Source: Limnohabitans sp. TEGF004
Lineage (GTDB): Bacteria > Pseudomonadota > Gammaproteobacteria > Burkholderiales > Burkholderiaceae_C
Assembly (NCBI RefSeq): GCF_027924965.1
Contig: NZ_AP027056.1
Location: forward strand, 2,108,001 to 2,172,000
DNA length: 64,000 bases
Direction: 5' to 3'
Positions 1-64,000 of the stretch are shown here, piece after piece. The translations under genes were made by a program, and so were the position numbers. Under the pieces are notes generated by a model. It did not search any database. It saw nothing but the letters and a program-made list of their open reading frames with translations, and was not told the origin of the DNA. Positions within the stretch are counted from its first letter, which is position 1. Each line of letters starts with the position of its first letter.

Positions 1-660
1 AAAGCTCACGATGTAACGCAACAAACCCGCTTGGTCAATTTGCGGGCCGGTGTAGCTGATGCGCACACTGCCCCAATCAGGCTGGCCCGTGACCAAGCAA
101 TTGCTTTTGAGCAAATTGCTGGTCAAGGTTTCATTGGTGGGTGCTTCGTTGAAATTGGCCGTCAGCAACTCGGGATTGGGTTGGTATTGGTCGCACTCCA
201 AATCCAAACGGTCAAGACTGAGACCATCCAACTCATGCACAGGCTCGCGGTCAAAGCTCTCGGGCAGCACCAGTTGCACACCCACACTCGCTTTGACGGC
301 TTCGCCATGCCAAATGCTCGCGCTCAAGTCTTGACGCAAACGCGTTTGCAACTCGGCCACATCGTCGATGCGCGTGTTGTTGAAACTGTTCAAGTACAGC
401 TTGAACGATTTGCTCTCAATGATGTGCGTGGACTCTGCAGGCACGGTGATGCGCGCCAAAGCCACTTGCGGCTTACCGCGTGTGTTGAGCCAGCTCAGCT
501 CATACGCCGTCCACAAGTCAGCACCAAAAAATGGCGGCTGGCCAGTGATGCCAATTTCATCGCGTTTGGTTTGACGCGGAATGGGAAACAACAGCGATGC
601 GTCGTACTGGTCCACATACGACGACGATTTACCCAGTTGTGATTGTTCAGGGGTGTTCAT
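1..660 (-). CDS. queF: NADPH-dependent 7-cyano-7-deazaguanine reductase QueF (3' end outside window)
   Basis: QueF reduces preQ0 to preQ1 in queuosine synthesis for tRNA wobble modification, in the cytosol. The minus frame is open from an ATG at 660 to base 1 (220 codons), so about 55 C-terminal residues of the usual 270-280 lie outside the window. The N-terminal part carries the long-form QueF signature ([11 protein letters not shown]), and near the left edge is the block [16 protein letters not shown], whose Cys forms the thioimide with substrate. The YaaA gene ends 4 bases upstream on the same strand, so the two are probably co-transcribed. Family assignment is clear. The C-terminus cannot be judged. 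Confidence 0.93.
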
Positions 661-664
661 TGAT

Positions 665-1441
665 TCAAGCCTCTAATTTGCGGCGGAACACTTTGCGGTC
701 TGGCTCTGAGACCGAGGCATCAAACGCATAGCCTTCGAGGTTGAAGCCTTCGAGGCCTTTGGGTGTTTTGACTTGGTGCGTCACGGCATAGCGCGTCATC
801 AATCCGCGCGCACGCTTGGCGTTGAAGCTGATGATTTTGTATTTGCCGCCTTTGTAGTCTTCAAACACGCACTCAATCACGCGCGCTTTGAGGGCTTTGC
901 GGTCCACCGATTTGAAATACTCTTGCGAAGCCAAGTTGACGATGATGGGCTCACGCTCACCGTTCAAACGTTCGTTCAAATAATCGGCAATCTGTGTGCC
1001 CCAAAATTTGTAGAGGTTGTTGCCTTTGTCGTTGGCCAGTGAGGTGCCCATTTCTAAGCGGTAAGGCTGCATCCAGTCGAGGGGGCGCAGCACGCCGTAG
1101 AGGCCACTCAAAATCGCCACGTGTTCTTGCGCCCAGTCCAAGTCTTTGGGTTTCAAAGTTTTGGCATCCAAGCCTTCGTACACGTCGCCGTTGAAAGCGA
1201 GCACCGCTTGCTTGGAATTTTTCGTGGTGAATTTGGGGCTCCACGCTTGGTAGCGCGCCACGTTCAAGCTAGAGAGTGCATCGCTCAAGCTCATCAAGCT
1301 GGCAATGTCTTGCGGTGATTTTTCTTTGAGCACATCAATCAACTCGGCCGACTGCTTCATAAACAGCGGCTGTGTGTGCGGCACGTCACCCGCAGGGGTG
1401 TCGTAGTCGAGGGCTTTGGCGGGTGAGAGCAAGAACAACAT
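665..1441 (-). CDS. yaaA: YaaA/UPF0246 family peroxide stress protein
   Basis: This 258-residue protein belongs to the YaaA (DUF328) family, which in E. coli limits intracellular iron and DNA damage during hydrogen peroxide stress. The start is the ATG at 1441, because the protein then opens with the family N-terminus [16 protein letters not shown]. Further marks are [11 protein letters not shown], the [12 protein letters not shown] block and the C-terminal ARGLMTRY segment. Length is normal. It sits 4 bases upstream of queF on the same strand. The preceding binding-protein gene ends about 60 bases upstream of its start. I see no regulatory site. Confidence 0.92.
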
Positions 1442-1502
1442 AAGAAAAAAAGGCTTCACAAGGAAGCCTGAATTATGCGGTGCATGCTGTGTCCGTTCAC
1501 GG

Positions 1503-3092
1503 CTAAGGCTGCTGCACCAAATCAACACCATAAAACCAATGCCGCCCCAGCGCCGTGATGTGAAAACCTTTCACCTCGGCACGCAGCACCTTGTATTGGT
1601 TGGCATGGGCAATGGTCAGCCAAGGTGCCTGTTCTTTAAAGATCAATTGCGCTTGCTCATACAGGTGGGTACGTTCGCTTTGGTCCAACGAGGTTTTGGC
1701 TTTTTTCACCAAATCGTCGTAGCTGGCATTGCAAAAACGTGCGAGGTTGTTGCCATCCACCGCATCGCAGCTGAGCAAGGTGTTGAGGAAGTTATCCGGG
1801 TCGCCGTTGTCGCCCGTCCATCCATACAACACCATGTCATGCTCGCCCGTACGCGCGCGTTGGAAATACTCAGACCAGTTGTGGGTTTTGACCGTGACGC
1901 GTACCCCGATTTCGGCCAAGTCTTCTTGAATGAGTTTGGCCACAGCGATGGCGTCGGGCATGTAAGGGCGCTGCACGTCCATGGCCCACAAATCGACACT
2001 GAAGCCTTTGGCGTAACCGGCCTCTTTCAAAAGCGCCATCGCTTGCGCGGGGGCGTAGCTGTCTTCGGGCACGTTTCGGTTGTAGCCCCACTGAATGGGG
2101 GGAATCGGATTGGTGGCGGGCAAGGCGGTGTGCTTGTACACCTGCCGCAAAATGCGGCGTGTGTCGATGGCCATGTTCAAAGCGCGGCGCACACGCACAT
2201 CGGTGAAAGGTGGCTTGCTGGTGTTGTAAGCCATGTAGCCGATGTTCACGCCTGTTTTTTCTTGCATGGCCACACCATCTGTACGCCTCATCTCAGGCAA
2301 ATCGGCAGGGTTGGGATAAGGCATGACATGGCATTGCCCAGCCTTGATTTTTCGCCAACGCTCAGACGCATTGGGCGTGATGCTGAAAACCAAATGGTCC
2401 AGTTTGCTACGGCCTTCCCAGTAATCGTCAAACGCCTGAAACACCACCTCTTGACCACGGGTGTAACTTTTGAATTGAAAAGGACCCGAACCAATCGGTT
2501 GCTGGTCGAACAGCTCAGGGGTTTGGTTGTTCAACATCGCTTGCGCGTATTCCTGCGATTGGATACCCGCCCATTGCATGGCCAAGGTCGACACAAAGGT
2601 GGCATCGGGGCGATTCAACACCACCTCCACCGTGTACGCATCCAATTTGCGAACACGCTGGAGCAATTGCGCAAAGCCCAAACTCTCAAAGTACGGGTAT
2701 CGGCTGCGGGTCACATGGCGGTAGGGATGATCGGCCTGCCACTGACGCCCCAACGTGAACAACATGTCATCGGCATTGACATCGCGCGTGGGTTTGAAAT
2801 TGGCATTGCTGTGCCATTTCACACCGCGGCGCAGGCTGAACACATACGTGCGTCCATCTTTCGAGACACGCCATTGCTGAGCCAATGAGGGCCGAAGCTG
2901 TGTGCCACCTTGCTCAAACCGAACGAGTCGATCGTAAATTTGACCGGTCACATCAAACGAGGTGCTCGTGCCATTGAAGGCGGGAGTGAAATACTCGGGA
3001 TCACCTTCTGAGCAAAAAATCAAAGTCTTGTCAGCCGCCATCGCCGTGGCGTGTAAGCAAAGCAGCATCACCAGATGTAACAGTTTTTTCAT
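1503..3092 (-). CDS. Periplasmic peptide-binding protein of an ABC transporter (DppA/OppA type)
   Basis: This 529-residue protein is an SBP_bac_5 family binding protein that delivers di- or oligopeptides (or a related ligand) to an ABC importer. A signal peptide of about 19 residues ends in ATAMA. The mature protein starts with the DppA-like stretch TLIFCSEGDPEYFTP and later shows SLRRGVKWHSN, IGSGPFQFKSY and the C-terminal QAPWLTIAHAN. Length fits the family. No permease or ATPase gene lies nearby, so it is an orphan binding protein in this window. The start is the ATG at 3092 after an AT-rich leader. Ligand specificity cannot be told from sequence; haem or other peptides are alternatives. 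Confidence 0.88.
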   Translation of the reverse strand: MKKLLHLVMLLCLHATAMAADKTLIFCSEGDPEYFTPAFNGTSTSFDVTGQIYDRLVRFEQGGTQLRPSLAQQWRVSKDGRTYVFSLRRGVKWHSNANFKPTRDVNADDMLFTLGRQWQADHPYRHVTRSRYPYFESLGFAQLLQRVRKLDAYTVEVVLNRPDATFVSTLAMQWAGIQSQEYAQAMLNNQTPELFDQQPIGSGPFQFKSYTRGQEVVFQAFDDYWEGRSKLDHLVFSITPNASERWRKIKAGQCHVMPYPNPADLPEMRRTDGVAMQEKTGVNIGYMAYNTSKPPFTDVRVRRALNMAIDTRRILRQVYKHTALPATNPIPPIQWGYNRNVPEDSYAPAQAMALLKEAGYAKGFSVDLWAMDVQRPYMPDAIAVAKLIQEDLAEIGVRVTVKTHNWSEYFQRARTGEHDMVLYGWTGDNGDPDNFLNTLLSCDAVDGNNLARFCNASYDDLVKKAKTSLDQSERTHLYEQAQLIFKEQAPWLTIAHANQYKVLRAEVKGFHITALGRHWFYGVDLVQQP

Positions 3093-3262
3093 AAAATTTA
3101 TTCGAAAGTAATTTAATAGGTCTAATTTAATTCAAATTACGCGTATCACTGAATAGCATTGAACTAAAAGGCACGGATTTGCTCTAGGTAAAATGCGTGG
3201 CCGCATCTTGCATCCAACGGCAGCATTCAGTCTGCCGTTTTTCTTTTGTCAAAACACATCCC

Positions 3263-6200
3263 ATGAGCAACACGCCCGCTACACCCATCGAACAACCCGG
3301 CCTTGAGCGCCTGTCCAAATCGTTCGAGCCCGCCGCCCTTGAAGCCCATTGGGGCCCCGAGTGGGAACAACGCGGCTATGGCGTCGCTGGCTTCCGTGGC
3401 ACAGGCGCACCTGCAGCCGATGCCCCCGCGTTTGCTATCCAACTGCCGCCCCCCAACGTGACGGGCACGCTGCACATGGGCCATGCGTTCAACCAAACCA
3501 TCATGGACAGCTTGACGCGCTACCACCGCATGTCTGGCTTCAACACCGCTTGGATTCCCGGCACTGACCACGCGGGCATTGCCACGCAAATCGTGGTGGA
3601 GCGCCAACTGCAAGCCAAAGGCATCAGCCGCCACGACATGGGCACCAGCCCTGCCGAAGCGCGCAAAAACTTTGTGAGCAAGGTGTGGGAGTGGAAAGAA
3701 GAATCGGGCAACACCATCACCAGCCAGATGCGCCGCATGGGCGACAGCGTGGACTGGAGCCGCGAATACTTCACGATGGACCCCAAGCTGTCCAAGACCG
3801 TGACCGAGACTTTTGTGCAGCTGTATGAACAAGGCCTGATCTACCGTGGCAAGCGCCTGGTCAACTGGGACCCGGTGCTGATGAGCGCGGTGTCTGACCT
3901 GGAAGTTGAGAGCGAAGAAGAAGACGGCTCGATGTGGCACATCCGCTATGACTTGGCCGATGGAAGCGGTTCATTGACCGTGGCCACCACCCGTCCCGAA
4001 ACCCTGCTGGGTGACGTGGCCGTGATGGTGCACCCCGAAGACGAGCGCTACAAGCACCTCATCGGCAAGCAGGTCAACCTGCCACTGTGCGGCCGCACCA
4101 TCCCCGTGATTGCCGACGACTACGTGGACAAAGACTTCGGCACCGGCGTGGTGAAGGTCACGCCCGCGCACGACACCAACGACTACCAAGTGGGACAGCG
4201 CCACAAGTTGGAAATGATCTGCGTGCTGAATCTGGACGCCACCATCAACAACAACGCCCCCGAGAAATACCGAGGCCTGGACCGCTTCGTGGCCCGCAAG
4301 GCTGTGGTCGCCGACCTCGAAGCCGCAGGCGCTTTGGTGGAAGTGAAGAAACACAAACTGATGGTTCCGCGCTGCGCCCGCACCGGCCAAGTGATTGAGC
4401 CCATGTTGACTGACCAATGGTTCGTCGCCATGAACAAAGTCAGCGACAAAGACTCAACAGGCAAGAGCATTGCACAAAAAGCCATTGACGCTGTGCAATC
4501 TGGCCAAGTGAGTTTTGTGCCAGAGAACTGGGTGAACACCTATAACCAGTGGATGAACAACATCCAAGACTGGTGTATCTCGCGCCAGCTGTGGTGGGGT
4601 CACCAAATCCCAGCGTGGTACGACGAAGACGGCAACGTATATGTGGCGCGTGATGAAGCTGAGGCTCAGGCTAAGGCCCCTGGCAAAACACTCAAGCGCG
4701 ACGAAGACGTACTGGACACTTGGTATTCCAGCGCACTGGTGCCATTCAGCACACTGGGTTGGAGCAGCGACGCAGCTGGCGAGGGTGCCGGAGCCGGACG
4801 CAGCGACATTGCGAGCGAAGCGAGTGGGAGCAAGGCCGGTTGCGGCACCCTCGGCAGCGGAACCGACGACTATGACCTGTACCTGCCAAGCAGCGTGCTC
4901 GTCACAGGCTACGACATCATCTTCTTCTGGGTCGCCCGCATGATCATGATGACGACCCACTTCACAGGTCGCGTGCCATTCAAACATGTTTACATCCACG
5001 GCTTGGTGCTCGACGCGCAAGGCAAGAAGATGAGCAAGTCAGAAGGCAATGTGTTGGATCCTGTCGATTTGATTGACGGCATCACGCTCGAGCCTTTGCT
5101 TGAAAAACGCACACAAGGTTTGCGTAAGCCCGAAACTGCGCCCAAGGTGCGCAAGCAAACAGAAAAAGAATTTCCAGAAGGTATTCCTGCCTACGGTGCA
5201 GATGCACTGCGCTTCACGTTTGCCGCCATGGCCACACTGGGCCGCAGCATCAACTTCGACAGCAAGCGCTGCGAGGGCTACCGCAACTTCTGCAACAAAG
5301 TGTGGAACGCTTCACGCTTTGTGTTGATGAATTGCGAAGGCCAAGACTGCGGCCTCAAAGAACACACCAAAGCCGAGTGCGTGGTGGGTGGTCCAGCCCA
5401 TGGCTATTTGAAGTTCAGTCAAGCCGACCGCTGGATCGTTTCTAAGCTGCAACGCGTGGAAGCCGAAGTGGCCAAAGGCTTTGCCGAGTACCGCCTCGAT
5501 AACGTGGCCAACACGATTTACGACTTCGTGTGGAACGAGTTCTGCGATTGGTATTTGGAAATCGCCAAGGTGCAAATCAACACTGGTGACGACGCCCAGA
5601 AACGCGCCACGCGCCGCACCCTCATCCGCACGCTGGAAACTATTCTGCGTTTGGCCCACCCCATCACACCGTTCATCACTGAAGAGCTGTGGCAAACGGT
5701 GGCTGTTGTGGCCGGTCGCGTCAAGGCGGACGACAAAACAGCCTCCATCAGCATCGCGGCTTACCCCGTGAGCCAGCCTGAACGCATTGACGAACAAGCA
5801 GAAAGCCATGTGGCACGCGTCAAATCATTGGTGGATGCTTGCCGCAACTTGCGCGGTGAGATGGGCGTGTCACCCGCCACGCGCATGCCTTTGTTTGCAT
5901 TGGCTGGCAACGCCGAAGAACACGCGTTCATGCAAGGCGTCGCGCCTGTGTTGCAAGCCTTGGCTAAGCTCAGCGAAGTCAAAGTGTTTGACGACGAAGC
6001 GGCTTGGTCTGCTGCTGCTCAAGCTGCACCTGTAGCCGTGATTGGCGAGTTGCGTGTGTGCCTGTTCATCGAAGTGGACGTGGCCGCCGAGAAGATTCGT
6101 TTAGGCAAAGAAGTGGACCGTTTGCAAAACGAAATCACAAAAGCGGGCGCCAAGCTCAGCAACGAAGCCTTCGTGGCCAAAGCACCGCCGGCCGTGATTG

Positions 6201-6280
6201 AAGAAGCCAAGAAGCGTGTGGCTGAGTTCACCGCCACCTTGACCAAGGTGCAAGAGCAGCTTGTCAAACTGCAGAAATAA
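3263..6280 (+). CDS. valS: Valyl-tRNA synthetase with an in-frame low-complexity insert
   Basis: ValS charges tRNA-Val and edits Thr-tRNA(Val) in the cytosol. The ATG at 3263 is chosen because the frame upstream of it has no family similarity. Class I signatures are visible: the HIGH-type HMGH near residue 70, the long editing (CP1) region, and KMSKS near residue 589. The C-terminus is the coiled-coil tRNA-binding arm rich in K, E and A. The 1005-residue length exceeds E. coli ValS (951). Part of the excess is a Gly/Ser/Ala-rich insert of about 30 residues (roughly 501-533) between FSTLGW and [11 protein letters not shown], encoded by a palindromic element described separately. The rest of the protein looks intact. 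galU follows after about 40 bases. Confidence 0.96.
4781..4852. repeat. Palindromic REP-like element inserted in frame in valS
   Basis: The 10-base arm GAGGGTGCCG (4781-4790) is matched by its exact reverse complement CGGCACCCTC (4843-4852). Inside, CCGG at 4794-4797 pairs with CCGG at 4836-4839, leaving a 38-base loop that contains the tandem GCGAGCGAAGCGAG. The unit is exactly 72 bases, or 24 codons, so it keeps the reading frame. It encodes a run of Gly, Ala and Ser absent from typical ValS. This resembles, in principle, the palindromic elements known to sit inside Rickettsia protein genes. I found no second copy in the window by eye. Confidence 0.7.
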
Positions 6281-6319
6281 TGCCCCGTTAAACTTGCCAA
6301 AACTATTAATTTCACGCAT

Positions 6320-7219
6320 ATGACCAAAGCTCTCACCAAAGCCGTGTTCCCTGTTGCAGGCATGGGCACACGATTCTTGCCCGCCACCAAAGCCAGCCCC
6401 AAAGAAATGCTGACCGTGGTGGACAAGCCGCTCATCCAATACGCGGTGGAAGAGGCCTATGAGGCTGGCATTCGTGAAATGATTTTTGTCACAGGCCGCA
6501 GCAAGCGCGCCATCGAAGACCACTTTGACATGGCCTATGAGTTGGAAACCGAACTCGAAGCCGCAGGCAAACAAGCCCTGCTCGACATCGTGCGCAGCGT
6601 GCAACCCGACGACATGCAATGCGTGTACGTGCGCCAAGCTCGCGCGCTCGGTTTGGGCCATGCGGTGCTGTGTGCCGAACACTTGGTGGGCGACGAGCCT
6701 TTCGCCGTTTTACTGGCTGACGACTTGATGCGCGGTAAACCCGGCGGCCCTGGCGTGTTGAAGCAAATGGCTGAAGTGTTTGAGCGCACACAGTCTTCTG
6801 TGTTGGCCGTGCAAGAAGTGCCCCTAGAGCATGTGCACCGTTACGGCGTGGTGGCAGGCAAAGACATTGGCAACGGTCTGGTAGACATCCAGCAAATGGT
6901 GGAAAAACCCAAAGCCGAAGTAGCACCCTCTCGCACCACGGTGGCTGGCCGCTACATCTTGACCCCTGCGGTGTTCGAGCGCATTCGCGCAGGCGGCCGT
7001 GGTGTGCAAGGTGAAATTCAACTCACTGACGGCATTGCCGGTTTATTGGCCACAGAAAAAGTGATGGCCTACTCATACGAAGGCAAGCGCTACGACTGCG
7101 GTAGCAAAGTGGGCTTCTTGCAAGCGAGCGTCGAACTTGCCTTGCAACACGCGGAAGTCGGCGCTGAATTCCGCGACTACCTCAAACACCTCAACATCGC
7201 TTCATTCAACGTCGCTTGA
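6320..7219 (+). CDS. galU: UTP-glucose-1-phosphate uridylyltransferase
   Basis: GalU makes UDP-glucose from UTP and glucose-1-phosphate, feeding lipopolysaccharide, exopolysaccharide and trehalose synthesis. The 299-residue length is standard. The N-terminal nucleotide-binding signature [15 protein letters not shown] and the following [19 protein letters not shown] region are typical, as are LLADDLM and the C-terminal [12 protein letters not shown] block. It begins about 40 bases after valS, so the two may share a transcript. Its 3' end overlaps that of the convergent tusA-like gene by 14 bases. No terminator-like hairpin is apparent in the overlap. Confidence 0.96.
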
Positions 7220-7433
7220 GGATGTGAACAAAGTCGCTGCCCTCGGTGGTTTGCGACAACAGTTCATTCCCAGTTTGCTTAGCAAACGCTGCAAAGTCAC
7301 GCACCGAGCCCGTGTCGGTTGACACGACTTTCAGCACCTGACCACTCTGCATCCCCGCCAATGCTTTTTTGGCTTTCAAAATCGGCAGCGGGCAGTTCAG
7401 GCCACGCGTGTCCAGTTCGACATCGATGTTCAT
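7206..7433 (-). CDS. TusA/SirA-like sulfurtransferase
   Basis: A 75-residue TusA-family protein, a small cytosolic sulfur carrier. The start ATG at 7433 overlaps the cysM stop codon (ATGA) and gives the family N-terminus [18 protein letters not shown], with the sulfur-accepting Cys in the CPxP motif. The C-terminal [18 protein letters not shown] matches the usual final strand. Translational coupling to cysM suggests a shared role in sulfur metabolism. Whether it serves tRNA thiolation, molybdenum cofactor synthesis or another sulfur relay is not decidable here. The gene ends inside the 3' end of galU. Confidence 0.88.
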
Positions 7434-8344
7434 GCGGGAAACACTCCGGTAGACAAGTAACGGTCGCCACGGTCGCACACGATAAAAGCAACCGTCGCGT
7501 TCTCAACCTGCTGCGCAACTTGCATCGCCACCCAACAGGCGCCCGCAGCAGAAATACCAGCAAAGATGCCCTCTTCACGTGCCAAGCGGCGGCACATGTC
7601 TTCGGCATCGTCTTGGCTCACGTAGACCAACTCATCCACGTTGCTGGCGTCGTAAATTTTGGGCAGGTACTCTTGCGGCCATTTGCGAATGCCAGGGATG
7701 CGCGAACCTTCCGAAGGCTGCGCACCGATGATGCGAATGGCAGGGTTCTTCTCTTTCAAGAAGCGCGACACACCGGTGATGGTGCCCGTGGTGCCCATAG
7801 CGCTCACGAAGTGCGTGATGCGGCCCTGCGTTTGCTCCCACAACTCAGGGCCTGTGGTCTCGTAATGGATGCGTGGGTTGTCTTCGTTGGCAAACTGGTC
7901 GAGCATGCGGCCTTTGCCCTCGGCTTGCATGCGCTCAGCCAAGTCGCGAGCGTATTCCATGCCGCCGCTCTTGGGCGTCAAAATCAATTCAGCACCAAAG
8001 GCCTTCATGGTTTGCGCACGTTCAATCGACAAGTCCTCGGGCATGATGAGCACCATGCGGTAGCCCTTGATGGCCGCAGCCATGGCCAGTGCAATGCCGG
8101 TGTTGCCAGAGGTGGCTTCAATCAAAGTGTCGCCAGGTTTGATGTCGCCGCGCTCTTGCGCGCGTTGAATCATCGACAAAGCGGGACGGTCTTTCACAGA
8201 ACCCGCAGGGTTGTTGCCTTCGAGCTTGCCCAAAATCACGTTGCCGCGTTTGGCGTTGTCGGCAGCGCCCATGCGCTGCAAAGCGACCAAAGGCGTCTTG
8301 CCAATGGCGTCTTCAATCGTGGGATAAATCAGGTTTGAACTCAT
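7430..8344 (-). CDS. cysM: Cysteine synthase B
   Basis: CysM forms L-cysteine (or S-sulfocysteine from thiosulfate) from O-acetylserine, using pyridoxal phosphate. The 304-residue protein contains the PLP lysine motif NPAGSVKDR, the substrate loop EATSGNTGIALA, the phosphate-binding GTTGTITGVSRF and the C-terminal FIVCDRGDRYLSTGVF. These features favour the CysM branch over CysK. The start is the ATG at 8344. Its stop codon overlaps the start of the TusA-like gene, giving a two-gene sulfur unit. A divergent promoter region of about 130 bases separates it from the phasin gene. Confidence 0.94.
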   Translation of the reverse strand: MSSNLIYPTIEDAIGKTPLVALQRMGAADNAKRGNVILGKLEGNNPAGSVKDRPALSMIQRAQERGDIKPGDTLIEATSGNTGIALAMAAAIKGYRMVLIMPEDLSIERAQTMKAFGAELILTPKSGGMEYARDLAERMQAEGKGRMLDQFANEDNPRIHYETTGPELWEQTQGRITHFVSAMGTTGTITGVSRFLKEKNPAIRIIGAQPSEGSRIPGIRKWPQEYLPKIYDASNVDELVYVSQDDAEDMCRRLAREEGIFAGISAAGACWVAMQVAQQVENATVAFIVCDRGDRYLSTGVFPA

Positions 8345-8471
8345 AAGACGCTACTGTGCCATAAGTCGGGAAGGGCCTAGAGACCTAGCTCTAAAGCGAA
8401 GCAACCCCGTTGTTTTTTCAAAAATCGTCGATAACATTCCTTTATCAAATTTAACGACCTAAGGACTCATC

Positions 8472-9017
8472 ATGCAAAACCCAATCAAACCCCAAGTTGA
8501 AGCCTCTATGCAAGCTGCTTTCGAATTGGCTAACCTGTCATTCGCGCAAGTTGAGCGCATCACTGAGTTGACACTTGAGCAAGCCAAGGTCAGTGCCGAG
8601 TTGGCTCAAGAGCAACTGGCATCTGCCTTGGAAGTGAAAGATCCAACAGCAGCGATTGCCCTGTTGAAGGACCAATTGGAAACATCCGCCAAGAGCTTGG
8701 CAGGCTTTGCCGCCACGGCATTCGAACTGGGCCAACAATTCCAAGCCGAAGCCACCGCTTTCGCAGAAGGTCACTTTGACCAAGCCCACACAGCGGCCAA
8801 CAAAGCGCTCCATGAAAACCTGAAGAAAGCCCCTGAAGGCTCTGAAGCTGCTGTGCAAGCTGTCAAAGCCGCTGTGGATGCAGGCAACAAAGCACTCGCC
8901 GAAGCCCGCAAAAACGCCAAGAAAACTGCCGAGTTGGCTCAAGAAGGCATTGCCAAATTGAAAGAACACGCACCTAAAGCAGCCAAGGCACCTGTGCGTC
9001 GCAAAGCGCGCGCCTAA
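8472..9017 (+). CDS. Phasin family protein
   Basis: A 181-residue phasin, an amphipathic helical protein that coats polyhydroxyalkanoate granules. It is almost wholly helical and rich in Ala, Glu, Gln and Lys, with the family-like opening QVEASMQAAFELANLSFAQ and the segment ELAQEQLASALEVKDP. The C-terminal tail (KAPVRRKARA) is basic and Ala/Lys-rich, as in many PhaP proteins. An AAGGA ribosome site (8461-8465) lies six bases before the ATG. A strong hairpin terminator follows. It is monocistronic, and no pha synthase gene is nearby. Confidence 0.88.
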   Translation: MQNPIKPQVEASMQAAFELANLSFAQVERITELTLEQAKVSAELAQEQLASALEVKDPTAAIALLKDQLETSAKSLAGFAATAFELGQQFQAEATAFAEGHFDQAHTAANKALHENLKKAPEGSEAAVQAVKAAVDAGNKALAEARKNAKKTAELAQEGIAKLKEHAPKAAKAPVRRKARA

Positions 9018-9039
9018 AACTTCGTTGCGTTAAAAAATA

Positions 9040-9072
9040 AATCCCCGTGTCGCAAGGCACGGGGATTTTTTT
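9040..9072. terminator. Rho-independent terminator after the phasin gene
   Basis: The stem AATCCCCGTG (9040-9049) pairs perfectly with CACGGGGATT (9058-9067) across an 8-base loop. It is followed by a T run on the plus strand and flanked by an A-rich run on the other side, so it can act in both directions. It ends the phasin transcript and overlaps the 3' end of the convergent zinc-ribbon gene. Confidence 0.9.
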
Positions 9073-9301
9073 ATGCGGTGGGTTCGGCCGCCTTGACTGG
9101 GCGGCAATCGCCACAGAAGAAATGGCTTTTATCCAGCAAGCGGCGAAATGAGCCGAGAGCACGCGGCTTGTGCAAACCACACTTCATGCAACTCATGGTG
9201 TTGATCATGTTGCCCGTAGCACCAAACGGACTGCCGCCCGCTTTGGATTTGTAGCGAAGACCGTCGCTGGCGATTTTGGTGGTGACGTCGTCTTTGCTCA
9301 T
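9071..9301 (-). CDS. Small zinc-ribbon protein of unknown function
   Basis: A 76-residue basic protein with two CxxC pairs (CMKC and CGDC) about 22 residues apart, the layout of a zinc ribbon. The N-terminal half (TTKIASDGLRYKSKAGG) is hydrophilic. I recognise no named family. Similar short proteins are common in Burkholderiales, but their role is unknown to me. The gene converges on the phasin terminator, and its start at 9301 faces the divergent gene at 9439. A nucleic-acid or protein-binding role is only an inference from the fold. Confidence 0.7.
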   Translation of the reverse strand: MSKDDVTTKIASDGLRYKSKAGGSPFGATGNMINTMSCMKCGLHKPRALGSFRRLLDKSHFFCGDCRPVKAAEPTA

Positions 9302-9438
9302 GTATCAATTTTATCGAATGATTGACCAAGGGTAATTGCTGACGATGACGCCCTGCACCCCGCTTGTCATTCAACAGGCTCAAGTTATTGGATTTCGTGC
9401 CGATACTGCCTAGGCAGTACGTAAAAATCCCATCTCTC

Positions 9439-9768
9439 ATGTCTGACTACCACGTCACCGTTGCATCCTTGAAATCTTTGGAAACAACCAAGGACGGTGC
9501 TGTTGCGTTTTCAAAAGACACACACCGCACCATGGACGGTACTCAGCAGGTCAAGTCCGAACAAAAGCCGGACACGCTGACGAAACAACCTGCGCGCGTG
9601 AAGTTGACCGACCTCAATTACTCCATCAACCACGAAGACAAAGCCTTGCACTTGAAAGTCAAAAGTGCCGATGGTGAGGTGGTTCGCGAAGTGGTGTTTG
9701 ACAGGATTGATCCCAGCTTGCTTGATGCGAAGAAGCTCAAAGGCATCTTCATCGATGACAACTCATAA
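9439..9768 (+). CDS. Hypothetical protein, FlaG-like region possible
   Basis: A 109-residue soluble protein starting at the ATG at 9439. The N-terminal half is charged and probably disordered. The second half (LNYSINHEDKALHLKV followed by GEVVREVVFDRIDP) has the alternating pattern of the FlaG family core, where a Glu/Gly turn precedes V-I/V-R. That similarity is weak and no flagellar gene lies near. It probably forms an operon with the small membrane protein that starts 11 bases downstream. Function is unknown. Confidence 0.55.
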   Translation: MSDYHVTVASLKSLETTKDGAVAFSKDTHRTMDGTQQVKSEQKPDTLTKQPARVKLTDLNYSINHEDKALHLKVKSADGEVVREVVFDRIDPSLLDAKKLKGIFIDDNS

Positions 9769-9779
9769 AAACCGTGGCG

Positions 9780-9950
9780 ATGAAAAAGCTACCCAAAATT
9801 GAATTGCATCAGCTGGTGCCATGGGGATTGGCGCTGTCTGCATTGGGGTTCGGGTTGTTGCACACAGATGAGTTCATGAACATCGGCGCCATGCTGCTTC
9901 CTCTTGGTTTGTTGCCCGCGGTCTTTGTATTGTCAAAATACAAAGACTGA
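9780..9950 (+). CDS. Two-segment small membrane protein
   Basis: A 56-codon frame from ATG (9780) to TGA (9948-9950) encodes a short basic N-terminus (MKKLPKIELHQ), a first hydrophobic segment of about 16 residues (LVPWGLALSALGFGLL), a short polar turn (HTDEFMN) and a second hydrophobic segment ending VFVLSKYKD. This is the pattern of a two-helix hairpin membrane protein. It starts 11 bases after the preceding gene's stop, which supports it as a real second gene of an operon. No family is recognised. The decayed insertion sequence begins 36 bases later. Confidence 0.55.
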   Translation: MKKLPKIELHQLVPWGLALSALGFGLLHTDEFMNIGAMLLPLGLLPAVFVLSKYKD

Positions 9951-9986
9951 CTTCAAGAGCAGCTCAAACCAAGATCGGAGAAAGTT

Positions 9987-10012
9987 TGAATCGCCCCGCA
10001 TTTCGAGGAGGC
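9987..10012 (+). repeat. IS3 element terminal inverted repeat (orfB-side)
   Basis: The 26-base end begins TGAATCGCCCCG and ends GAGGAGGC. It matches the reverse complement of the other end at 11026-11051 except for four or five central bases. The TG...CA termini are usual for the IS3 family. Confidence 0.8.
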
Positions 10013-10020
10013 CAGTTGGT

Positions 10021-10681
10021 TTAAGTTAGCACCTCGGTGTTGGCCTTCTCAGCGAGTTGCCGATAGTAGTTGGCCTCAGCCTCGGCAGGTGGAATATACC
10101 CAATCGGCTCCAGCAACCTGTGGTGGTTGAACCAAGACACCCATTCAAGAGTTGCCAATTCCACAGACTCCTTCGTTTTCCAAGGCGCACGGCGGTGAAT
10201 CAACTCGGTCTTGTACAGCCCGTTACGAACGCCACGTACAGCCAACCCTGCCAAGTTGAGACGTAGGTGAAGTCCGACACCCACAACTGATTGGGCCGTT
10301 CGGCCTTGAACTGCCTGTTAACCCTGTCCAGCGGGCACATGGCCGCCTTGTCTGAGAACGTGGTGGCACCACCTTGCCACGACGTACGCCGTGCAGGCCC
10401 AGGTGCTTCATCAAACGCTCCACCGTGCAACGGGCTACGGGTATGCCCTCTCGATTCATTTGATGCCAGACCTTGTCCGCGCCATAGACCTGCAAGTTGG
10501 CGTTCCAAACGCGTTGAATGTGAGGGATCAATTCATCATCGCGCTTGGCTCTTGCACAGCGAAGTTGTGGGTTGCGTTGCAGGGCGGCGTGTCGCCTGTA
10601 GCAAGACGGGGCAATTTGCAAAACCTTGCAAATTGGCTCGACCCCGAAGGTATTGCGATGCTGGTCGACGAAACGCTTCAA
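10021..10681 (-). pseudogene. Broken IS3-family transposase orfB
   Basis: The DDE integrase half of an IS3 transposase, starting at 10681 with an ATGA overlap on orfA. It opens normally ([25 protein letters not shown]), then loses frame near 10378, where the sequence after GRRGKVV looks one base short. The correct sequence resumes in another frame (RVNRQFKAERPNQLWVSDFTYVSTWQGWLYVAFV) and keeps the first catalytic Asp. At about 10220 it jumps straight to (N)GLYKTELIHRRAPWK and the normal C-terminus. About 85 residues, including the second Asp and the Glu of the DDE triad, are deleted. The protein cannot be active. Confidence 0.88.
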
Positions 10682-11001
10682 GACTTGAGTCGGCGGTCGA
10701 GCTCCGCCTGGGCGAAAAACGCGCTGGCCACCTTCAAGATCTCATTGGCCCGACGCAGCTCTTTGTTCTCGCGTTCAAGTTCCTTGATTCGGTCATGCTC
10801 AGCGCTGGTGGTGCCGCCGCGCACGCCGCTGTCGACTTCGTGCTTACGAACCCATTCGTGAAGGGTTTGAGGGGCGCAGCCGATCTTGAGTGCAATTGAT
10901 TCAATGGCCGCCCATGTGGACGGATATTCGCCACGGTGGTCTTGCAACATGCGAACAGCGCGTTCGCGTACTTCGGGGGAAAAACGATTTGATTTGCTCA
11001 T
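10678..11001 (-). CDS. IS3-family transposase OrfA (helix-turn-helix)
   Basis: A 107-residue OrfA that appears intact. It has the usual helix-turn-helix ([30 protein letters not shown] split by a turn), then a leucine-zipper-like coiled coil ([18 protein letters not shown]) and the ending [16 protein letters not shown]. In active elements OrfA binds the ends and is fused to OrfB by programmed frameshifting. Here its partner is broken, so it may at most act as a DNA-binding remnant. Confidence 0.88.
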
Positions 11002-11025
11002 AGCTCCATCTTCTCAAAGCTTGGA

Positions 11026-11051
11026 GCCTCCTCAAAACACGGGGCGATTCA
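11026..11051 (-). repeat. IS3 element terminal inverted repeat (orfA-side)
   Basis: Read on the minus strand this end begins TGAATCGCCCCG and ends GAGGAGGC, mirroring 9987-10012. It lies 25 bases upstream of the orfA start, so it also covers the expected transposase promoter region. Confidence 0.8.
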
Positions 11052-11144
11052 GAGTTTGACCTGAGTCTGCCCTAGCGCCAGCACCCCGATAGACGCAGAG
11101 GGCTATGGCCTTGCTGGATTCACAGTAAAACCTACCGGCATCTC

Positions 11145-11948
11145 TCATAAATCGCATTTCTTGTAGTCACTAGTCGCACATTCATTAGCCATTCGTTGGG
11201 CTTCCATTACTTGCGCTGAAGTTAGCTTTTTAGCAGCGAGCGCCCTTGCTTCCACGCTCTCAGCATTTCCTTTAATGGCTGCCAAGTTAAACCACATGTG
11301 TGCCTTCAAGTAATTTCGCGTAATACCATTTCCTTGGTAATAAAGGATACCCAAGTTGAACTGCGCATCAGAGTTGCCTTGCTGAGCCGAAAGTTGATAC
11401 CACTTTAATTCTCTTGAGTAGTCTTGGACTAGACCATGTCCGAGTCCATACATTCTCCCTAGGTTGAATTGAGCGTAATCATGCCCTTGTTCCGCCGCAA
11501 GTTGATACCATTTGATTGCCTCAGCATAATTTTGCAATACCCCATATCCGTTATCGTATGAAACACCTAAGTTGAATTGTGCGTTAGCATTTCCCTGCTG
11601 CGCAGCCAATTGATACCAATTGATTGCTTCCGAATGGTCCTGCACTACTCCATATCCGTATGCGTACATAGTCCCGAGAACATCTTGTGCAGACGCACTG
11701 TTTAGCGCTACTGCAAGATGAATCCATTTAAGCGATTCGGCATAGTCTTGCTTCGTACATTTACCAGAGCCGTACATAATACCTAGATTCACTTGGGCAT
11801 CTATATTGTTTTGAATTGCCGCTTGTCGGAATTTCATAAGGGCCTCAGCGCAATTTCCACGTTTGTAAGCAGCAGAGGCATCCTCGAAATCGTTGGCAAA
11901 ACTATTAATGCACAGTGTGATGAACCAAATTTTTAACAGCCATTTCAT
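11145..11948 (-). CDS. Secreted or periplasmic Sel1-repeat protein
   Basis: A 267-residue protein with an N-terminal signal segment (MKWLLKIWFITLCINSFA) and five Sel1-like repeats of exactly 36 residues. Their AQxNLGxxY cores begin near residues 51, 87, 123, 159 and 195. Sel1 repeats form helical hairpins that bind proteins, often in envelope signalling or host interaction. The last 45 residues carry two Cys (ECATSDYKKC). Base use is AT-richer than the flanking chromosome, suggesting acquired DNA. It starts 2 bases after the stop of the next gene upstream, so the two form an operon. The specific role is unknown. Confidence 0.85.
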   Translation of the reverse strand: MKWLLKIWFITLCINSFANDFEDASAAYKRGNCAEALMKFRQAAIQNNIDAQVNLGIMYGSGKCTKQDYAESLKWIHLAVALNSASAQDVLGTMYAYGYGVVQDHSEAINWYQLAAQQGNANAQFNLGVSYDNGYGVLQNYAEAIKWYQLAAEQGHDYAQFNLGRMYGLGHGLVQDYSRELKWYQLSAQQGNSDAQFNLGILYYQGNGITRNYLKAHMWFNLAAIKGNAESVEARALAAKKLTSAQVMEAQRMANECATSDYKKCDL

Positions 11949-11950
11949 AG

Positions 11951-12286
11951 TTAATACCTGTTTTCAACTTTTACACCGTAACCTAGCAAAACAAATCTTG
12001 AATACTGTTCTGAACATGTACTTTTTGCGAGTTTTGTGGCTTCTTGCTTATTCGATATTACGACATCCCACAACGCTTGTACTTTAAAGGAGAATGAATT
12101 AGGGATACATAAAAAGATTATCTTGGAACTGTCTTGCGCCTCATACTGATCGAAAACACTAAGATTTCCTGCTGCGGATATTTTTTTCACATAGTTGTAC
12201 CTATTATTTTTAGGCAAATCATCCATTACGTCTGCTAATACAAAAGACGAACTAGTTAGCAAAAGAATTGACAAAATAAAACGCAT
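11951..12286 (-). CDS. Hypothetical exported protein
   Basis: A 111-residue protein starting at the ATG at 12286, which gives a clean signal peptide (MRFILSILLLTSSSFVLA). The mature part is about 93 residues, with two Cys (FLCIPNS and KSTCSEQ) that could form a disulfide in the periplasm. No family is recognised. It is the first gene of an operon with the Sel1-repeat gene 2 bases downstream, so it may be the Sel1 protein's partner. Codon use is AT-rich like its neighbour. Confidence 0.6.
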   Translation of the reverse strand: MRFILSILLLTSSSFVLADVMDDLPKNNRYNYVKKISAAGNLSVFDQYEAQDSSKIIFLCIPNSFSFKVQALWDVVISNKQEATKLAKSTCSEQYSRFVLLGYGVKVENRY

Positions 12287-12367
12287 TACAGACTCGTATT
12301 TGTTCAAGTGAATTCTCACTACTATACTCATATTGAGTGTTAAATGCAAGGTGTTGTATTGCTGCAA

Positions 12368-12642
12368 GATCTAAGAAATAAGTAAAGCTCTCTAACTCAA
12401 CACTCATTGGCCAAAGTACCAAATCGCACAGATCGCTGCGGCAAGCCCTTCTCTTCCCGATCCAAAACGCACAGCGTAATTTAGTGTGTGCAGTTGGGCG
12501 ACCTGAGCCAGAGTAAATGGGCGGGACTTTGGTTAGGGGCTGTAGTGTCGTGTTGCACGACAGCAGCTAACTCTCATTTTAGAGTTACAAAAAGCAAAAC
12601 GCACGATGGATTAGATCGTGCGTCTTCAAGCACAGGTTGAAT
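12368..12642. other. Non-coding stretch with hairpins
   Basis: Between two minus-strand units. No convincing gene is seen. It holds the terminator of the downstream unit (12585-12623) and a separate strong hairpin at 12546-12562 (TGTCGTG, loop TTG, CACGACA), extended outward by GCTG/CAGC. The left end should contain the promoter of the exported-protein/Sel1 operon, but I cannot place it securely. Confidence 0.5.
12585..12623 (-). terminator. Rho-independent terminator of the KTSC-like/YjzC-like unit
   Basis: The 9-base perfect stem ACGCACGAT (12599-12607) pairs with ATCGTGCGT (12615-12623) around a 7-base loop. On the minus strand it is followed by TTTTGCTTTTT. It lies 20 bases beyond the stop of the gene at 12643. 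Confidence 0.85.
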
Positions 12643-12921
12643 TTATGCTTGGGCTAATTGAACAGCTGTCACATATGTCAATTCACAGAACGGCTTGCGT
12701 AATGCTTTTTTTACACTGGGGGTTTTATTGATGTAACTGTTCAACCCTCGCCCAGCTGTGGCTAACTCCTTCATTTTGAGCAAGTTAGTTAGACCAATAC
12801 TCTGCTGGGTGTATGTGTAAGTCGCCCGATCATTGAACTTGACAACAATTTGGTTATCACCGAGTTCATATGAGTGCACACCAGAATCGCGATTCAAGTT
12901 TCTATATAGCTCCATTGCCAT
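12643..12921 (-). CDS. Small protein, KTSC-domain-like
   Basis: A 92-residue protein. The segment SGVHSYELGDNQIVVKFND followed by RATYTYTQQSIG resembles the KTSC domain (a short two-layer fold seen in stress and phage-related proteins), in which a V-x-F-x-x-G/D-x-x-Y-x-Y pattern precedes a helix. The match is by eye and weak. An AAAGGAAT ribosome site precedes the ATG at 12921. It is second in a two-gene unit, 17 bases after the YjzC-like gene, and ends in a strong terminator. Function unknown. Confidence 0.6.
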   Translation of the reverse strand: MAMELYRNLNRDSGVHSYELGDNQIVVKFNDRATYTYTQQSIGLTNLLKMKELATAGRGLNSYINKTPSVKKALRKPFCELTYVTAVQLAQA

Positions 12922-12938
12922 TTTTATTCCTTTCAGGG

Positions 12939-13121
12939 TTAGCGTTTGCTGTTTGGGGTCGTCTTAATCGGTACCCAGCCATGTCCTGGCTTGGTAGTCG
13001 GTGGCAGCGGCTTACCGTCAGCTACGGTTGCAAAGTTTGGCTGCTTGCCTCCCTTTGGACCTACTTGTTGAAATATGCCGCCACTGTTGCCAGTGGACGA
13101 GCCGGGTTTGTGAGTTGCCAT
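12939..13121 (-). CDS. Small YjzC-like protein
   Basis: A 60-residue Gly/Pro/Lys-rich basic protein. The pattern PGSSTGNSGGIFQQVGPKGG, then LPPTTKPGHGW near the end, resembles the short YjzC-like family, whose role is unknown. A TGGAGAA ribosome site lies upstream of the ATG at 13121, which supports it as a true gene despite its size. It leads a two-gene operon with the KTSC-like protein. An intrinsically disordered protein is an alternative reading. Confidence 0.6.
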   Translation of the reverse strand: MATHKPGSSTGNSGGIFQQVGPKGGKQPNFATVADGKPLPPTTKPGHGWVPIKTTPNSKR

Positions 13122-13228
13122 GGTTTTTCTCCAAATGTTGGCGTGTTAACCCGGTCATTGAATACCCTGAAAAATGGCGTAAGCGATGTCGTATAGACTT
13201 CACAGCACCAACTCCGAAACGAGAGGGC

Positions 13229-13305
13229 GACAGGTGACCGGTAAAAAAGTTTCCTGTCAAAGGCTGCATTGGGCTCTGAACCCCTTTGTGGCCTTTTCTT
13301 TTTAA
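13229..13305 (+). ncRNA. Candidate small RNA or terminator: two adjacent hairpins
   Basis: GACAGG (13229-13234) pairs with CCTGTC (13253-13258). It is followed at once by AAAGGC (13259-13264) pairing with GCCTTT (13291-13296), with an inner GGG/CCC, and then TTTTCTTTTT. The series looks like the 3' end of an RNA with an intrinsic terminator on the plus strand. No plus-strand gene precedes it, so an unannotated small RNA is possible. No Rfam family is recognised by eye. Confidence 0.35.
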
Positions 13306-13324
13306 CGCTCGTTGTAAGCGAACG

Positions 13325-13341
13325 TTAAGGTGACACTATAT
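13325..13341 (+). promoter_or_regulatory. SP6-phage-promoter-like motif
   Basis: AGGTGACACTATA at 13328-13340 is identical to 13 consecutive bases of the SP6 RNA polymerase promoter core, with TT two bases upstream also matching. The +1 G of the consensus is a T here. It sits directly after the imperfect palindrome TTAACGCTCG...AACGTTAA. It could be a phage-derived promoter remnant or coincidence. A sigma-70 reading of the same bases is weak. Confidence 0.3.
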
Positions 13342-13856
13342 CTGGTGTTGAAAACAAGCTCAATACGCTACCGGCAGTGTTTTGGTAGGAAATACTTACT
13401 TTTCGAATTTCACTTAAAGAGCATTCGCAAATGCGTATTTTTTGAGCCTATTTGAAGACTAGTAATGGCGGCGAGTTGAATTCAAAATCCAGCTTTGACG
13501 CCATCTTTCAAGTAGTTTGAACCGCAAATGCTGGTGGCTCTTGAGCGTGAAATTGCGATGCACAAACTGTGTGCAGTAATAAAAAATTTTCAGCAATTAA
13601 AGAAAACGTCAACGATAGTGCCGCTGTTGCACATGTTCAATGCCAATCGAGTTGTTATTGCAGTTGTCGCGAGCGTAAAAACCTGCACAAGTTCTAGTAA
13701 CTCGTGCCGATACAACAGATAAGCAAAATCTCCCAACTGTCCGACCTCTGCCCAACCCATCCTCACAGCCACCCGTCCACCACCATGACACAAGTTTTCT
13801 CACCGCAAGCTCGAACGATGGGAAATCTGTGTCATAATATTGCTCTTCTCTCCCGT

Positions 13857-13941
13857 GCCCGGGTGGTGAAATTGGTAGACGCAGGGGACTCAAAATCCCC
13901 CGCCGCGAGGCGTGCCGGTTCGATTCCGGCCCCGGGCACCA
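13857..13941 (+). tRNA. tRNA-Leu (anticodon CAA)
   Basis: An 85-base tRNA with acceptor stem GCCCGGG/CCCGGGC, a D-arm containing GGTAGAC, anticodon stem GGGGA/TCCCC enclosing the loop CTCAAAA (anticodon CAA, reading UUG), a long variable arm (CCGCCGCGAGGCG region) as expected of a class II tRNA, T-loop GTTCGATTC and an encoded 3' CCA (13939-13941). It marks the right edge of the AT-richer accessory stretch. Confidence 0.97.
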
Positions 13942-13987
13942 TCGGTATCCTTTACCGTCCTGACTCGATAGCGACGCCTTCAAATTT

Positions 13988-15250
13988 ATGAATGACGACG
14001 ACTTTTCCAACATAGTCAGAAGTGGTGCTGAGCATCATGTCTCTGTTTCCGAGCACACCGGAAACGCCAAAACCCCAAAAAACATCGTGGTTTCTCATGA
14101 AGAAGAGACCGAAGCTCGCAAGCGCGCATTTGAAGAAAAAGCGCTTGCCGCTTTAGATGCTGAAAAAGCCCTTGCGGCAGCACTGGCAGAACACACAGAG
14201 CATATTGCAACTGACGACGGCGCTGCAGACGCCAACATCCAAAAAGTTGCAGCCAGTCAAGGCGCTGCTAACGTACAAAACGTCACCACCGACAAAATTC
14301 AAGACAACATTCAATCGGTTGGCAACGTCAAAGGAATCGCACCTAATGTGCAAAGTGTCTCATCAGACGCGATCGCGGCCAACCTGCAAAGCGTTGGCGG
14401 CAGCAATATCGCGGCCAACAAGCAAAACATCGCGGGTGAGAAAGCAATTGAGGCGAATCGCCAAGGCATCCCCACAGATGCCATTACCTCCAATGTGCAG
14501 AACATCCCCGTAGGGAACATCGTCGCCAACGTACAAGACATCGGCAACGACCCAGCCGCGGCTGCTAATTTGCAAGCGCTTGCCAAAGACGATGTGGCAG
14601 TCAATCGCCAATTGCTAGGCCAAGATGGCAATGCAAAAAACCAACAGGGCATCGCCACTGATGCCAACGGCGCCAATGAACAAAAATTGGCCAACTTAGG
14701 TGGGCAAAACAACCAGCAAACGCTCAATCAAGATAGCGTCGCCAACAACCAACAAGCCATCCCACAAGGCCCAGGCATAGCACCCAACAATCAGCCCATC
14801 GGTACGGATGCGGCTTCGCTCAATCGGCAAGCCGCACCTCAAGATGGACCAGCGGGTATCAATCGTCAAGGCGTGGACAACAGCAAGATTGAGTCGCACT
14901 TTGAGCAACTCCCACCAGGTGAGGTTGAGCGTAAAAAAGTAGACTTTCCCACCGGCATGCAAAGCGGCAGCACTTCTAGTGCACCTGCAAGCTCAGCCAC
15001 ATCAAGCGCCACCAAGCCCAGCACCCCTGCGGTGGCACCACATGCGCCATTGACGGCAGCGGAACAACAGCGACTGGCCAAACTCAAACGCGAGCAGATG
15101 AACGACGCGTTTCATGGCCGTCTTGCAGGCATCAAACACAACGTAGAGGCCCTCAACGGGCGTTTGACGGATTTCGAAGAAAAAGTGCACAAAGAGGACG
15201 GCAAACTTCAAAAAGGCAATCCGGAAGATTTCGACATCGATCTCGACTAA
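13988..15250 (+). CDS. Protein of eighteen 12/13-residue N-x-Q repeats, function unknown
   Basis: A 420-residue acidic protein without a signal peptide or membrane segment. Residues 1-80 are hydrophilic, with an Ala/Glu/Lys helix. Residues 83-303 are eighteen tandem repeats, each starting N-x-Q, with Asn at 83, 95, 107, 120, 132, 144, 157, 169, 181, 194, 206, 218, 230, 242, 254, 267, 279 and 292. Position 5 is usually I, V or L, and positions 10-12 are often small or hydrophobic. A Ser/Ala/Pro/Thr linker (about 325-355) leads to a charged C-terminal helix (360-410) ending DFDIDLD. Such spacing with an Asn/Gln ladder suggests a beta-solenoid or amyloid-like rod, but a disordered repeat is possible. 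It lies alone between tRNA-Leu and a terminator. Confidence 0.8.
   Translation: MNDDDFSNIVRSGAEHHVSVSEHTGNAKTPKNIVVSHEEETEARKRAFEEKALAALDAEKALAAALAEHTEHIATDDGAADANIQKVAASQGAANVQNVTTDKIQDNIQSVGNVKGIAPNVQSVSSDAIAANLQSVGGSNIAANKQNIAGEKAIEANRQGIPTDAITSNVQNIPVGNIVANVQDIGNDPAAAANLQALAKDDVAVNRQLLGQDGNAKNQQGIATDANGANEQKLANLGGQNNQQTLNQDSVANNQQAIPQGPGIAPNNQPIGTDAASLNRQAAPQDGPAGINRQGVDNSKIESHFEQLPPGEVERKKVDFPTGMQSGSTSSAPASSATSSATKPSTPAVAPHAPLTAAEQQRLAKLKREQMNDAFHGRLAGIKHNVEALNGRLTDFEEKVHKEDGKLQKGNPEDFDIDLD
14234..14896 (+). repeat. Coding tandem repeats, 36/39-base period
   Basis: Eighteen degenerate units of 36 or 39 bases encode the N-x-Q repeats. The spacings in residues between successive Asn are 12,12,13 three times, then 12,12,12,12,12,13,12,13. 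DNA identity between units is low while the protein pattern is kept, so the array is old and under selection at protein level rather than a recent slippage product. Confidence 0.85.
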
Positions 15251-15300
15251 CGCCTTGTCACGCACATGCCAGCGTGCGCGCTGAACTCTGATTAGGATCC

Positions 15301-15328
15301 ATGCCTGCCTCATCCGCAGGCATTTTTG
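15301..15328 (+). terminator. Rho-independent terminator after the repeat-protein gene
   Basis: ATGCCTGC (15301-15308) pairs with GCAGGCAT (15316-15323) around a 7-base loop, followed by TTTTG. It lies 50 bases after the stop at 15250 and just before the ribosome site of the next gene, separating the two transcripts. Confidence 0.85.
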
Positions 15329-15343
15329 TTTCTGGAGCGCACC

Positions 15344-16465
15344 TTGAGTCACCTCTTTTCTGAATTCACCCTGACCTCGCCACGCGGCCCGCTCACCTTG
15401 GCCAACCGCGCCATCGTGGCCCCCATGTGCCAATACTCAGCCGACAACGGCCAAGCCACCGATTGGCACTTGGCGCATTGGACCAACTTGCTCAACAGCG
15501 GTGCTGCCATGTTCATCATCGAGGCCACAGCCGTCGTGCCCGAAGGCCGCATCACACCTTTGTGTTTGGGCTTGTGGGATGACGCAACAGCAGCTGCTTT
15601 GCAAGACAAACTGCATCGCGCACGCAAGCTTGCACCCAACGTGCCGGTGTGCATCCAGCTCGCGCACGCAGGGCGCAAGGCATCAAGCGCAGCGCCTTGG
15701 CAAGGTGGTCAGTTGCTGACCCCAGCACAAGGCGGCTGGGCCACAGAAGCGCCCTCTGCCATTCCTCACTTAGCGCAAGAAACTGCCCCACACGAGCTAG
15801 ACGCTCAAGGACTAGAACGCATCAAACAAGCATTTGCCAAAGCCGCTCAACGCGCAGAAGCCATGGGCATTGAAGCCATCGAGCTGCACGGCGCACACGG
15901 CTATTTGTTGCACCAGTTCTTGTCGCCCATCGCCAACCATCGCACCGATGCCTACGGCGGAAACTTTGACAACCGCACGCGCTTTCCCATGGAAGTGTTT
16001 GAAGCGGTACGCGCCGTGTTCAAAGGCTCGCTGGGCATGCGCATCTCGGCCTCCGACTGGGTAGACAACGGCTGGACGCCCGAAGAAACCGCCGACTTCT
16101 CACTGCGCTTGAAGCTCGCAGGCGCAGACTTTGTGCACATCTCATCCGGTGGCGTAGCTGCGCAACAAAAAATTGCCATCGGCCCCGACTACCAAGTGCC
16201 GTTCGCCAAACTGGTGAAGCAAAAAACCGGTATGCCCACCATCACCGTGGGACTCATCACCGAACCGCAACAAGCTGAAGACATCTTGGTGCGCGGCGAT
16301 GCGGATCTGATTGCTCTCGCCCGCGCCTTCCTTTACAAACCCCGTTGGGTGTGGGAAGCCGCGGCTGCTTTGCATGGCAAAGTGCAAGCGAGCCCGCAGT
16401 ACTGGCGCTGCATGCCGCGTGAAGCGCAAGGCATTTTTGAATCGGTACACATGGGCCAACGCTGA
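15344..16465 (+). CDS. NADH:flavin oxidoreductase, old yellow enzyme family (YqjM/XenA class)
   Basis: A 373-residue FMN ene-reductase that reduces activated C=C bonds of enones, quinones or xenobiotics with NAD(P)H. The start is taken as TTG at 15344, six bases after GGAG; an upstream in-frame TTG at 15326 lies in the terminator tail. Marks of the YqjM/XenA class are MCQYSA, QLAHAGRKAS (substrate-binding His and Arg), HGAHGYLLHQFLSP, RTDAYGG and the FMN phosphate segment near ADLIALARAFLYKP. It is followed after 41 bases by a Bug binding protein, so uptake and reduction of an organic acid may be linked. The physiological substrate is unknown. Confidence 0.92.
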   Translation: MSHLFSEFTLTSPRGPLTLANRAIVAPMCQYSADNGQATDWHLAHWTNLLNSGAAMFIIEATAVVPEGRITPLCLGLWDDATAAALQDKLHRARKLAPNVPVCIQLAHAGRKASSAAPWQGGQLLTPAQGGWATEAPSAIPHLAQETAPHELDAQGLERIKQAFAKAAQRAEAMGIEAIELHGAHGYLLHQFLSPIANHRTDAYGGNFDNRTRFPMEVFEAVRAVFKGSLGMRISASDWVDNGWTPEETADFSLRLKLAGADFVHISSGGVAAQQKIAIGPDYQVPFAKLVKQKTGMPTITVGLITEPQQAEDILVRGDADLIALARAFLYKPRWVWEAAAALHGKVQASPQYWRCMPREAQGIFESVHMGQR

Positions 16466-16506
16466 GCCTCAACGATCACGCCAAACTCATAAACAGGAGA
16501 CAACAC

Positions 16507-17508
16507 ATGAAACACCTCAAACGCCGCCACCTCAACTTGAGCCTCTTGGCCGCCACCCTCATTAGCGCGGGGGCAAGCCTTGCCCCATTCGCGGCACATG
16601 CGCAAGCCGATGCCTATCCCAGCAAACCCATCACCTTGGTGGTGCCCAACCCACCCGGCGGTTTGGTGGACACCTCGGCCCGTTTGGTGAGCGAGCCTTT
16701 GGCCCGCCTCACAGGCCAATCGGTAGTAGTGGACAACAAGCCCGGCGGCAGCGGCAACTTGGCTTATGCCAACGTGGCACGCAGCGCCAAAGACGGCTAC
16801 ACCGTGTTGGTGTCGTACTCGGGTTATCACATTGCCAACCCCATCTTGATGGACAAACTGCCTTGGGACTTGAAAGACCTCACACCAGTGGGCCTCATCA
16901 CCGTGGCGACCAACGTGATTGCCGTGCACCCTTCCGTGCCTGCCAACAACTTGAAAGAGTTCATCGCGTGGGCCAAACAAAACCCAGGCAAGATCAACTA
17001 CGCCTCACAAGGTAATGGCTCGGTGTCACACATCGGTACGGAAATCTTCAAACAACAAACCGGCATTGAAATGACGCACGTGCCTTACAAGGGCTCGGGC
17101 CAAGCCATTCAAGACGTGCTGGCTGGCCAAGTGCAGGTGTTCATCACCACGCCGCCATCGGTGATGGGCCATGTGCTCAATGGCAAACTCAAAGCGTTGG
17201 CGGTCACAGGCAAAACGCGTCACCCACAACTGCCCCAAGTCCCCACCGCCTCAGAAGCAGGCTTGAGTGGCTTTGAATTGGAATCATGGGTGGCCTTGTA
17301 CGTGGCCAGCGGCACACCCAAAGACGTGGTGCAAAAGCTCTCAGCTGATGTCAAGCGCAGCATGGAACAACCAGAAACCAAGCAACGCGCGGATGCTGCG
17401 GGCGTGGAAGTGCGCTACCTCACACCCGAGAACACCACCAAACTGCTGGAGCGCGACACCGCCAGCTGGGCCAAGGCCATCAAGGCGGGCAACATCAAGT
17501 CAGACTAA
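16507..17508 (+). CDS. Bug/TctC-family periplasmic solute-binding protein (first of three)
   Basis: A 333-residue tripartite tricarboxylate transporter receptor. The signal peptide ends near AAHAQA. The mature protein shows the Bug fold signatures PSKPITLVVPNPPGGLVDTSA, VVVDNKPGGSGN, INYASQGNGS and HVPYKGSGQAIQDVLAGQV. These proteins bind carboxylated metabolites and pass them to TctB/TctA. There is no tctBA next to it. An AGGAG site precedes the ATG. It probably shares a transcript with the OYE gene 41 bases upstream. The 3' end overlaps the convergent gene by 9 bases. Confidence 0.93.
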   Translation: MKHLKRRHLNLSLLAATLISAGASLAPFAAHAQADAYPSKPITLVVPNPPGGLVDTSARLVSEPLARLTGQSVVVDNKPGGSGNLAYANVARSAKDGYTVLVSYSGYHIANPILMDKLPWDLKDLTPVGLITVATNVIAVHPSVPANNLKEFIAWAKQNPGKINYASQGNGSVSHIGTEIFKQQTGIEMTHVPYKGSGQAIQDVLAGQVQVFITTPPSVMGHVLNGKLKALAVTGKTRHPQLPQVPTASEAGLSGFELESWVALYVASGTPKDVVQKLSADVKRSMEQPETKQRADAAGVEVRYLTPENTTKLLERDTASWAKAIKAGNIKSD

Positions 17509-18414
17509 GCCGTCTTTGACGTCTGCATAGCGCAGCTGCAAACGCAGCTCGCGCTTCATGCGCGTGTTCACCATGCGGCGTGACTCGCTCATGAAACTCA
17601 GCTGCATGGCAGGCAGCTCGGTTTGCGCTTGGGCGCGGCTGATGCGTGGTGGCTTGGCCAGGTCATACAAGCCAGCCGCCATGTCAAAGTAATCGCCCAT
17701 CAACATCTGACTGTCGTCGTTCACGTTGTACACGCGTTGCGGCTGGCCGCGCCAAAGAGCCAATTGACACGCACGCGCCAAGTCGTCAGCGTGGATGTGG
17801 TTGGTGAACACATCGTCAGCCTGCGCCAGCACAGGCGTGCCACGCAACAGTCGGTCACGCGGTGTGCCTCCTTCGCGATCTGGCGCATAGATGCCGGGGA
17901 TGCGCAGCACACTCACCCGTATCGCGCTAGAGCGCAAACGGCCCATATGACGCACACGCGCTTCGGCATCCACACGGCGCTGGGCTCTGGGAGTGATGGG
18001 GTTCACCATCCGGTTTTCATTGACCCATGCGCCGGCGCAATCGCCATACACACCGCTGGTCGAGCCGTACACCACGCTCTGCGGTGCGCTGCGGCGCATC
18101 AGCATTCGAGTCAAGGCCAAAGTACGTGGATCTGTGTAGCCCTGCAAGGGCGGAGGGGCCAAGTGCAACACACGCGTGGCCCAGCCCGCCAAGCGTTGCA
18201 AAGAGGCTGGCGCATCCAAATTACCCACGATTGGTGTCACGCCTTGGGCCCGCAAGGCAGCCAGACGGTCAGGGCTAGAGGTGAGCGCCACCACCCGCAC
18301 ATGGCGCTGCACACGCACCACGCGCTGGCCCACATCACCGCAGCCGATGATGAGCAAACGCTCACGTTTGAAGCGAGAAGGCAAAGCGCCGAGGGGGGAT
18401 TGATTGGAAGGCAA
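17500..18414 (-). CDS. NAD(P)-dependent epimerase/dehydratase-like protein (YeeZ type)
   Basis: A 304-residue extended-SDR protein. The Rossmann motif reads LLIIGCGDVGQRV, followed by a strand with VVALTSSPDR. VVYGSTSGVYGD carries the Ser and Tyr of the active-site region, and IHADDLARACQLAL is the typical late helix. It resembles E. coli YeeZ, whose substrate is not known to me. The start appears to be TTG at 18414, which is uncertain; no in-frame ATG precedes the Rossmann strand. It is divergent from the ferredoxin-type reductase gene, with 34 bases between starts, so a shared control region is likely. Confidence 0.8.
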   Translation of the reverse strand: MPSNQSPLGALPSRFKRERLLIIGCGDVGQRVVRVQRHVRVVALTSSPDRLAALRAQGVTPIVGNLDAPASLQRLAGWATRVLHLAPPPLQGYTDPRTLALTRMLMRRSAPQSVVYGSTSGVYGDCAGAWVNENRMVNPITPRAQRRVDAEARVRHMGRLRSSAIRVSVLRIPGIYAPDREGGTPRDRLLRGTPVLAQADDVFTNHIHADDLARACQLALWRGQPQRVYNVNDDSQMLMGDYFDMAAGLYDLAKPPRISRAQAQTELPAMQLSFMSESRRMVNTRMKRELRLQLRYADVKDGLV

Positions 18415-18448
18415 AATACACCCTATAAAAGTTCAAGGATACCCAAAG

Positions 18449-19480
18449 ATGAGTTTCAACATCACGGTCCAACCCAGCGGCCGCGCATTCACTGCCACTT
18501 CTGATGAAACCTTGCTGGCCGCCGGCCTGCGCCAAGGCATTGGCCTGCCCTACGGCTGCAAAGATGGTGCATGCGGCTCTTGCAAGTGCAAAAAGATTTC
18601 GGGCGAAGTGACCCACGGCAAACACCAAGAAAAAGCCCTCAGCCCTGAAGAAGCGGCCAACGGCTTTGTGCTCACCTGCTGCGCCACTGCGCACAGCGAT
18701 GTGGTGCTCGAGTCGCGCCAAGTGGTGGAAGAAGGCGCCTTCCCCATTAAGAAAATGCCAGTGCGTGTGGTCTCGCTGGAGAAAGCATCGCACGACGTGA
18801 TGATCGTCAAGCTGCAACTGCCCGCCACTGACCCGATGAAATTCCATGCAGGTCAGTACGTGGACTTTTTGTTGCGCGACGGTGACCGCCGCAGCTACTC
18901 GATGGCCAATGCACCGCACACCTTTGTGGAAGGCTCTCCCGCGATTGAGCTTCACATCCGTCACATGCCCGGTGGCAAATTCACCGACCACGTGTTTGGT
19001 GCGATGAAAGAAAAAGAAATCCAACGCATCGAAGGCCCACAAGGCAGCTTCTTCTTGCGTGAAGATTCTGACAAGCCTTTGATATTCTTGGCCTCAGGCA
19101 CAGGCTTTGCGCCCATCAAAGCTATCTTGGAGCACATGCAACATAAGGACATTACACGCCCCGTGACGCTCTACTGGGGTGGTCGCCGCCCTGCCGACTT
19201 GTACATGCACAACTGGGTGCAAGCCCAAGCCGCCGCCATGCCAAACCTCTCCTACGTGCCCGTCGTGTCTGACGCTTTGCCAGAAGACCACTGGACGGGC
19301 CGCACAGGCTTTGTGCACGCGGCTGTTTTGCAAGACCACGCAAACCTCAGCGGCCATCAGGTGTATGCCTGCGGTGCACCTATCGTGGTGGACTCGGCCC
19401 GCGCAGCCTATACACAAGCAGGTTTGCCGACGGACGAGTTCTATGCCGACTCATTCACCTCAGCGGCTGACAAAGCCTAA
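18449..19480 (+). CDS. 2Fe-2S flavoprotein reductase (CDP-6-deoxy-delta-3,4-glucoseen reductase-like)
   Basis: A 343-residue electron-transfer protein. An N-terminal plant-type ferredoxin domain (residues 1-90) has CKDGACGSCKC and a fourth Cys in VLTCCAT. An FAD-binding domain follows with RSYSMANAP, then an NAD-binding domain with LASGTGFAPIKAILEH and VYACGAPIVVDSAR. The family includes AscD-type reductases and oxygenase reductases, which pass electrons from NAD(P)H to a partner oxygenase or dehydratase. No clear partner lies next to it. The start is the ATG at 18449. A Bug gene follows after 13 bases, suggesting one operon. Confidence 0.9.
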   Translation: MSFNITVQPSGRAFTATSDETLLAAGLRQGIGLPYGCKDGACGSCKCKKISGEVTHGKHQEKALSPEEAANGFVLTCCATAHSDVVLESRQVVEEGAFPIKKMPVRVVSLEKASHDVMIVKLQLPATDPMKFHAGQYVDFLLRDGDRRSYSMANAPHTFVEGSPAIELHIRHMPGGKFTDHVFGAMKEKEIQRIEGPQGSFFLREDSDKPLIFLASGTGFAPIKAILEHMQHKDITRPVTLYWGGRRPADLYMHNWVQAQAAAMPNLSYVPVVSDALPEDHWTGRTGFVHAAVLQDHANLSGHQVYACGAPIVVDSARAAYTQAGLPTDEFYADSFTSAADKA

Positions 19481-19493
19481 ACACGAGAAAACC

Positions 19494-20510
19494 ATGACTA
19501 TGCAAAACCCTCACACATCCCCACGCCGCCAACTGCTTCGTCTCTTGCCTGCCTTGTTGAGTTTGAGTGCAGGGCTTTGCATGTCAAGCGCACATGCGCA
19601 AAACTTTCCCAACAAACAAATACGTTGGATCGTGGTGGCCCCCGCAGGTTCGTCGCTTGACGTCATTGCGCGCGCCATGCAAGACAAGCTCAAAGACAAC
19701 TTGGGTCAAACCGTGGTCATTGAAAACAAACCACAAGCAGGCGGCACCTTGGGCACCAACGAAGTGGCCAAGTCAGCCCCCGATGGCTACACCTGGGTCA
19801 TGTCGTACAACGGCCCTTTGTCGTTTGCGCCGCATCTGTACCCCAAGCTGCCTTATCAACCGCTGAAAGATTTGCAGCCGGTGATGACCACCACATCACA
19901 ACCCAACGTGATTGCGGTCAACGCTCAACTGCCGGTGAGCAATATGCGTGAAGCCATTGCGCTGATGAAAACATCGCCTGGCAAATACAACTTTGCGTCA
20001 GTTGGCAACGGCAGTTCGTCGCACTTGACGATGGAGTACATCAAGGCCGTGACCAACACCTACGCGGTGCACATTCCCTTTAATGGCAGCCCACCTGCTG
20101 TGATGGCCACCATGTCGGGTGAGACACAGTTCATGGCCTCGGTACCCACCGTGATTGCGCCGCAAGTCAAACAAGGTCGTTTGAAATATTTGGCCGTCAC
20201 CAGCGCACACCGCTATCCCTTGCTGCCAGACGTCCCCACTGTGGCTGAAAGCGGCGTGCCTGAACTCAAAGGCTTCGAAGCTTTGGCATGGAACGGTGTA
20301 TTGGTAGCCGCAGGCACACCACGCGATGTGGTGGACCGCATCAACAGCGCACTGAACTCAGCCATCCACGATGCCTCCGTGAAAGAACGACTCAAAGCTG
20401 CTGGCCTTGAACCCGTAGGCGGCACGCCCGAACAATTCGCGAAATTGATTCACGACGAGTCCATCAAATGGGCACCCATCATCAAACGATCAGGAGCACG
20501 CATTGACTAA
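19494..20510 (+). CDS. Bug/TctC-family periplasmic solute-binding protein (second of three)
   Basis: A 338-residue Bug receptor. Its signal peptide contains PRRQLLRLLPALLSLSAG and ends near SAHAQ. The mature protein opens with FPNKQIRWIVVAPAGSSLDV and has VVIENKPQAGGTLG and NFASVGNGSSSH. The acidic Asp of the ligand loop (SSLDVIAR) is kept. The start is the ATG at 19494, 13 bases after the upstream reductase. Its stop codon lies inside the start region of the third Bug gene (8-base overlap), so the two are translationally coupled. Ligand unknown; Bug proteins often bind dicarboxylates, aromatic acids or amino acids. Confidence 0.92.
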   Translation: MTMQNPHTSPRRQLLRLLPALLSLSAGLCMSSAHAQNFPNKQIRWIVVAPAGSSLDVIARAMQDKLKDNLGQTVVIENKPQAGGTLGTNEVAKSAPDGYTWVMSYNGPLSFAPHLYPKLPYQPLKDLQPVMTTTSQPNVIAVNAQLPVSNMREAIALMKTSPGKYNFASVGNGSSSHLTMEYIKAVTNTYAVHIPFNGSPPAVMATMSGETQFMASVPTVIAPQVKQGRLKYLAVTSAHRYPLLPDVPTVAESGVPELKGFEALAWNGVLVAAGTPRDVVDRINSALNSAIHDASVKERLKAAGLEPVGGTPEQFAKLIHDESIKWAPIIKRSGARID

Positions 20511-21486
20511 TTTATTTGCTATTTCGAGAGTGACTGCAGCACTCGTGATGTGCTTGTGTAGCTTTCAATCCGCCCATGCACAAACGCCCGTTAAACCTAT
20601 TCGCTTGATCGTGCCCTATGCAGCAGGTGGACCGATTGATGTCACAGCGCGCGCTTTGGCGGTACGCGTTAAAGACAGCTTAGGTACCGTCATCATCGAA
20701 AACCGTCCAGGTGCAGGTGGCAACATCGGTGCCGACACGGTGGCCAAAGCGACGCCAGATGGCACCGTGATTGGCATTGCGGCAACGGCCACGCATGCGG
20801 TCAATCCTTGGCTTTACAGCCGAATGCCCTACAACGCGGCAACAGACTTCGCGCCCATCACGCAAATGTTGCGCGTGCCGAATGTGTTGGTGATGAATGC
20901 AGACACGGCCAAACGCCTGCACATTGCCACCTTGCAAGATTTCCTGCGCTATGCACGTGCCAACCCAGGCAAACTCAACTACGGTTCGGGTGGCAATGGC
21001 AGTGCTGGTCACCTAGCTGGCGAATTATTCAAAACACGAGCCGGTATTTTTGCGGTGCATATTCCTTATAACGGCGGCAACCCAGCACAACTCGCTTTGC
21101 TCGCAGGTCATGTCGATTTCAATTTCGACAACCTTGCGACCGCTGCACCCAATATCAAGAGCGGCAAACTCTTGGCGCTGGCTGTCACCACACCCACACG
21201 AAGCGCAGCATTGCCAGAAGTACCCGCCATTGCTGAAAATCTGAAAGATTTCTCAGTTGATACGTGGTGGGGTTTGGTCGCACCAGCTGGCACGCCTGCG
21301 AGTGTGATTCAGCGTTTGAACCAAGCCTTTGTACAGGCCTTGAACGCGCCAGAAACAAAAACGAGGTTCGCCAGTCTGATGGCCGAACCTGTGCCAAGCA
21401 CCCCCTCAGCGTTTGGCCAATTCATGGCCTCTGAACTTTCAAAATACGAATCCGTGGTGAAAGCCAGCGGTGCACGCGTAGACTAA
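20503..21486 (+). CDS. Bug/TctC-family periplasmic solute-binding protein (third of three)
   Basis: A 327-residue Bug receptor starting with TTG at 20503, supported by GGAG seven bases upstream and by the signal peptide ending SAHAQ. Typical segments are PIRLIVPYAAGGPIDVTARA, IIENRPGAGGNIGADTVAK and LNYGSGGNGSAGH. It overlaps the second Bug gene by 8 bases. Two receptors made from coupled genes suggest uptake of two related acids or a dose effect. The DUF2189 gene follows 5 bases later, so the transcript may continue into it. Confidence 0.92.
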   Translation: MTNLFAISRVTAALVMCLCSFQSAHAQTPVKPIRLIVPYAAGGPIDVTARALAVRVKDSLGTVIIENRPGAGGNIGADTVAKATPDGTVIGIAATATHAVNPWLYSRMPYNAATDFAPITQMLRVPNVLVMNADTAKRLHIATLQDFLRYARANPGKLNYGSGGNGSAGHLAGELFKTRAGIFAVHIPYNGGNPAQLALLAGHVDFNFDNLATAAPNIKSGKLLALAVTTPTRSAALPEVPAIAENLKDFSVDTWWGLVAPAGTPASVIQRLNQAFVQALNAPETKTRFASLMAEPVPSTPSAFGQFMASELSKYESVVKASGARVD

Positions 21487-21491
21487 ACCAC

Positions 21492-22268
21492 ATGGATCTC
21501 ATCACACCCCACCCAGCGCTTGAGGTCAAAGACATCGAGATGGTTCGCCCCATGCACTGGCTCGCGCTGGCATGGAAGGACATGGAACGCTGCCCAACGC
21601 CGGGGGTCATGCACGGCCTCATCTTGGCGCTGATTTGTGGGGGCTTGTTTTGGTTTGCGCGCCACGAGTTTTGGTGGATCGCAGCCATGCTGTCTGCCTG
21701 CATGATCGTGGCACCGTTACTAGCCATGGGTTTGTACGACATCAGCCGTCGCTTAGAGCGCAACGAAGAAGCCACCATGGCTGACGCCTTTCGCATTTGG
21801 ACTTGTGGCGACAAGCGCTTGCTGCACTTTGGCTTGTTGTTGGCGCTCTCTAGTGCAGGCTGGTTGGTGTGTTCTGCCGCTTTGATTCACTGGATGCTAC
21901 CGGCCAGCGTCCACACGCCCACCGACTTCATTCGCTTGGTGGTGCTGCAATCCAACTTTGGCTTGTTTGAGATTTGGGTACTGATGAGCGCCCTGATTGC
22001 AGCCCCCATGTTTGCATCTACCTTGGTGACCATCCCTTTGCTGATGGACCACCCCACACTCACCGTGCAACAAGCCGTGCTGACGAGTTGGCGCGTAGTG
22101 GCTTTGAACCCATTCGCCATGGCGTGTTGGGCTGGCATTTTGTGTTTGTTTACAGCGCTGGGCATTGGTTCAGCCTTTTTAGGCTTGCTCGGTGTGGTGC
22201 CCATGTTGGGACACGCCAGCTGGCACGCTTACCGGGACCTGGTCACTTACGACCCATCGGTCCACTGA
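21492..22268 (+). CDS. DUF2189-type integral membrane protein
   Basis: A 258-residue membrane protein with about six hydrophobic segments (starting near residues 42, 62, 115, 150, 165 and 210). The N-terminal block VRPMHWLALAWKDMERCP and the central GLYDISRRLERNE are typical of DUF2189 proteins. The family is widespread in proteobacteria and often annotated near cytochrome oxidase genes, but no biochemical function is established to my knowledge. It begins 5 bases after the third Bug gene and is followed after 6 bases by the DUF2788 gene. Confidence 0.85.
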   Translation: MDLITPHPALEVKDIEMVRPMHWLALAWKDMERCPTPGVMHGLILALICGGLFWFARHEFWWIAAMLSACMIVAPLLAMGLYDISRRLERNEEATMADAFRIWTCGDKRLLHFGLLLALSSAGWLVCSAALIHWMLPASVHTPTDFIRLVVLQSNFGLFEIWVLMSALIAAPMFASTLVTIPLLMDHPTLTVQQAVLTSWRVVALNPFAMACWAGILCLFTALGIGSAFLGLLGVVPMLGHASWHAYRDLVTYDPSVH

Positions 22269-22274
22269 GTTTTT

Positions 22275-22475
22275 ATGACAGAAGAACAATTCGCCCAATT
22301 CGGGCTAACCTTTGGCGTGGGCGGCTTCATGCTGTACATGCTGTTCATTATTTTTCAGCTCGCACGTGAATCCAAAGCCGGCAAGTTCGGCACCTTTGTG
22401 TTGTTCTTGGTGCTGGCCTTTGGCATGCTCGGCTTTGTGGCCAAGCAAGTGTTGATTTGGATGATGGAGGGCTAA
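22275..22475 (+). CDS. DUF2788 small membrane protein
   Basis: A 66-residue protein with two transmembrane segments (about residues 11-30 and 41-62) separated by ARESKAGKFG, matching DUF2788. Its stop codon TAA forms the loop of the terminator hairpin that ends the transcript. It is last in a run with the DUF2189 gene. Function unknown. Confidence 0.85.
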   Translation: MTEEQFAQFGLTFGVGGFMLYMLFIIFQLARESKAGKFGTFVLFLVLAFGMLGFVAKQVLIWMMEG

Positions 22476-22489
22476 GCCCTCCTCTTTTC
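22466..22489 (+). terminator. Terminator hairpin whose loop is a stop codon
   Basis: GGAGGGC (22466-22472) pairs with GCCCTCC (22476-22482), and the three-base loop TAA (22473-22475) is the stop codon of the DUF2788 gene. TCTTTTC follows. The terminator is thus built into the last codons of the gene. It also lies just beyond the 3' end of the convergent livF. Confidence 0.85.
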
Positions 22490-22500
22490 AAAGCGCAGGC

Positions 22501-23229
22501 TTATTCGCCCAAATACGCTTCGCGTACTTTGGGGTCGTGCAGCATCTCATGCGCATCACCACTCAAGGTGATCAGGCCCGACTCCATCACATAGCCACGG
22601 TCGGCAATTTGCAGGGCGCGGCTGGCGTTTTGTTCGACCAACAAAATCGTCACGCCTTGGGCTGACACCTCTTGAATCACTTCAAAGATCTTGTCCACCA
22701 TGATGGGTGACAAGCCCATGGAAGGCTCATCGAGCAACAGCACTTTGGGGCGGCTCATCAACGCACGGCCCATGGCCAACATTTGCTGCTCACCACCCGA
22801 CATCGTGCCCGCCAATTGATCGCGACGTTCTTTCAAACGCGGAAAGGTGGTGAACACACGCTCAATGTCTTCGGCAATGGCAGCGTTGTCATCACGAATG
22901 TAAGCACCCATTTGCAGGTTCTCAACAATGGTCATGCGGGTGAACACGCCGCGGCCTTCGGGCACCATGGCCAAGCCTTGCTGCACCAAGTCCCAAGGCC
23001 CTTGGCCGTCAATGGTTTTGCCAGCTAACTCAATGTGGCCACTACCCAAAGGCAACAGCCCCGTGATGGCTTTCATGGTGGTGGTTTTGCCTGCGCCGTT
23101 AGAGCCGATGAGCGAGACCAACTCGCCCTCGCGCACCTCTAAGCTCACGCCCTTGACGGCTTGAATGCCGCCGTAGCCCACCAACACATTGCTGACCTTC
23201 AGCAACACAGCTGCGTTGTCGTGTGTCAT
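22501..23229 (-). CDS. livF: Branched-chain amino acid ABC transporter ATP-binding protein LivF
   Basis: A 242-residue ATPase of the HAAT family. Walker A is GSNGAGKTT, the signature motif MSGGEQQM and Walker B LLLDEPSMGLSP. LivF and LivG form the nucleotide-binding pair of importers for Leu, Ile, Val or related compounds. The start is the ATG at 23229, one base after the livG stop; an upstream alternative at 23244 would overlap livG. It is the last gene of livHMGF. Confidence 0.93.
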   Translation of the reverse strand: MTHDNAAVLLKVSNVLVGYGGIQAVKGVSLEVREGELVSLIGSNGAGKTTTMKAITGLLPLGSGHIELAGKTIDGQGPWDLVQQGLAMVPEGRGVFTRMTIVENLQMGAYIRDDNAAIAEDIERVFTTFPRLKERRDQLAGTMSGGEQQMLAMGRALMSRPKVLLLDEPSMGLSPIMVDKIFEVIQEVSAQGVTILLVEQNASRALQIADRGYVMESGLITLSGDAHEMLHDPKVREAYLGE

Positions 23230-23230
23230 C

Positions 23231-24013
23231 TCAATGCCCCTCATGCTCTGATTGCGTGCCTAGATAGGCTTCAATCACTTGCGGGTTGCGCTGCACCTCA
23301 GCAGGTGTGCCTTGGGCAATCACTTTGCCGTAGTCGAGCACCGTCACGCGATCGCACAGGCCCATGACCAACTTCACATCATGTTCAATCAACAGCACGG
23401 TGCGGTGGTCACGGCGAATTTTGTCGATCAGTTCGCGCAGCTGCACTTTTTCGGTGGCGTTCATGCCAGCGGCAGGCTCGTCGAGTGCAATGAGTTGCGG
23501 GTCGGTCGCCAAAGCACGGGCAATTTCTAAGCGGCGTTGATCGCCATAGCTAAGCGTGCGTGCTTTGTAATCGGCCAAGCTGGCGATACCCACATAGTCC
23601 AACAGCTCACGCGCGCGTTGCTCGATCGCCAACTCTTCCGCTTTGAATTTAGCCGTTCTGAAAATCGCGCCGAGCAAACCAGAGCGGGTGCGCACATGGC
23701 GGCCCACCATCACGTTTTCTAACGCGGTCATCTCAGTAAACAAACGGATGTTTTGAAACGTGCGTGCAATACCCGCCTGCGCCACCAAGTGGACGTCCGT
23801 GGGTTCATACGGTTTGCCTGCCAGCTCAAAGCTGCCGCTGTCGGGTGTGTACAAGCCTGTGATGACGTTGAAGAAGGTGGTCTTGCCAGCGCCGTTGGGG
23901 CCGATCAGGCCATAGACCTGACCGCGCTCAATTTGCATGCGCACGTCTGTCAAGGCCTGCAAACCACCGAAGCGTTTGGAGATGCCCGAGACATTCAACA
24001 CGAGGTCGCTCAT
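23231..24013 (-). CDS. livG: Branched-chain amino acid ABC transporter ATP-binding protein LivG
   Basis: A 260-residue ATPase with Walker A GPNGAGKTTFFN, signature LSYGDQRRLEIAR and Walker B LIALDEPAAGMN. The LivG-specific C-terminal extension (VIEAYLGTQSEH) is present. It pairs with LivF on the cytoplasmic face. Its ATG overlaps the livM stop by the ATGA motif. Confidence 0.93.
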   Translation of the reverse strand: MSDLVLNVSGISKRFGGLQALTDVRMQIERGQVYGLIGPNGAGKTTFFNVITGLYTPDSGSFELAGKPYEPTDVHLVAQAGIARTFQNIRLFTEMTALENVMVGRHVRTRSGLLGAIFRTAKFKAEELAIEQRARELLDYVGIASLADYKARTLSYGDQRRLEIARALATDPQLIALDEPAAGMNATEKVQLRELIDKIRRDHRTVLLIEHDVKLVMGLCDRVTVLDYGKVIAQGTPAEVQRNPQVIEAYLGTQSEHEGH

Positions 24014-25098
24014 CGCGCACCTCCTTGTGGGTTAAGGTTTTTGCCATGTTCAGGCGTGGGCCACAAACCGCGTGGCCGCCACAACATGATGGTGACCATG
24101 GCCAAGGCAATCAGCAACTGGCGCAAGATGGCAGCGTCCAAACGGCCATCGGTCATGGCCTGCAAAGGCCCCGCCACATAGCGCAACATTTCGGGCAAAG
24201 CAGCCAACAACACCGCACCCAAGATGACGCCTGGCAAATGGCCCAAGCCACCCAGTACCACCATGGCCACAATCATCACCGACTCCATCAGGCTGAAGGA
24301 CTCGGGCGACACAAAGCCTTGGAAGGCCGCAAACATCGCACCTGAAATACCGCCAAACGTGGCCCCCATGCCAAAGGCCATGAGCTTCAAGTTGCGCGTG
24401 TTCAGGCCCATGGCTTTGGCGGCAATTTCGTCTTCACGAATCGCCATCCAAGCGCGACCAATGCGCGAGTATTCAAGGCGGTGACAAATCACCACACTCA
24501 CCACCACCAGCGTGAGGAACAGGTAGTAATACAGCGTGACCGAAGGCAACTCGATGAAGCCCAAATCCAAGCGCTTCGACAACGGGTAGCCAAACACGCT
24601 CACTGCATCAATCTGCCCCAAGCCCTTGGGGCCATTGGTGATGTTGACGGGGTGATCAAGGTTGTTCAAAAACACGCGAATGATTTCGCCAAAGCCCAAG
24701 GTGACGATGGCCAAGTAGTCACCACGCAGCTTCAAGGTGGGCGCGCCCAACAGCACGCCAAACAAACCAGCCAAACCTGCTGCCAACGGCAACACCAGCC
24801 AAAGGCTCAGATGCAAACCATCTGGAAACATCACCGCGATCCACGGAAACACTTCAGTCAAATGCGGCGAAGCCAACAGGCCAAACAAATACGCGCCCAC
24901 GGCAAAAAACGCCACATAGCCCAAGTCGAGCAAACCTGCGTAACCCACGACGATGTTCAAGCCAAGCGCCAGCAATACATACAACAGCGACATGTCGGCA
25001 ATGCGCACCCACGCATTGCCAAAGCTTTGCAGCACCAATGGCAACACCAACAAAACGGCGGCCATGAGCCAACGGTTAGAAAAGATTTTGTGTGTCAT
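24010..25098 (-). CDS. livM: Branched-chain amino acid ABC transporter permease LivM
   Basis: A 362-residue inner-membrane permease with about ten hydrophobic segments and the family cores LGLNIVVGYAGLLDLGY, TLKLRGDYLAIVTLGFGEI and the coupling-helix region AIREDEIAAKAMGLN. The start is the ATG at 25098, five bases after the livH stop. The C-terminal tail (PRGLWPTPEHGKN) is usual. It forms the channel with LivH. Confidence 0.93.
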   Translation of the reverse strand: MTHKIFSNRWLMAAVLLVLPLVLQSFGNAWVRIADMSLLYVLLALGLNIVVGYAGLLDLGYVAFFAVGAYLFGLLASPHLTEVFPWIAVMFPDGLHLSLWLVLPLAAGLAGLFGVLLGAPTLKLRGDYLAIVTLGFGEIIRVFLNNLDHPVNITNGPKGLGQIDAVSVFGYPLSKRLDLGFIELPSVTLYYYLFLTLVVVSVVICHRLEYSRIGRAWMAIREDEIAAKAMGLNTRNLKLMAFGMGATFGGISGAMFAAFQGFVSPESFSLMESVMIVAMVVLGGLGHLPGVILGAVLLAALPEMLRYVAGPLQAMTDGRLDAAILRQLLIALAMVTIMLWRPRGLWPTPEHGKNLNPQGGAR

Positions 25099-25103
25099 GG
25101 TGA

Positions 25104-26033
25104 TCAAGCCCTGTCTGCCACGCGCTCACCCAGCAGGCCCGAGGGGCGCAGCGTGAGCGTGATGATCAACACCACAAACGCCAAGATGTCGGTGTAGTGG
25201 CTGCCCAGCACACCGCCGGTGAGCTCGCCCAAGTAGCCTGAGCCAATCGATTCAATCAGGCCCAGCAGCAAGCCGCCCAGCACTGCACCGCCTAAGTTAC
25301 CAATACCGCCAAACACCGCTGCTGTAAACGCTTTGAGGCCAGGTAAGAAACCCATGGCGTGATGCGCAGTGCCGTAGTTCATGGCCCACATCACACCCGC
25401 AATCGTGGCCAACACTGCACCGATGATGAAGGTGGCTGAAATCACCACATCGGGCTTCACGCCCATGAGGCTAGCCACGCGTGGGTTCTCAGCTGTGGCG
25501 CGCATGGCACGGCCTAGCTTGGTGCGATTGACCAACCATGACAACACGGCCAAGGCCACCACCGTCAGGCCCAAAATCATGAGCTGCGTAGGGGTGATTA
25601 CGGCCTCGCCAATTTCAAACGGCGTGGTGGGCAAGAGCGCGGGGAAAGGCTTGTAGTTGGGCTTCCACACAATCATGGCCAGCGTTTGCAACAAGATGGA
25701 CATGCCAATCGCGGTGATCAGTGGGGCCAATTTGGGTGCATTGCGCAGCGGGCGATACGCGATTTTTTCAATCGCGTAGTTCAACGCCGCCGCCGCCGCA
25801 GAGGCCACCACCATCGAGATAATCAGCACCACCCAACCCGGTGTGTCGGGCATGAGCGGCTGCAATAACCCAATGACCGACCAACTGCACAAAGCACCAA
25901 TCATCAACACCTCGCCATGTGCGAAGTTGATGAGGTTGATGATGCCGTAGACCATGGTGTAGCCCAAGGCCACCAGCGCGTACATGCTGCCGAGCACCAA
26001 GCCGTTGATGACTTGTTGAAGCAAGACGTCCAT
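25104..26033 (-). CDS. livH: Branched-chain amino acid ABC transporter permease LivH
   Basis: A 309-residue permease with the LivH opening QVINGLVLGSMYALVALGYTMVYGIINLINFAHGE (split here only by helix boundaries) and RAMRATAENPRVASLMGV as the coupling region. It is the first transporter gene and begins 3 bases after rarA ends. No periplasmic binding protein (livJ/K) is next to the set, so the receptor must be encoded elsewhere. Substrate could be branched-chain amino acids, or amides or aromatic compounds, which use the same family. Confidence 0.92.
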   Translation of the reverse strand: MDVLLQQVINGLVLGSMYALVALGYTMVYGIINLINFAHGEVLMIGALCSWSVIGLLQPLMPDTPGWVVLIISMVVASAAAAALNYAIEKIAYRPLRNAPKLAPLITAIGMSILLQTLAMIVWKPNYKPFPALLPTTPFEIGEAVITPTQLMILGLTVVALAVLSWLVNRTKLGRAMRATAENPRVASLMGVKPDVVISATFIIGAVLATIAGVMWAMNYGTAHHAMGFLPGLKAFTAAVFGGIGNLGGAVLGGLLLGLIESIGSGYLGELTGGVLGSHYTDILAFVVLIITLTLRPSGLLGERVADRA

Positions 26034-26036
26034 TTG

Positions 26037-27326
26037 TTATTTACCTGCTTGTTTGTTTTTGTCGCGCAAGTGGCGCAATTTGTCAGCGATTTTGATCTCT
26101 AAACCGCGCTCCACAGGGCGGTAAAAGCCCGTATTCTCTAAGCCTTCGGGCATGTAATTTTCGCCCGCTGCAAAGCCATCTTCTTCATCGTGGGCATAGC
26201 GATAGCCCTTGCCCCAGTCCATGTCTTTCATCATCTTGGTGGGGGCATTGCGCAAGTGCATGGGCACGGGACGCGTGCCGTCTTTCTTGATGAGGGCTTT
26301 GGCTTCGTTATAAGCCTTGTAAACCGCATTCGATTTGGGAGCGACGGCTAAATACACCACGCACTCAGCCAGCGCCAGCTCGCCCTCGGGCGAACCCAAG
26401 CGCTCGTACACCTCAGCCGCGTCCAGCGCCAAGCGCAAAGCGCGTGGGTCGGCCAAGCCAATGTCTTCGGCCGCCATGCGAATCAAACGGCGCGCCATGT
26501 ATTTGGGCTCGGCCCCACCATCTAGCATGCGCACCAACCAATACAAAGCCGCATCGGGATCAGAGCCGCGCACCGATTTGTGCAGCGCGCTGATGGTGTC
26601 GTAAAACTGTTCGCCGCCTTTGTCGTAGCGGCGCATGCGCTCGCCCAACACGCGCATCAACCATGCATCGTTGATTTCTTCTAGCTTCTCGCGGTTGGCC
26701 GCAACGGACAAGGTTTCAAGCGTGTTGAGCAATCGACGTGCATCGCCATCGGCATAGGCAATGAGTCGCTCTAAGGCGGCATCTTCCAAAGCAGGCACTG
26801 CGCCAATGGCTTGCGCTTTGGCAATGATTTGCGTGAGGTCTTCCACACTGAGAGACTGCAACACATACACCGCCGCTCGCGAGAGTAAAGCCGAATTCAC
26901 CTCGAACGACGGGTTCTCGGTGGTCGCGCCAATGAAAGTGAAAAGCCCTGACTCCACATGCGGCAAGAACGCATCTTGCTGGCTCTTATTAAAGCGGTGC
27001 ACCTCGTCCACAAACATGATGGTGCGTTTAGGGTCGAGCGAATCGCGGGCGGCGATGGCTTGCTCGACCGACTCTCGAATTTCTTTCACACCGCCCAGCA
27101 CAGCGCTGATGGACAGAAACTGCGCATCAAACGCATCGGCCATCAAACGGGCGATGGTGGTTTTACCCACGCCGGGCGGGCCCCACAAAATGCAGCTGTG
27201 CGGTTGGCCCGATTCAAACGCCACGCGCAACGCCATACCCTCACCCAGCAAATGTTGCTGACCAATGACTTCGCCCAGCGTGCGTGGACGCAAGCGTTCG
27301 GCGAGGGGAATGTGGGTGGAGGACAC
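26037..27326 (-). CDS. rarA: Replication-associated recombination protein RarA (MgsA)
   Basis: A 429-residue clamp-loader-like AAA+ ATPase that acts at stalled forks. Walker A is WGPPGVGKTT, Walker B IMFVDEVHRFNKSQQD, with sensor 1 GATTENPSFEVN and the C-terminal tetramerisation region (DPDAALYWLVRMLDGGAEP, AAEDIGLADP). The start is GTG at 27326, giving the family N-terminus PLAERLRPRTLGEVIGQQHL. Gene order ftsK-lolA-(glycosylase)-rarA resembles the ftsK-lolA-rarA order of enterics. Confidence 0.95.
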   Translation of the reverse strand: MSSTHIPLAERLRPRTLGEVIGQQHLLGEGMALRVAFESGQPHSCILWGPPGVGKTTIARLMADAFDAQFLSISAVLGGVKEIRESVEQAIAARDSLDPKRTIMFVDEVHRFNKSQQDAFLPHVESGLFTFIGATTENPSFEVNSALLSRAAVYVLQSLSVEDLTQIIAKAQAIGAVPALEDAALERLIAYADGDARRLLNTLETLSVAANREKLEEINDAWLMRVLGERMRRYDKGGEQFYDTISALHKSVRGSDPDAALYWLVRMLDGGAEPKYMARRLIRMAAEDIGLADPRALRLALDAAEVYERLGSPEGELALAECVVYLAVAPKSNAVYKAYNEAKALIKKDGTRPVPMHLRNAPTKMMKDMDWGKGYRYAHDEEDGFAAGENYMPEGLENTGFYRPVERGLEIKIADKLRHLRDKNKQAGK

Positions 27327-27376
27327 GCTTAAAAAGGCTTTGATTTGTACAGGCTCAGAGTGTAGCGAAGGGCTTG

Positions 27377-27898
27377 CTAAGAAGGCAGCAAACCCGCCGC
27401 CTGAAACACCTCACGCCAAGCCTCTAACTTGCGTGCAAACGTCCAACTCGCATGCGCGGGGCTGGTCGATGGCAAACGATGCACAGGCAAGCCCAAAGCG
27501 CGGGTGAGCTTGGCGTGTTTGAAGCTTTCACCGCCGTTGTGTGCAATCGCCACGAGTGCCGGGCAACGTATGCGCAGGTTTTGCAGGTCGTTGGGTTGCG
27601 CGTTTTGAATGTTGGCGTCTAGACTGCCTTCGCGCTCGCAGGCGGCGTACACATCCCACAAGCCCACACCTTGGCTAAGCAACCACTGCGCACGTTCGGC
27701 ATAGGGCATGGCTAACACCTCTGCCACATGGGGCGACAACAGCGTGCCCATGATTTTCCAAAACTGATTTTGCGGGTGGCCGTAATACTGCTGCGCGCGC
27801 AGCGAGGCCACACCAGGAAAGCTGCCCAACACGACCAAGCGTGTGTTGACATCCAGCAAAGGCGGCAAGCCTTGCAACACGGGCGTGGCCTGTGTCAT
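27377..27898 (-). CDS. Hypoxanthine-type DNA glycosylase (uracil-DNA glycosylase superfamily, family 6)
   Basis: A 173-residue base-excision repair enzyme. LVVLGSFPGVASLRAQQYYGHPQNQFW is the family 6 (deoxyinosine/hypoxanthine) active-site region, read as LGSFPG plus YYGHPQNQFW, and RLPSTSPAHA is the C-terminal DNA-binding motif. It would remove deaminated adenine from DNA. It sits between lolA and rarA, where enterics have no gene. The assignment between hypoxanthine and uracil as preferred substrate rests on motif memory and is not certain. Confidence 0.85.
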   Translation of the reverse strand: MTQATPVLQGLPPLLDVNTRLVVLGSFPGVASLRAQQYYGHPQNQFWKIMGTLLSPHVAEVLAMPYAERAQWLLSQGVGLWDVYAACEREGSLDANIQNAQPNDLQNLRIRCPALVAIAHNGGESFKHAKLTRALGLPVHRLPSTSPAHASWTFARKLEAWREVFQAAGLLPS

Positions 27899-27906
27899 GT
27901 CGACGC

Positions 27907-28587
27907 TTAAGGACGGATGACGCTCACGCCTTTGGGCACCGCAAATTTGAACTGCGCTGCGCCGAGGTTGGCAGGGTTCACTTCAAAACGCTCAAAGCTG
28001 AGCACCGAACGCTGCCCCATGGCATCAAAAATTTCGAGCTTACCGAGACTCACTTGCACACCATCGACACGCAAACCCATGCGCACCGATTGGATGGTGC
28101 TCTCGCGGTTTTTGGGCGTGGCTTGCACCCACTGCAAACCATCGGTATCCGTTTGCGCTTCTAAGCTGAATTCTTTTTGCAAGGTGCTCAAATCCACGGC
28201 CGTCGCGACCAAAGCAGCAGGCGTGCTGCCTAAGGCGTGCGCTTGTTTGCGCGCGGTCACTTGCTCTAGGTCAGCGTCGTACAACCACAGGGTTTGGCCA
28301 TCGGCCACGATGACTTGGGGAAACGGTTTGACGTAATCAAAACGAAAACGTGTGGGGCGCACAAATGAAAACTGACCCGTTGATGTTTTGCTGCGCACCG
28401 TGGTTTGCCCAGCTTTGGCAGGCGGCGTGACCACTTGCGTGAATTCAGCGCGGCCACTTTTGGTGGACTTCAAAAACGTTTCAAGTGTGTCAAGGCTACT
28501 CGCATAGGCAACGCTTGCGCTAAACGCGCAGATAGCCAGGGCTGCACCACCATGACGCATGATGCGTTTTGAAAAAGCTAAATTCAT
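27907..28587 (-). CDS. lolA: Outer-membrane lipoprotein carrier protein LolA
   Basis: A 226-residue periplasmic chaperone that carries lipoproteins from LolCDE to LolB. The start is the ATG at 28587, with GGAAT nearby, giving a signal peptide that ends near VAYASS. The mature part has TLETFLKSTKSGRAEFTQ, FRFDYVKPFPQVIVADG and LWLYDADLEQVT, typical of LolA. Its ribosome site lies 38 bases downstream of the ftsK stop, consistent with one transcript. lolC and lolD are at 58-60 kb in this window. Confidence 0.92.
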   Translation of the reverse strand: MNLAFSKRIMRHGGAALAICAFSASVAYASSLDTLETFLKSTKSGRAEFTQVVTPPAKAGQTTVRSKTSTGQFSFVRPTRFRFDYVKPFPQVIVADGQTLWLYDADLEQVTARKQAHALGSTPAALVATAVDLSTLQKEFSLEAQTDTDGLQWVQATPKNRESTIQSVRMGLRVDGVQVSLGKLEIFDAMGQRSVLSFERFEVNPANLGAAQFKFAVPKGVSVIRP

Positions 28588-28624
28588 TTTTATTCCACTC
28601 ATCGTCTGAGCCCGTGAATGAAGC

Positions 28625-30976
28625 TCATTCATCCCGCTTAGGCACCAAAATTTCGCGTTGACCATTGCTGCTCATGGCGCTTACCATGCCGGCCTTCTCC
28701 ATGTCTTCCACCAAACGTGCGGCGCGGTTGTAGCCAATCTTCAAGTGGCGTTGCACCAGCGAGATGCTGGCCTTGCGGTTCTTCAACACCACCTCAACCG
28801 CTTGGTCATACATCGGGTCTTTTTCGGCCGACACTTCACCAAACAAATCGGGACCTGATGGGTTGCCATCACCATCGACTGTGCCGCCTTCGAGCACACC
28901 CTCGATGTAGTCGGGTTCACCTTGACTCTTCAAGTAGTTGACCACGCGGTGCACTTCTTCGTCGCTCACAAACGCGCCGTGCACTCGCACGGGAAAGCCT
29001 GTGCCGCTGGCCATGTACAACATGTCACCCATGCCTAACAACGCCTCTGCGCCCATTTGGTCGAGGATCGTGCGGCTGTCAATTTTGGAGCCCACAGAGA
29101 ACGCGATACGCGTCGGAATGTTGGCTTTGATCAGACCGGTAATCACGTCCACGCTGGGACGTTGTGTAGCCAAAATCAAATGGATACCGGCGGCACGCGC
29201 CTTTTGGGCGAGGCGTGCAATCAGCTCTTCAATCTTCTTACCCACCACCATCATCAAGTCGGCCAATTCGTCAATCACCACTACGATGTGTGGCAGACGT
29301 TGTAGTGGCTCAGGCTGTTCGGGTGTCAAGCTGAAGGGGTTGTAGATGAACTCTTCACGCGCAGCAGCTTCGTCAATCTTGGCGTTATAACCAGCAAGGT
29401 TACGAACGCCCAACTTACTCATGAGCTTGTAGCGTTTCTCCATTTCGCCCACACACCAGTTCAGGCCGTGTGCAGCTTGGCGCATGTCGGTCACCACGGG
29501 AGCCAACAAATGCGGGATCCCTTCGTAGACCGACATCTCCAACATCTTGGGGTCGATCATCAGCAAGCGCACATCACGAGCTTCGGCCTTGTAGAGCAAG
29601 GACAAAATCATGGCGTTGATACCCACCGATTTGCCCGAGCCCGTGGTACCCGCCACCAAGACGTGAGGCATCTTGGCCAAGTCGGCCACGATGGGGTTAC
29701 CCACAATGTCTTTACCCAAGCCCATGGTGAGCATGGACTTAGATTCGTTGTACACGTCCGAGCCCAAAATTTCACTCAAGCGAATGGACTGGCGTTTGGC
29801 GTTAGGCAATTCCAACGCCATGTAGTTTTTGCCGGGAATGGTTTCCACCACACGGATAGACACCAGCGAGAGTGAACGCGCCAAGTCTTTGGCGAGGTTC
29901 AACACTTGCGAACCCTTCACACCTGTGGCGGGCTCAATCTCGTAGCGGGTAATCACAGGACCGGGGGACGCAGCCACTACACGCACTTCCACGCCGAAGT
30001 CTTTGAGTTTTTTCTCAATCATTCGGCTGGTCATTTCCAGCGTTTCAGGGGCCACGGTGTCTTGGCGTACCAAGGGGTCATCTAGCAAATCGACTTGTGG
30101 CAAGCGTGAGTCTGTGGCTGCATCACTGAACAGGGTTTTTTGACGCTCTTTGGCCACGCGTGCGCTCTTGGGCACTTCGATGATCTCAGGCTCAATGTGC
30201 ACGGTGATGGGTGGATGCTCTTTGATTTCTACGCGCTCTTCAAAAACCACTTCTTCACGTTCTCGTGCAGCGACCAGACCGTAGGCCACGTCTTCTTCGC
30301 GCTCGCGGCGCTCGCGCCATGTTTCGTACCAGCCGTCTAGCAAAGCACCAATGTTTTCAGCGGTTTGTCCCCAAGAGAAGCGAAACACCCACGACGCACC
30401 CACGACGCCAAACACAATGAAAATCAAACCCGAACCGTTAAAGCCCAACCAGTTCAAGCTCGATGGCCCCACCAAGTAACCCAACACGCCGCCGCTGCTG
30501 TGGCCGGGCAAGCGGTCTTCAAAGCGGTACATGCGCGTCCACTCCAAGCCAGTACTTGAAATCAACAGCAATGCCAAGCCAGCCCAAAACGCAAAACGCG
30601 TGTAGCGCCAACCGGTGTGTTCAGGGGCGGGCTCGTCTTCGTCGCGCAAGCGGTTGGCCAAAGCAGACAGCCAAGCCACCAAAGCAGCGGCATAGCACCA
30701 CCATACCGAATAGCCGAGCAAGAAAAAGCTCAGGTCGCCAAACAAAGCGCCCACACGGCCGCCAAAGTTGTGCACCATGCTGCCTGCACCCGACGTGGTC
30801 CAAGCAGGGTCTAGCGGTGAATGGGTGAGCAGCGCCAGCAACCAAAAGGTCATGAGCACGAAGCCAGCCGTCAGCGCAATTTCTTGGGCAAAGCGGCGAA
30901 AACCTGTGGGCTTGTGGTCCGCATCGGCACTCGAGGCGCGCGGATCGTTCTTTAATGTATTGAGCGAATAAGTCAT
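28625..30976 (-). CDS. ftsK: DNA translocase FtsK
   Basis: A 783-residue septal DNA pump that coordinates division with chromosome segregation and XerCD recombination. The N-terminus has four or five membrane segments (residues about 28-200), then a short linker (200-290), the alpha/beta motor with Walker [13 protein letters not shown] and Walker [13 protein letters not shown], and the C-terminal gamma domain ([23 protein letters not shown]) that reads KOPS sites. The linker is short, as in non-enteric homologues. It is divergent from trxB across 102 bases. Confidence 0.95.
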
Positions 30977-31012
30977 GTCTAGAGGCAGAGCTTACCCGAG
31001 AGGCAACCTTGA

Positions 31013-32035
<1,023 letters not shown>

Positions 32036-32058
32036 AACGCGCTACAATCTCAGGCTTT

Positions 32059-32070
32059 GCTGAATTCAGC
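32059..32070. promoter_or_regulatory. Perfect palindrome in the rpmB leader
   Basis: GCTGAATTCAGC is a 12-base perfect palindrome in the 113-base region between trxB and rpmB. Just upstream TACAAT (32043-32048) could be a -10 box, and downstream are further small stems (for example GGGT...ACCC). It may be part of an mRNA leader for the L28-L33 operon. The role is inferred. Confidence 0.35.
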
Positions 32071-32148
32071 GAAGAGATGGGTTACCGCCACCCTTTTGGC
32101 GAGGTGAGGCGCTCGTGGGAACGACCGCCGTTGATATGGAGTGTCCAC

Positions 32149-32382
32149 ATGGCACGCGTATGTGAAGTAACGGGCAAAGGCCCAATGTCTGGGAACAACG
32201 TTTCCCACGCAAACAACAAGACAAAACGCCGTTTTTTGCCTAACCTGCAATACCGCCGTTTCTGGGTAGAGACTGAAAACCGTTGGGTTCGCTTGCGCGT
32301 TTCTAGCGCAGCTCTGCGTTTGATCGACAAAAACGGCATCGACGCCGTGTTGGCTGACTTGCGCTCACGCGGTCAAGCTTAA
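32149..32382 (+). CDS. rpmB: 50S ribosomal protein L28
   Basis: A 77-residue L28 with the start ATG at 32149 giving [20 protein letters not shown], followed by a basic middle ([17 protein letters not shown]) and the C-terminal [15 protein letters not shown]. The frame remains open upstream but lacks family similarity there. It is followed 25 bases later by rpmG in the usual L28-L33 pair. Confidence 0.97.
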
Positions 32383-32407
32383 TTCCAGTTACTGAAAGGA
32401 CACGATC

Positions 32408-32578
32408 ATGGCATCCAAAGGCGGACGCGAAAAAATCAAGCTGGAATCGACAGCCGGCACAGGTCACTTCTACACGACCAGCAAAAACAAGAAAACAATG
32501 CCCGAGAAAATGTTGATCATGAAATTTGATCCCAAAGCTCGCAAGCACGTTGAATACAAGGAAACCAAACTGAAGTAA
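32408..32578 (+). CDS. rpmG: 50S ribosomal protein L33, zinc-free form
   Basis: A 56-residue L33 beginning [20 protein letters not shown] and ending [14 protein letters not shown]. It has no cysteines, so it is the zinc-independent (C-minus) type common in beta- and gammaproteobacteria. An AAAGGA ribosome site precedes the ATG at 32408. A perfect palindromic terminator follows. Confidence 0.97.
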
Positions 32579-32591
32579 TTCAGATTGGCCC

Positions 32592-32623
32592 AATAAAAAA
32601 CCCGCCTAGGCGGGTTTTTTATT
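32592..32623. terminator. Bidirectional terminator between rpmG and the desaturase gene
   Basis: A 32-base perfect palindrome: AATAAAAAACCCGCCT is followed directly by its reverse complement. The GC stem CCCGCC/GGCGGG has A and T runs on both sides, so it can stop transcripts from rpmG (plus) and from the desaturase (minus). Confidence 0.95.
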
Positions 32624-32640
32624 GTCTGTGCGTTGTGTGT

Positions 32641-33852
32641 TTACACGCGTGCAGCACGCAAGTGCATCGAGAACTCTTGCAAGGCAGCAATACCACTGGC
32701 CTCGGCGCGTTTGCACCAAGCTTGCAGGTCAAGCGCCAACTGCGCACGGTTGTGGTTGGTGTTGAGCCACAACTGGCGCAGCTCTTCACGCATCTTCACC
32801 ATCGTGTCCACATCAGGCAAGGCTGCGCGGGCTTGGGCCAATTGGGCCGCCACTGCCGCAGGCACCTTCTCGGCATCGCGGTGCATCCAGCGCTTGGCAG
32901 CAGCCAGCACAGAGTCAGCAGGCAAGGTGCTCATCTTGTCGAGCTCTTGCTTCATGGCCAAACGCAGTTGGGTAGCGTAATTGGCCATCACTTCGTAGCG
33001 GTTGGCAATGACGGCTTCCAAGGTCTTTTCATCGGCCACTGGCTTGATGTCGCCAAAGGCGAGCTTTGGAGGTGTCTTCTTAACAGTCGCCAAACCCACA
33101 GTTTCCAAGATGCGGATGTACAACCAGCCCAAATCGAACTCGTAGGGCTTGACCGACAACTTGGCCGATGTGGGGTAGGTATGGTGGTTGTTGTGCAACT
33201 CTTCGCCACCAATGATGATGCCCCAAGGCGAAATATTGGTGCTGGCGTCTGGCGCCTCAAAGTTGCGATAGCCCCAGTAGTGGGCTGCACCGTTGATGAT
33301 GCCAGCAGCAGTGACGGGAATCCACATCATCTGCACAGCCCACACGGTCAGGCCCAAAGCGCCGAACAACGCCAAGTTGATGACGAGCATCAATGACACA
33401 CCCAGCACTGAATGCGGGGTGTAGACATTGCGCTCAATCCAATCGTTGGGTGTGCCGTGGCCAAAACGCTCGAGGGTTTCGAGGTTCTCGGCTTCTTTGC
33501 GGTACAACTCAGCGCCCGTGAACAACACGGTTTTGATGCCGTGAATGTGTGGGCTGTGTGGGTCTTCCGCTTGCTCGCACTTGGCGTGGTGTTTGCGGTG
33601 GATGGAGGTCCACTCTTTGGTCACTTGGGCCGTGGTGAGCCACAACCAGAAACGGAAGAAGTGAGACGCAATCGGATGCAAATCCAAAGCGCGGTGTGCT
33701 GAGTGGCGGTGCAAATAGATGGTCACGCTGGCAATGGTGATGTGCGTGAGCACCATCGTGACGATGAAAACTTGCCAGCCAGAAAAATGCAGCAAGCCGT
33801 AGCTCAGCCAGTTCAACGTGGCGTCAAGCCAAGCCCAATTGGGTAACAACAT
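32641..33852 (-). CDS. Membrane fatty acid desaturase (delta-9 acyl desaturase type)
   Basis: A 403-residue di-iron desaturase that introduces a double bond into acyl chains to keep membranes fluid. The three histidine boxes are HRHSAH, HRKHH and HNNHH, each in the expected place among four or five membrane segments in the first 270 residues. A hydrophilic C-terminal part of about 130 residues with helices (DELDKMSTL-like, VDTMVKMREELRQLW) follows, longer than in minimal desaturases. It is monocistronic and ends at the shared terminator. Substrate form (acyl-CoA or lipid) is not clear. Confidence 0.9.
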   Translation of the reverse strand: MLLPNWAWLDATLNWLSYGLLHFSGWQVFIVTMVLTHITIASVTIYLHRHSAHRALDLHPIASHFFRFWLWLTTAQVTKEWTSIHRKHHAKCEQAEDPHSPHIHGIKTVLFTGAELYRKEAENLETLERFGHGTPNDWIERNVYTPHSVLGVSLMLVINLALFGALGLTVWAVQMMWIPVTAAGIINGAAHYWGYRNFEAPDASTNISPWGIIIGGEELHNNHHTYPTSAKLSVKPYEFDLGWLYIRILETVGLATVKKTPPKLAFGDIKPVADEKTLEAVIANRYEVMANYATQLRLAMKQELDKMSTLPADSVLAAAKRWMHRDAEKVPAAVAAQLAQARAALPDVDTMVKMREELRQLWLNTNHNRAQLALDLQAWCKRAEASGIAALQEFSMHLRAARV

Positions 33853-33904
33853 GTAATGTCTTTCAACGTGTAGAGATCAACTGTCAATTTTAAGGTTTTG
33901 GGCC

Positions 33905-35239
33905 TTATTTAGCTACCCAAACCGCAGCAAAAAACCCGTCTGTCGCATGTATATGGGGCCAAAGGCGCAAATACAAACCGTCAGTTGTACAAAGCGAGGC
34001 CGCATTGGCTACTTTTAGCTCTGTCAGAGTGTCGGCTGCTGACAACGGCACAAAGTTGGGGTGAGCTGCACTGAAGGCTTGGGCAATCGCCTCGTTCTCT
34101 TCGGGCAACACGCTGCAGGTGGCGTACACCAAGCGGCCACCAGACTTCACCAAACGTGCGGCGCTGGCCAAGATGGAGGTTTGCTTGACCGTCAACTCTT
34201 CAACGGCCTTGGGTGACTGACGCCATTTCAGGTCAGGGTTGCGGCGCAAAGTGCCTAGGCCCGAGCAAGGTGCATCCACCAACACGCGGTCAATCTTGCC
34301 GCTTAGGCGCTTCACACGCTCGTCACGCTCGTGCGCAATGGCGGAGGGGTGAACGTTTGACAACTTGCTGCGTGCCAAGCGGGGCTTGAGCGATTCCAAG
34401 CGATGACCAGAGGTGTCAAACGCATACAAGCGGCCAGTGCTGCGCATGGACGCGCCGATGGCAAGCGTCTTGCCGCCTGCGCCTGCGCAAAAGTCCACAA
34501 CCATCTCGCCACGCTTGGCGTCGAGCAACAGGGCCAACAGCTGTGAGCCTTCGTCTTGCACTTCAATCGCGCCACGCGCAAACGCGTCTAGGCCAGACAA
34601 GGCGGGTTTGCCTTCGATGCGCAAACCCCAAGGCGAGAACGGTGTGTCCACAGCCTTGATGCCCGCGAGCTTCAACTCGTGCTGCACATCGGCGCGTTTG
34701 TCGGTGAAGGTGTTCACGCGCAAGTCCAGCGGTGCGCCGCCGTTGAGGCGTTCGACCAAAGGCCAAAAGCCCTCGCCCACTTGGGCCTTGAGTGGCTCCA
34801 CCAGCCACTCGGGCATGTTGTGGCGATGACGTTCCATCAGGTCGGTGGGGTTCACCGCTTCACAGGCTTCAAGCCATGCGGCTTCTTGTTTGTTCAACGC
34901 GCTGAACAAAAAGTCGAGCGGGCTGTTGTTGGCGTGCTTGGCGCTCTTGGGCGCGTTGTTGGCAGGCGCTTGGTCTTTCAAGTGCTGCGCAAAGCCAAGG
35001 ATGGCCAAGCGGCGCTCTTTGGGGCCAGAGCCCGAGGGCGCAAAGTGGTCGTAGCGCAGTTTGTTGCGCAACACGTTGTAGGTGGTTTCGGCCAAGGCCG
35101 CACGCTCGCGCGGGCCGAAGGCATAGGTTTTACGGTAGTCACGGAAAAACTTTGACACCACTGAATCAGCAGGGTGGTCAAACTTCAAAGTGAGGCGGAC
35201 AAGCTCGGTACAAGCTTCAACAAGGGCTTTTGGATGCAT
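33905..35239 (-). CDS. 16S rRNA (cytosine-C5) methyltransferase, RsmB type
   Basis: A 444-residue SAM enzyme of the Sun/NOL1/NOP2 family. An N-terminal NusB-like helical part (residues 1-140, with FGPRERAALAETTYNVL) precedes the Rossmann domain: DFCAGAGGKTLAIGA (motif I), DAPCSGLGTLRRNPDLKW (motif IV, with its Cys) and YATCSVLPEENE (motif VI, catalytic Cys). RsmB modifies C967 of 16S rRNA. It is not linked to fmt and def here, so RsmF or another member remains possible. The start is the ATG at 35239. Confidence 0.87.
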   Translation of the reverse strand: MHPKALVEACTELVRLTLKFDHPADSVVSKFFRDYRKTYAFGPRERAALAETTYNVLRNKLRYDHFAPSGSGPKERRLAILGFAQHLKDQAPANNAPKSAKHANNSPLDFLFSALNKQEAAWLEACEAVNPTDLMERHRHNMPEWLVEPLKAQVGEGFWPLVERLNGGAPLDLRVNTFTDKRADVQHELKLAGIKAVDTPFSPWGLRIEGKPALSGLDAFARGAIEVQDEGSQLLALLLDAKRGEMVVDFCAGAGGKTLAIGASMRSTGRLYAFDTSGHRLESLKPRLARSKLSNVHPSAIAHERDERVKRLSGKIDRVLVDAPCSGLGTLRRNPDLKWRQSPKAVEELTVKQTSILASAARLVKSGGRLVYATCSVLPEENEAIAQAFSAAHPNFVPLSAADTLTELKVANAASLCTTDGLYLRLWPHIHATDGFFAAVWVAK

Positions 35240-35259
35240 AGGGTGTATTGTCCCATCCT

Positions 35260-35496
35260 ATGAACGACCAAGACCTCCCCCCACTGCAAGAAACTCCCAT
35301 CGGCCTCTACCGCCACTACAAAGGCGGCCAATACCAGGTGATTGGCACAGCCCGCCACAGCGAAACGCTAGAACCCATGACCGTCTACCGCGCCCTGTAT
35401 GGCGCGCATGGCCTGTGGGTGCGCCCTGCGGCGATGTTCAGCGAACAGGTGCTGATTGACGGCGTGATGCAGCCGCGCTTCGTCAAAACCAACTAA
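35260..35496 (+). CDS. DUF1653 protein
   Basis: A 78-residue cytosolic protein starting at ATG 35260, with the DUF1653 pattern IGLYRHYKGGQYQVIGTARHSETLEPMTVY (here split by a strand turn) and VRPAAMFSEQV. The family is widespread, and no function is established that I know of. It is divergent from the RNA methyltransferase gene and 45 bases upstream of purN. Confidence 0.88.
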   Translation: MNDQDLPPLQETPIGLYRHYKGGQYQVIGTARHSETLEPMTVYRALYGAHGLWVRPAAMFSEQVLIDGVMQPRFVKTN

Positions 35497-35541
35497 GCCT
35501 TGTATGCAGCGGTGTTACACACCCCGCGATAATTCGCGGCA

Positions 35542-36132
35542 ATGAAAAACATCGTCATCTTGATCTCTGGCGGCGGCTCCAACATGGCCGCCATCGTGCG
35601 CACCGCGCAAGCCCAAAACTGGGCCAAGCAATTCAACGCACGGGTGAGTGCCGTCATCAGCAACAAAGCTGACGCCAAAGGCTTGGCCTTTGCCAAAGAA
35701 CACGGTATTGCCACATCCGTCATCGACCACAAAGCCTTCGCCGACCAGCCCCAACCCCGCGAAGCCTTTGACGCCGCCTTGATGACCGAGATCGACAAAC
35801 ACCAGCCCCACCTTGTTGTGCTGGCTGGCTTCATGCGCATCCTCACGCCAGGTTTTGTGGCGCACTACGAAGGCCGACTGCTCAACATCCATCCCTCGCT
35901 CCTGCCCGCCTTCCCTGGCCTGCACACGCACGAGCGCGCCATCGAAGCAGGCTGCAAATTTGCCGGAGCCACCGTGCACCGCGTCACCGCCGAACTAGAC
36001 CACGGCCCCATACTCGCGCAGGCGGTTGTGCCCGTGCTGCCCGACGACACGGCAGACAAACTGGCTGCGCGGGTGTTGACGCAGGAGCATTTGATTTATC
36101 CGAAGGCAGTGGCAGAGTTGCTGACGGATTAA
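35542..36132 (+). CDS. purN: Phosphoribosylglycinamide formyltransferase
   Basis: A 196-residue enzyme that transfers a formyl group from 10-formyl-THF to GAR in purine synthesis. The phosphate-binding SGGGSNM loop, the catalytic Asn-His in LLNIHPSLLPAFPG and the Asp in TAELDHGPIL are present. The length is slightly below E. coli PurN (212). A small AT-rich gene follows 2 bases later. Confidence 0.96.
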   Translation: MKNIVILISGGGSNMAAIVRTAQAQNWAKQFNARVSAVISNKADAKGLAFAKEHGIATSVIDHKAFADQPQPREAFDAALMTEIDKHQPHLVVLAGFMRILTPGFVAHYEGRLLNIHPSLLPAFPGLHTHERAIEAGCKFAGATVHRVTAELDHGPILAQAVVPVLPDDTADKLAARVLTQEHLIYPKAVAELLTD

Positions 36133-36134
36133 AT

Positions 36135-36437
36135 ATGGACATCAATTTAAATCTAATTGGTATGGGGTTGCAATTGATTGGTCTTGGATTAGCTGCATGC
36201 AGAGATATTGCAAAATCCAAAGCAGAAAGAGCAACAGGGGAAATTCGAGAAACCATATATATAGACGCCTATGAAGCCGCCAAAAAAGGTCTCATTCATG
36301 AAGAGTCAACTCAAGAAAAAATCTCAAAGACCCTGCACGCATTTGCATCAAAACTCGAAAACGTTCTTCCCTACAGCATTGCGCTAGCTGCACTGGGCGC
36401 AGCACTTCAAATCATCGCTGAAATAAACAAAAACTAA
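36135..36437 (+). CDS. Small AT-rich hypothetical protein, two hydrophobic segments
   Basis: A 100-residue protein with an N-terminal hydrophobic segment (LNLIGMGLQLIGLGLAAC), a charged helical middle (residues 23-72) and a second hydrophobic segment (SIALAALGAALQIIAEI). It could be a membrane-associated helical protein. Codon use is clearly AT-richer than purN, 2 bases upstream, which suggests recent acquisition. It ends one base before the convergent HNH gene. No family recognised. Confidence 0.65.
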   Translation: MDINLNLIGMGLQLIGLGLAACRDIAKSKAERATGEIRETIYIDAYEAAKKGLIHEESTQEKISKTLHAFASKLENVLPYSIALAALGAALQIIAEINKN

Positions 36438-36438
36438 T

Positions 36439-36996
36439 TCATGCCAAAAGCCGAGAACTCTTAGGCACATGCGCCATCAAAAACTCCATCTGGTCCGCCA
36501 AGATACGGCGGTTACGAAGGATGAAGTCCTCCCACAACGATGGCTCATAAGGTGTGTACAAGAGAGGCATACGCGCTTGCTCGGGCGTGCGGTTGCCCTT
36601 GCGGTGGTTGCACGATTTGCACGCCGTCACCACATTCATCCACGTGTTTGGGCCGCGTTGGCCAATGGGGCGAATGTGCTCACGCGTGAGTTCTGATTCG
36701 TGGAAATGGTCGCCGCAGTAGGCGCAAACGTTGCGGTCGCGGCTAAAGAGCTTGTCGTTGGTCAGGCCCGATTTCAAATCAAACGGGTTGATGTTGGGCA
36801 CACCTTTCGTGCCGATGATGCTGTTGACCGTGATGATCGACTGCTGGCCCGTGATGGCATTGGTGCCGCCATGAAACACCGCCACCTCGCCGCCAGATTC
36901 CCAGCGCACTTCGTCGGCCGCGTAATGGAGGACCGCCTCTTCCAGCGATATCCACGACTGCGGTAGCCCTTGGGCAGACAGTTTCAAGACCTTCAC
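36439..36996 (-). CDS. HNH endonuclease domain protein
   Basis: A 185-residue protein whose central HNH motif reads CAYCGDHFHESELTREHI, then TWMNVVTACKSCNHRKGN, with two CxxC zinc pairs around the His-Asn-His core. The N-terminal 80 residues (KVLKLSAQGLPQSWISLEEA) are conserved in many Burkholderiales HNH proteins that seem to be chromosomal rather than mobile. It starts with GTG at 36996. Its role, restriction-like or repair, is unknown. Confidence 0.87.
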   Translation of the reverse strand: MKVLKLSAQGLPQSWISLEEAVLHYAADEVRWESGGEVAVFHGGTNAITGQQSIITVNSIIGTKGVPNINPFDLKSGLTNDKLFSRDRNVCAYCGDHFHESELTREHIRPIGQRGPNTWMNVVTACKSCNHRKGNRTPEQARMPLLYTPYEPSLWEDFILRNRRILADQMEFLMAHVPKSSRLLA

Positions 36997-37105
36997 ACCT
37001 CACCTCCATTCGCTTCTAAAACGACCGATCGGGAATGCACATCTATCGCTGACAATATACCTTTATTGGGTGACAGTTTTATGTTCGTCGCCCCACACTC
37101 AAACC

Positions 37106-38080
37106 ATGCAAATTTTTCGAGGTTTTCATCACCCCCAGTTGGCTTCAGCCTGTGCGCTGACGATTGGCAACTTTGACGGCGTGCACCGTGGCCACCAAGC
37201 CATGCTGGCCCTGCTGAAAAATGAGGCACGTCACCGTGGCGTGCCCAGTTGCGTGATGACGTTCGAGCCGCACCCCCGCGACTTCTTCGCCAAGCAGCAC
37301 CAACAGCCCGACCTCGCCCCCGCCCGCATCGCCACCCTGCGCGACAAGCTCAACGAGCTGGCAGCTTGCGGTGTAGACCAATGCGTGGTGCTGCCGTTTG
37401 ACCAAAGCTTTGCCTCGCAAGAGCCACAGGCTTTCATCGAAGACGTGCTGGTCAAAGGCCTCGGCGTGAAATACGTGCTGGTGGGTGACGACTTCCGCTT
37501 TGGGGCCAAACGTGCGGGCGACTACGCAATGCTCGACGCCGCAGGCACATCCCACGGTTTTGATGTGGCTCGCATGAACAGCTACGAGGTGAAAAACCTG
37601 CGCGTGTCCAGCTCTGCCGTGCGCGAGGCCATGGGCCGCGGCGCGATGCAAGAGGTGGCGCAGTTGCTGGGCCGCCCCTATGCCATTTCGGGTCATGTGG
37701 TGCATGGCCGCAAACTGGGCCGCGAGCTGAACTGCCGCACACTCAATCTGCGCTTTAGTCATTGGAAGCCCGCCGCCAGCGGCATCTTCGTGGTGCAAGT
37801 GCATGGCTTGGCCGACCAGCCCTTGGCCGGCGTGGCCAATTTGGGCATTCGCCCCTCGCTTGACCCGACCGATGTGAACGGCGGCCGCGTGCTGCTAGAA
37901 ACCCATTGCCTCGACTGGCCCGCCAGCCTAGGCGCTGAGGGGGGCTACGGTAAAATCATCCGCGTGGAACTGCTGCACAAATTACACGACGAGCTGAAGT
38001 ACGACGGTCTGGACGCCTTGATGCAAGGCATACACAAAGACTGCGACGATGCACGCGCCTGGCTCGCAGCCCGAATTTGA
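37106..38080 (+). CDS. ribF: Bifunctional riboflavin kinase/FAD synthetase
   Basis: A 324-residue enzyme that makes FMN and FAD. The N-terminal FAD synthetase domain has LTIGNFDGVHRGHQ and VSSSAVREAMGRG. The C-terminal kinase domain shows GHVVHGRKLGRELNCRT and ANLGIRPSLDP. The ATG at 37106 is chosen because the upstream extension is not family-like. ribF lies upstream of ileS and lspA, as in E. coli. Confidence 0.95.
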   Translation: MQIFRGFHHPQLASACALTIGNFDGVHRGHQAMLALLKNEARHRGVPSCVMTFEPHPRDFFAKQHQQPDLAPARIATLRDKLNELAACGVDQCVVLPFDQSFASQEPQAFIEDVLVKGLGVKYVLVGDDFRFGAKRAGDYAMLDAAGTSHGFDVARMNSYEVKNLRVSSSAVREAMGRGAMQEVAQLLGRPYAISGHVVHGRKLGRELNCRTLNLRFSHWKPAASGIFVVQVHGLADQPLAGVANLGIRPSLDPTDVNGGRVLLETHCLDWPASLGAEGGYGKIIRVELLHKLHDELKYDGLDALMQGIHKDCDDARAWLAARI

Positions 38081-38089
38081 CGGGGCGTG

Positions 38090-38174
38090 CAGCCCCCTCT
38101 TGCTGCACATTGCCCCGCATCTGCCTGATTTAGCGAGCTGCCCCGCTTTTGGGTTTAGCAGCCAGCCCCCTCTT
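38090..38174 (+). repeat. 12-base direct repeat between ribF and ileS
   Basis: CAGCCCCCTCTT occurs at 38090-38101 and again at 38163-38174, with other CCCCGC-type words between. This is the only gap in the ribF-ileS-lspA block. No promoter or T-box structure could be made out. Confidence 0.4.
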
Positions 38175-38197
38175 AATGCCTCCGACCTGAGATAGCC

Positions 38198-41089
38198 ATG
38201 ACAGACAAAGCCACCCCAACTTCCACGGACTACCGTTCCACGCTAAACATGATGGACACCCCGTTCCCCATGCGTGGCGACTTGCCCAAACGCGAACCCG
38301 CTTGGGCCAAGCAATGGAACGAGCAAGGCTTGTACAAAAAACTGCGCGTGGCTCGCCAAGGTGCACCGCTGTTTGTGCTGCACGACGGCCCGCCCTACGC
38401 CAACGGCAAACTGCACATCGGCCACGCACTGAACAAAGTGCTGAAGGACATGATCGTCAAGTCCAAGCAATTGGGCGGCTTTGACGCGCAATACATTCCC
38501 GGCTGGGACTGCCACGGTTTGCCCATCGAGAACGCCATCGAAAAACTACACGGTCGCAAACTCAGCCGCGACGACATGCAGGCCAAGAGCCGCGCATTCG
38601 CCACCGAGCAAATTGACCAACAACGCGAAGACTTCAAACGCTTGGGCGTGTTGGGGGACTGGGAGCGCCCCTACCGCACCATGGACCCTGCCAACGAAGC
38701 CGGCCAACTGCGCGCCTTCAAACGCGTGATGGAACGTGGCTTTGTGTACCGTGGCCTGAAGCCCGTGTACTGGTGTTTTGACTGCGGCTCATCTTTGGCC
38801 GAGTTTGAAATTGAATACGCCGACAAGAAGAGCGACACGCTCGACGTGGCTTTCTTGTGCGCCCAGCCCGAAAAACTAGCTGCTGCGTTTGGTTTGCCCA
38901 AGCTCTACAAAGAAGCGTTTGCAGTCATCTGGACCACCACCGCGTGGACCATCCCTGCCAACCAAGCGCTCAACATGCACCCCGAAATCAACTACGCCTT
39001 GGTCGACACCGAGCGTGGTTTGTTCTTGTGCGCAGCTTCGTTGGTCGAGAAATGTTTGGAGCGTTGGAAGCTCGAAGGCAAAGTGGTGGCCACAGCCACG
39101 GGCAATAAGCTCGGACTTATTGAGTTCAACCACCCACTGTCACATGTGGACGCTGGCTACAAACGTACCGCCCCCGTGTTCTTGGCCGACTACGTGGGCG
39201 AGAGCGACGGCACAGGCATCGTGCACAGCGCACCTGCCTACGGCGTGGATGACTTCAACTCATGCATGGCCAACGGCATGAAGTACACCGACATCTTGAA
39301 CCCCGTGCAAGGCAACGGCGCGTATGCCGCTGACTTCCCGTTGTTCGGTGGCCAGCACATTTGGAAAGCTGTGCCCGTCATTCTGGAAACCTTGCAAAAC
39401 GCAGGCCGCTTGATGGCCACACAAACCATCACGCACAGCTACCCACATTGCTGGCGTCACAAAACACCTGTCATCTACCGCGCAGCGGCGCAGTGGTTCA
39501 TCCGCATGGATGCGTTTGACAGCACCACCGAAAAAACCACGGGCAAGTTCATCACCGACAAGTCAAGCAAGTCGCTGCGCGAACTCGCGTTGCACGCGAT
39601 TGACCAAACGCACTTCTACCCAGAAAACGGCCGCGCACGTTTGCGCGACATGATTGCCAACCGTCCCGACTGGTGCATCTCGCGCCAACGCAGCTGGGGT
39701 GTGCCCGTGCCGTTCTTCTTGCACAAAGACAGCGGCGAGTTGCACCCACGCACCATGGCCATCATGGACCAAGCAGCCGACATCGTTGAAAAAGGCGGCA
39801 TCGAAGCATGGAGCCGCGTGACGGTGGAAGACATCCTCAACCAGCCCGGCGACGACGCAGCCAGCTACACCAAGAGCACCGACATCTTGGAAGTGTGGTT
39901 TGACTCTGGCTCGACCTTCCAACACGTGCTGCGCGGCAGCCACAAAGACGCGTACGACCGCGCACCGCACCATGACCAAGGCCCAGAAGCTGATTTGTAT
40001 TTAGAAGGCCACGACCAACACCGCGGCTGGTTCCACAGCTCGCTGTTGCTCGGCTGCGCCTTGTACGACCGAGCCCCCTACAAAGGCCTGCTGACCCACG
40101 GCTTTGCCACCGACGGCCAAGGCCGCAAGATGAGCAAGAGCTTGGGCAACACCGTCGCGCCGCAAGAAGTGAGCGACAAGATGGGCGCAGAAATCGTGCG
40201 CTTGTGGGTGGCCAGCACCGACTACTCGGGCGACCTGAACATCGACGACAAAATCTTGGCCCGCGTGGTCGATGCGTACCGCCGCATTCGCAACACGCTG
40301 CGCTTCTTGCTCGCCAACGTGAGCGACTTTGACCCAACCAAAGACGCCGTGGCGTTTGACGACTTATTGGAAATCGACAAGTACGCGTTGTCACGCGCTG
40401 CGCAAGTGCAAGCCGACATTCGCGCGCACTTCGATGCGTATGAGTTCCACCCCGTGGTGTCGAAGTTGCAGCTGTATTGTTCGGAAGATTTGGGCGCGTT
40501 CTATTTGGACGTGCTCAAAGACCGCCTGTACACCACAGCGCCTAAGTCACTCGCACGTCGCAGCGCACAAACTGCGTTGCACCAAATCACCCACGCCATG
40601 CTGCGTTGGATGGCTCCATTCCTCAGCTTCACCGCTGAAGAAGCGTGGACCACGTTTGGCAAGTCTGAGTCGATCTTCTTGGAGACATTCACCAACCTTG
40701 GCGCAAGCAATGCAGCGTTGATGGACAAGTGGGGCAACATCCAACAAATTCGCGAAATCGCTAACAAAAAAATCGAAGACAAACGCACAGAAGGATCTGT
40801 GGGTGCGTCACTGCAAGCTGAACTCATCATTCACTGCGATGACGCTGCGTATGACGCGTTGGCCTCATTGGGCGACGACTTGAAGTTTGTGTTCATCACA
40901 TCAAAGGTTTCTTTGGTGAAGGTTGCAGGCGCAGGTTTGACCGTTGAAGTCAAAGCCAGCGAAGCCACCAAGTGCGAGCGTTGCTGGCACTACAGCGACG
41001 ACGTTGGCCATAACTCCGCTCACCCCACACTCTGCGGCCGTTGCGACAGCAACTTGCACGGTGACGGTGAAGTGCGTCACTTCGCTTAA
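38198..41089 (+). CDS. ileS: Isoleucyl-tRNA synthetase
   Basis: A 963-residue class I synthetase with editing domain. HIGH motif in [19 protein letters not shown] in [11 protein letters not shown], and a C-terminal zinc site made by CERCWHY and CGRCDSN. This is the bacterial IleS1 form sensitive to mupirocin. The start at 38198 gives the usual [24 protein letters not shown] region (split at the proline). lspA follows after 12 bases. Confidence 0.97.
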
Positions 41090-41101
41090 AGAAAGCTACA
41101 C

Positions 41102-41602
41102 ATGGCACGCCACACCTTCATTCGCAACACCACCTCTTACTGGGTGTGGCTAGGGCTAGCCGCTGTGGTGTTGATCGCCGATCAGTTCACCAAGGTTTTG
41201 ATGGTCAGCACGTATCAGCTGGGTGAAGGTTTTCCGGTCACAAGTTTTTTCAACATCGTGCGCGTGCACAACGAAGGCGCTGCGTTTTCGTTCCTCGCCA
41301 CGGCGGGCGGCTGGCAGCGATGGTTCTTCACCGGCCTTGGCGTGGTGGCCACCATCGCCATGGTGTGGATGTTGAAAAAACACCCAGGACAAAAACTGTT
41401 TGGTTTTGCCATCGCCTGCATCTTGGGTGGCGCAGTGGGTAATGTGATTGATCGCGTGTTGTATGGCTACGTGGTGGACTTTCTAGATTTTTATTACGCC
41501 GGCATTCACTTCCCAGCGTTCAACATTGCCGACAGCGGCATCACCGTGGGCGCGGCCTGCCTCATCTTGGATGAAGTGCTGCGCGTGCGCCGCGGAAACT
41601 AA
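41102..41602 (+). CDS. lspA: Lipoprotein signal peptidase (signal peptidase II)
   Basis: A 166-residue inner-membrane aspartic protease that cleaves prolipoprotein signal peptides. Four membrane segments are visible. The two catalytic Asp lie in [15 protein letters not shown] and [27 protein letters not shown] is the conserved periplasmic loop. It follows ileS in the usual order. Confidence 0.96.
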
Positions 41603-41604
41603 AC

Positions 41605-42354
41605 ATGCAAATACTTCCCCCAAAAACAGTTGGCATTGCCGAACTGAACTCTGCCATTGCACACAAAGGCTACGGCATGCTAAGTGCTGCCAGCGTGGCT
41701 GAATGGGCGGGATGTACATTGAGCGAGCTACAAGCCCTGTCGCCCGACTGGGACGATATGCCGCCCGACAACTACCTCAAAGACGGTGGCCGCTACCGCC
41801 GCCGTTTGCACAGCAGCTTTGTGTTTGAACACAACTCACTCAGCCAAGTGCCACATCGTGCACATTGGCAGTCGCTCGACTACAACGCACTGCACGGCGG
41901 CATGGAGCGTTGGTTTGAACCCATGCACGAGGCCACAGTGGCAACACCTGCGTGGAACAAGCTACTCACAGCCTTAGCCAAAACAGCAAGCGAAGTACGC
42001 GGTACACCTCTCACCAAGTGGTGCATCGAAGCGCATCAGTTCCGCATCGACACCACTGACGGCATTGGTCGCCCCACACCCGAAGGCGCACATCGCGATG
42101 GCGTGGATTTTGTGGCGGTGTTCATGGTCAACCGCACCGACATCAAAGGCGGCGAGACCCGCGTGTTTGAAGCCAACGGCCCACAAGGCGAGCGCTTCAC
42201 GCTGAGCGAGCCTTGGTCATTGATGTTGTTAGACGACACCCGCATGATTCACGAAAGCACGCCCATTCAGCCATTGGCTGAGGGCGGTCATCGCGATACG
42301 CTTGTGCTCACCTGCCGCGCAGACAAGTTTCAGGACGCCGAACCCAGCGCCTGA
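41605..42354 (+). CDS. 2-oxoglutarate-Fe(II) dioxygenase family protein
   Basis: A 249-residue protein of the PF10014-type dioxygenases, which include L-isoleucine 4-hydroxylase and related amino acid hydroxylases. The iron facial triad is visible as H-x-D in PEGAHRDGVDFVAVF and a distal His in DDTRMIHESTP. An Arg for 2-oxoglutarate lies in GGHRDTLVLT. It starts 2 bases after lspA and so is likely the last gene of ileS-lspA. Substrate unknown; a free amino acid is a reasonable guess. Confidence 0.82.
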   Translation: MQILPPKTVGIAELNSAIAHKGYGMLSAASVAEWAGCTLSELQALSPDWDDMPPDNYLKDGGRYRRRLHSSFVFEHNSLSQVPHRAHWQSLDYNALHGGMERWFEPMHEATVATPAWNKLLTALAKTASEVRGTPLTKWCIEAHQFRIDTTDGIGRPTPEGAHRDGVDFVAVFMVNRTDIKGGETRVFEANGPQGERFTLSEPWSLMLLDDTRMIHESTPIQPLAEGGHRDTLVLTCRADKFQDAEPSA

Positions 42355-42370
42355 AACCCCTGCGCTGTCA

Positions 42371-43354
42371 TCACAAAGTGATGATGGTGCAACCCGTGGT
42401 CTTGCGGGCTTCCAAGTCGCGGTGCGCTTGGGCAATGTCGGCCAAGGGGTAAGTTTGGTCGATGTGGATCTTCACCTTGCCGCTGGTCACGGCTTCAAAC
42501 AAATCGTCTGCCATTTCTTGCGTGCTTTCGCGCGTGACGATGTGGCTGAACAAGGTTTGACGTGTGAGGTAGATCGAACCTTTGGGGCCCAAGATGCCGG
42601 GGGCGATGGGTGCTGGTGCACCGGAAGCGTTACCAAAGCTCGCCATCAAACCAAACGGTGCGATGCAGTCCAGTGATTTGTCCCATGTGTCTTTACCCAC
42701 CGAGTCGTAAACCACTTTCACGCCCTTGCCGCCTGTGATTTCTTTCACGCGCACCAAGAAGTCTTCTGTGTTGTAGTTGATGACGTGGGCTGCGCCATTG
42801 GCCTTGGCCAATTCGCACTTGGCATCGCTGCCAGCCGTACCAATCAGTTGATAGCCCAAGGCCTTAGCCCATTGGCAAGCAATCAGGCCCACACCGCCAG
42901 CGGCTGCGTGGAACAAGATGAAGTCACCTTTGTGCAAGCCGCCTTGTGGCAAGGTGCGCTTCAACAAATATTGCGCGGTCAAACCTTTGAGCATCATGGC
43001 TGCGCCGGTTTCAAACGAAATGGCATCTGGTAATTTGCACACGCACTTGGCGGGCATCACGCGCTCTTCGCAGTAGCTGCCGGGTGGCTGGCTGGCATAA
43101 GCAGCGCGGTCGCCCACTTTCAAATGGGTCACGCCTTCGCCCACGGCTTCGATGATGCCTGAAGCTTCCATGCCCAAGTGCAAAGGCATAGGCAGTGCAT
43201 ACACGCCGCTGCGTTGGTACACGTCGATGAAGTTCAGGCCAACGGCTTTGTGGCGAATGCGAATCTCGCCTGGGCCAGGCTGGCCCACGGTCACGTCAAT
43301 GAGCTTGAGCTCTTCAGGGCCGCCGTTTTTTTCGATAATGACTGCTTTGGTCAT
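42371..43354 (-). CDS. NADPH:quinone oxidoreductase (QOR1-type zinc-free MDR)
   Basis: A 327-residue medium-chain reductase that reduces quinones or enals with NADPH. The quinone-reductase N-terminus (PGEIRIRHKAVGLNFIDVYQRSGVY) is present, split at GLN. The cofactor motif is AAAGGVGLIACQWAKALG, and VYDSVGKDTWDKSL is QOR-like. No structural zinc cysteines occur. It is divergent from an EamA transporter and convergent with the dioxygenase gene. Confidence 0.92.
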   Translation of the reverse strand: MTKAVIIEKNGGPEELKLIDVTVGQPGPGEIRIRHKAVGLNFIDVYQRSGVYALPMPLHLGMEASGIIEAVGEGVTHLKVGDRAAYASQPPGSYCEERVMPAKCVCKLPDAISFETGAAMMLKGLTAQYLLKRTLPQGGLHKGDFILFHAAAGGVGLIACQWAKALGYQLIGTAGSDAKCELAKANGAAHVINYNTEDFLVRVKEITGGKGVKVVYDSVGKDTWDKSLDCIAPFGLMASFGNASGAPAPIAPGILGPKGSIYLTRQTLFSHIVTRESTQEMADDLFEAVTSGKVKIHIDQTYPLADIAQAHRDLEARKTTGCTIITL

Positions 43355-43466
43355 GGGGTGATGCTCCAGATATAGGTGAAATTTTTCAGACGCTGAATCC
43401 TGCCATGAAATGGGTGCCTCTCCTGTCGCACAGGTTATTGGGGGCCTCGGGTACAGTCCTGCCCTT

Positions 43467-44387
43467 ATGTCAGTTGTTCCTCACGCCCTCACGCCGCGCA
43501 ATGCGGCGCTTTTATTGATCCCTCCCCTTTTGTGGGCGGGCAACGCCGTGATTGGCCGCATGATTGCGGACCAAATTCCTCCCATCACACTCAATTTCTT
43601 TCGCTGGGCTTTGGCCTTTTTGCTGGTGCTGCCCTTGGCGCACAACTTGTTGCGCCGCGACAGCCCCTTGTGGGCGCACTGGAAGCGCTACACCTTGCTA
43701 GGCCTGCTGGGCGTGGGCTTGTACAACAGCTTTCTGTATTTGGCGCTGCAAACCTCCACGCCCATCAACGTGACTTTGGTCGGGTCGAGCATGCCCGTGT
43801 TCATGCTGCTGGTGGGCGCGTTGTTCTTCAAGCAAACCGTGCGCAAGCGGCAAATGACGGGTGCAGTTCTGTCGATACTCGGTGTGATGGTGGTGCTGTG
43901 TCGTGGTGACTGGCAGGCACTGGCCAACGTGCATTTGGTGATCGGCGATGTATTTGTGCTCATGGCCACAGCGGCTTGGTCTTGGTACAGCTGGTTGTTG
44001 TCTGGCACCCAAGAGCCCGCCGAGGCGCGAAGCAACTGGGCCAACTTCCTGATGGCGCAAATGGTATTTGGCTTGTTCTGGTCAGCCGCGTTCAGTGGCG
44101 CAGAGTGGGCGGGCCTGACGGGCATTGCCGATGCTCATATCAGCTGGAGTTGGCCGTTGGTGGCTGCGCTGGTTTATGTATCAGTCGGTCCAGCGGTGTT
44201 GGCCTATCGCTTTTGGGGCCTAGGCGTGCAAAACGTAGGGCCCAATATTGCGGGCTTTTTTGTGAACCTCATCCCCGTGTTCACCGCCACCTTGTCAGCC
44301 TTGGTGTTGGGCGAAATGCCGCAGCTGTATCACGCGGCAGCATTTGTGCTGATCATTGGCGGCATTGTGGTGTCGTCACGCAAGTAA
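43467..44387 (+). CDS. EamA/DMT-family transporter (first)
   Basis: A 306-residue membrane protein with ten predicted helices in two EamA repeats. The start ATG at 43467 gives TPRNAALLLIPPLLWAGNAV. The second repeat shows ALVYVSVGPAVLAYRFWG and ALVLGEMPQLYH. Such proteins export amino acids or other metabolites. The substrate is not known. It ends one base before the convergent SDR gene. Confidence 0.88.
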   Translation: MSVVPHALTPRNAALLLIPPLLWAGNAVIGRMIADQIPPITLNFFRWALAFLLVLPLAHNLLRRDSPLWAHWKRYTLLGLLGVGLYNSFLYLALQTSTPINVTLVGSSMPVFMLLVGALFFKQTVRKRQMTGAVLSILGVMVVLCRGDWQALANVHLVIGDVFVLMATAAWSWYSWLLSGTQEPAEARSNWANFLMAQMVFGLFWSAAFSGAEWAGLTGIADAHISWSWPLVAALVYVSVGPAVLAYRFWGLGVQNVGPNIAGFFVNLIPVFTATLSALVLGEMPQLYHAAAFVLIIGGIVVSSRK

Positions 44388-44388
44388 C

Positions 44389-45183
44389 TCAGAACGTGCC
44401 CGCGTAAGCGCCACCATCGGTCAAGATGTTTTGGCCCGTCATGTATCCCGCTTGTGCCGAGCACAAAAACGCGCAGGTATCACCAAACTCTTGTGGGTTG
44501 CCAAAGCGTTGGGCAGGAATGGTTCTCTTGCGTGCCTCGGCCACGGCATCCACAGATTGACCCGTTTTTTCTGCGGCACCTTTCATGGTGCCCTTGAGTC
44601 GGTCGGTGTCGTACGCACCGGGCAGCAAGTTGTTGATGGTCACATTGTTGGCCGCCAATTTTTGTGTGCGAGCCACGCCCGCCACAAAACCCGTCAAACC
44701 TGAACGCGCACCATTGGACAAGCCCAAGATGTCGATGGGCGCTTTCACCGCGCTCGACGTGATGTTGATGATGCGGCCAAAACCTCGCTCTGCCATGCCA
44801 TCGACCGTGGCTTTGATCAGCTCAATCGGCGTGAGCATGTTGGCGTCCACCGCTTTCATCCAATCGTCGCGCTCCCAGTTGCGGAAGTCACCGGGTGGCG
44901 GGCCACCTGCATTGGTCACCACGATGTCAAAGTTTTTACCAGGTCCACCTGCGACGGACCAAATGGCTTCGCGACCTTGCTCGGTGGTGATGTCAACCGC
45001 CACAGCGAGGATGGTGGTGCCCAGTTTGCGCAGCTCTGTCGCAGCAGCTTCTAACGCCTCAGCACCGCGCGCGACGATGACCACGTTGACGCCTTCGCGT
45101 GCGAGTGACTGCGCACAGCCAAAGCCCAACCCTTTGCTTGCGCCACCCACCAATGCCCATTTACCTTTGAGACCTAAATCCAT
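44389..45183 (-). CDS. Short-chain dehydrogenase/reductase with atypical active site
   Basis: A 264-residue classical-length SDR. The cofactor loop GGASKGLGFGCA and the NAG motif (VVTNAGGPPPGDF) are present, and the catalytic Ser lies in INITSSAV. The usual YxxxK is replaced by SNGAR in LGLSNGARSGLTGF, so Tyr becomes Ser and Lys becomes Arg. This variant occurs in a divergent SDR group often labelled 3-oxoacyl-ACP reductase. The start at 45183 overlaps the upstream transporter stop by one base (TGATG), so the genes are coupled. Activity is uncertain. Confidence 0.85.
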   Translation of the reverse strand: MDLGLKGKWALVGGASKGLGFGCAQSLAREGVNVVIVARGAEALEAAATELRKLGTTILAVAVDITTEQGREAIWSVAGGPGKNFDIVVTNAGGPPPGDFRNWERDDWMKAVDANMLTPIELIKATVDGMAERGFGRIINITSSAVKAPIDILGLSNGARSGLTGFVAGVARTQKLAANNVTINNLLPGAYDTDRLKGTMKGAAEKTGQSVDAVAEARKRTIPAQRFGNPQEFGDTCAFLCSAQAGYMTGQNILTDGGAYAGTF

Positions 45184-46091
45184 CACTTACTCCCATACTT
45201 CGAAACAATAAATACGCCACTCACCACAAGCAGTGTGCCTGCACCAATCCATACGTTCAATGGTTCGTCCAACAGCAACACGCCTAGTGCAATGGTAGAC
45301 ATGGGGCCAATCATGCCGGTTTGTGCGGTCAACGCTGCGCCGATGCGCTCAATCGCCATCATCACCATCAACACAGGGGCCACAGTACAAGCCACCGCGT
45401 TCAGCACCCCCAACCACAGCACCTCCACAGGTACCGCCGCCGCAGACAAGGGGCGCAACAACAAGAACTGCGCAATGCAGCACAGGCACGCCACGCTGGT
45501 GGCCCAACCCACCAAGCGCAACGAGCCGATGCGCTGCACCAACTCACCGCTGTACAGCAAATACACGGCGTAGCTGATGGCGCTGGCCAAAATCAATCCA
45601 CCGCCCAAGGCCACGTTGGCACCCGACAGTGTGAGCTCATGCGCAAACACCAACAACACACCGCAGTAACTCACCCCCATCGCCAAGATGCGAATGGGGC
45701 GAATCGGTTTCTTGTACAGCACCCATCCCAGCAACATCACCAACGTGGGGTTGAGGTACAGGATGAGTCGCTCAAGGCTGGCCGTGATGTATTGCAGGCC
45801 CAAGAAATCAAGGTAGCTCGACAAGTAGTAACCCACGAAGCCAAGGCCCACGATGTCAATCACATCGCGACGTGTCAGCGGGTTTTCGCGCGCAATGGCT
45901 TGACGCTCAGCCCACAAACCCATGGCAATGAAAAACGGCAATGCAAACAGCATGCGGTACATGATGACCGTCACGGCATCGACCCCGTACACATAAGACA
46001 GCTTGATGATGATGGCTTTGCCGCTGAATGCAATGGCACCCGCAGAGGCAAGAAGAAGACCTGACAAAGCAGGACGTTGGACAGAATTCAT
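45183..46091 (-). CDS. EamA/DMT-family transporter (second)
   Basis: A 302-residue membrane protein with ten helices. Repeat 1 holds LERLILYLNPTLVMLLGWVLYKKP and repeat 2 ALTAQTGMIGPMSTIALGVLLLDEPL (each divided by a polar turn). It is more like the RhaT/YdcZ-type drug/metabolite exporters than the first EamA gene. Translation is coupled to the SDR gene. Substrate unknown. Confidence 0.88.
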   Translation of the reverse strand: MNSVQRPALSGLLLASAGAIAFSGKAIIIKLSYVYGVDAVTVIMYRMLFALPFFIAMGLWAERQAIARENPLTRRDVIDIVGLGFVGYYLSSYLDFLGLQYITASLERLILYLNPTLVMLLGWVLYKKPIRPIRILAMGVSYCGVLLVFAHELTLSGANVALGGGLILASAISYAVYLLYSGELVQRIGSLRLVGWATSVACLCCIAQFLLLRPLSAAAVPVEVLWLGVLNAVACTVAPVLMVMMAIERIGAALTAQTGMIGPMSTIALGVLLLDEPLNVWIGAGTLLVVSGVFIVSKYGSK

Positions 46092-46173
46092 TCGTAAAAA
46101 TCACCAGTAAGTCGTGAGTTTATGTGAGCAATAAGCACGGGCGTGTCACAAACGCTCGGTACCATTGGGGGGT

Positions 46174-47943
46174 ATGTCATCCCTTGAACTCACCCTGCTG
46201 TATTTGTGCGCTGCCGTGGTCAGCGTGGTGGGGTGTCGTCTGTTGCATTTGCCTGCCATGTTGGGCTATTTGTTTGCGGGCGTGGTGATTGGACCCAACG
46301 CTTTGGCGCTGGCCAACGACTCGGCGGCAATTGAACACTTGGCAGAGTTTGGCGTGGTGTTTTTGATGTTCGTCATCGGGTTGGAGTTCAACCTGCCCAA
46401 ACTCATGCGCATGCGCAAGTTGGTGTTTGGTTTGGGACTGGGCCAAGTGGTGCTCACGCTGGTGGGTGCTTTGTTGTTCAACCTCGCTGTGGGCTTTGCG
46501 CTCAAAGAATTGGGCTACATCTGGCGTTTGAGCTGGCAAGCGGCCTTGGCACTCGGCAGTGCGCTGGCCATGTCCAGCACTGCCATCGTGGTCAAGCTCA
46601 TGGCTGACCGTGTCGAGATGGAATCCCCCCACGGCCAACGCGTGATGGGCGTGTTGTTGTTTCAAGATTTGGCCGTGGTGCCGCTCTTGGTGCTCATCCC
46701 CGCACTGGCCGACATGGGTGAACACAACCTGTGGAAAGTTTTGTCGATCGCCATGCTCAAAGCGGCGGTGCTGGTGGGCTTGCTGTTGTGGGGTGGCCAA
46801 CGTGTGATGCGCAGTTGGTTGCACTTGGTGGCGCGCCGCAAGAGCGATGAGCTGTTCATGCTCAACCTCTTGTTCATGACGCTGGGTTTGGCATGGCTCA
46901 CCGAGCTGGCCGGTTTGTCGCTGGCCATGGGCGCCTTCTTAGCCGGTATGTTGATTGCCGAAACCGATTTCAAACACAAGGTGGAGGCAGATATTCGGCC
47001 CTTCCACGATGTGTTGCTGGGCTTGTTCTTCATCACCATCGGCATGAAGCTCGATTGGGAAGTGTTGATTGACAGCTGGGGCTGGGTGCTGTTGCTGTCC
47101 ATCGTGCCTTTGTTCCTCAAAGCAGGTTTGGTGTTTGTGTTGGCCCGCATCACCGGTGCGCCTGCGGGCGTGAGCCTACGCACCTCGTTGTACTTGGCGC
47201 AAGCGGGTGAATTCGGTTTTGTGCTGTTGACACTGGGCCTGCAAAACGCGCTCATCCCCGCCGCGTGGATGAGCCCCATCTTGGCGTCGATGGTGTTATC
47301 GATGATTGCCACGCCCTTCTTGGTGATGAATGCCGATCGCATCGTCAACCGCCTCATCAGCAACGACTGGCTGCTGCAATCGCTGGCCCTCACCGGCATG
47401 GCGCAGCGATCGCTCAAGGTAGAAAACCACGTCATCGTGTGCGGCTATGGTCGCAGCGGCCACAACTTGGTGGACTTACTCAAGCTCGAAAACATTCCCT
47501 ACGTGGCCCTCGACTCTGACCCCGATCAAGTGCAAATGGGCCGCGACCATGGCCACCATGTGGAGCTGGGCGACGCCACCCGTTTCTCAAGCCTCATGTC
47601 CGCAGGCTTGGTACGTGCCTCTGCGGTGGCGGTGACTTACCCCGACCTACCCTCGGCGCTCAAGGTGTTGGCATGGGTCAAAGAACACGCACCGCATGTA
47701 CCTGTGATCGTGCGCACCCATGACGACGAACACCTCGAAGACCTGCGCGCAGCAGGTGCCGCCGAAGTGGTGCCCGAAGTGATTGAAGGCAGCCTCATGC
47801 TGGCCAGCCAAACCTTGGCCCACATTGGCATTCCCCTCAAACGTGTGATTCGCTTGGTGCAAGGCCAACGTATGACGCGCTATGCGCTGATGCGCGATGT
47901 GCTCAAGCACAAAGAGGGGTTGGGGGATACGGAACCGCGTTGA
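46174..47943 (+). CDS. Kef-type monovalent cation:proton antiporter with TrkA-N domain
   Basis: A 589-residue CPA2 antiporter. Residues 1-380 form about 12-13 helices with LGYLFAGVVIGPNAL, FLMFVIGLEFN and AMSSTAIVVKLMAD. A Rossmann regulatory domain follows (VIVCGYGRSGHNLVDLL, DSDPDQVQMG). A TrkA-C-like end is limited. It exports K+ or Na+ in exchange for protons under stress such as electrophiles. The ATG at 46174 follows a G-rich ribosome site. No KefF/G-type ancillary gene is nearby. Confidence 0.9.
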   Translation: MSSLELTLLYLCAAVVSVVGCRLLHLPAMLGYLFAGVVIGPNALALANDSAAIEHLAEFGVVFLMFVIGLEFNLPKLMRMRKLVFGLGLGQVVLTLVGALLFNLAVGFALKELGYIWRLSWQAALALGSALAMSSTAIVVKLMADRVEMESPHGQRVMGVLLFQDLAVVPLLVLIPALADMGEHNLWKVLSIAMLKAAVLVGLLLWGGQRVMRSWLHLVARRKSDELFMLNLLFMTLGLAWLTELAGLSLAMGAFLAGMLIAETDFKHKVEADIRPFHDVLLGLFFITIGMKLDWEVLIDSWGWVLLLSIVPLFLKAGLVFVLARITGAPAGVSLRTSLYLAQAGEFGFVLLTLGLQNALIPAAWMSPILASMVLSMIATPFLVMNADRIVNRLISNDWLLQSLALTGMAQRSLKVENHVIVCGYGRSGHNLVDLLKLENIPYVALDSDPDQVQMGRDHGHHVELGDATRFSSLMSAGLVRASAVAVTYPDLPSALKVLAWVKEHAPHVPVIVRTHDDEHLEDLRAAGAAEVVPEVIEGSLMLASQTLAHIGIPLKRVIRLVQGQRMTRYALMRDVLKHKEGLGDTEPR

Positions 47944-47983
47944 CGTAGCGGATGTGCGGCAACTTGGGTGCCGCGCACACGAA

Positions 47984-48397
47984 TCAATGCTTGATTGGCT
48001 GTGCCAAAAAATCACGCCATGCGAGCAACATGGCCTTCACTTCAGGCCAAGTGAATCGCCCATCAGGCTGGTTCCAATACGCCAAGTCATCTGAATCCAC
48101 ATTGCTCTGATTGAACTGCACGCCGTTGATGGCCATGTCCACATTGAAAGCATCGCCATCGACAAACCATTTTTCTCGCGCGCCATCTTCGATTTGCGTC
48201 ATCGCGTGTAGCACCTCATCGCAGTGCGCCACGTCAGCCATGTCACTGGTCAACCAACTGCACACAAAGCGGTTGAGCGGATGCTGGTGGTCTCCCGTGC
48301 CGTCGTCACTCACCCACTCACACGCGGGGTAGTGCACGGGCTGTGCGGCGCTGCCGGGCACAGGCGCTTGTGTTTGGATGAAGCAACGCAGTGACAT
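47984..48397 (-). CDS. Acidic hypothetical protein paired with the EndoU gene
   Basis: A 137-residue cytosolic protein, strongly acidic (about 19 Asp/Glu to 8 Lys/Arg), with segments MADVAHCDEVLHAMTQIEDG and FNVDMAINGVQFNQSNVDSDD. There is a loose likeness to UPF0231/YacL-type proteins, not firm. It begins 3 bases after the EndoU stop. Acidic proteins encoded directly after a nuclease toxin are often its inhibitor, so an immunity role is a testable inference. Confidence 0.6.
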   Translation of the reverse strand: MSLRCFIQTQAPVPGSAAQPVHYPACEWVSDDGTGDHQHPLNRFVCSWLTSDMADVAHCDEVLHAMTQIEDGAREKWFVDGDAFNVDMAINGVQFNQSNVDSDDLAYWNQPDGRFTWPEVKAMLLAWRDFLAQPIKH

Positions 48398-48400
48398 GGA

Positions 48401-48961
48401 TCAGTGGCGTTTGCTGTACACGGGATACGCCGTGACGCGTGGTTCTAGATAACCTTCCACACGCACACCGCTGGGCGTGAGCGCGCTCCATTTCTCACCA
48501 CGAATGGTTTTGGTGGGGCTGAACCATGCGGCATTCACCTCGCTCACCACTTGCTCAGCGGTCCAATCTTTGGGGAACATGGTGTTGGGCATGGGGTTGC
48601 CGTTGCGATCGGTCTTGGTAATCCACTGGCCTGCACGCTGTGGGTCTGCCATTTGCACTTGGGCGCGGTACACGCCGGTGGCATCAGGGGAAGAAGCACT
48701 GCCTTCAATCACGCGCACATCGCCATTGAGCAAGGTGTGGCCGCCTGTGGGCTCACCGGTGCGACGTTTGTAATCTGCACCGATGATGTGTTTGAAATCA
48801 ATGGGGGAGTTGCTGGCAGGCATGGCCTCTTGAGCCACGGCCACTGACTTGGCTTTTTCATGCGACGCTGTGTTCGATGAACTGTGCGACCCTTTGTAAG
48901 AAAAGAACGCCGACAGCGCGACGATCACCAAAGCCAATCCAACACGAATCAATTTATTCAC
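48401..48961 (-). CDS. Membrane-anchored or exported EndoU nuclease-domain protein
   Basis: A 186-residue protein. Residues 5-20 form a signal or anchor helix (VGLALVIVALSAFFSY), followed by a Ser/Ala linker. Residues about 54-183 match bacterial EndoU (PF14436): DFKHIIG, GGHTL, NTMFPKDWT, VVSEVNAAW, GVRVEGYLEP and the ending VTAYPVYS. His58, His75 and Tyr171 are candidate catalytic residues. In CdiA toxins this domain cleaves tRNA. Here it stands alone with its own export signal. It starts with GTG at 48961, inside the end of the gamma-glutamyltransferase gene (8-base overlap). Confidence 0.8.
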   Translation of the reverse strand: MNKLIRVGLALVIVALSAFFSYKGSHSSSNTASHEKAKSVAVAQEAMPASNSPIDFKHIIGADYKRRTGEPTGGHTLLNGDVRVIEGSASSPDATGVYRAQVQMADPQRAGQWITKTDRNGNPMPNTMFPKDWTAEQVVSEVNAAWFSPTKTIRGEKWSALTPSGVRVEGYLEPRVTAYPVYSKRH

Positions 48962-50783
48962 CCATCACCTCACCTTCACGTCGTGGGTCAGCGCCGCTCA
49001 CCCACACGAATTTTTCATTTCTGTTTTGTTTGACCACGGCTTGCAAGCCGCTGGTCAATGCAAGTTCCCTCACCTCGTGGCCGCGCTCGCGCAAGGCCGC
49101 AAGGGTAGCAGGCGCAAAGCGCCCGCCTTCCAACACCAGTGGGCCGCCCACGCTGCCAAAGTTGGGCAACGCAATGGCTTGCTGCGGGCTCAGGCCCCAG
49201 TTCAACACGCCCACCAGAGTTTTGGCGGTGAAGTGAATGATCATCGCGCCGCCGGGGCTACCCACACTCATCACCAATTGACCCGTGGCTTTGTCAAACA
49301 CCAAGGTGGGCGACATGGACGAGCGCGGGCGTTTGTTGGGCTGCACACGGTTGGCCACAAGGCGGCCCTGCGAATCACGCGGGGTAAAGCTGAAATCGGT
49401 CAGCTCGTTGTTGAGCAAAAAACCTTTCACCATTTGGCGCGAACCAAACGCGTCTTCGATGGTGGTGGTCATGGCCAACGCGTTGCCGTATCCATCCACG
49501 ATGCTGATGTGCGAGGTGCCGTACTCAGGCTTCTCCACCATGGGTGCAAAGCTGCTACGTTGCGCACGCACGGGCACACCAGGCAAGGCTTGCGGCATGG
49601 CCGTGGGGCGAATGAGTTTGGCGCGCTCGCGCAAATACGCAGGGGCCAGCAAGCTTTGCCATTCGCCGCTGGGGGCCGGCGCAAAGTCGGGGTCGGCCAC
49701 ATACAAGGCACGGTCGGCGAAGGCCAAGCGCGAGGCCTCGGTATACAGATGCAACCAACGCGGGTCGGGTGTGCCATCCACAGCCTCAGTCGGGGGCGAC
49801 ATCAATGATGCGGGTGTGTGCTGCAACATGCCCAGTATTTGGCCAATGGCAATCGCGCCCGAACTGGGCGGTGGAAAACCACACACACGGTACACACGGC
49901 TCGCGGCGGCATGGTCAAAACACACAGGTGTGCGTTCTTTGGCTTGGTAGTTGGCCAAGTCGCTCAATGCCAAGCGTCCTGGATTGCTGGGGTGCTGCTG
50001 CACTTTGCGCACCACGGCCTCGGCCACCTCGCCGCTGTAAAACGCTTGCACGCCCTCAAGGGCGATGCGTTGCAACACAGCGGCTAACTCTGGGTTGCGC
50101 AACACATGGCCGATCGCGTGCGGCTCGCCATTGGCTTGGTAAAAGTAAGCGCGTGCAGATGCGTCTAAACGCAAATACGCATCTGCCTTGAGCTGCGCGT
50201 GCAAACGCGGGCTGATGGCAAAGCCTTGATTCGCAAACGCAATGGCAGGCTCAAACAATTTGGCCCACGGCAGTTTGCCGTGTTGGGCATGCGCTTGCGC
50301 CAACATGCGCAACACGCCGGGTGTGCCCACCGAGCGACCACCCACCACGGCCGCGTGAAACGCCAGAGGCTGGCCCTCGGCATTGAGCAGCATGTCTTCG
50401 GTAGCCGCCGCAGGGGCAGTTTCACGGCCATCAAAGGCTTGCACTTTGGCACTGCTTGCTGCGCCATCACCCGCTGTGCTGTGCAACAAAAAAGCACCGC
50501 CACCCAGTCCACTGGATTGCGGCTCGACCAAGCCCAACACCATTTGCACGGCGATGGCGGCATCGACCGCCGAACCGCCTGCTTTCAACATCTCAAAGCC
50601 TGCTTGTGTGGCCAAGGGGTTGGCCGCAGCCACTGCAAATTTTTGGGTGACGACATCGGCTTTGCGCGTGAACCCTGTGGCGATTTCGGGTTGCAGTGGT
50701 GTGTTGTTGTGGAGCTGCGTGGTGCACGCCCCCAACAACACCACCACCACAACGCAGCAGTGCGAACGAGTCGAAGTGCCCAT
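48954..50783 (-). CDS. ggt: Gamma-glutamyltransferase lipoprotein
   Basis: A 609-residue N-terminal nucleophile hydrolase that cleaves glutathione and other gamma-glutamyl compounds in the periplasm. The start ATG at 50783 gives a lipoprotein signal ending LLGAC. The proenzyme is expected to self-cleave before the Thr of YGTSHISIVDGYGNA. VGSPGGAMI is the oxyanion-site block, and SSGLGGGAFLL is typical. It lies between the DUF3422 and EndoU genes, with the EndoU start overlapping its stop. Confidence 0.93.
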   Translation of the reverse strand: MGTSTRSHCCVVVVVLLGACTTQLHNNTPLQPEIATGFTRKADVVTQKFAVAAANPLATQAGFEMLKAGGSAVDAAIAVQMVLGLVEPQSSGLGGGAFLLHSTAGDGAASSAKVQAFDGRETAPAAATEDMLLNAEGQPLAFHAAVVGGRSVGTPGVLRMLAQAHAQHGKLPWAKLFEPAIAFANQGFAISPRLHAQLKADAYLRLDASARAYFYQANGEPHAIGHVLRNPELAAVLQRIALEGVQAFYSGEVAEAVVRKVQQHPSNPGRLALSDLANYQAKERTPVCFDHAAASRVYRVCGFPPPSSGAIAIGQILGMLQHTPASLMSPPTEAVDGTPDPRWLHLYTEASRLAFADRALYVADPDFAPAPSGEWQSLLAPAYLRERAKLIRPTAMPQALPGVPVRAQRSSFAPMVEKPEYGTSHISIVDGYGNALAMTTTIEDAFGSRQMVKGFLLNNELTDFSFTPRDSQGRLVANRVQPNKRPRSSMSPTLVFDKATGQLVMSVGSPGGAMIIHFTAKTLVGVLNWGLSPQQAIALPNFGSVGGPLVLEGGRFAPATLAALRERGHEVRELALTSGLQAVVKQNRNEKFVWVSGADPRREGEVMGE

Positions 50784-50845
50784 GTCAAGAAAGAAACGCT
50801 TGCGAGATGATTCAGCCCGACATGCGTGAGGCACACGCTCATCCA

Positions 50846-52120
50846 TCATTTCTTAAATACTCTGTTGTGCAGCCGTCGCATCGACAGCCACACCAACAAG
50901 CCTACAAACGGCAAAGCGCAAGCGGCTGTCAGGTCAGGTGAGAACGGCCAACCCACCTTCTCGGCGCCCTTGGCCAAGTAGCTCACCAAGCCCGTGAAGT
51001 AATAGGTGATCGCCGCCACGGACAAACCCTCCACCGTGGACTGCATTTTGAGTTGCAAGTCTTGGCGTTGGTTCATGGTGGTGAGCAAGGCTTGGCTGCT
51101 TTGTTGTTGTTCAAAGTCGACCCGTGTGCGCAACAAGTTACTCATGCGTGAGACGCGTTCAGACAATGCGTTTTGACGGCGCGACGCCCAGTCACAGGTG
51201 CTGCGTGCAGGCGACAAACGACGCTCCATGAATTCAGCAATGGTTTGCATGCCGGGCATGCGCGACTCGGCAATGTCACGGATGCGGCGGTCCACCAACT
51301 CAAAGTAAGCGCGCGTGGCCGAGAAGCGTGAATGCGTGCTGGCGTATTGGCCTTCCACTTCGCCGGCCAAACGCGTGAGACGGTCCAACAACCCTGCTTC
51401 GTCGGCACTTTTAGCATTGCGAATGGCGTTGGCCATGGCAGCCAGCTCGCGCTCGGCATCGGCGAGCGCCTGCGAAGCCTCTCGGGCTGCGGGAACACCC
51501 AGCAAGGCGGCCATGCGGTAGGTCTCAATCTCCAACAGTTGCTGGACTAAACGACCTTGACGACGCGGCGTGAGCGAGCCTGTCAACAACACAATGCGTG
51601 AGTAGCCATCGGGGTGCAACTGAAAATCGGTGTACACCTCGCCGTGCCCTTCGGCCACGGTGGAAGCAACCAAGGTGTCCTCATGCAGCACCTTGGGCAT
51701 GTCTGTGTGAATGTCCAAGGTAGACGACGGCACAAGCCACACATGCAAACGCGCCAAGCACTCACCAGGCAACTGGGTCAACCATTTTTGGGGGACAGCT
51801 TGCACAGCTGTCATGGGCTCTGCCTGCGCAAACACATCCGAGCTCACAGGGCGCATGAAGGTCCATGACACAAACTCGGTGTGCAGCTCCCAACGTAGGC
51901 GAAACGAGCCCAGATCCATGCGCACATGGTTGGTCTGCGCATCAGGCGCGGGTAAATGGTGATCGTGCAGCAACTGCGCCAAGTGGTCGCGACTCGCTTG
52001 CGCACTGGCACGGTCCACCCACATGACCACGCGCGAAATCACCTGCGGTGCCTGCATGGGCTCTGGGGGACGTGCGTGCACTTCGTTGTGCAGGGCCAGT
52101 CGTTGGGGGTGGTCGATCAT
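50846..52120 (-). CDS. DUF3422 family membrane protein
   Basis: A 424-residue protein. Residues 1-370 are cytoplasmic, with the family start DHPQRLALHNEVHARPPEPM and a long helical, coiled-coil-like part (ERELAAMANAIRNAKSADEAG). The C-terminus has two membrane helices (VEGLSVAAITYYFTGLVSYL and TAACALPFVGLLVWLSM) and a short basic tail. The family has no known function that I can state. It heads the minus-strand chain with ggt 62 bases downstream. Confidence 0.87.
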   Translation of the reverse strand: MIDHPQRLALHNEVHARPPEPMQAPQVISRVVMWVDRASAQASRDHLAQLLHDHHLPAPDAQTNHVRMDLGSFRLRWELHTEFVSWTFMRPVSSDVFAQAEPMTAVQAVPQKWLTQLPGECLARLHVWLVPSSTLDIHTDMPKVLHEDTLVASTVAEGHGEVYTDFQLHPDGYSRIVLLTGSLTPRRQGRLVQQLLEIETYRMAALLGVPAAREASQALADAERELAAMANAIRNAKSADEAGLLDRLTRLAGEVEGQYASTHSRFSATRAYFELVDRRIRDIAESRMPGMQTIAEFMERRLSPARSTCDWASRRQNALSERVSRMSNLLRTRVDFEQQQSSQALLTTMNQRQDLQLKMQSTVEGLSVAAITYYFTGLVSYLAKGAEKVGWPFSPDLTAACALPFVGLLVWLSMRRLHNRVFKK

Positions 52121-52181
52121 TGATCACTTTCAAAAACGCATTGAACGGCCAATATAAACGAAGCTCAAGCTTGCCCCAACG

Positions 52182-52207
52182 AAAAACGGCACCCGAAGGT
52201 GCCGTTT
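52182..52207 (-). terminator. Rho-independent terminator after tctA
   Basis: AAACGGCACC (52184-52193), loop CGAA, GGTGCCGTTT (52198-52207). On the minus strand the stem is followed by TT and then CGTT. It lies 25 bases past the tctA stop and separates that operon from the DUF3422 gene. Confidence 0.85.
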
Positions 52208-52231
52208 GAAGGTGAAACAGTTTGAACTGAA

Positions 52232-53743
52232 TTACTCTTCCACGAAGGCTTCTTCGCGTTTGGACTTGATGGAGGGCAGCAGCACGATCACCAAGAGCAA
52301 GGCCGCCGCCGCCAACAAACCAGCTGACAAGGGACGTGTACCGAACACAGTCCAGTCACCACGTGACAGCAACAAGGCGCGACGCAGGTTTTCTTCCATC
52401 ATCGGCCCTAGGATGAAGCCGAGCAACAAAGGCGCAGGCTCTACGCCCAACTTCATGAAGAGGTAACCAATCAAGCCAAAGCCAGCCACCATCCAGATGT
52501 CGAAGGTGTTGTTGTTGGTCGAGTACACACCGATCGCACAGAACAGCACGATGGCAGGGAACAAGAAGCGGTAAGGCACAGACAACAACTTGATCCACAT
52601 GCCGATCAAAGGCAAGTTCAAGATCACAAGCATCAAGTTACCAATCCACATCGAGGCAATCAGACCCCAGAACAACTCGGGGTTGCTGGTCATCACCTGT
52701 GGGCCGGGTTGGATGTTGTGAATGGTCATCGCACCCACCATCAAAGCCATCACGGCGTTGGGTGGAATACCCAAGGTGAGCAAGGGAATGAACGAGGTTT
52801 GTGCACCTGCGTTGTTAGCCGCTTCAGGCGCAGCCACACCGCGGATGTTGCCTTGACCGAAGGGCACTTCACCAGGTTGAAGTTTGGTTTTCTTTTCGAT
52901 CGTGTAAGCGGCAAACGCAGCCAACAACGCACCGCCACCAGGCAACACACCGAGCATCGAACCCAAGGCAGTGCCACGAAGCACCGCAGGCATCATGTTC
53001 TTGAAGTCTTCCTTGGTGGGGAACAAACCTTCCACCTTGGCAGTGAACACTTCGCGGTCTTCTTCGGGGCGCGACAAGTTCGAGATGATCTCGCCGTAAC
53101 CGAACACGCCCATCGCCACCACCACGAAGCCCACACCGTCGGTGAGTTCAGGAATGTCAAAGCTGAAACGTGCCACGCCAGAGTTGACGTCGGTACCGAT
53201 CAAGCCCATCAAAAGACCCAACACGATCATGGCAATCGCTTTGAGCAAAGAGCCCGAAGCCAACACCACCGCGCCGACCAAGCCCAAGATCATGAGCGAG
53301 AAATATTCGGCAGGGCCGAACTTGAACGCGAGTTCGGTCAAAGGAGGCGCGAAGGCAGCCAAGATCAACGTACCCACAGAACCGGCGAAGAACGAACCCA
53401 AGCCAGCAGCCGCCAAAGCGGGGCCTGCACGGCCTTTGCGGGCCATTTGGTAGCCGTCAATGGTGGTCACCACCGACGACGATTCACCAGGCAAGTTCAC
53501 CAAAATCGCAGTGGTTGAACCACCGTATTGGGCGCCGTAATAAATACCGGCCAACATGATCAGCGCCGACACGGGGGGCAGCGCATAGGTGGCAGGCAAC
53601 AACATGGCGATGGTCGCCACTGGGCCAATGCCTGGCAACACGCCAATCAGCGTGCCCAAGATACAACCGATCAAGGCATACATGAGGTTGATGGGCGTGA
53701 ACGCCACACCAAAACCTAGTGAGAGGTTTGCAATCAAATCCAT
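52232..53743 (-). CDS. tctA: Tripartite tricarboxylate transporter large permease TctA
   Basis: A 503-residue membrane protein with 11-12 helices. Family motifs include GVLPGIGPVATIAMLLP, YGAQYGGSTTAILVNLPGE (read as two blocks), GVLPGGGALLAAFAAY and KFGPAEYFSLMILGL. TctA moves solutes delivered by a Bug/TctC receptor using an ion gradient. It is preceded by tctB 17 bases upstream and ends with a terminator. No tctC lies beside it. Confidence 0.94.
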   Translation of the reverse strand: MDLIANLSLGFGVAFTPINLMYALIGCILGTLIGVLPGIGPVATIAMLLPATYALPPVSALIMLAGIYYGAQYGGSTTAILVNLPGESSSVVTTIDGYQMARKGRAGPALAAAGLGSFFAGSVGTLILAAFAPPLTELAFKFGPAEYFSLMILGLVGAVVLASGSLLKAIAMIVLGLLMGLIGTDVNSGVARFSFDIPELTDGVGFVVVAMGVFGYGEIISNLSRPEEDREVFTAKVEGLFPTKEDFKNMMPAVLRGTALGSMLGVLPGGGALLAAFAAYTIEKKTKLQPGEVPFGQGNIRGVAAPEAANNAGAQTSFIPLLTLGIPPNAVMALMVGAMTIHNIQPGPQVMTSNPELFWGLIASMWIGNLMLVILNLPLIGMWIKLLSVPYRFLFPAIVLFCAIGVYSTNNNTFDIWMVAGFGLIGYLFMKLGVEPAPLLLGFILGPMMEENLRRALLLSRGDWTVFGTRPLSAGLLAAAALLLVIVLLPSIKSKREEAFVEE

Positions 53744-53760
53744 TTTTTATTTCTCCCGGC

Positions 53761-54246
53761 TCAACCAGTGATGAAGGTGGGCCACACAGGCATCTGCAAT
53801 TTCAGCAGCACGATGAAAGCCAAGTAGCTACCAGCTGACAAGATGGTGGCCAAGATGAGCACGTCTTTCAAGACAAATGAATCACCTGCTTTGCTGGCAA
53901 TCAACACCAAGGCGTAGATCGCAGCAATCAAACCCATCGCTGGAATGCCAAAGCTGGGCAAGCCAGCCAACAAAATGCCAAACACAACGTTGGAACCCAA
54001 GATGTAAACAATGGGCTTCCACGCAAAAGCACCTACGGGCTCACCGTCTTCGGTGTGTTCCACCAACGAATAAAACGTGATGAAGGCACCCAACACGGCC
54101 AAAAAAATGCCGAGTAACAAGGGAAAGTAGCCAGGCCCCATGCGAGCGCCGGTACCGATGTTGTAGTTGGTTGCGCCCCAAGCGAAACCAGCACCGACCA
54201 ATGTAAACATCAGGCCGGAGAAAAAGTCTTTTTGACTTTTGATCAT
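53761..54246 (-). CDS. tctB: Tripartite tricarboxylate transporter small subunit TctB
   Basis: A 161-residue protein with four hydrophobic segments and the family opening KDFFSGLMFTLVGAGFAWGA followed by GTGARMGPGYFPLLLG. The start ATG at 54246 has AGGAG upstream. It pairs with TctA. The 116 bases upstream to the spermidine-synthase-like gene's 3' end hold no gene and should contain its promoter. Confidence 0.92.
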   Translation of the reverse strand: MIKSQKDFFSGLMFTLVGAGFAWGATNYNIGTGARMGPGYFPLLLGIFLAVLGAFITFYSLVEHTEDGEPVGAFAWKPIVYILGSNVVFGILLAGLPSFGIPAMGLIAAIYALVLIASKAGDSFVLKDVLILATILSAGSYLAFIVLLKLQMPVWPTFITG

Positions 54247-54362
54247 TTCTTCTCCTCTATTCAAAAGCAAATATGCAATGAATTATGGAGTTGCAGAGGG
54301 GCCTAATCCGATGTGGGTTCCACCTATTTTTGAAGAAGAAAAATCAGGGGTAAACCCTTGCC

Positions 54363-55124
54363 TCATAAGGCTTTGAGAGGCTTGAACACACGCAGCCACT
54401 TGGTCGCTGGCAGCGGCCAACGCGCCTGAATCGCCTCGGCACGTGCCATCAATTCGGCGCGTTTGGGGCTGCTAGGTGTGCGTTGCGCCAGCACCACCGT
54501 GTTGCCCTCGCGCGTGGGCTTGAAGGCCCACAGTGCATCGGCCCCAAATGCAGCCGCCATCTTCTCCACGCTCTGCGCAAAGCTGGAGCTGCGGCCAAAT
54601 AGGTTGACCGTCATGCAACCCTCATCGGTCAGCAAGCTACGGCAATCGGCATAAAACTCAGCACTGTCAAGCACGGGTGACGCGGCTTCGTGGTCGTACA
54701 AGTCGACTTGCAGTGCATCGATCTGGCCGCGCCAGTGGTCGTGCTTGGCCACCTCAGCAGCGTCGCCCAACACCACTTGCAGCTTGGCGCTGTCGGCGGG
54801 CAGCTTGAACCATAAGCGGCACGCAGCCACAACTTGGGGGTTGAGTTCAATGGCCGTTGTTTTCATGCGCAGGTATTTGAACGAAAACTTGGTGAGCGAT
54901 GCAGCACCTAGCCCCAACTGCATGGCGTGCAGCTTGCCCACTTTGTCGATGTCCACAAACAAGAGCCACGCCATCATGCGTTGCACGTATTCAAGGTCGA
55001 TGTCAAAAGGTTTGTCGATGTTCATCGAACCTTGCACCCACGGCGTGCCGAGGTGCAGGTAGCGGGTGTCGCCGTAGTCAGAGAAATTGACTTCGGGGAG
55101 TTGGATTTTTTTCTTGGTTGCCAT
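54363..55124 (-). CDS. Spermidine synthase-like aminopropyl/methyltransferase-fold protein
   Basis: A 253-residue protein of the spermidine synthase superfamily. It has the N-terminal strand FSDYGDTRYLHLGTPWVQGSM, the nucleotide loop MQLGLGAASLTKF and TAIELNPQVVAACRLWF, and acidic LQVDLYDHEAASP in place of the usual DGxxF catalytic stretch. True SpeE activity is therefore not assured. The start ATG at 55124 excludes a non-conserved upstream extension. recJ ends 29 bases upstream on the same strand. Confidence 0.8.
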   Translation of the reverse strand: MATKKKIQLPEVNFSDYGDTRYLHLGTPWVQGSMNIDKPFDIDLEYVQRMMAWLLFVDIDKVGKLHAMQLGLGAASLTKFSFKYLRMKTTAIELNPQVVAACRLWFKLPADSAKLQVVLGDAAEVAKHDHWRGQIDALQVDLYDHEAASPVLDSAEFYADCRSLLTDEGCMTVNLFGRSSSFAQSVEKMAAAFGADALWAFKPTREGNTVVLAQRTPSSPKRAELMARAEAIQARWPLPATKWLRVFKPLKAL

Positions 55125-55153
55125 TGCGTTGCTTATGCTTATGTTTTTGTTTT

Positions 55154-56863
55154 TTATCCAGCCATGCCTTCGACCACAAAGCGCACGCGCTTGTTGCCCT
55201 GCCACTCATCTGCCTCTAGACGGAACGCCAAATGTGCCAGCGGCGGCAAGGGGTCCACGCGGCCAAACCAAATGCCATCCACAGGCTGGCCGTGGTGGCG
55301 CAGTTTGAGGGCCAAATGTTTTTCACCCACCAAGCGTTGGCCCAACACTTCGACCTCTTCACTGAACGTGGGCGGCGCAAAGCCTTGGCCCCACACTTCG
55401 CGAGCCAGTGTGTCGGCCAGCTCGGGGCGGCGGTATTCGGGCAGCAGTGGGCCATCGGTTTCTAAGCGGCGTTGCAAGGTGGCTTCGTCGAGCCACTCTT
55501 GTGCGACTTGTTGCAAGGCTTCTTCAAAGGTGGCGAGGTTGTCTTCTTCCAAGGTGCAACCTGCAGCCATGGCGTGACCGCCAAAGCGCAGCAACACACC
55601 GGGGTGGCGTTTGGCCACGAGGTCGAGTGCATCGCGCAAATGAAAACCGGGGATGGAGCGGCCTGAGCCTTTGAGCTCGTGCCCCTTGCCCGCGGCTTGA
55701 CTGGGCGCAAACACAAACGTGGGGCGGTGGTGCAAGTCTTTGAGCTTGGCCGCCACGATGCCCACCACGCCTTCATGGAAGTCGGGGTCGAACACACACA
55801 GGGCTGAGGGCGGCTCTTCTTCGGGGTCAAACATTTCTTGCGCCAGCTCTAAAGCTTGCTCGCGCATGTCGCCTTCAATCTCGCGACGCTCGCGGTTGAT
55901 GCGGTCAAGCTGCGTGGCCAGCTCGGTGGCTCGGCCCACGTCATCGGTGGTGAGGCATTCAATACCCAGCGTCATGTCAGACAAACGACCGGCGGCATTG
56001 ATGCGCGGCCCCACTGCAAAACCAAAATCTTGTGAGATGCATTTCTCGCTGGTGCGGCCGGCCGCTGCAAACAACGCGGTCATGCCCGCAGGCATTTGAC
56101 CTTTGCGCACACGCGCCAAACCTTGGGCTACCAGACGGCGGTTGTTGGCATCGAGCTTCACCACATCGGCCACGGTGCCCAGCGCAACAAGTGGCAACAA
56201 GGTGTCTAGTTTTGGCTGTTGTTCTGCCGTGAACACACCGCGCTTGCGCAGCTCCGCACGCAAAACGAGCAACACATAAAACATCACACCCACACCGGCG
56301 AGGGCTTTGCTTTCGAACGTGCAACCGGGTTGGTTGGGGTTCACGATCGCATCAGCCTCGGGCAAGACCGCCGCAGGCAAATGGTGGTCGGTGACGAGCA
56401 CTTGCAAACCCAACTTACGAGCCGTGGCCACGCCCTCGACACTGGCAATGCCGTTGTCCACGGTGATCAGCACATCTGCGCCGCTGGCTTTGACGCGTTC
56501 GGCAATGGGTGGCGTAAGGCCATAGCCATCGACCACACGGTCGGGCACGATGTAGCTCACGTGTTTGGCGCCCAACAAGCGCAAACCGCGCAGAGCCACA
56601 GCACAAGCAGTTGCGCCGTCACAGTCGTAGTCCGCCACGATGCACAGTTTTTTATTGGCAGCCATCGCATCGGCCAGCAGCACGGCGGCGGCTTCAATGC
56701 CTTTCAAACCAGAGGGCGGCAACAGGTGCGCCAACGAGGCGTCGAGCGTGGCCGCATCTTGAATGCCGCGTGCGGCATACAGGCGCGCCAACAGCGGATG
56801 CACGCCCGCTTGCTCCAGCGCCCAAATGCTGCGCGGTGGCATGTCGCGTGGGATGAATTGCAT
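55154..56863 (-). CDS. recJ: Single-stranded-DNA-specific exonuclease RecJ
   Basis: A 569-residue DHH-family 5'-3' exonuclease in RecF recombination and mismatch repair. Motifs are IVADYDCDGATA, ITVDNGIAS, VTDHHLPAAVLPEADAIVNP and GPRINAAGRL, with the DHHA1 GGHAMAAGCT and the OB-fold C-terminus. The length is normal. It follows the RpfE-like gene after 4 bases. Confidence 0.95.
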   Translation of the reverse strand: MQFIPRDMPPRSIWALEQAGVHPLLARLYAARGIQDAATLDASLAHLLPPSGLKGIEAAAVLLADAMAANKKLCIVADYDCDGATACAVALRGLRLLGAKHVSYIVPDRVVDGYGLTPPIAERVKASGADVLITVDNGIASVEGVATARKLGLQVLVTDHHLPAAVLPEADAIVNPNQPGCTFESKALAGVGVMFYVLLVLRAELRKRGVFTAEQQPKLDTLLPLVALGTVADVVKLDANNRRLVAQGLARVRKGQMPAGMTALFAAAGRTSEKCISQDFGFAVGPRINAAGRLSDMTLGIECLTTDDVGRATELATQLDRINRERREIEGDMREQALELAQEMFDPEEEPPSALCVFDPDFHEGVVGIVAAKLKDLHHRPTFVFAPSQAAGKGHELKGSGRSIPGFHLRDALDLVAKRHPGVLLRFGGHAMAAGCTLEEDNLATFEEALQQVAQEWLDEATLQRRLETDGPLLPEYRRPELADTLAREVWGQGFAPPTFSEEVEVLGQRLVGEKHLALKLRHHGQPVDGIWFGRVDPLPPLAHLAFRLEADEWQGNKRVRFVVEGMAG

Positions 56864-56867
56864 GGGC

Positions 56868-57944
56868 TTAGTCTTTCAAGGGCGCAACGGCCAACACGGT
56901 GTCTAAAGAAGTAGGAGCGAAGCGCGTACGCACGCGTTGCCACAGCGATGGCGCGGCGCTGTCGTACACATGAAACTCATGCTCGCCGCACAACACCAAA
57001 CGCTGCGGTTCGCCTGCGGCCACACGCGCCAGCATGGGTGCGATGACGTGGGCATCGACGTGTTGCCACGCGTCCAGCCAACCAATAAGGTCTTGCTGCA
57101 ACGCGCTTTGACGCAGGGTGTGAATGACAGCGGGCTCTTGTTGTACAGGCTGGTTCGCTGCGGCCACGCTGCCACCCGTTGAATCGTTAGGCAAAGCGCC
57201 TGTGCCGTGCACCCAAAACGAGTTGATGGTCAAACTGCGGCCGTCATTGACGGGATGGGTGTAAAGCAACATTTGCATTTCGTTTTGCAAACGACGCAGC
57301 AGTTTGGCAGCGGGGCTGAGCAACTCCGCCGAGGTGTGGCTGCCAACGAGCCACGGGTCGATGTTGCGACCAATCACACGGTCTAGCGAAGCAGTGGGCA
57401 AGTCAGCCAACAGTGGCGATTGCGCCAGCCACAGGCCTGGCTTATAGGGATGCAAGGCAATGCCGTCTTCGGCAAAAAAACTGTGCATGGCTTTGAACAG
57501 CGTAGCGTCTGTGGCGTCGTCAATTTGCAAATACGCGGGGTCGCCCAGCGTGACTTGGCCATTGCTCACGTGCCAGTTGCACAGGGTGATGAAGGCCCAG
57601 CCAGATGGCGATGCGGTAGGCGCAACACTGGCGTGAGTGTCTTGTCCATCCAGCGCAGCCGCCGCTCGCGCAGCCCATGGCAAACACCCATCCTGCGTTG
57701 GCCACCCAGCGGCGATCGCCCAAGCGCGTTCATGCGGCGGCGACAGTGTGGCGAGCAAAGGCTCTTGCACTTGATCTACTTGCACATCCACACGTCGAGC
57801 CTGCGCCAGCCACGCACGCAAATTCGGCAGCTCAGCTTTGGCCAACACCGAGGCCTCGGGGCCGTGGGCAATCCACAGCGAGAAGGGAATCAGGGTTGTG
57901 TCGCGCGCGGCGTTGGGTGGCACAGAGGTCAGCACAGAAGTCAT
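56868..57944 (-). CDS. RpfE-type/phosphoglycerate mutase-like protein (COG4255)
   Basis: A 358-residue cytosolic protein. The start ATG at 57944 is chosen because it gives TLIPFSLWIAHGPEAS. Conserved words are LTINSFWVHGTGALP, LPTASLDRVIGRNIDPWL and the C-terminal VLCGEHEFHVYD. It belongs to a group annotated as regulatory protein RpfE or phosphoglycerate mutase-like, found beside recJ in beta- and xanthomonad genomes. The catalytic Ser and metal ligands of true iPGM are not evident, so the enzyme name is doubtful. It is divergent from lolC, with 73 bases between starts. Confidence 0.78.
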   Translation of the reverse strand: MTSVLTSVPPNAARDTTLIPFSLWIAHGPEASVLAKAELPNLRAWLAQARRVDVQVDQVQEPLLATLSPPHERAWAIAAGWPTQDGCLPWAARAAAALDGQDTHASVAPTASPSGWAFITLCNWHVSNGQVTLGDPAYLQIDDATDATLFKAMHSFFAEDGIALHPYKPGLWLAQSPLLADLPTASLDRVIGRNIDPWLVGSHTSAELLSPAAKLLRRLQNEMQMLLYTHPVNDGRSLTINSFWVHGTGALPNDSTGGSVAAANQPVQQEPAVIHTLRQSALQQDLIGWLDAWQHVDAHVIAPMLARVAAGEPQRLVLCGEHEFHVYDSAAPSLWQRVRTRFAPTSLDTVLAVAPLKD

Positions 57945-58017
57945 AACCTCGATTGTCCGTGATGCCGCCAACCGGTTTAAAAAGGCATGCTTTTCACTAC
58001 GGGATAATCCAGCCCAC

Positions 58018-59289
58018 ATGCAAACCACTTCTTCCAAACTCCCCTACGAACTGCTGATTGGCTGGCGCTACACACGCGCTGGCAAAGTCGCAGGCCGCAA
58101 CGGTTTTATTTCGTTCATCTCGGGCGTGTCTATGCTGGGCATTGCGCTGGGTGTGGCGGCGCTCATCATCGTGCTCAGTGTGATGAACGGTTTTCAAAAG
58201 GAAGTGCGTGACCGCATGCTGGCCGTGGTGTCACACATTGAGCTGCTCGCGCCTGGTGGCGAAGGCTTTGCGGATGTGAATGCGCTCATCACCCAAGCCA
58301 AACAAAACACCGAAGTCGTGGCCGCAGCCCCCTTCGTGTCGCAACAAGCCCTGATGGCGCGTGGCGAAGACATGCGCGGCGCCATAGTGCGCGGCATTGA
58401 CCCCGAGCCCGAAACACAGGTGAGCGACTTCACCTTGCAAATTCCGCCCGAGGTACGCGCCACTTTGCAGCCCGGCAGCTTCAACGTGGTGTTAGGCGGC
58501 GAGCTGGCCATGGCTATGGGCGTGCGCGTGGGCGACCAAATTACCCTCATCGCACCGGGCGGACAAGTCACCCCAGCGGGTGTGATGCCGCGCTTGAAGC
58601 AGTTGCACGTGTCTGGCATTTTTGATTCGGGCCATTACGAATACGACGCGTCTTTGGCGCTGCTCCACATTGACGACACACAGCGCATCTTCCGCCTCGA
58701 AGCGCCCACGGGCGTGCGCTTAAAAATCAAAGACAGCCAGCAAGCCCGCAGCGTGGCCTATGACTTGGCCATGCAACTCGGCCCGGACGTGATCGTGCGC
58801 GATTGGACACGCCAAAACCGCACGTGGTTTGCTGCAGTGCAAGTGGAAAAACGCATGATGTTCATCATCCTCACGCTCATCGTGGCGGTGGCGGCGTTCA
58901 ACCTCGTCACCACGCTGGTGATGACGGTGACCGACAAACGCGCGGACATTGCCATCTTGCGCACACTGGGTGCAAGCCCCAAAAGCATCATGGCCATCTT
59001 TGTGGTGCAAGGCGCAACGGTAGGCGTGTTGGGCACATTGGGTGGTTTGCTGCTAGGCCTGAGCGTGGCCTTCAACATTGATGTCATCGTGCCTGCCATT
59101 GAAAACCTGTTGGGCGCCAGCTTCTTGCCACGCGATATTTACCTCATCAGCCGCATGCCGAGCGACCCGCAAGCGGGCGACATTTGGCCGATTGCCATCA
59201 TCTCTTTGGTACTGGCCTTCTTAGCTACGATTTACCCCAGTTGGCGCGCCAGCCGCGTGAACCCTGCTCAAGCCTTGCGCTACGAATGA
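58018..59289 (+). CDS. lolC: Lipoprotein-releasing ABC transporter permease LolC/E
   Basis: A 423-residue inner-membrane subunit of LolCDE. It has the N-terminal [12 protein letters not shown], a first membrane helix ([26 protein letters not shown], split), a periplasmic domain of about 220 residues, and three further helices including [17 protein letters not shown], followed by [16 protein letters not shown] (coupling helix). A single LolC/E-like gene is seen here, as in many betaproteobacteria. lolD follows 8 bases later. Confidence 0.94.
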
Positions 59290-59297
59290 GGCTTGCT

Positions 59298-60029
59298 ATG
59301 ACAAACCACACACCTGTTCTCACCGCCAACAACATCAGCCGCCGCTTCACCGAAGGGTCGCTGGATGTGACCGTGCTGCAAAACGTTGATCTGTCAGTCA
59401 ACCCTGGCGAAACACTGGCCATCGTCGGCTCATCCGGCTCGGGCAAAAGCACCTTGCTGCATGTGTTGGGTGGCTTGGACGAGCCAAGCACTGGCTCTGT
59501 GTCTTTGATGGGCCAACCCTTGGCTGGCTTAAGTGCCGCCGCCTTGGGCGACTTGCGCAACCAACACTTGGGCTTTGTGTATCAGTTCCACCACCTGTTA
59601 CCTGAGTTCAGCGCACTCGACAACGTGGCCATGCCCCTGTGGATTCGCCGCATGGACCGCGCCGCTGCCAGCGCCCAAGCGCAGGCCATGCTCGAAGCCG
59701 TGGGCCTTGGCCCCCGCATGCACCACCGCCCTGCCGAGTTGTCAGGCGGTGAACGCCAACGTGTGGCGATTGCCCGTGCTTTGGTGACACGCCCTGCTTG
59801 CGTGCTGGCCGATGAACCCACCGGCAACTTGGACCGCAACACCGCAGACAACGTGTTTGCCCTCATGCTGCAACTGGCCCGCGAGCACAACACCGCCTTT
59901 GTGCTGGTGACACATGACATCGCCTTGGCGGCGCGCTGCGACCGCCAGCTGCACTTGAGTGCAGGCGTGTGCAACCCAGCTAACGCACGGCAGGCGCTTC
60001 AAGCGTTCAACGAAGGTCTGCTAATTTAG
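59298..60029 (+). CDS. lolD: Lipoprotein-releasing ABC transporter ATP-binding protein LolD
   Basis: A 243-residue ATPase with Walker [10 protein letters not shown], the LolD-specific [18 protein letters not shown], signature [15 protein letters not shown] and Walker [13 protein letters not shown]. The ATG at 59298 has GAGG upstream; an in-frame ATG at 59286 is an alternative. Its 3' end overlaps the convergent LysR gene by 4 bases. Confidence 0.95.
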
Positions 60030-60922
60030 CCGCTGAACAAACGGCCTCGCGCGTTTTGCGTGATCGCCGCCACACACGGGTGCGAAATGCGGCGCTCCAC
60101 CGACACCGCAAAAAACTCTTCCACCAACTCATCGCTGCGGCCCATCACCTCTACCCCGTAATGGGCCACGGTCTCGTCTTCCAAAATGCCGGGCGACATG
60201 AACACCCCCCGCCCCTCGCGGCCAAACGCCGTCATCAGCGCGCCATCGTCAAACTCACCCACCACGCGCGGTTGAATTTTGTGGCGGACCAGCCAACCGT
60301 CCAATTGCTGCCGTACTGAGGACGATGAGCCTTGAATCAACATGGGCGCGTCATGCAAACACTGCGGAAACTTGCCTTTCAAAGTGGCGCGCAACGCTGG
60401 CGTGCAAAAAAAACTCATGGGCGTGGTGCCCAACTCGTGGTTAAACGCTTTCACGCTGATGCGCTTAGACAGCGGCTCATCGGCAATCACCAAATCGAGC
60501 CGGTGCAACGCCAGCTGCGCCAGTAGGTCTGGAAACTTGCCTTCGCTGCCAATCAAGCGCACCGGCTCGGCTATAGACAAAGCGGGCTCAAGCAGCCGGT
60601 AGGCCACTGACTTGGCCACTGAATCAGCCACGCCCACCCGAAACTCCAACGTCCTCACGCCCGCTTGGGTGTTGGCCATGGCGGCTTTCAGCTCGGAGCC
60701 CAAGGCAAAAATATCGTCGGCATAACTCAACGCCTTGCGCCCGTCTTCGGTCAGCTCCAGCTGGCGACCGCTTTTGCGAAACAGCTTGCGACCCAAGCTT
60801 TCTTCGAGCAACTTGATTTGCCCAGACAGGGTTTGTGGCGTGGTGTGCAACTGCTCACCCGCGCGCATGATGCCGCCCGCACGGGCTGTGACCCAAAAAT
60901 AATACAAGTGCTTGAAATTCAT
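60026..60922 (-). CDS. LysR-family regulator, NhaR-like
   Basis: A 298-residue regulator. The winged helix at residues 1-60 ([41 protein letters not shown]) resembles NhaR, which controls sodium/proton antiport in enterics. The effector domain includes [11 protein letters not shown] and [14 protein letters not shown]. The start is taken as the ATG at 60922. It is divergent from the Rrf2 gene across an AT-rich 127-base region that may hold binding sites for both. No nhaA lies in the window. Confidence 0.87.
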
Positions 60923-61010
60923 AGACCCCATTAAACTTCGTTTTTTTCGAATAAATAAAACAATAAATACGAATTTACACGAAGTGTTTTTGTGTTTAAA
61001 GTCCCCCTCA

Positions 61011-61026
61011 GCTGACAGACGTCAGC
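61011..61026. promoter_or_regulatory. Inverted repeat upstream of the Rrf2 gene
   Basis: GCTGAC (61011-61016), spacer AGAC, GTCAGC (61021-61026): a perfect 6-base inverted repeat 13 bases before the AGGAGG ribosome site of the Rrf2 gene. It could be an operator for the regulator itself or a short mRNA hairpin. The match to known IscR boxes is not apparent. Confidence 0.4.
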
Positions 61027-61049
61027 ACCAGAACCGATAGGAGGATTCC

Positions 61050-61565
61050 ATGCGTTTGAGTACCAAGAGCCGTTTTGCCGTCACCGCCATGATTGACATG
61101 GGTTTGCGCCAGCACCAAGGCCCTGTGTCATTGGCCGCCATCAGCCAGCGCCAGCACATCTCGATCTCCTACCTCGAACAAATCTTCAGCAAGATGCGTC
61201 AGCACGGGCTGGTGGAAAGCACGCGCGGCCCCGGCGGCGGCTATACCCTTAACCGTGATGCCAACCACATCAGCGTGGCCGACATCATTTATGCGGTCAA
61301 CAGCCCCGACGAGAAAGAGCAGCTGCCTGCCGATGCCGAGCAAAACGGCTATGTGTCGGCCGAAGAGCTGTGGTCCACGCTGAATCAAAAAATGGATGAC
61401 CACATGCAGTCCATCAGCTTGCACAGCCTCATTGCGGCTCAGCTGTCCAAAGGCGGCAGCGTACCCAGCAATAACTCACCTAAACGTGGTGTGTTTGCGC
61501 AAAAACCAGCAGCATCGGCTTTACCCAAAGTGCCTAACTCAGTCTTTGCGCTGGGCAATGCCTAA
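61050..61565 (+). CDS. IscR-like Rrf2 regulator without cysteines
   Basis: A 171-residue Rrf2 transcription factor. The helix-turn-helix region RLSTKSRFAVTAMIDMG, ISISYLEQIFSKMRQHGLVESTRGPGGGY (split) is very close to IscR. IscR binds a [2Fe-2S] cluster through three Cys near residues 92-104; here that loop reads NSPDEKEQLPADAEQNG and the whole protein has no Cys. It therefore should not bind an iron-sulfur cluster in the IscR way. The strong AGGAGG site supports the ATG at 61050. tatD follows, not iscSUA. Confidence 0.85.
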   Translation: MRLSTKSRFAVTAMIDMGLRQHQGPVSLAAISQRQHISISYLEQIFSKMRQHGLVESTRGPGGGYTLNRDANHISVADIIYAVNSPDEKEQLPADAEQNGYVSAEELWSTLNQKMDDHMQSISLHSLIAAQLSKGGSVPSNNSPKRGVFAQKPAASALPKVPNSVFALGNA

Positions 61566-61595
61566 GGCCAGCCAGCCTGGCCTTGGCACTGATTC

Positions 61596-62414
61596 ATGTG
61601 GATCGACACGCACGCGCACTTAGACGCTGCCGAGTTTGAGCCCGACCGAGCTACCGTGCATCTGCGAGCACGCGCGGCGGGCGTGACCATGTGTGTGATT
61701 CCCGCCGTTGAAGTAGCCAACTTTGACACCGTGCGCTTGCTGGCCCACGCCCAGCAAGACGCTTATGCCTTGGGCATTCACCCGCTCTACACCCCCCAAG
61801 CCACCGAGGCGCATGTGGCACAACTCGATGCGGCGCTGCACACCCACCGCCACGACCCACGTTTGGTGGCCGTGGGTGAAATTGGCCTCGATGGTTTTGT
61901 GCCTGAGCTCAACATCCCCGAAGCACTGGCCCAGCAGCAACGCTTTTACAAAGCCCAACTCAAGCTCGCGCAGCAACACCAGCTGCCCGTCATCTTGCAT
62001 GTGCGCCGCAGTGCCGACCTGCTGCTGAAAGGGTTGCGCGACACGCCGGTGGTGGGCGGCATAGCCCATGCGTTCAATGGCAGCGTGCAACAAGCACAAG
62101 CCTTCATCGCCTTGGGCTTCAAGCTCGGCTTTGGCGGCGCACTGACCTATGACCGCGCCTTGCAACTGCGCCGCTTGGCCACCGAGCTGCCGCTCTCAGC
62201 CATCGTGCTCGAAACCGATGCACCCGACATTCCCCCGCATTGGCTGTACACCACCGCCGAGCAACGCACTGCAGGCCAACCCCAAGGCCGCAACGAACCC
62301 GCCGAGCTGCCGCGCATCGCCCAAGTGCTGGCCGAGCTGCGCGGCATTCCCTTAGAAGCGCTGGCCGCTGCCACCAGCGCCAATGCGCGAGAAGCCTTGC
62401 CACGCCTACAATGA
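61596..62414 (+). CDS. tatD: TatD-family metal-dependent hydrolase
   Basis: A 272-residue TIM-barrel deoxyribonuclease/hydrolase. Metal ligands are visible: IDTHAHLD, VAVGEIGLDG, a His in PVILHVRRS, a His in GGIAHAFNGS and the Asp in ETDAPDIPP. It starts 30 bases after the Rrf2 gene. Specific role (DNA repair, D-aminoacyl-tRNA clearance) is unsettled for this subgroup. Confidence 0.9.
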   Translation: MWIDTHAHLDAAEFEPDRATVHLRARAAGVTMCVIPAVEVANFDTVRLLAHAQQDAYALGIHPLYTPQATEAHVAQLDAALHTHRHDPRLVAVGEIGLDGFVPELNIPEALAQQQRFYKAQLKLAQQHQLPVILHVRRSADLLLKGLRDTPVVGGIAHAFNGSVQQAQAFIALGFKLGFGGALTYDRALQLRRLATELPLSAIVLETDAPDIPPHWLYTTAEQRTAGQPQGRNEPAELPRIAQVLAELRGIPLEALAAATSANAREALPRLQ

Positions 62415-62418
62415 AGGC

Positions 62419-63276
62419 GTGACTTCCTCCATCCTCAACGCTGACCTGCACTGCCACTCCGTGGTCTCGGATGGCACGCTCACACCTGAGCAGTTAGCTG
62501 CTCGTGCCAAAGCCAATGGTGTCGAGTTATGGGCCTTGACCGACCACGACGAAGTGGGCGGCCAAGACCGCGCACTCGCTGCAGCGCAGGCCGCTGGTAT
62601 GAAGTACCTGACAGGCGTGGAAATCTCCATCACCTTCGCCAACAAAACCGTGCACATCGTGGGCCTCGGTTTTGACGCGCATGACGAGCAGCTCCAAAAA
62701 GGCCTACTCCAAACACGCGGTGGTCGCAGCGAGCGTGCCAAAGAAATGTCAGAAGGCCTAGCCAAAGTTGGCATTCACGGCGCGTACGAAGGCGCCCTGA
62801 AATACGCAGGCAACCATGAGCTGATTTCTCGCACCCACTTTGCCCGCTTCCTCGTAGAAACGGGCGCATGCCAAGACACCAACGAAGTTTTTCGCCGCTT
62901 CTTGACCGAAGGCAACCCCGGCTTTGTGCCGCACCGTTGGGCCTCGCTCAAAGACGCGGTGCAGTGGATTGTTCAGGCCAGAGGCATGGCGGTCATCGCC
63001 CACCCTGCGCGCTATGGCTTCACGCCCAACGAAGAGTTTGCGCTGTTCACTGAATTCAAAAACCACGGCGGCCAAGGCGTGGAAGTGGTCACGGGCAGTC
63101 ACTCGGTAGCTGAATATGTGACCTATGCCGACATGGCCAAAGAGTTTGATTTATTTGCCTCGCGCGGCAGCGATTTCCATAGTCCCTCGGAGAGTCGCAT
63201 TGACCTAGGCACACTACCTTGGCTACCCGGCCAACTCACCCCTGTGTGGGAAGCCCTGGCTGACCGCATTCAATAA
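62419..63276 (+). CDS. PHP-domain phosphoesterase (YciV/RNase AM type)
   Basis: A 285-residue PHP hydrolase. NADLHCHSVVSDGTLTPEQ and ALTDHDEVGG carry the first metal ligands, VEISITF the third, and ASRGSDFHSP the last. Homologues remove phosphates from 3',5'-bisphosphonucleosides and trim the 5' ends of rRNAs. The start is taken as GTG at 62419, five bases after tatD; an in-frame ATG at 62383 would overlap tatD by 32 bases. It precedes yciO, the same pair as yciV-yciO in E. coli. Confidence 0.88.
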   Translation: MTSSILNADLHCHSVVSDGTLTPEQLAARAKANGVELWALTDHDEVGGQDRALAAAQAAGMKYLTGVEISITFANKTVHIVGLGFDAHDEQLQKGLLQTRGGRSERAKEMSEGLAKVGIHGAYEGALKYAGNHELISRTHFARFLVETGACQDTNEVFRRFLTEGNPGFVPHRWASLKDAVQWIVQARGMAVIAHPARYGFTPNEEFALFTEFKNHGGQGVEVVTGSHSVAEYVTYADMAKEFDLFASRGSDFHSPSESRIDLGTLPWLPGQLTPVWEALADRIQ

Positions 63277-63342
63277 GCGCATTCCCTTCACAACTCAGTG
63301 GTGCTGGCCACCACACTTGCTCACTTTTCGGCTTACCCGCTC

Positions 63343-63978
63343 ATGGCTCAGTTTCTTCAAGTCCACCCTGATAACCCACAACCCCGCTTGCTCAAACAAG
63401 CCGTGCAACTGCTGGAGCGCGGCGGCATCGTGGCCGTGCCGACAGATTCAAGCTACGCCCTGGTCTGCCACTTGGACGACAAAGCTGCAGTCGAGCACAT
63501 GCGCCGAATTCGCCAAGTGGATGACAAGCACCACCTCACCTTGATGTGCCGCGACTTGTCTGAACTGGCCAACTACGCCCGCGTGGACAACCGCCAATAC
63601 CGCCTGCTCAAAGCGGCCACACCTGGGGCCTACACCTTCATCTTGGAAGCCACCAAAGAAGTGCCTCGCCGCGTCAGCCACCCACAGCGCAAAACCATTG
63701 GCCTGCGCGTGCCGCTGAACAAAACACTGCTCGACTTGCTCGAACTTCACGGCGCGCCGCTGCTAGCCACCACGCTCATCCCCCCCGGCGAGACCGAACC
63801 GATGAACGATGCCGAAGAAATTCGCGACCGTTTTGAGCACGACCTTGCCGCCGTGATTGATGCAGGAGCCTGTGCACTCGAACCCACCACCGTGGTGGAC
63901 CTCACCCCCATGGACGGCGGCGGGGACCCCGAGGTCATCCGCGAAGGACGCGGCCCACTGAGCACTTTGGGCCTGTAA
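63343..63978 (+). CDS. yciO: YciO/Sua5-family protein
   Basis: A 211-residue protein of the YrdC/Sua5/YciO fold. The ATG at 63343 gives AQFLQVHPDNPQPRLLKQAV, very close to E. coli YciO, and VPTDSSYALVCHLDD, HHLTLMCRDLSELANYA, TPGAYTFILEATKEVPRR and KTIGLRVPLN all match. YciO is related to threonylcarbamoyl-AMP synthase, but its own role is less clear. It follows the PHP gene after 66 bases, and the window ends 22 bases later. Confidence 0.93.
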   Translation: MAQFLQVHPDNPQPRLLKQAVQLLERGGIVAVPTDSSYALVCHLDDKAAVEHMRRIRQVDDKHHLTLMCRDLSELANYARVDNRQYRLLKAATPGAYTFILEATKEVPRRVSHPQRKTIGLRVPLNKTLLDLLELHGAPLLATTLIPPGETEPMNDAEEIRDRFEHDLAAVIDAGACALEPTTVVDLTPMDGGGDPEVIREGRGPLSTLGL

Positions 63979-64000
63979 GCCGCTCCGCAGCTAGACCCAA

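Follow-up and report, generated by a model that had tools for sequence, protein, structure and literature searches.

A 12/13-residue repeat protein of Limnohabitans, a candidate envelope adaptor, related to a flagellar-cluster protein and to a TerB membrane protein

The window, a stretch of 64,000 nucleotides of Limnohabitans DNA, carries an ORF at 13988..15250 (+) that runs from ATG to TAA and encodes a 420-aa protein, which we term rod-repeat protein A. By its sequence A has a three-part anatomy: an N-terminal motif (N-motif), a rod of 12/13-residue repeats that varies in length among relatives, and a C-terminal coil. Alignment and profile matches show that the rod is common to A and a TerB membrane protein, B, whose coil was recruited by the same iterated profile, and that the coil is related, and the N-motif weakly related, to those of a gene, X, located after flhB. 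Our best explanation, held tentatively and at somewhat less than even confidence, is that A represents, in Limnohabitans, an undescribed family of adaptor rods derived from a flagellar-operon gene, and that it may act as a cytosolic, beta-solenoid-like envelope adaptor. The features of the locus are as follows.

13857..13941 (+), tRNA-Leu(CAA), detected by ARAGORN, 46 bases 5' of the A gene
13988..15250 (+), rod-repeat protein A, whole ORF, 420 aa, 86 homologues
13988..14134 (+), N-terminal conserved motif, residues 1-49, consensus MNDDDFSxIVRSGxxHxVSVSExTGNAKTPKNxV
14135..14233 (+), Ala/Glu-rich stretch, residues 50-82, probably helical judging from its sequence
14234..14899 (+), rod, residues 83-304, 18 units of N-x-Q-x-Phi-x(4-5)-Phi-x-x (Phi, hydrophobic)
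14900..15091 (+), linker with a Ser/Ala/Thr/Pro-rich stretch, residues 305-368, read from composition
15092..15190 (+), C-terminal coil EQMNDAFHGRLAGIKHNVEALNGRLTDFEEKVH, residues 369-401, with conserved columns and profile relatives in X and TerB protein B

In the N-motif, V20, S21, E22, G25, N26, A27, K28, P30, N32 and V34 were invariant (67 sequences). The coil displayed a hydrophobic heptad pattern (F375, L379, I382, V386, L389, L393 and F396) and invariant F375, R378, I382, K383, V386, N390 and L393, and a charge-hydropathy plot placed residues 306-368 marginally in the disordered range. A contains no Cys, and hydropathy analysis detected no stretch fit for a signal or membrane helix (maximum 19-residue Kyte-Doolittle mean of 0.69, at residue 52), which supports the intracellular location proposed by an earlier, sequence-only reading; nothing was found in favor of the unconventional export it had offered instead. 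A tRNA-Leu also lies directly 5' of the A gene in L003-L009, L098-L100, L102, L104, L105 and L115, and it is absent directly upstream at the A loci L101, L103 and L093-L097. About 3 kb upstream of A are two overlapping ORFs (10223-11001, minus strand) that resemble an IS3-type transposase pair. A mobile element was considered for the A gene itself and is unlikely, since the gene keeps the same flanking neighbors in many relatives.

A contains 20 N-x-Q matches, 18 of them in register and two (residues 241 and 253) each one residue ahead of a register unit. The 18 register Asn residues run from residue 83 to 292 with spacings of 12,12,13,12,12,13,12,12,13,12,12,12,12,12,13,12,13, so that the 12/13-residue periodicity over ~210 residues that had been noticed earlier was borne out, and the 12,12,13 rhythm holds for the first nine spacings and is looser later. 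As had also been described, position 5 of the unit is hydrophobic (Val, Ile or Leu in 17 of 18 units, Ala in one), and the units have diverged at the DNA level, their 24-base cores being 51% identical on average and 79% at most. In 20,000 shuffles of residues 80-305, the N-x-Q count averaged 4.1 and peaked at 12 (20 observed), and the number of N-x-Q followed by another 12 or 13 residues on averaged 0.13 and peaked at 3 (18 observed). The shuffles never came close. The reading of the units as real repeats under selection is supported. A 37-residue super-repeat was also considered, and the lag-3 mean identity (0.213 versus 0.187-0.203 at other lags) was too small to claim one.

A protein search returned 86 homologues of A of 253-558 residues, among which copy number was the main variable, with 7 to 27 N-x-Q each except in P0086, which has 1. 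This metagenomic sequence, a real fusion or an assembly artefact, joins the N-terminus of A to unrelated sequence that is presumably outer-membrane receptor-like. All homologues with organism names were from Limnohabitans (P0074 in the search with A; P0113 of INBF002, P0130 of L. curvus and P0187 in that with B), and locus L006 is from Limnohabitans sp. Jir61. A matches were obtained in 7 of 399 family genomes, five of them Limnohabitans (the window's own included) and two weak matches in other genera (4.5e-4 and 5.0e-4), which, with their sequences unread, were taken as composition and not counted; the same-genus genome G381 gave no A match in this search. Within the genus, the A alignment matched 75 of 84 genomes (38 of the 40 good ones), a count that includes matches to B.

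Searches of Pfam, NCBIfam, PHROGs, PADLOC and PDB yielded nothing usable for A, in agreement with the earlier reading, which recognized no family. The only Pfam match was DUF6586 at 0.026, below cut-off, and PF05099 (TerB) was not matched. An acyl-CoA dehydrogenase model of NCBIfam scored 20.7 bits (cut-off, 450) over residues 32-105, which belong largely to the Ala-rich stretch, and this match was taken as composition. PDB gave no match with the single A sequence, and the best profile match was to a sortase at E 2.2. PADLOC anti-phage defense models matched weakly (0.03 for A and 0.036 for B), and neither protein was assigned to them. Among the matches listed, nothing in the literature concerned rod-repeat protein A; in the literature searched, no paper joined SPOR domain, flagellar genes and FlhB, and none joined TerB domain, DjlA and membrane.

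Across the 86 homologues and the window protein, 762 spacings were of 12 residues and 338 of 13, for a mean unit length of about 12.3 residues in the repeat family. Altogether 1197 of 1307 spacings fell on the 12/13 lattice or its multiples, and a lost unit left a gap of mostly 24-25 or 36-38 residues. Adjacent 13-residue spacings made up 1.9% versus 8.3% expected, in homologues that are not independent. The 12-residue units (642 distinct; N1, x, Q3, x, Phi5) had a hydrophobic residue at position 5 in 96%, Pro or Gly at position 6 in 47%, Asp or Glu at position 8 in 62%, and a second hydrophobic residue at position 10 in 53%; the 13-residue units (301 distinct) had the first in 85% and the second, at position 11, in 49%. 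Asn and Gln are fixed by the unit definition, and their conservation among the counted units carries no weight. In 12- and 13-residue units alike, the second hydrophobic residue lies at -3 relative to the following Asn, indicating that the extra residue of the 13-residue units lies in a loop. Pro was common at the last position of 13-residue units and occurred also at positions 6 and 12/13, and for this reason an alpha-helical reading of the unit was set aside.

Spacing that is locked in register, with the extra residue confined to one loop, favors a folded rod. From the period, the residues with an inward pattern and the length-tolerant loop, we infer a beta-solenoid in which each 12-13-residue unit would form one turn of a narrow two-strand coil. 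N1, Q3 and Phi5 would point inward from one short strand, forming Asn and Gln ladders over a hydrophobic stripe, Phi10 would point inward from the second strand, and the loop between the strands would absorb the thirteenth residue. The earlier proposal of a rod with helical caps at both ends is supported at its C-terminal side by the heptad pattern, and a folded rod is favored.

An unlikely though serious alternative is that A is a multivalent disordered chain, whose N-x-Q-x-Phi segments would act as independent short linear motifs that each engage a single partner molecule, so that copy number would set valency. The wide range of copy numbers (P0086 left out), the frequent Pro or Gly at position 6, the Pro at the end of 13-residue units and the low hydrophobic content, which puts the chain barely on the folded side (meanH of 0.440 versus a boundary of 0.423), are all consistent with it. 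A flexible chain, however, needs no 12/13 lattice, yet the great majority of spacings keep to one, lost units leave gaps of whole multiples for the most part, and the second hydrophobic residue keeps its distance from the next Asn whichever the unit length. These observations argue against the disordered chain.

The rod repeat was found in a second protein of the same genome. B is 669 aa long in the window's genome and contains two TerB stretches (PF05099, 3.2e-10), a rod with 8 N-x-Q units (6 in register), a coil and, close to its C-terminal end, a hydrophobic helix (19-residue mean of 2.06 at residue 608). The A alignment matches this B at 5.1e-13 and the B of G080 at 1.6e-16. A shares with B the rod repeat and, by the iterated profile, the coil; A itself has no TerB match and is not a member of the TerB family, whereas B is. 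The genes of A and B are not adjacent. B matches were found in 53 of 84 genus genomes (28 of the 40 good ones), some through one TerB domain or the rod only. In other genera, 14 genomes among the 299 family genomes searched matched B only at residues 30-155, the first TerB part. In L065 and L066, of one lineage, B continues for more than 100 residues past the hydrophobic helix, possibly as a periplasmic sensing domain.

Of 14 B loci that were read with wide flanks, 13 have a response regulator gene and a kinase (or kinase-sized) gene next to B, L112 being the locus without such a pair. B and the two-component pair share a strand in L048 and L106-L111, a layout kept in the different surroundings of L110 and L111, and are divergent in L083, L087, L089, L092, L113 and L114. 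Pfam confirmed the kinase type in three loci: both genes of the pair were run for L048, and the kinase for L083 and L113, where it carries a 7TMR-DISM domain.

Further relatives of A were found in the flagellar region, in a cassette with the order flhB, a SPOR-type membrane protein, X and a membrane coiled-coil protein; the SPOR match is weak (0.0019, below cut-off). FlhB (PF01312) was matched in 80 of 84 genus genomes, four of them only weakly (G417, G440, G443 and G463; three through a short C-terminal homologue). Gene X was read in 23 of the 84 genomes, which were hand-picked, many for an A match near flhB. The full cassette was present in 22 of the 23, the exception being G438, whose SPOR-like gene is cut by a contig end. 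X is long and carries the N-motif in 12 genomes, with 209-769 aa in the 11 recognized by regular expression, with that of G432 recognized by eye in a three-frame translation. The other 11 genomes have a short X of 128-180 aa without motif or repeats, among them the window's genome (G000), whose 135-aa X keeps only the coil. In seven deeper Limnohabitans genomes X is an A-like protein of 675-769 aa with the same anatomy as A: an N-motif (IIRSxxHxVTIEKGSKNAK), N-x-Q and N-x-A repeats, and a C-terminal coil. The Gln is thus not fixed in deeper relatives, and four long X have 0-3 N-x-Q/A in register, suggesting that N-x-Q is one version of a more variable repeat.

Outside the genus, a search with the SPOR-like protein matched 10 of 150 family genomes, two of them Limnohabitans and three others with matches better than 1e-19. 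Other-genus matches were read in five genomes. In G092, G087 and G124, of three genera, the SPOR-like gene follows flhB and is followed by a gene at the X position and then a membrane coiled coil. G037 has a weak SPOR-like N-terminal match (1.3e-7) just after flhB and a coiled-coil match further on, and in G130 the cassette was not seen at the locus read. One other-genus X (L154, 6066-6995) has the deep N-motif followed by a different ~13-residue repeat, of DHREx type; a change of ladder residues may thus leave the period intact. In the flagellar region of the window's genome, a 1280-aa ORF (L125, 13847-17689) has a beginning that resembles a flagellar hook protein, for which it seems uncommonly long; two further rod/hook-like ORFs come after it.

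The relationship of the coils was examined with a profile built from 69 distinct seed pieces of A and deep A and run iteratively against 1127 sequences, comprising locus ORFs and 120 B homologues. It recruited 171 sequences below E 0.01, all of them A, X or B: 118 of these B homologues and 53 ORFs from loci that in part overlap. Reversed versions of the 1127 sequences scored 0.23 at best, and the best other window frame 0.54. In round 1, the profile with deep A matched the X of G453 (1.1e-5) and G474 (1.3e-4), and in round 4 it matched that of G000 at 5.8e-10. After iteration, 8 of the 11 short X were below 0.01, indicating that A has the coil that characterizes the X family; those of G260, G421 and G407 stayed above (0.037-0.041), as did the B of L083, L087, L089, L092 and L112-L114. 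With an A-only profile and one step, the X of G453 (3.8e-4) and G474 (0.0075) were matched, and neither the G000 X (1.1) nor B (best, 0.18) reached significance; an unrelated coiled-coil ORF scored 0.16, and coiled coils resemble each other. The N-motifs of A and X appear weakly related: a deep N-motif profile matched the X of one of the three other genera with a similar gene order at 1.4e-11 and then, next, window-type A at 0.08-1.4 (best reversed sequence, 15), and a profile seeded from A matched the X of G462 at 0.0018 (best reversed sequence, 0.12). The sequence-only reading of A as a new-looking protein is supported as regards the absence of a characterized family above cut-off; it missed that A has kin in the TerB membrane protein and the flagellar-operon protein.

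A separate long A was present in all 11 short-X genomes, in G407 as a listed 297-aa frame whose sequence was unread. In the 12 long-X genomes none was found among the matches listed, which do not include all of those weaker than 3.9e-7; outside the flagellar contig these were only G462:C44, which is B, and G425:C42 (L158). The latter resembles B in its rod units and in a hydrophobic helix close to the C-terminus, and its frame is open to the contig start; no TerB was seen in it, its coil match is only E 1, and G425 has no B match. This complementarity, 11 of 11 versus 0 of 12, was observed in related genomes and does not represent independent events. The window's A lies outside the cassette position after flhB, behind tRNA-Leu, and in the same genome the 135-aa X occupies that slot. 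The A gene is best read as a relocated copy of the flagellar-operon X and a long member of the X family.

The link with flagella is not exclusive. G461 (96% complete) contains an intact 499-aa A-like gene (L093), yet FlhA, FlhB and the membrane coiled-coil protein all went unmatched there; the A of G461, kept without detected flagellar genes, suggests that the role of A is not purely flagellar. G381 (99% complete) has an FlhA fragment and a weak A match only (5.5e-7), with no FlhB or membrane coiled coil found, and G424 has a weaker FlhB match, no membrane coiled coil and no match to A or B. According to an excerpt of one study, four Limnohabitans type strains are non-motile (PMC3031073), although FlhB was matched in nearly all genomes of the genus; an excerpt of a second contained nothing on motility (PMC3591437).

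Kinship with a flagellar-cluster gene and with a membrane protein resembling a sensor suggests that A, probably a stiff rod inside the cell, is a connecting scaffold at the envelope, and the shared modules and gene context point to an adaptor role. The coil may oligomerize or dock on a membrane partner, which could be the membrane coiled-coil protein, the SPOR protein or B, and the N-motif may bind another partner. A would then be a spacer or scaffold on the cytosolic side of the envelope that served the flagellar export base first; the rod and coil that it shares with B probably tie it, in Limnohabitans, to the TerB/two-component sensor as well. The polar scaffolds HubP and FimV likewise have a long repeat region and, like A, a plausible anchoring near the flagellar base, but A has no LysM or TPR match and no membrane segment. 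A rather improbable extension of the adaptor reading is a bacterial rod relay, in which free A rods, having the Asn/Gln rungs of the TerB/two-component membrane protein and a related coil, would stack on that protein and link it to a flagellum-base or envelope complex of SPOR and coiled-coil membrane proteins.

Decidedly improbable is a self-templating solenoid resembling functional amyloids, in which B would nucleate and free A would polymerize through Asn/Gln rungs, relaying a signal as in the HET-s/NWD2 precedent. The same rung motif does occur in membrane sensor-like B and soluble A of one genome, and A has the Asn/Gln ladders. However, the two genes lie apart, the copy numbers of A are far above those of signaling amyloids, which have few rungs, Gln is replaced by Ala in deep members, and Pfam and NCBIfam recognized no effector domain in A. 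The major curli subunit CsgA is built of curlin repeats, units of about 22 residues with Asn/Gln ladders. A resembles it and other Asn/Gln-ladder beta-solenoids in the regular alternation of Asn and Gln with hydrophobic residues, but its unit is 12/13 residues, its gene context is different, and it is not a curli subunit, having no Pfam curlin match and, by hydropathy, no secretion signal.

Very improbable, too, is that A is structural filler that binds nothing in particular, a protein confined to the genus and evolving fast, with repeats maintained by slippage. Its restricted distribution and changing copy number would fit, as would the substitutions at Asn/Gln codons in diverged pairs of genes. 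With units chosen in one sequence of each pair, dN at these codons was 0.049, 0.232 and 0.444 in three diverged pairs, versus 0.916, 0.76 and 0.526 at other repeat positions; in the third pair the difference is nearly gone, perhaps because of misaligned units. In three close pairs of A-type genes it was 0.012, 0 and 0 versus 0.146, 0.071 and 0.074. The near absence of replacements at these codons in the close pairs also speaks for the folded rod, and the changes in the diverged pairs speak against it. Against filler, dN/dS of the whole proteins was 0.22-0.27 in the close pairs and about 0.01 at the Asn/Gln codons of the L098/L099 pair, the N-motif and coil are conserved, and A is present in every short-X genome read. 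It is scarcely credible that A is an ice-binding beta-helix with a flat N-x-Q face instead of T-x-T, for although its 12/13-residue coil with one residue-x-residue ladder per turn recalls the beetle antifreeze protein, which has Cys-bridged 12-residue coils with T-x-T, A has no Cys, no T-x-T, no signal-like stretch or other sign of export and no usable PDB match, and its coil is related to that of a flagellar-operon protein. A is not a beetle-type antifreeze protein.

Limnohabitans is prominent in freshwater plankton, according to an excerpt of PMC3591437. A represents a repeat family that has no model or solved relative in the libraries searched, and if its unit is a beta-solenoid turn, it would be a short natural rung with a built-in length-tolerant loop. 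Candidate partners of A are the unnamed cassette after flhB and B, the TerB membrane protein with its neighboring two-component system. A flagellar-operon gene that has apparently moved to a tRNA-Leu site, in a pattern complementary to a shortened original, is a good case for studying the splitting of such adaptors. The rod relay, if true, would be a new way of coupling stress sensing to the envelope machinery.
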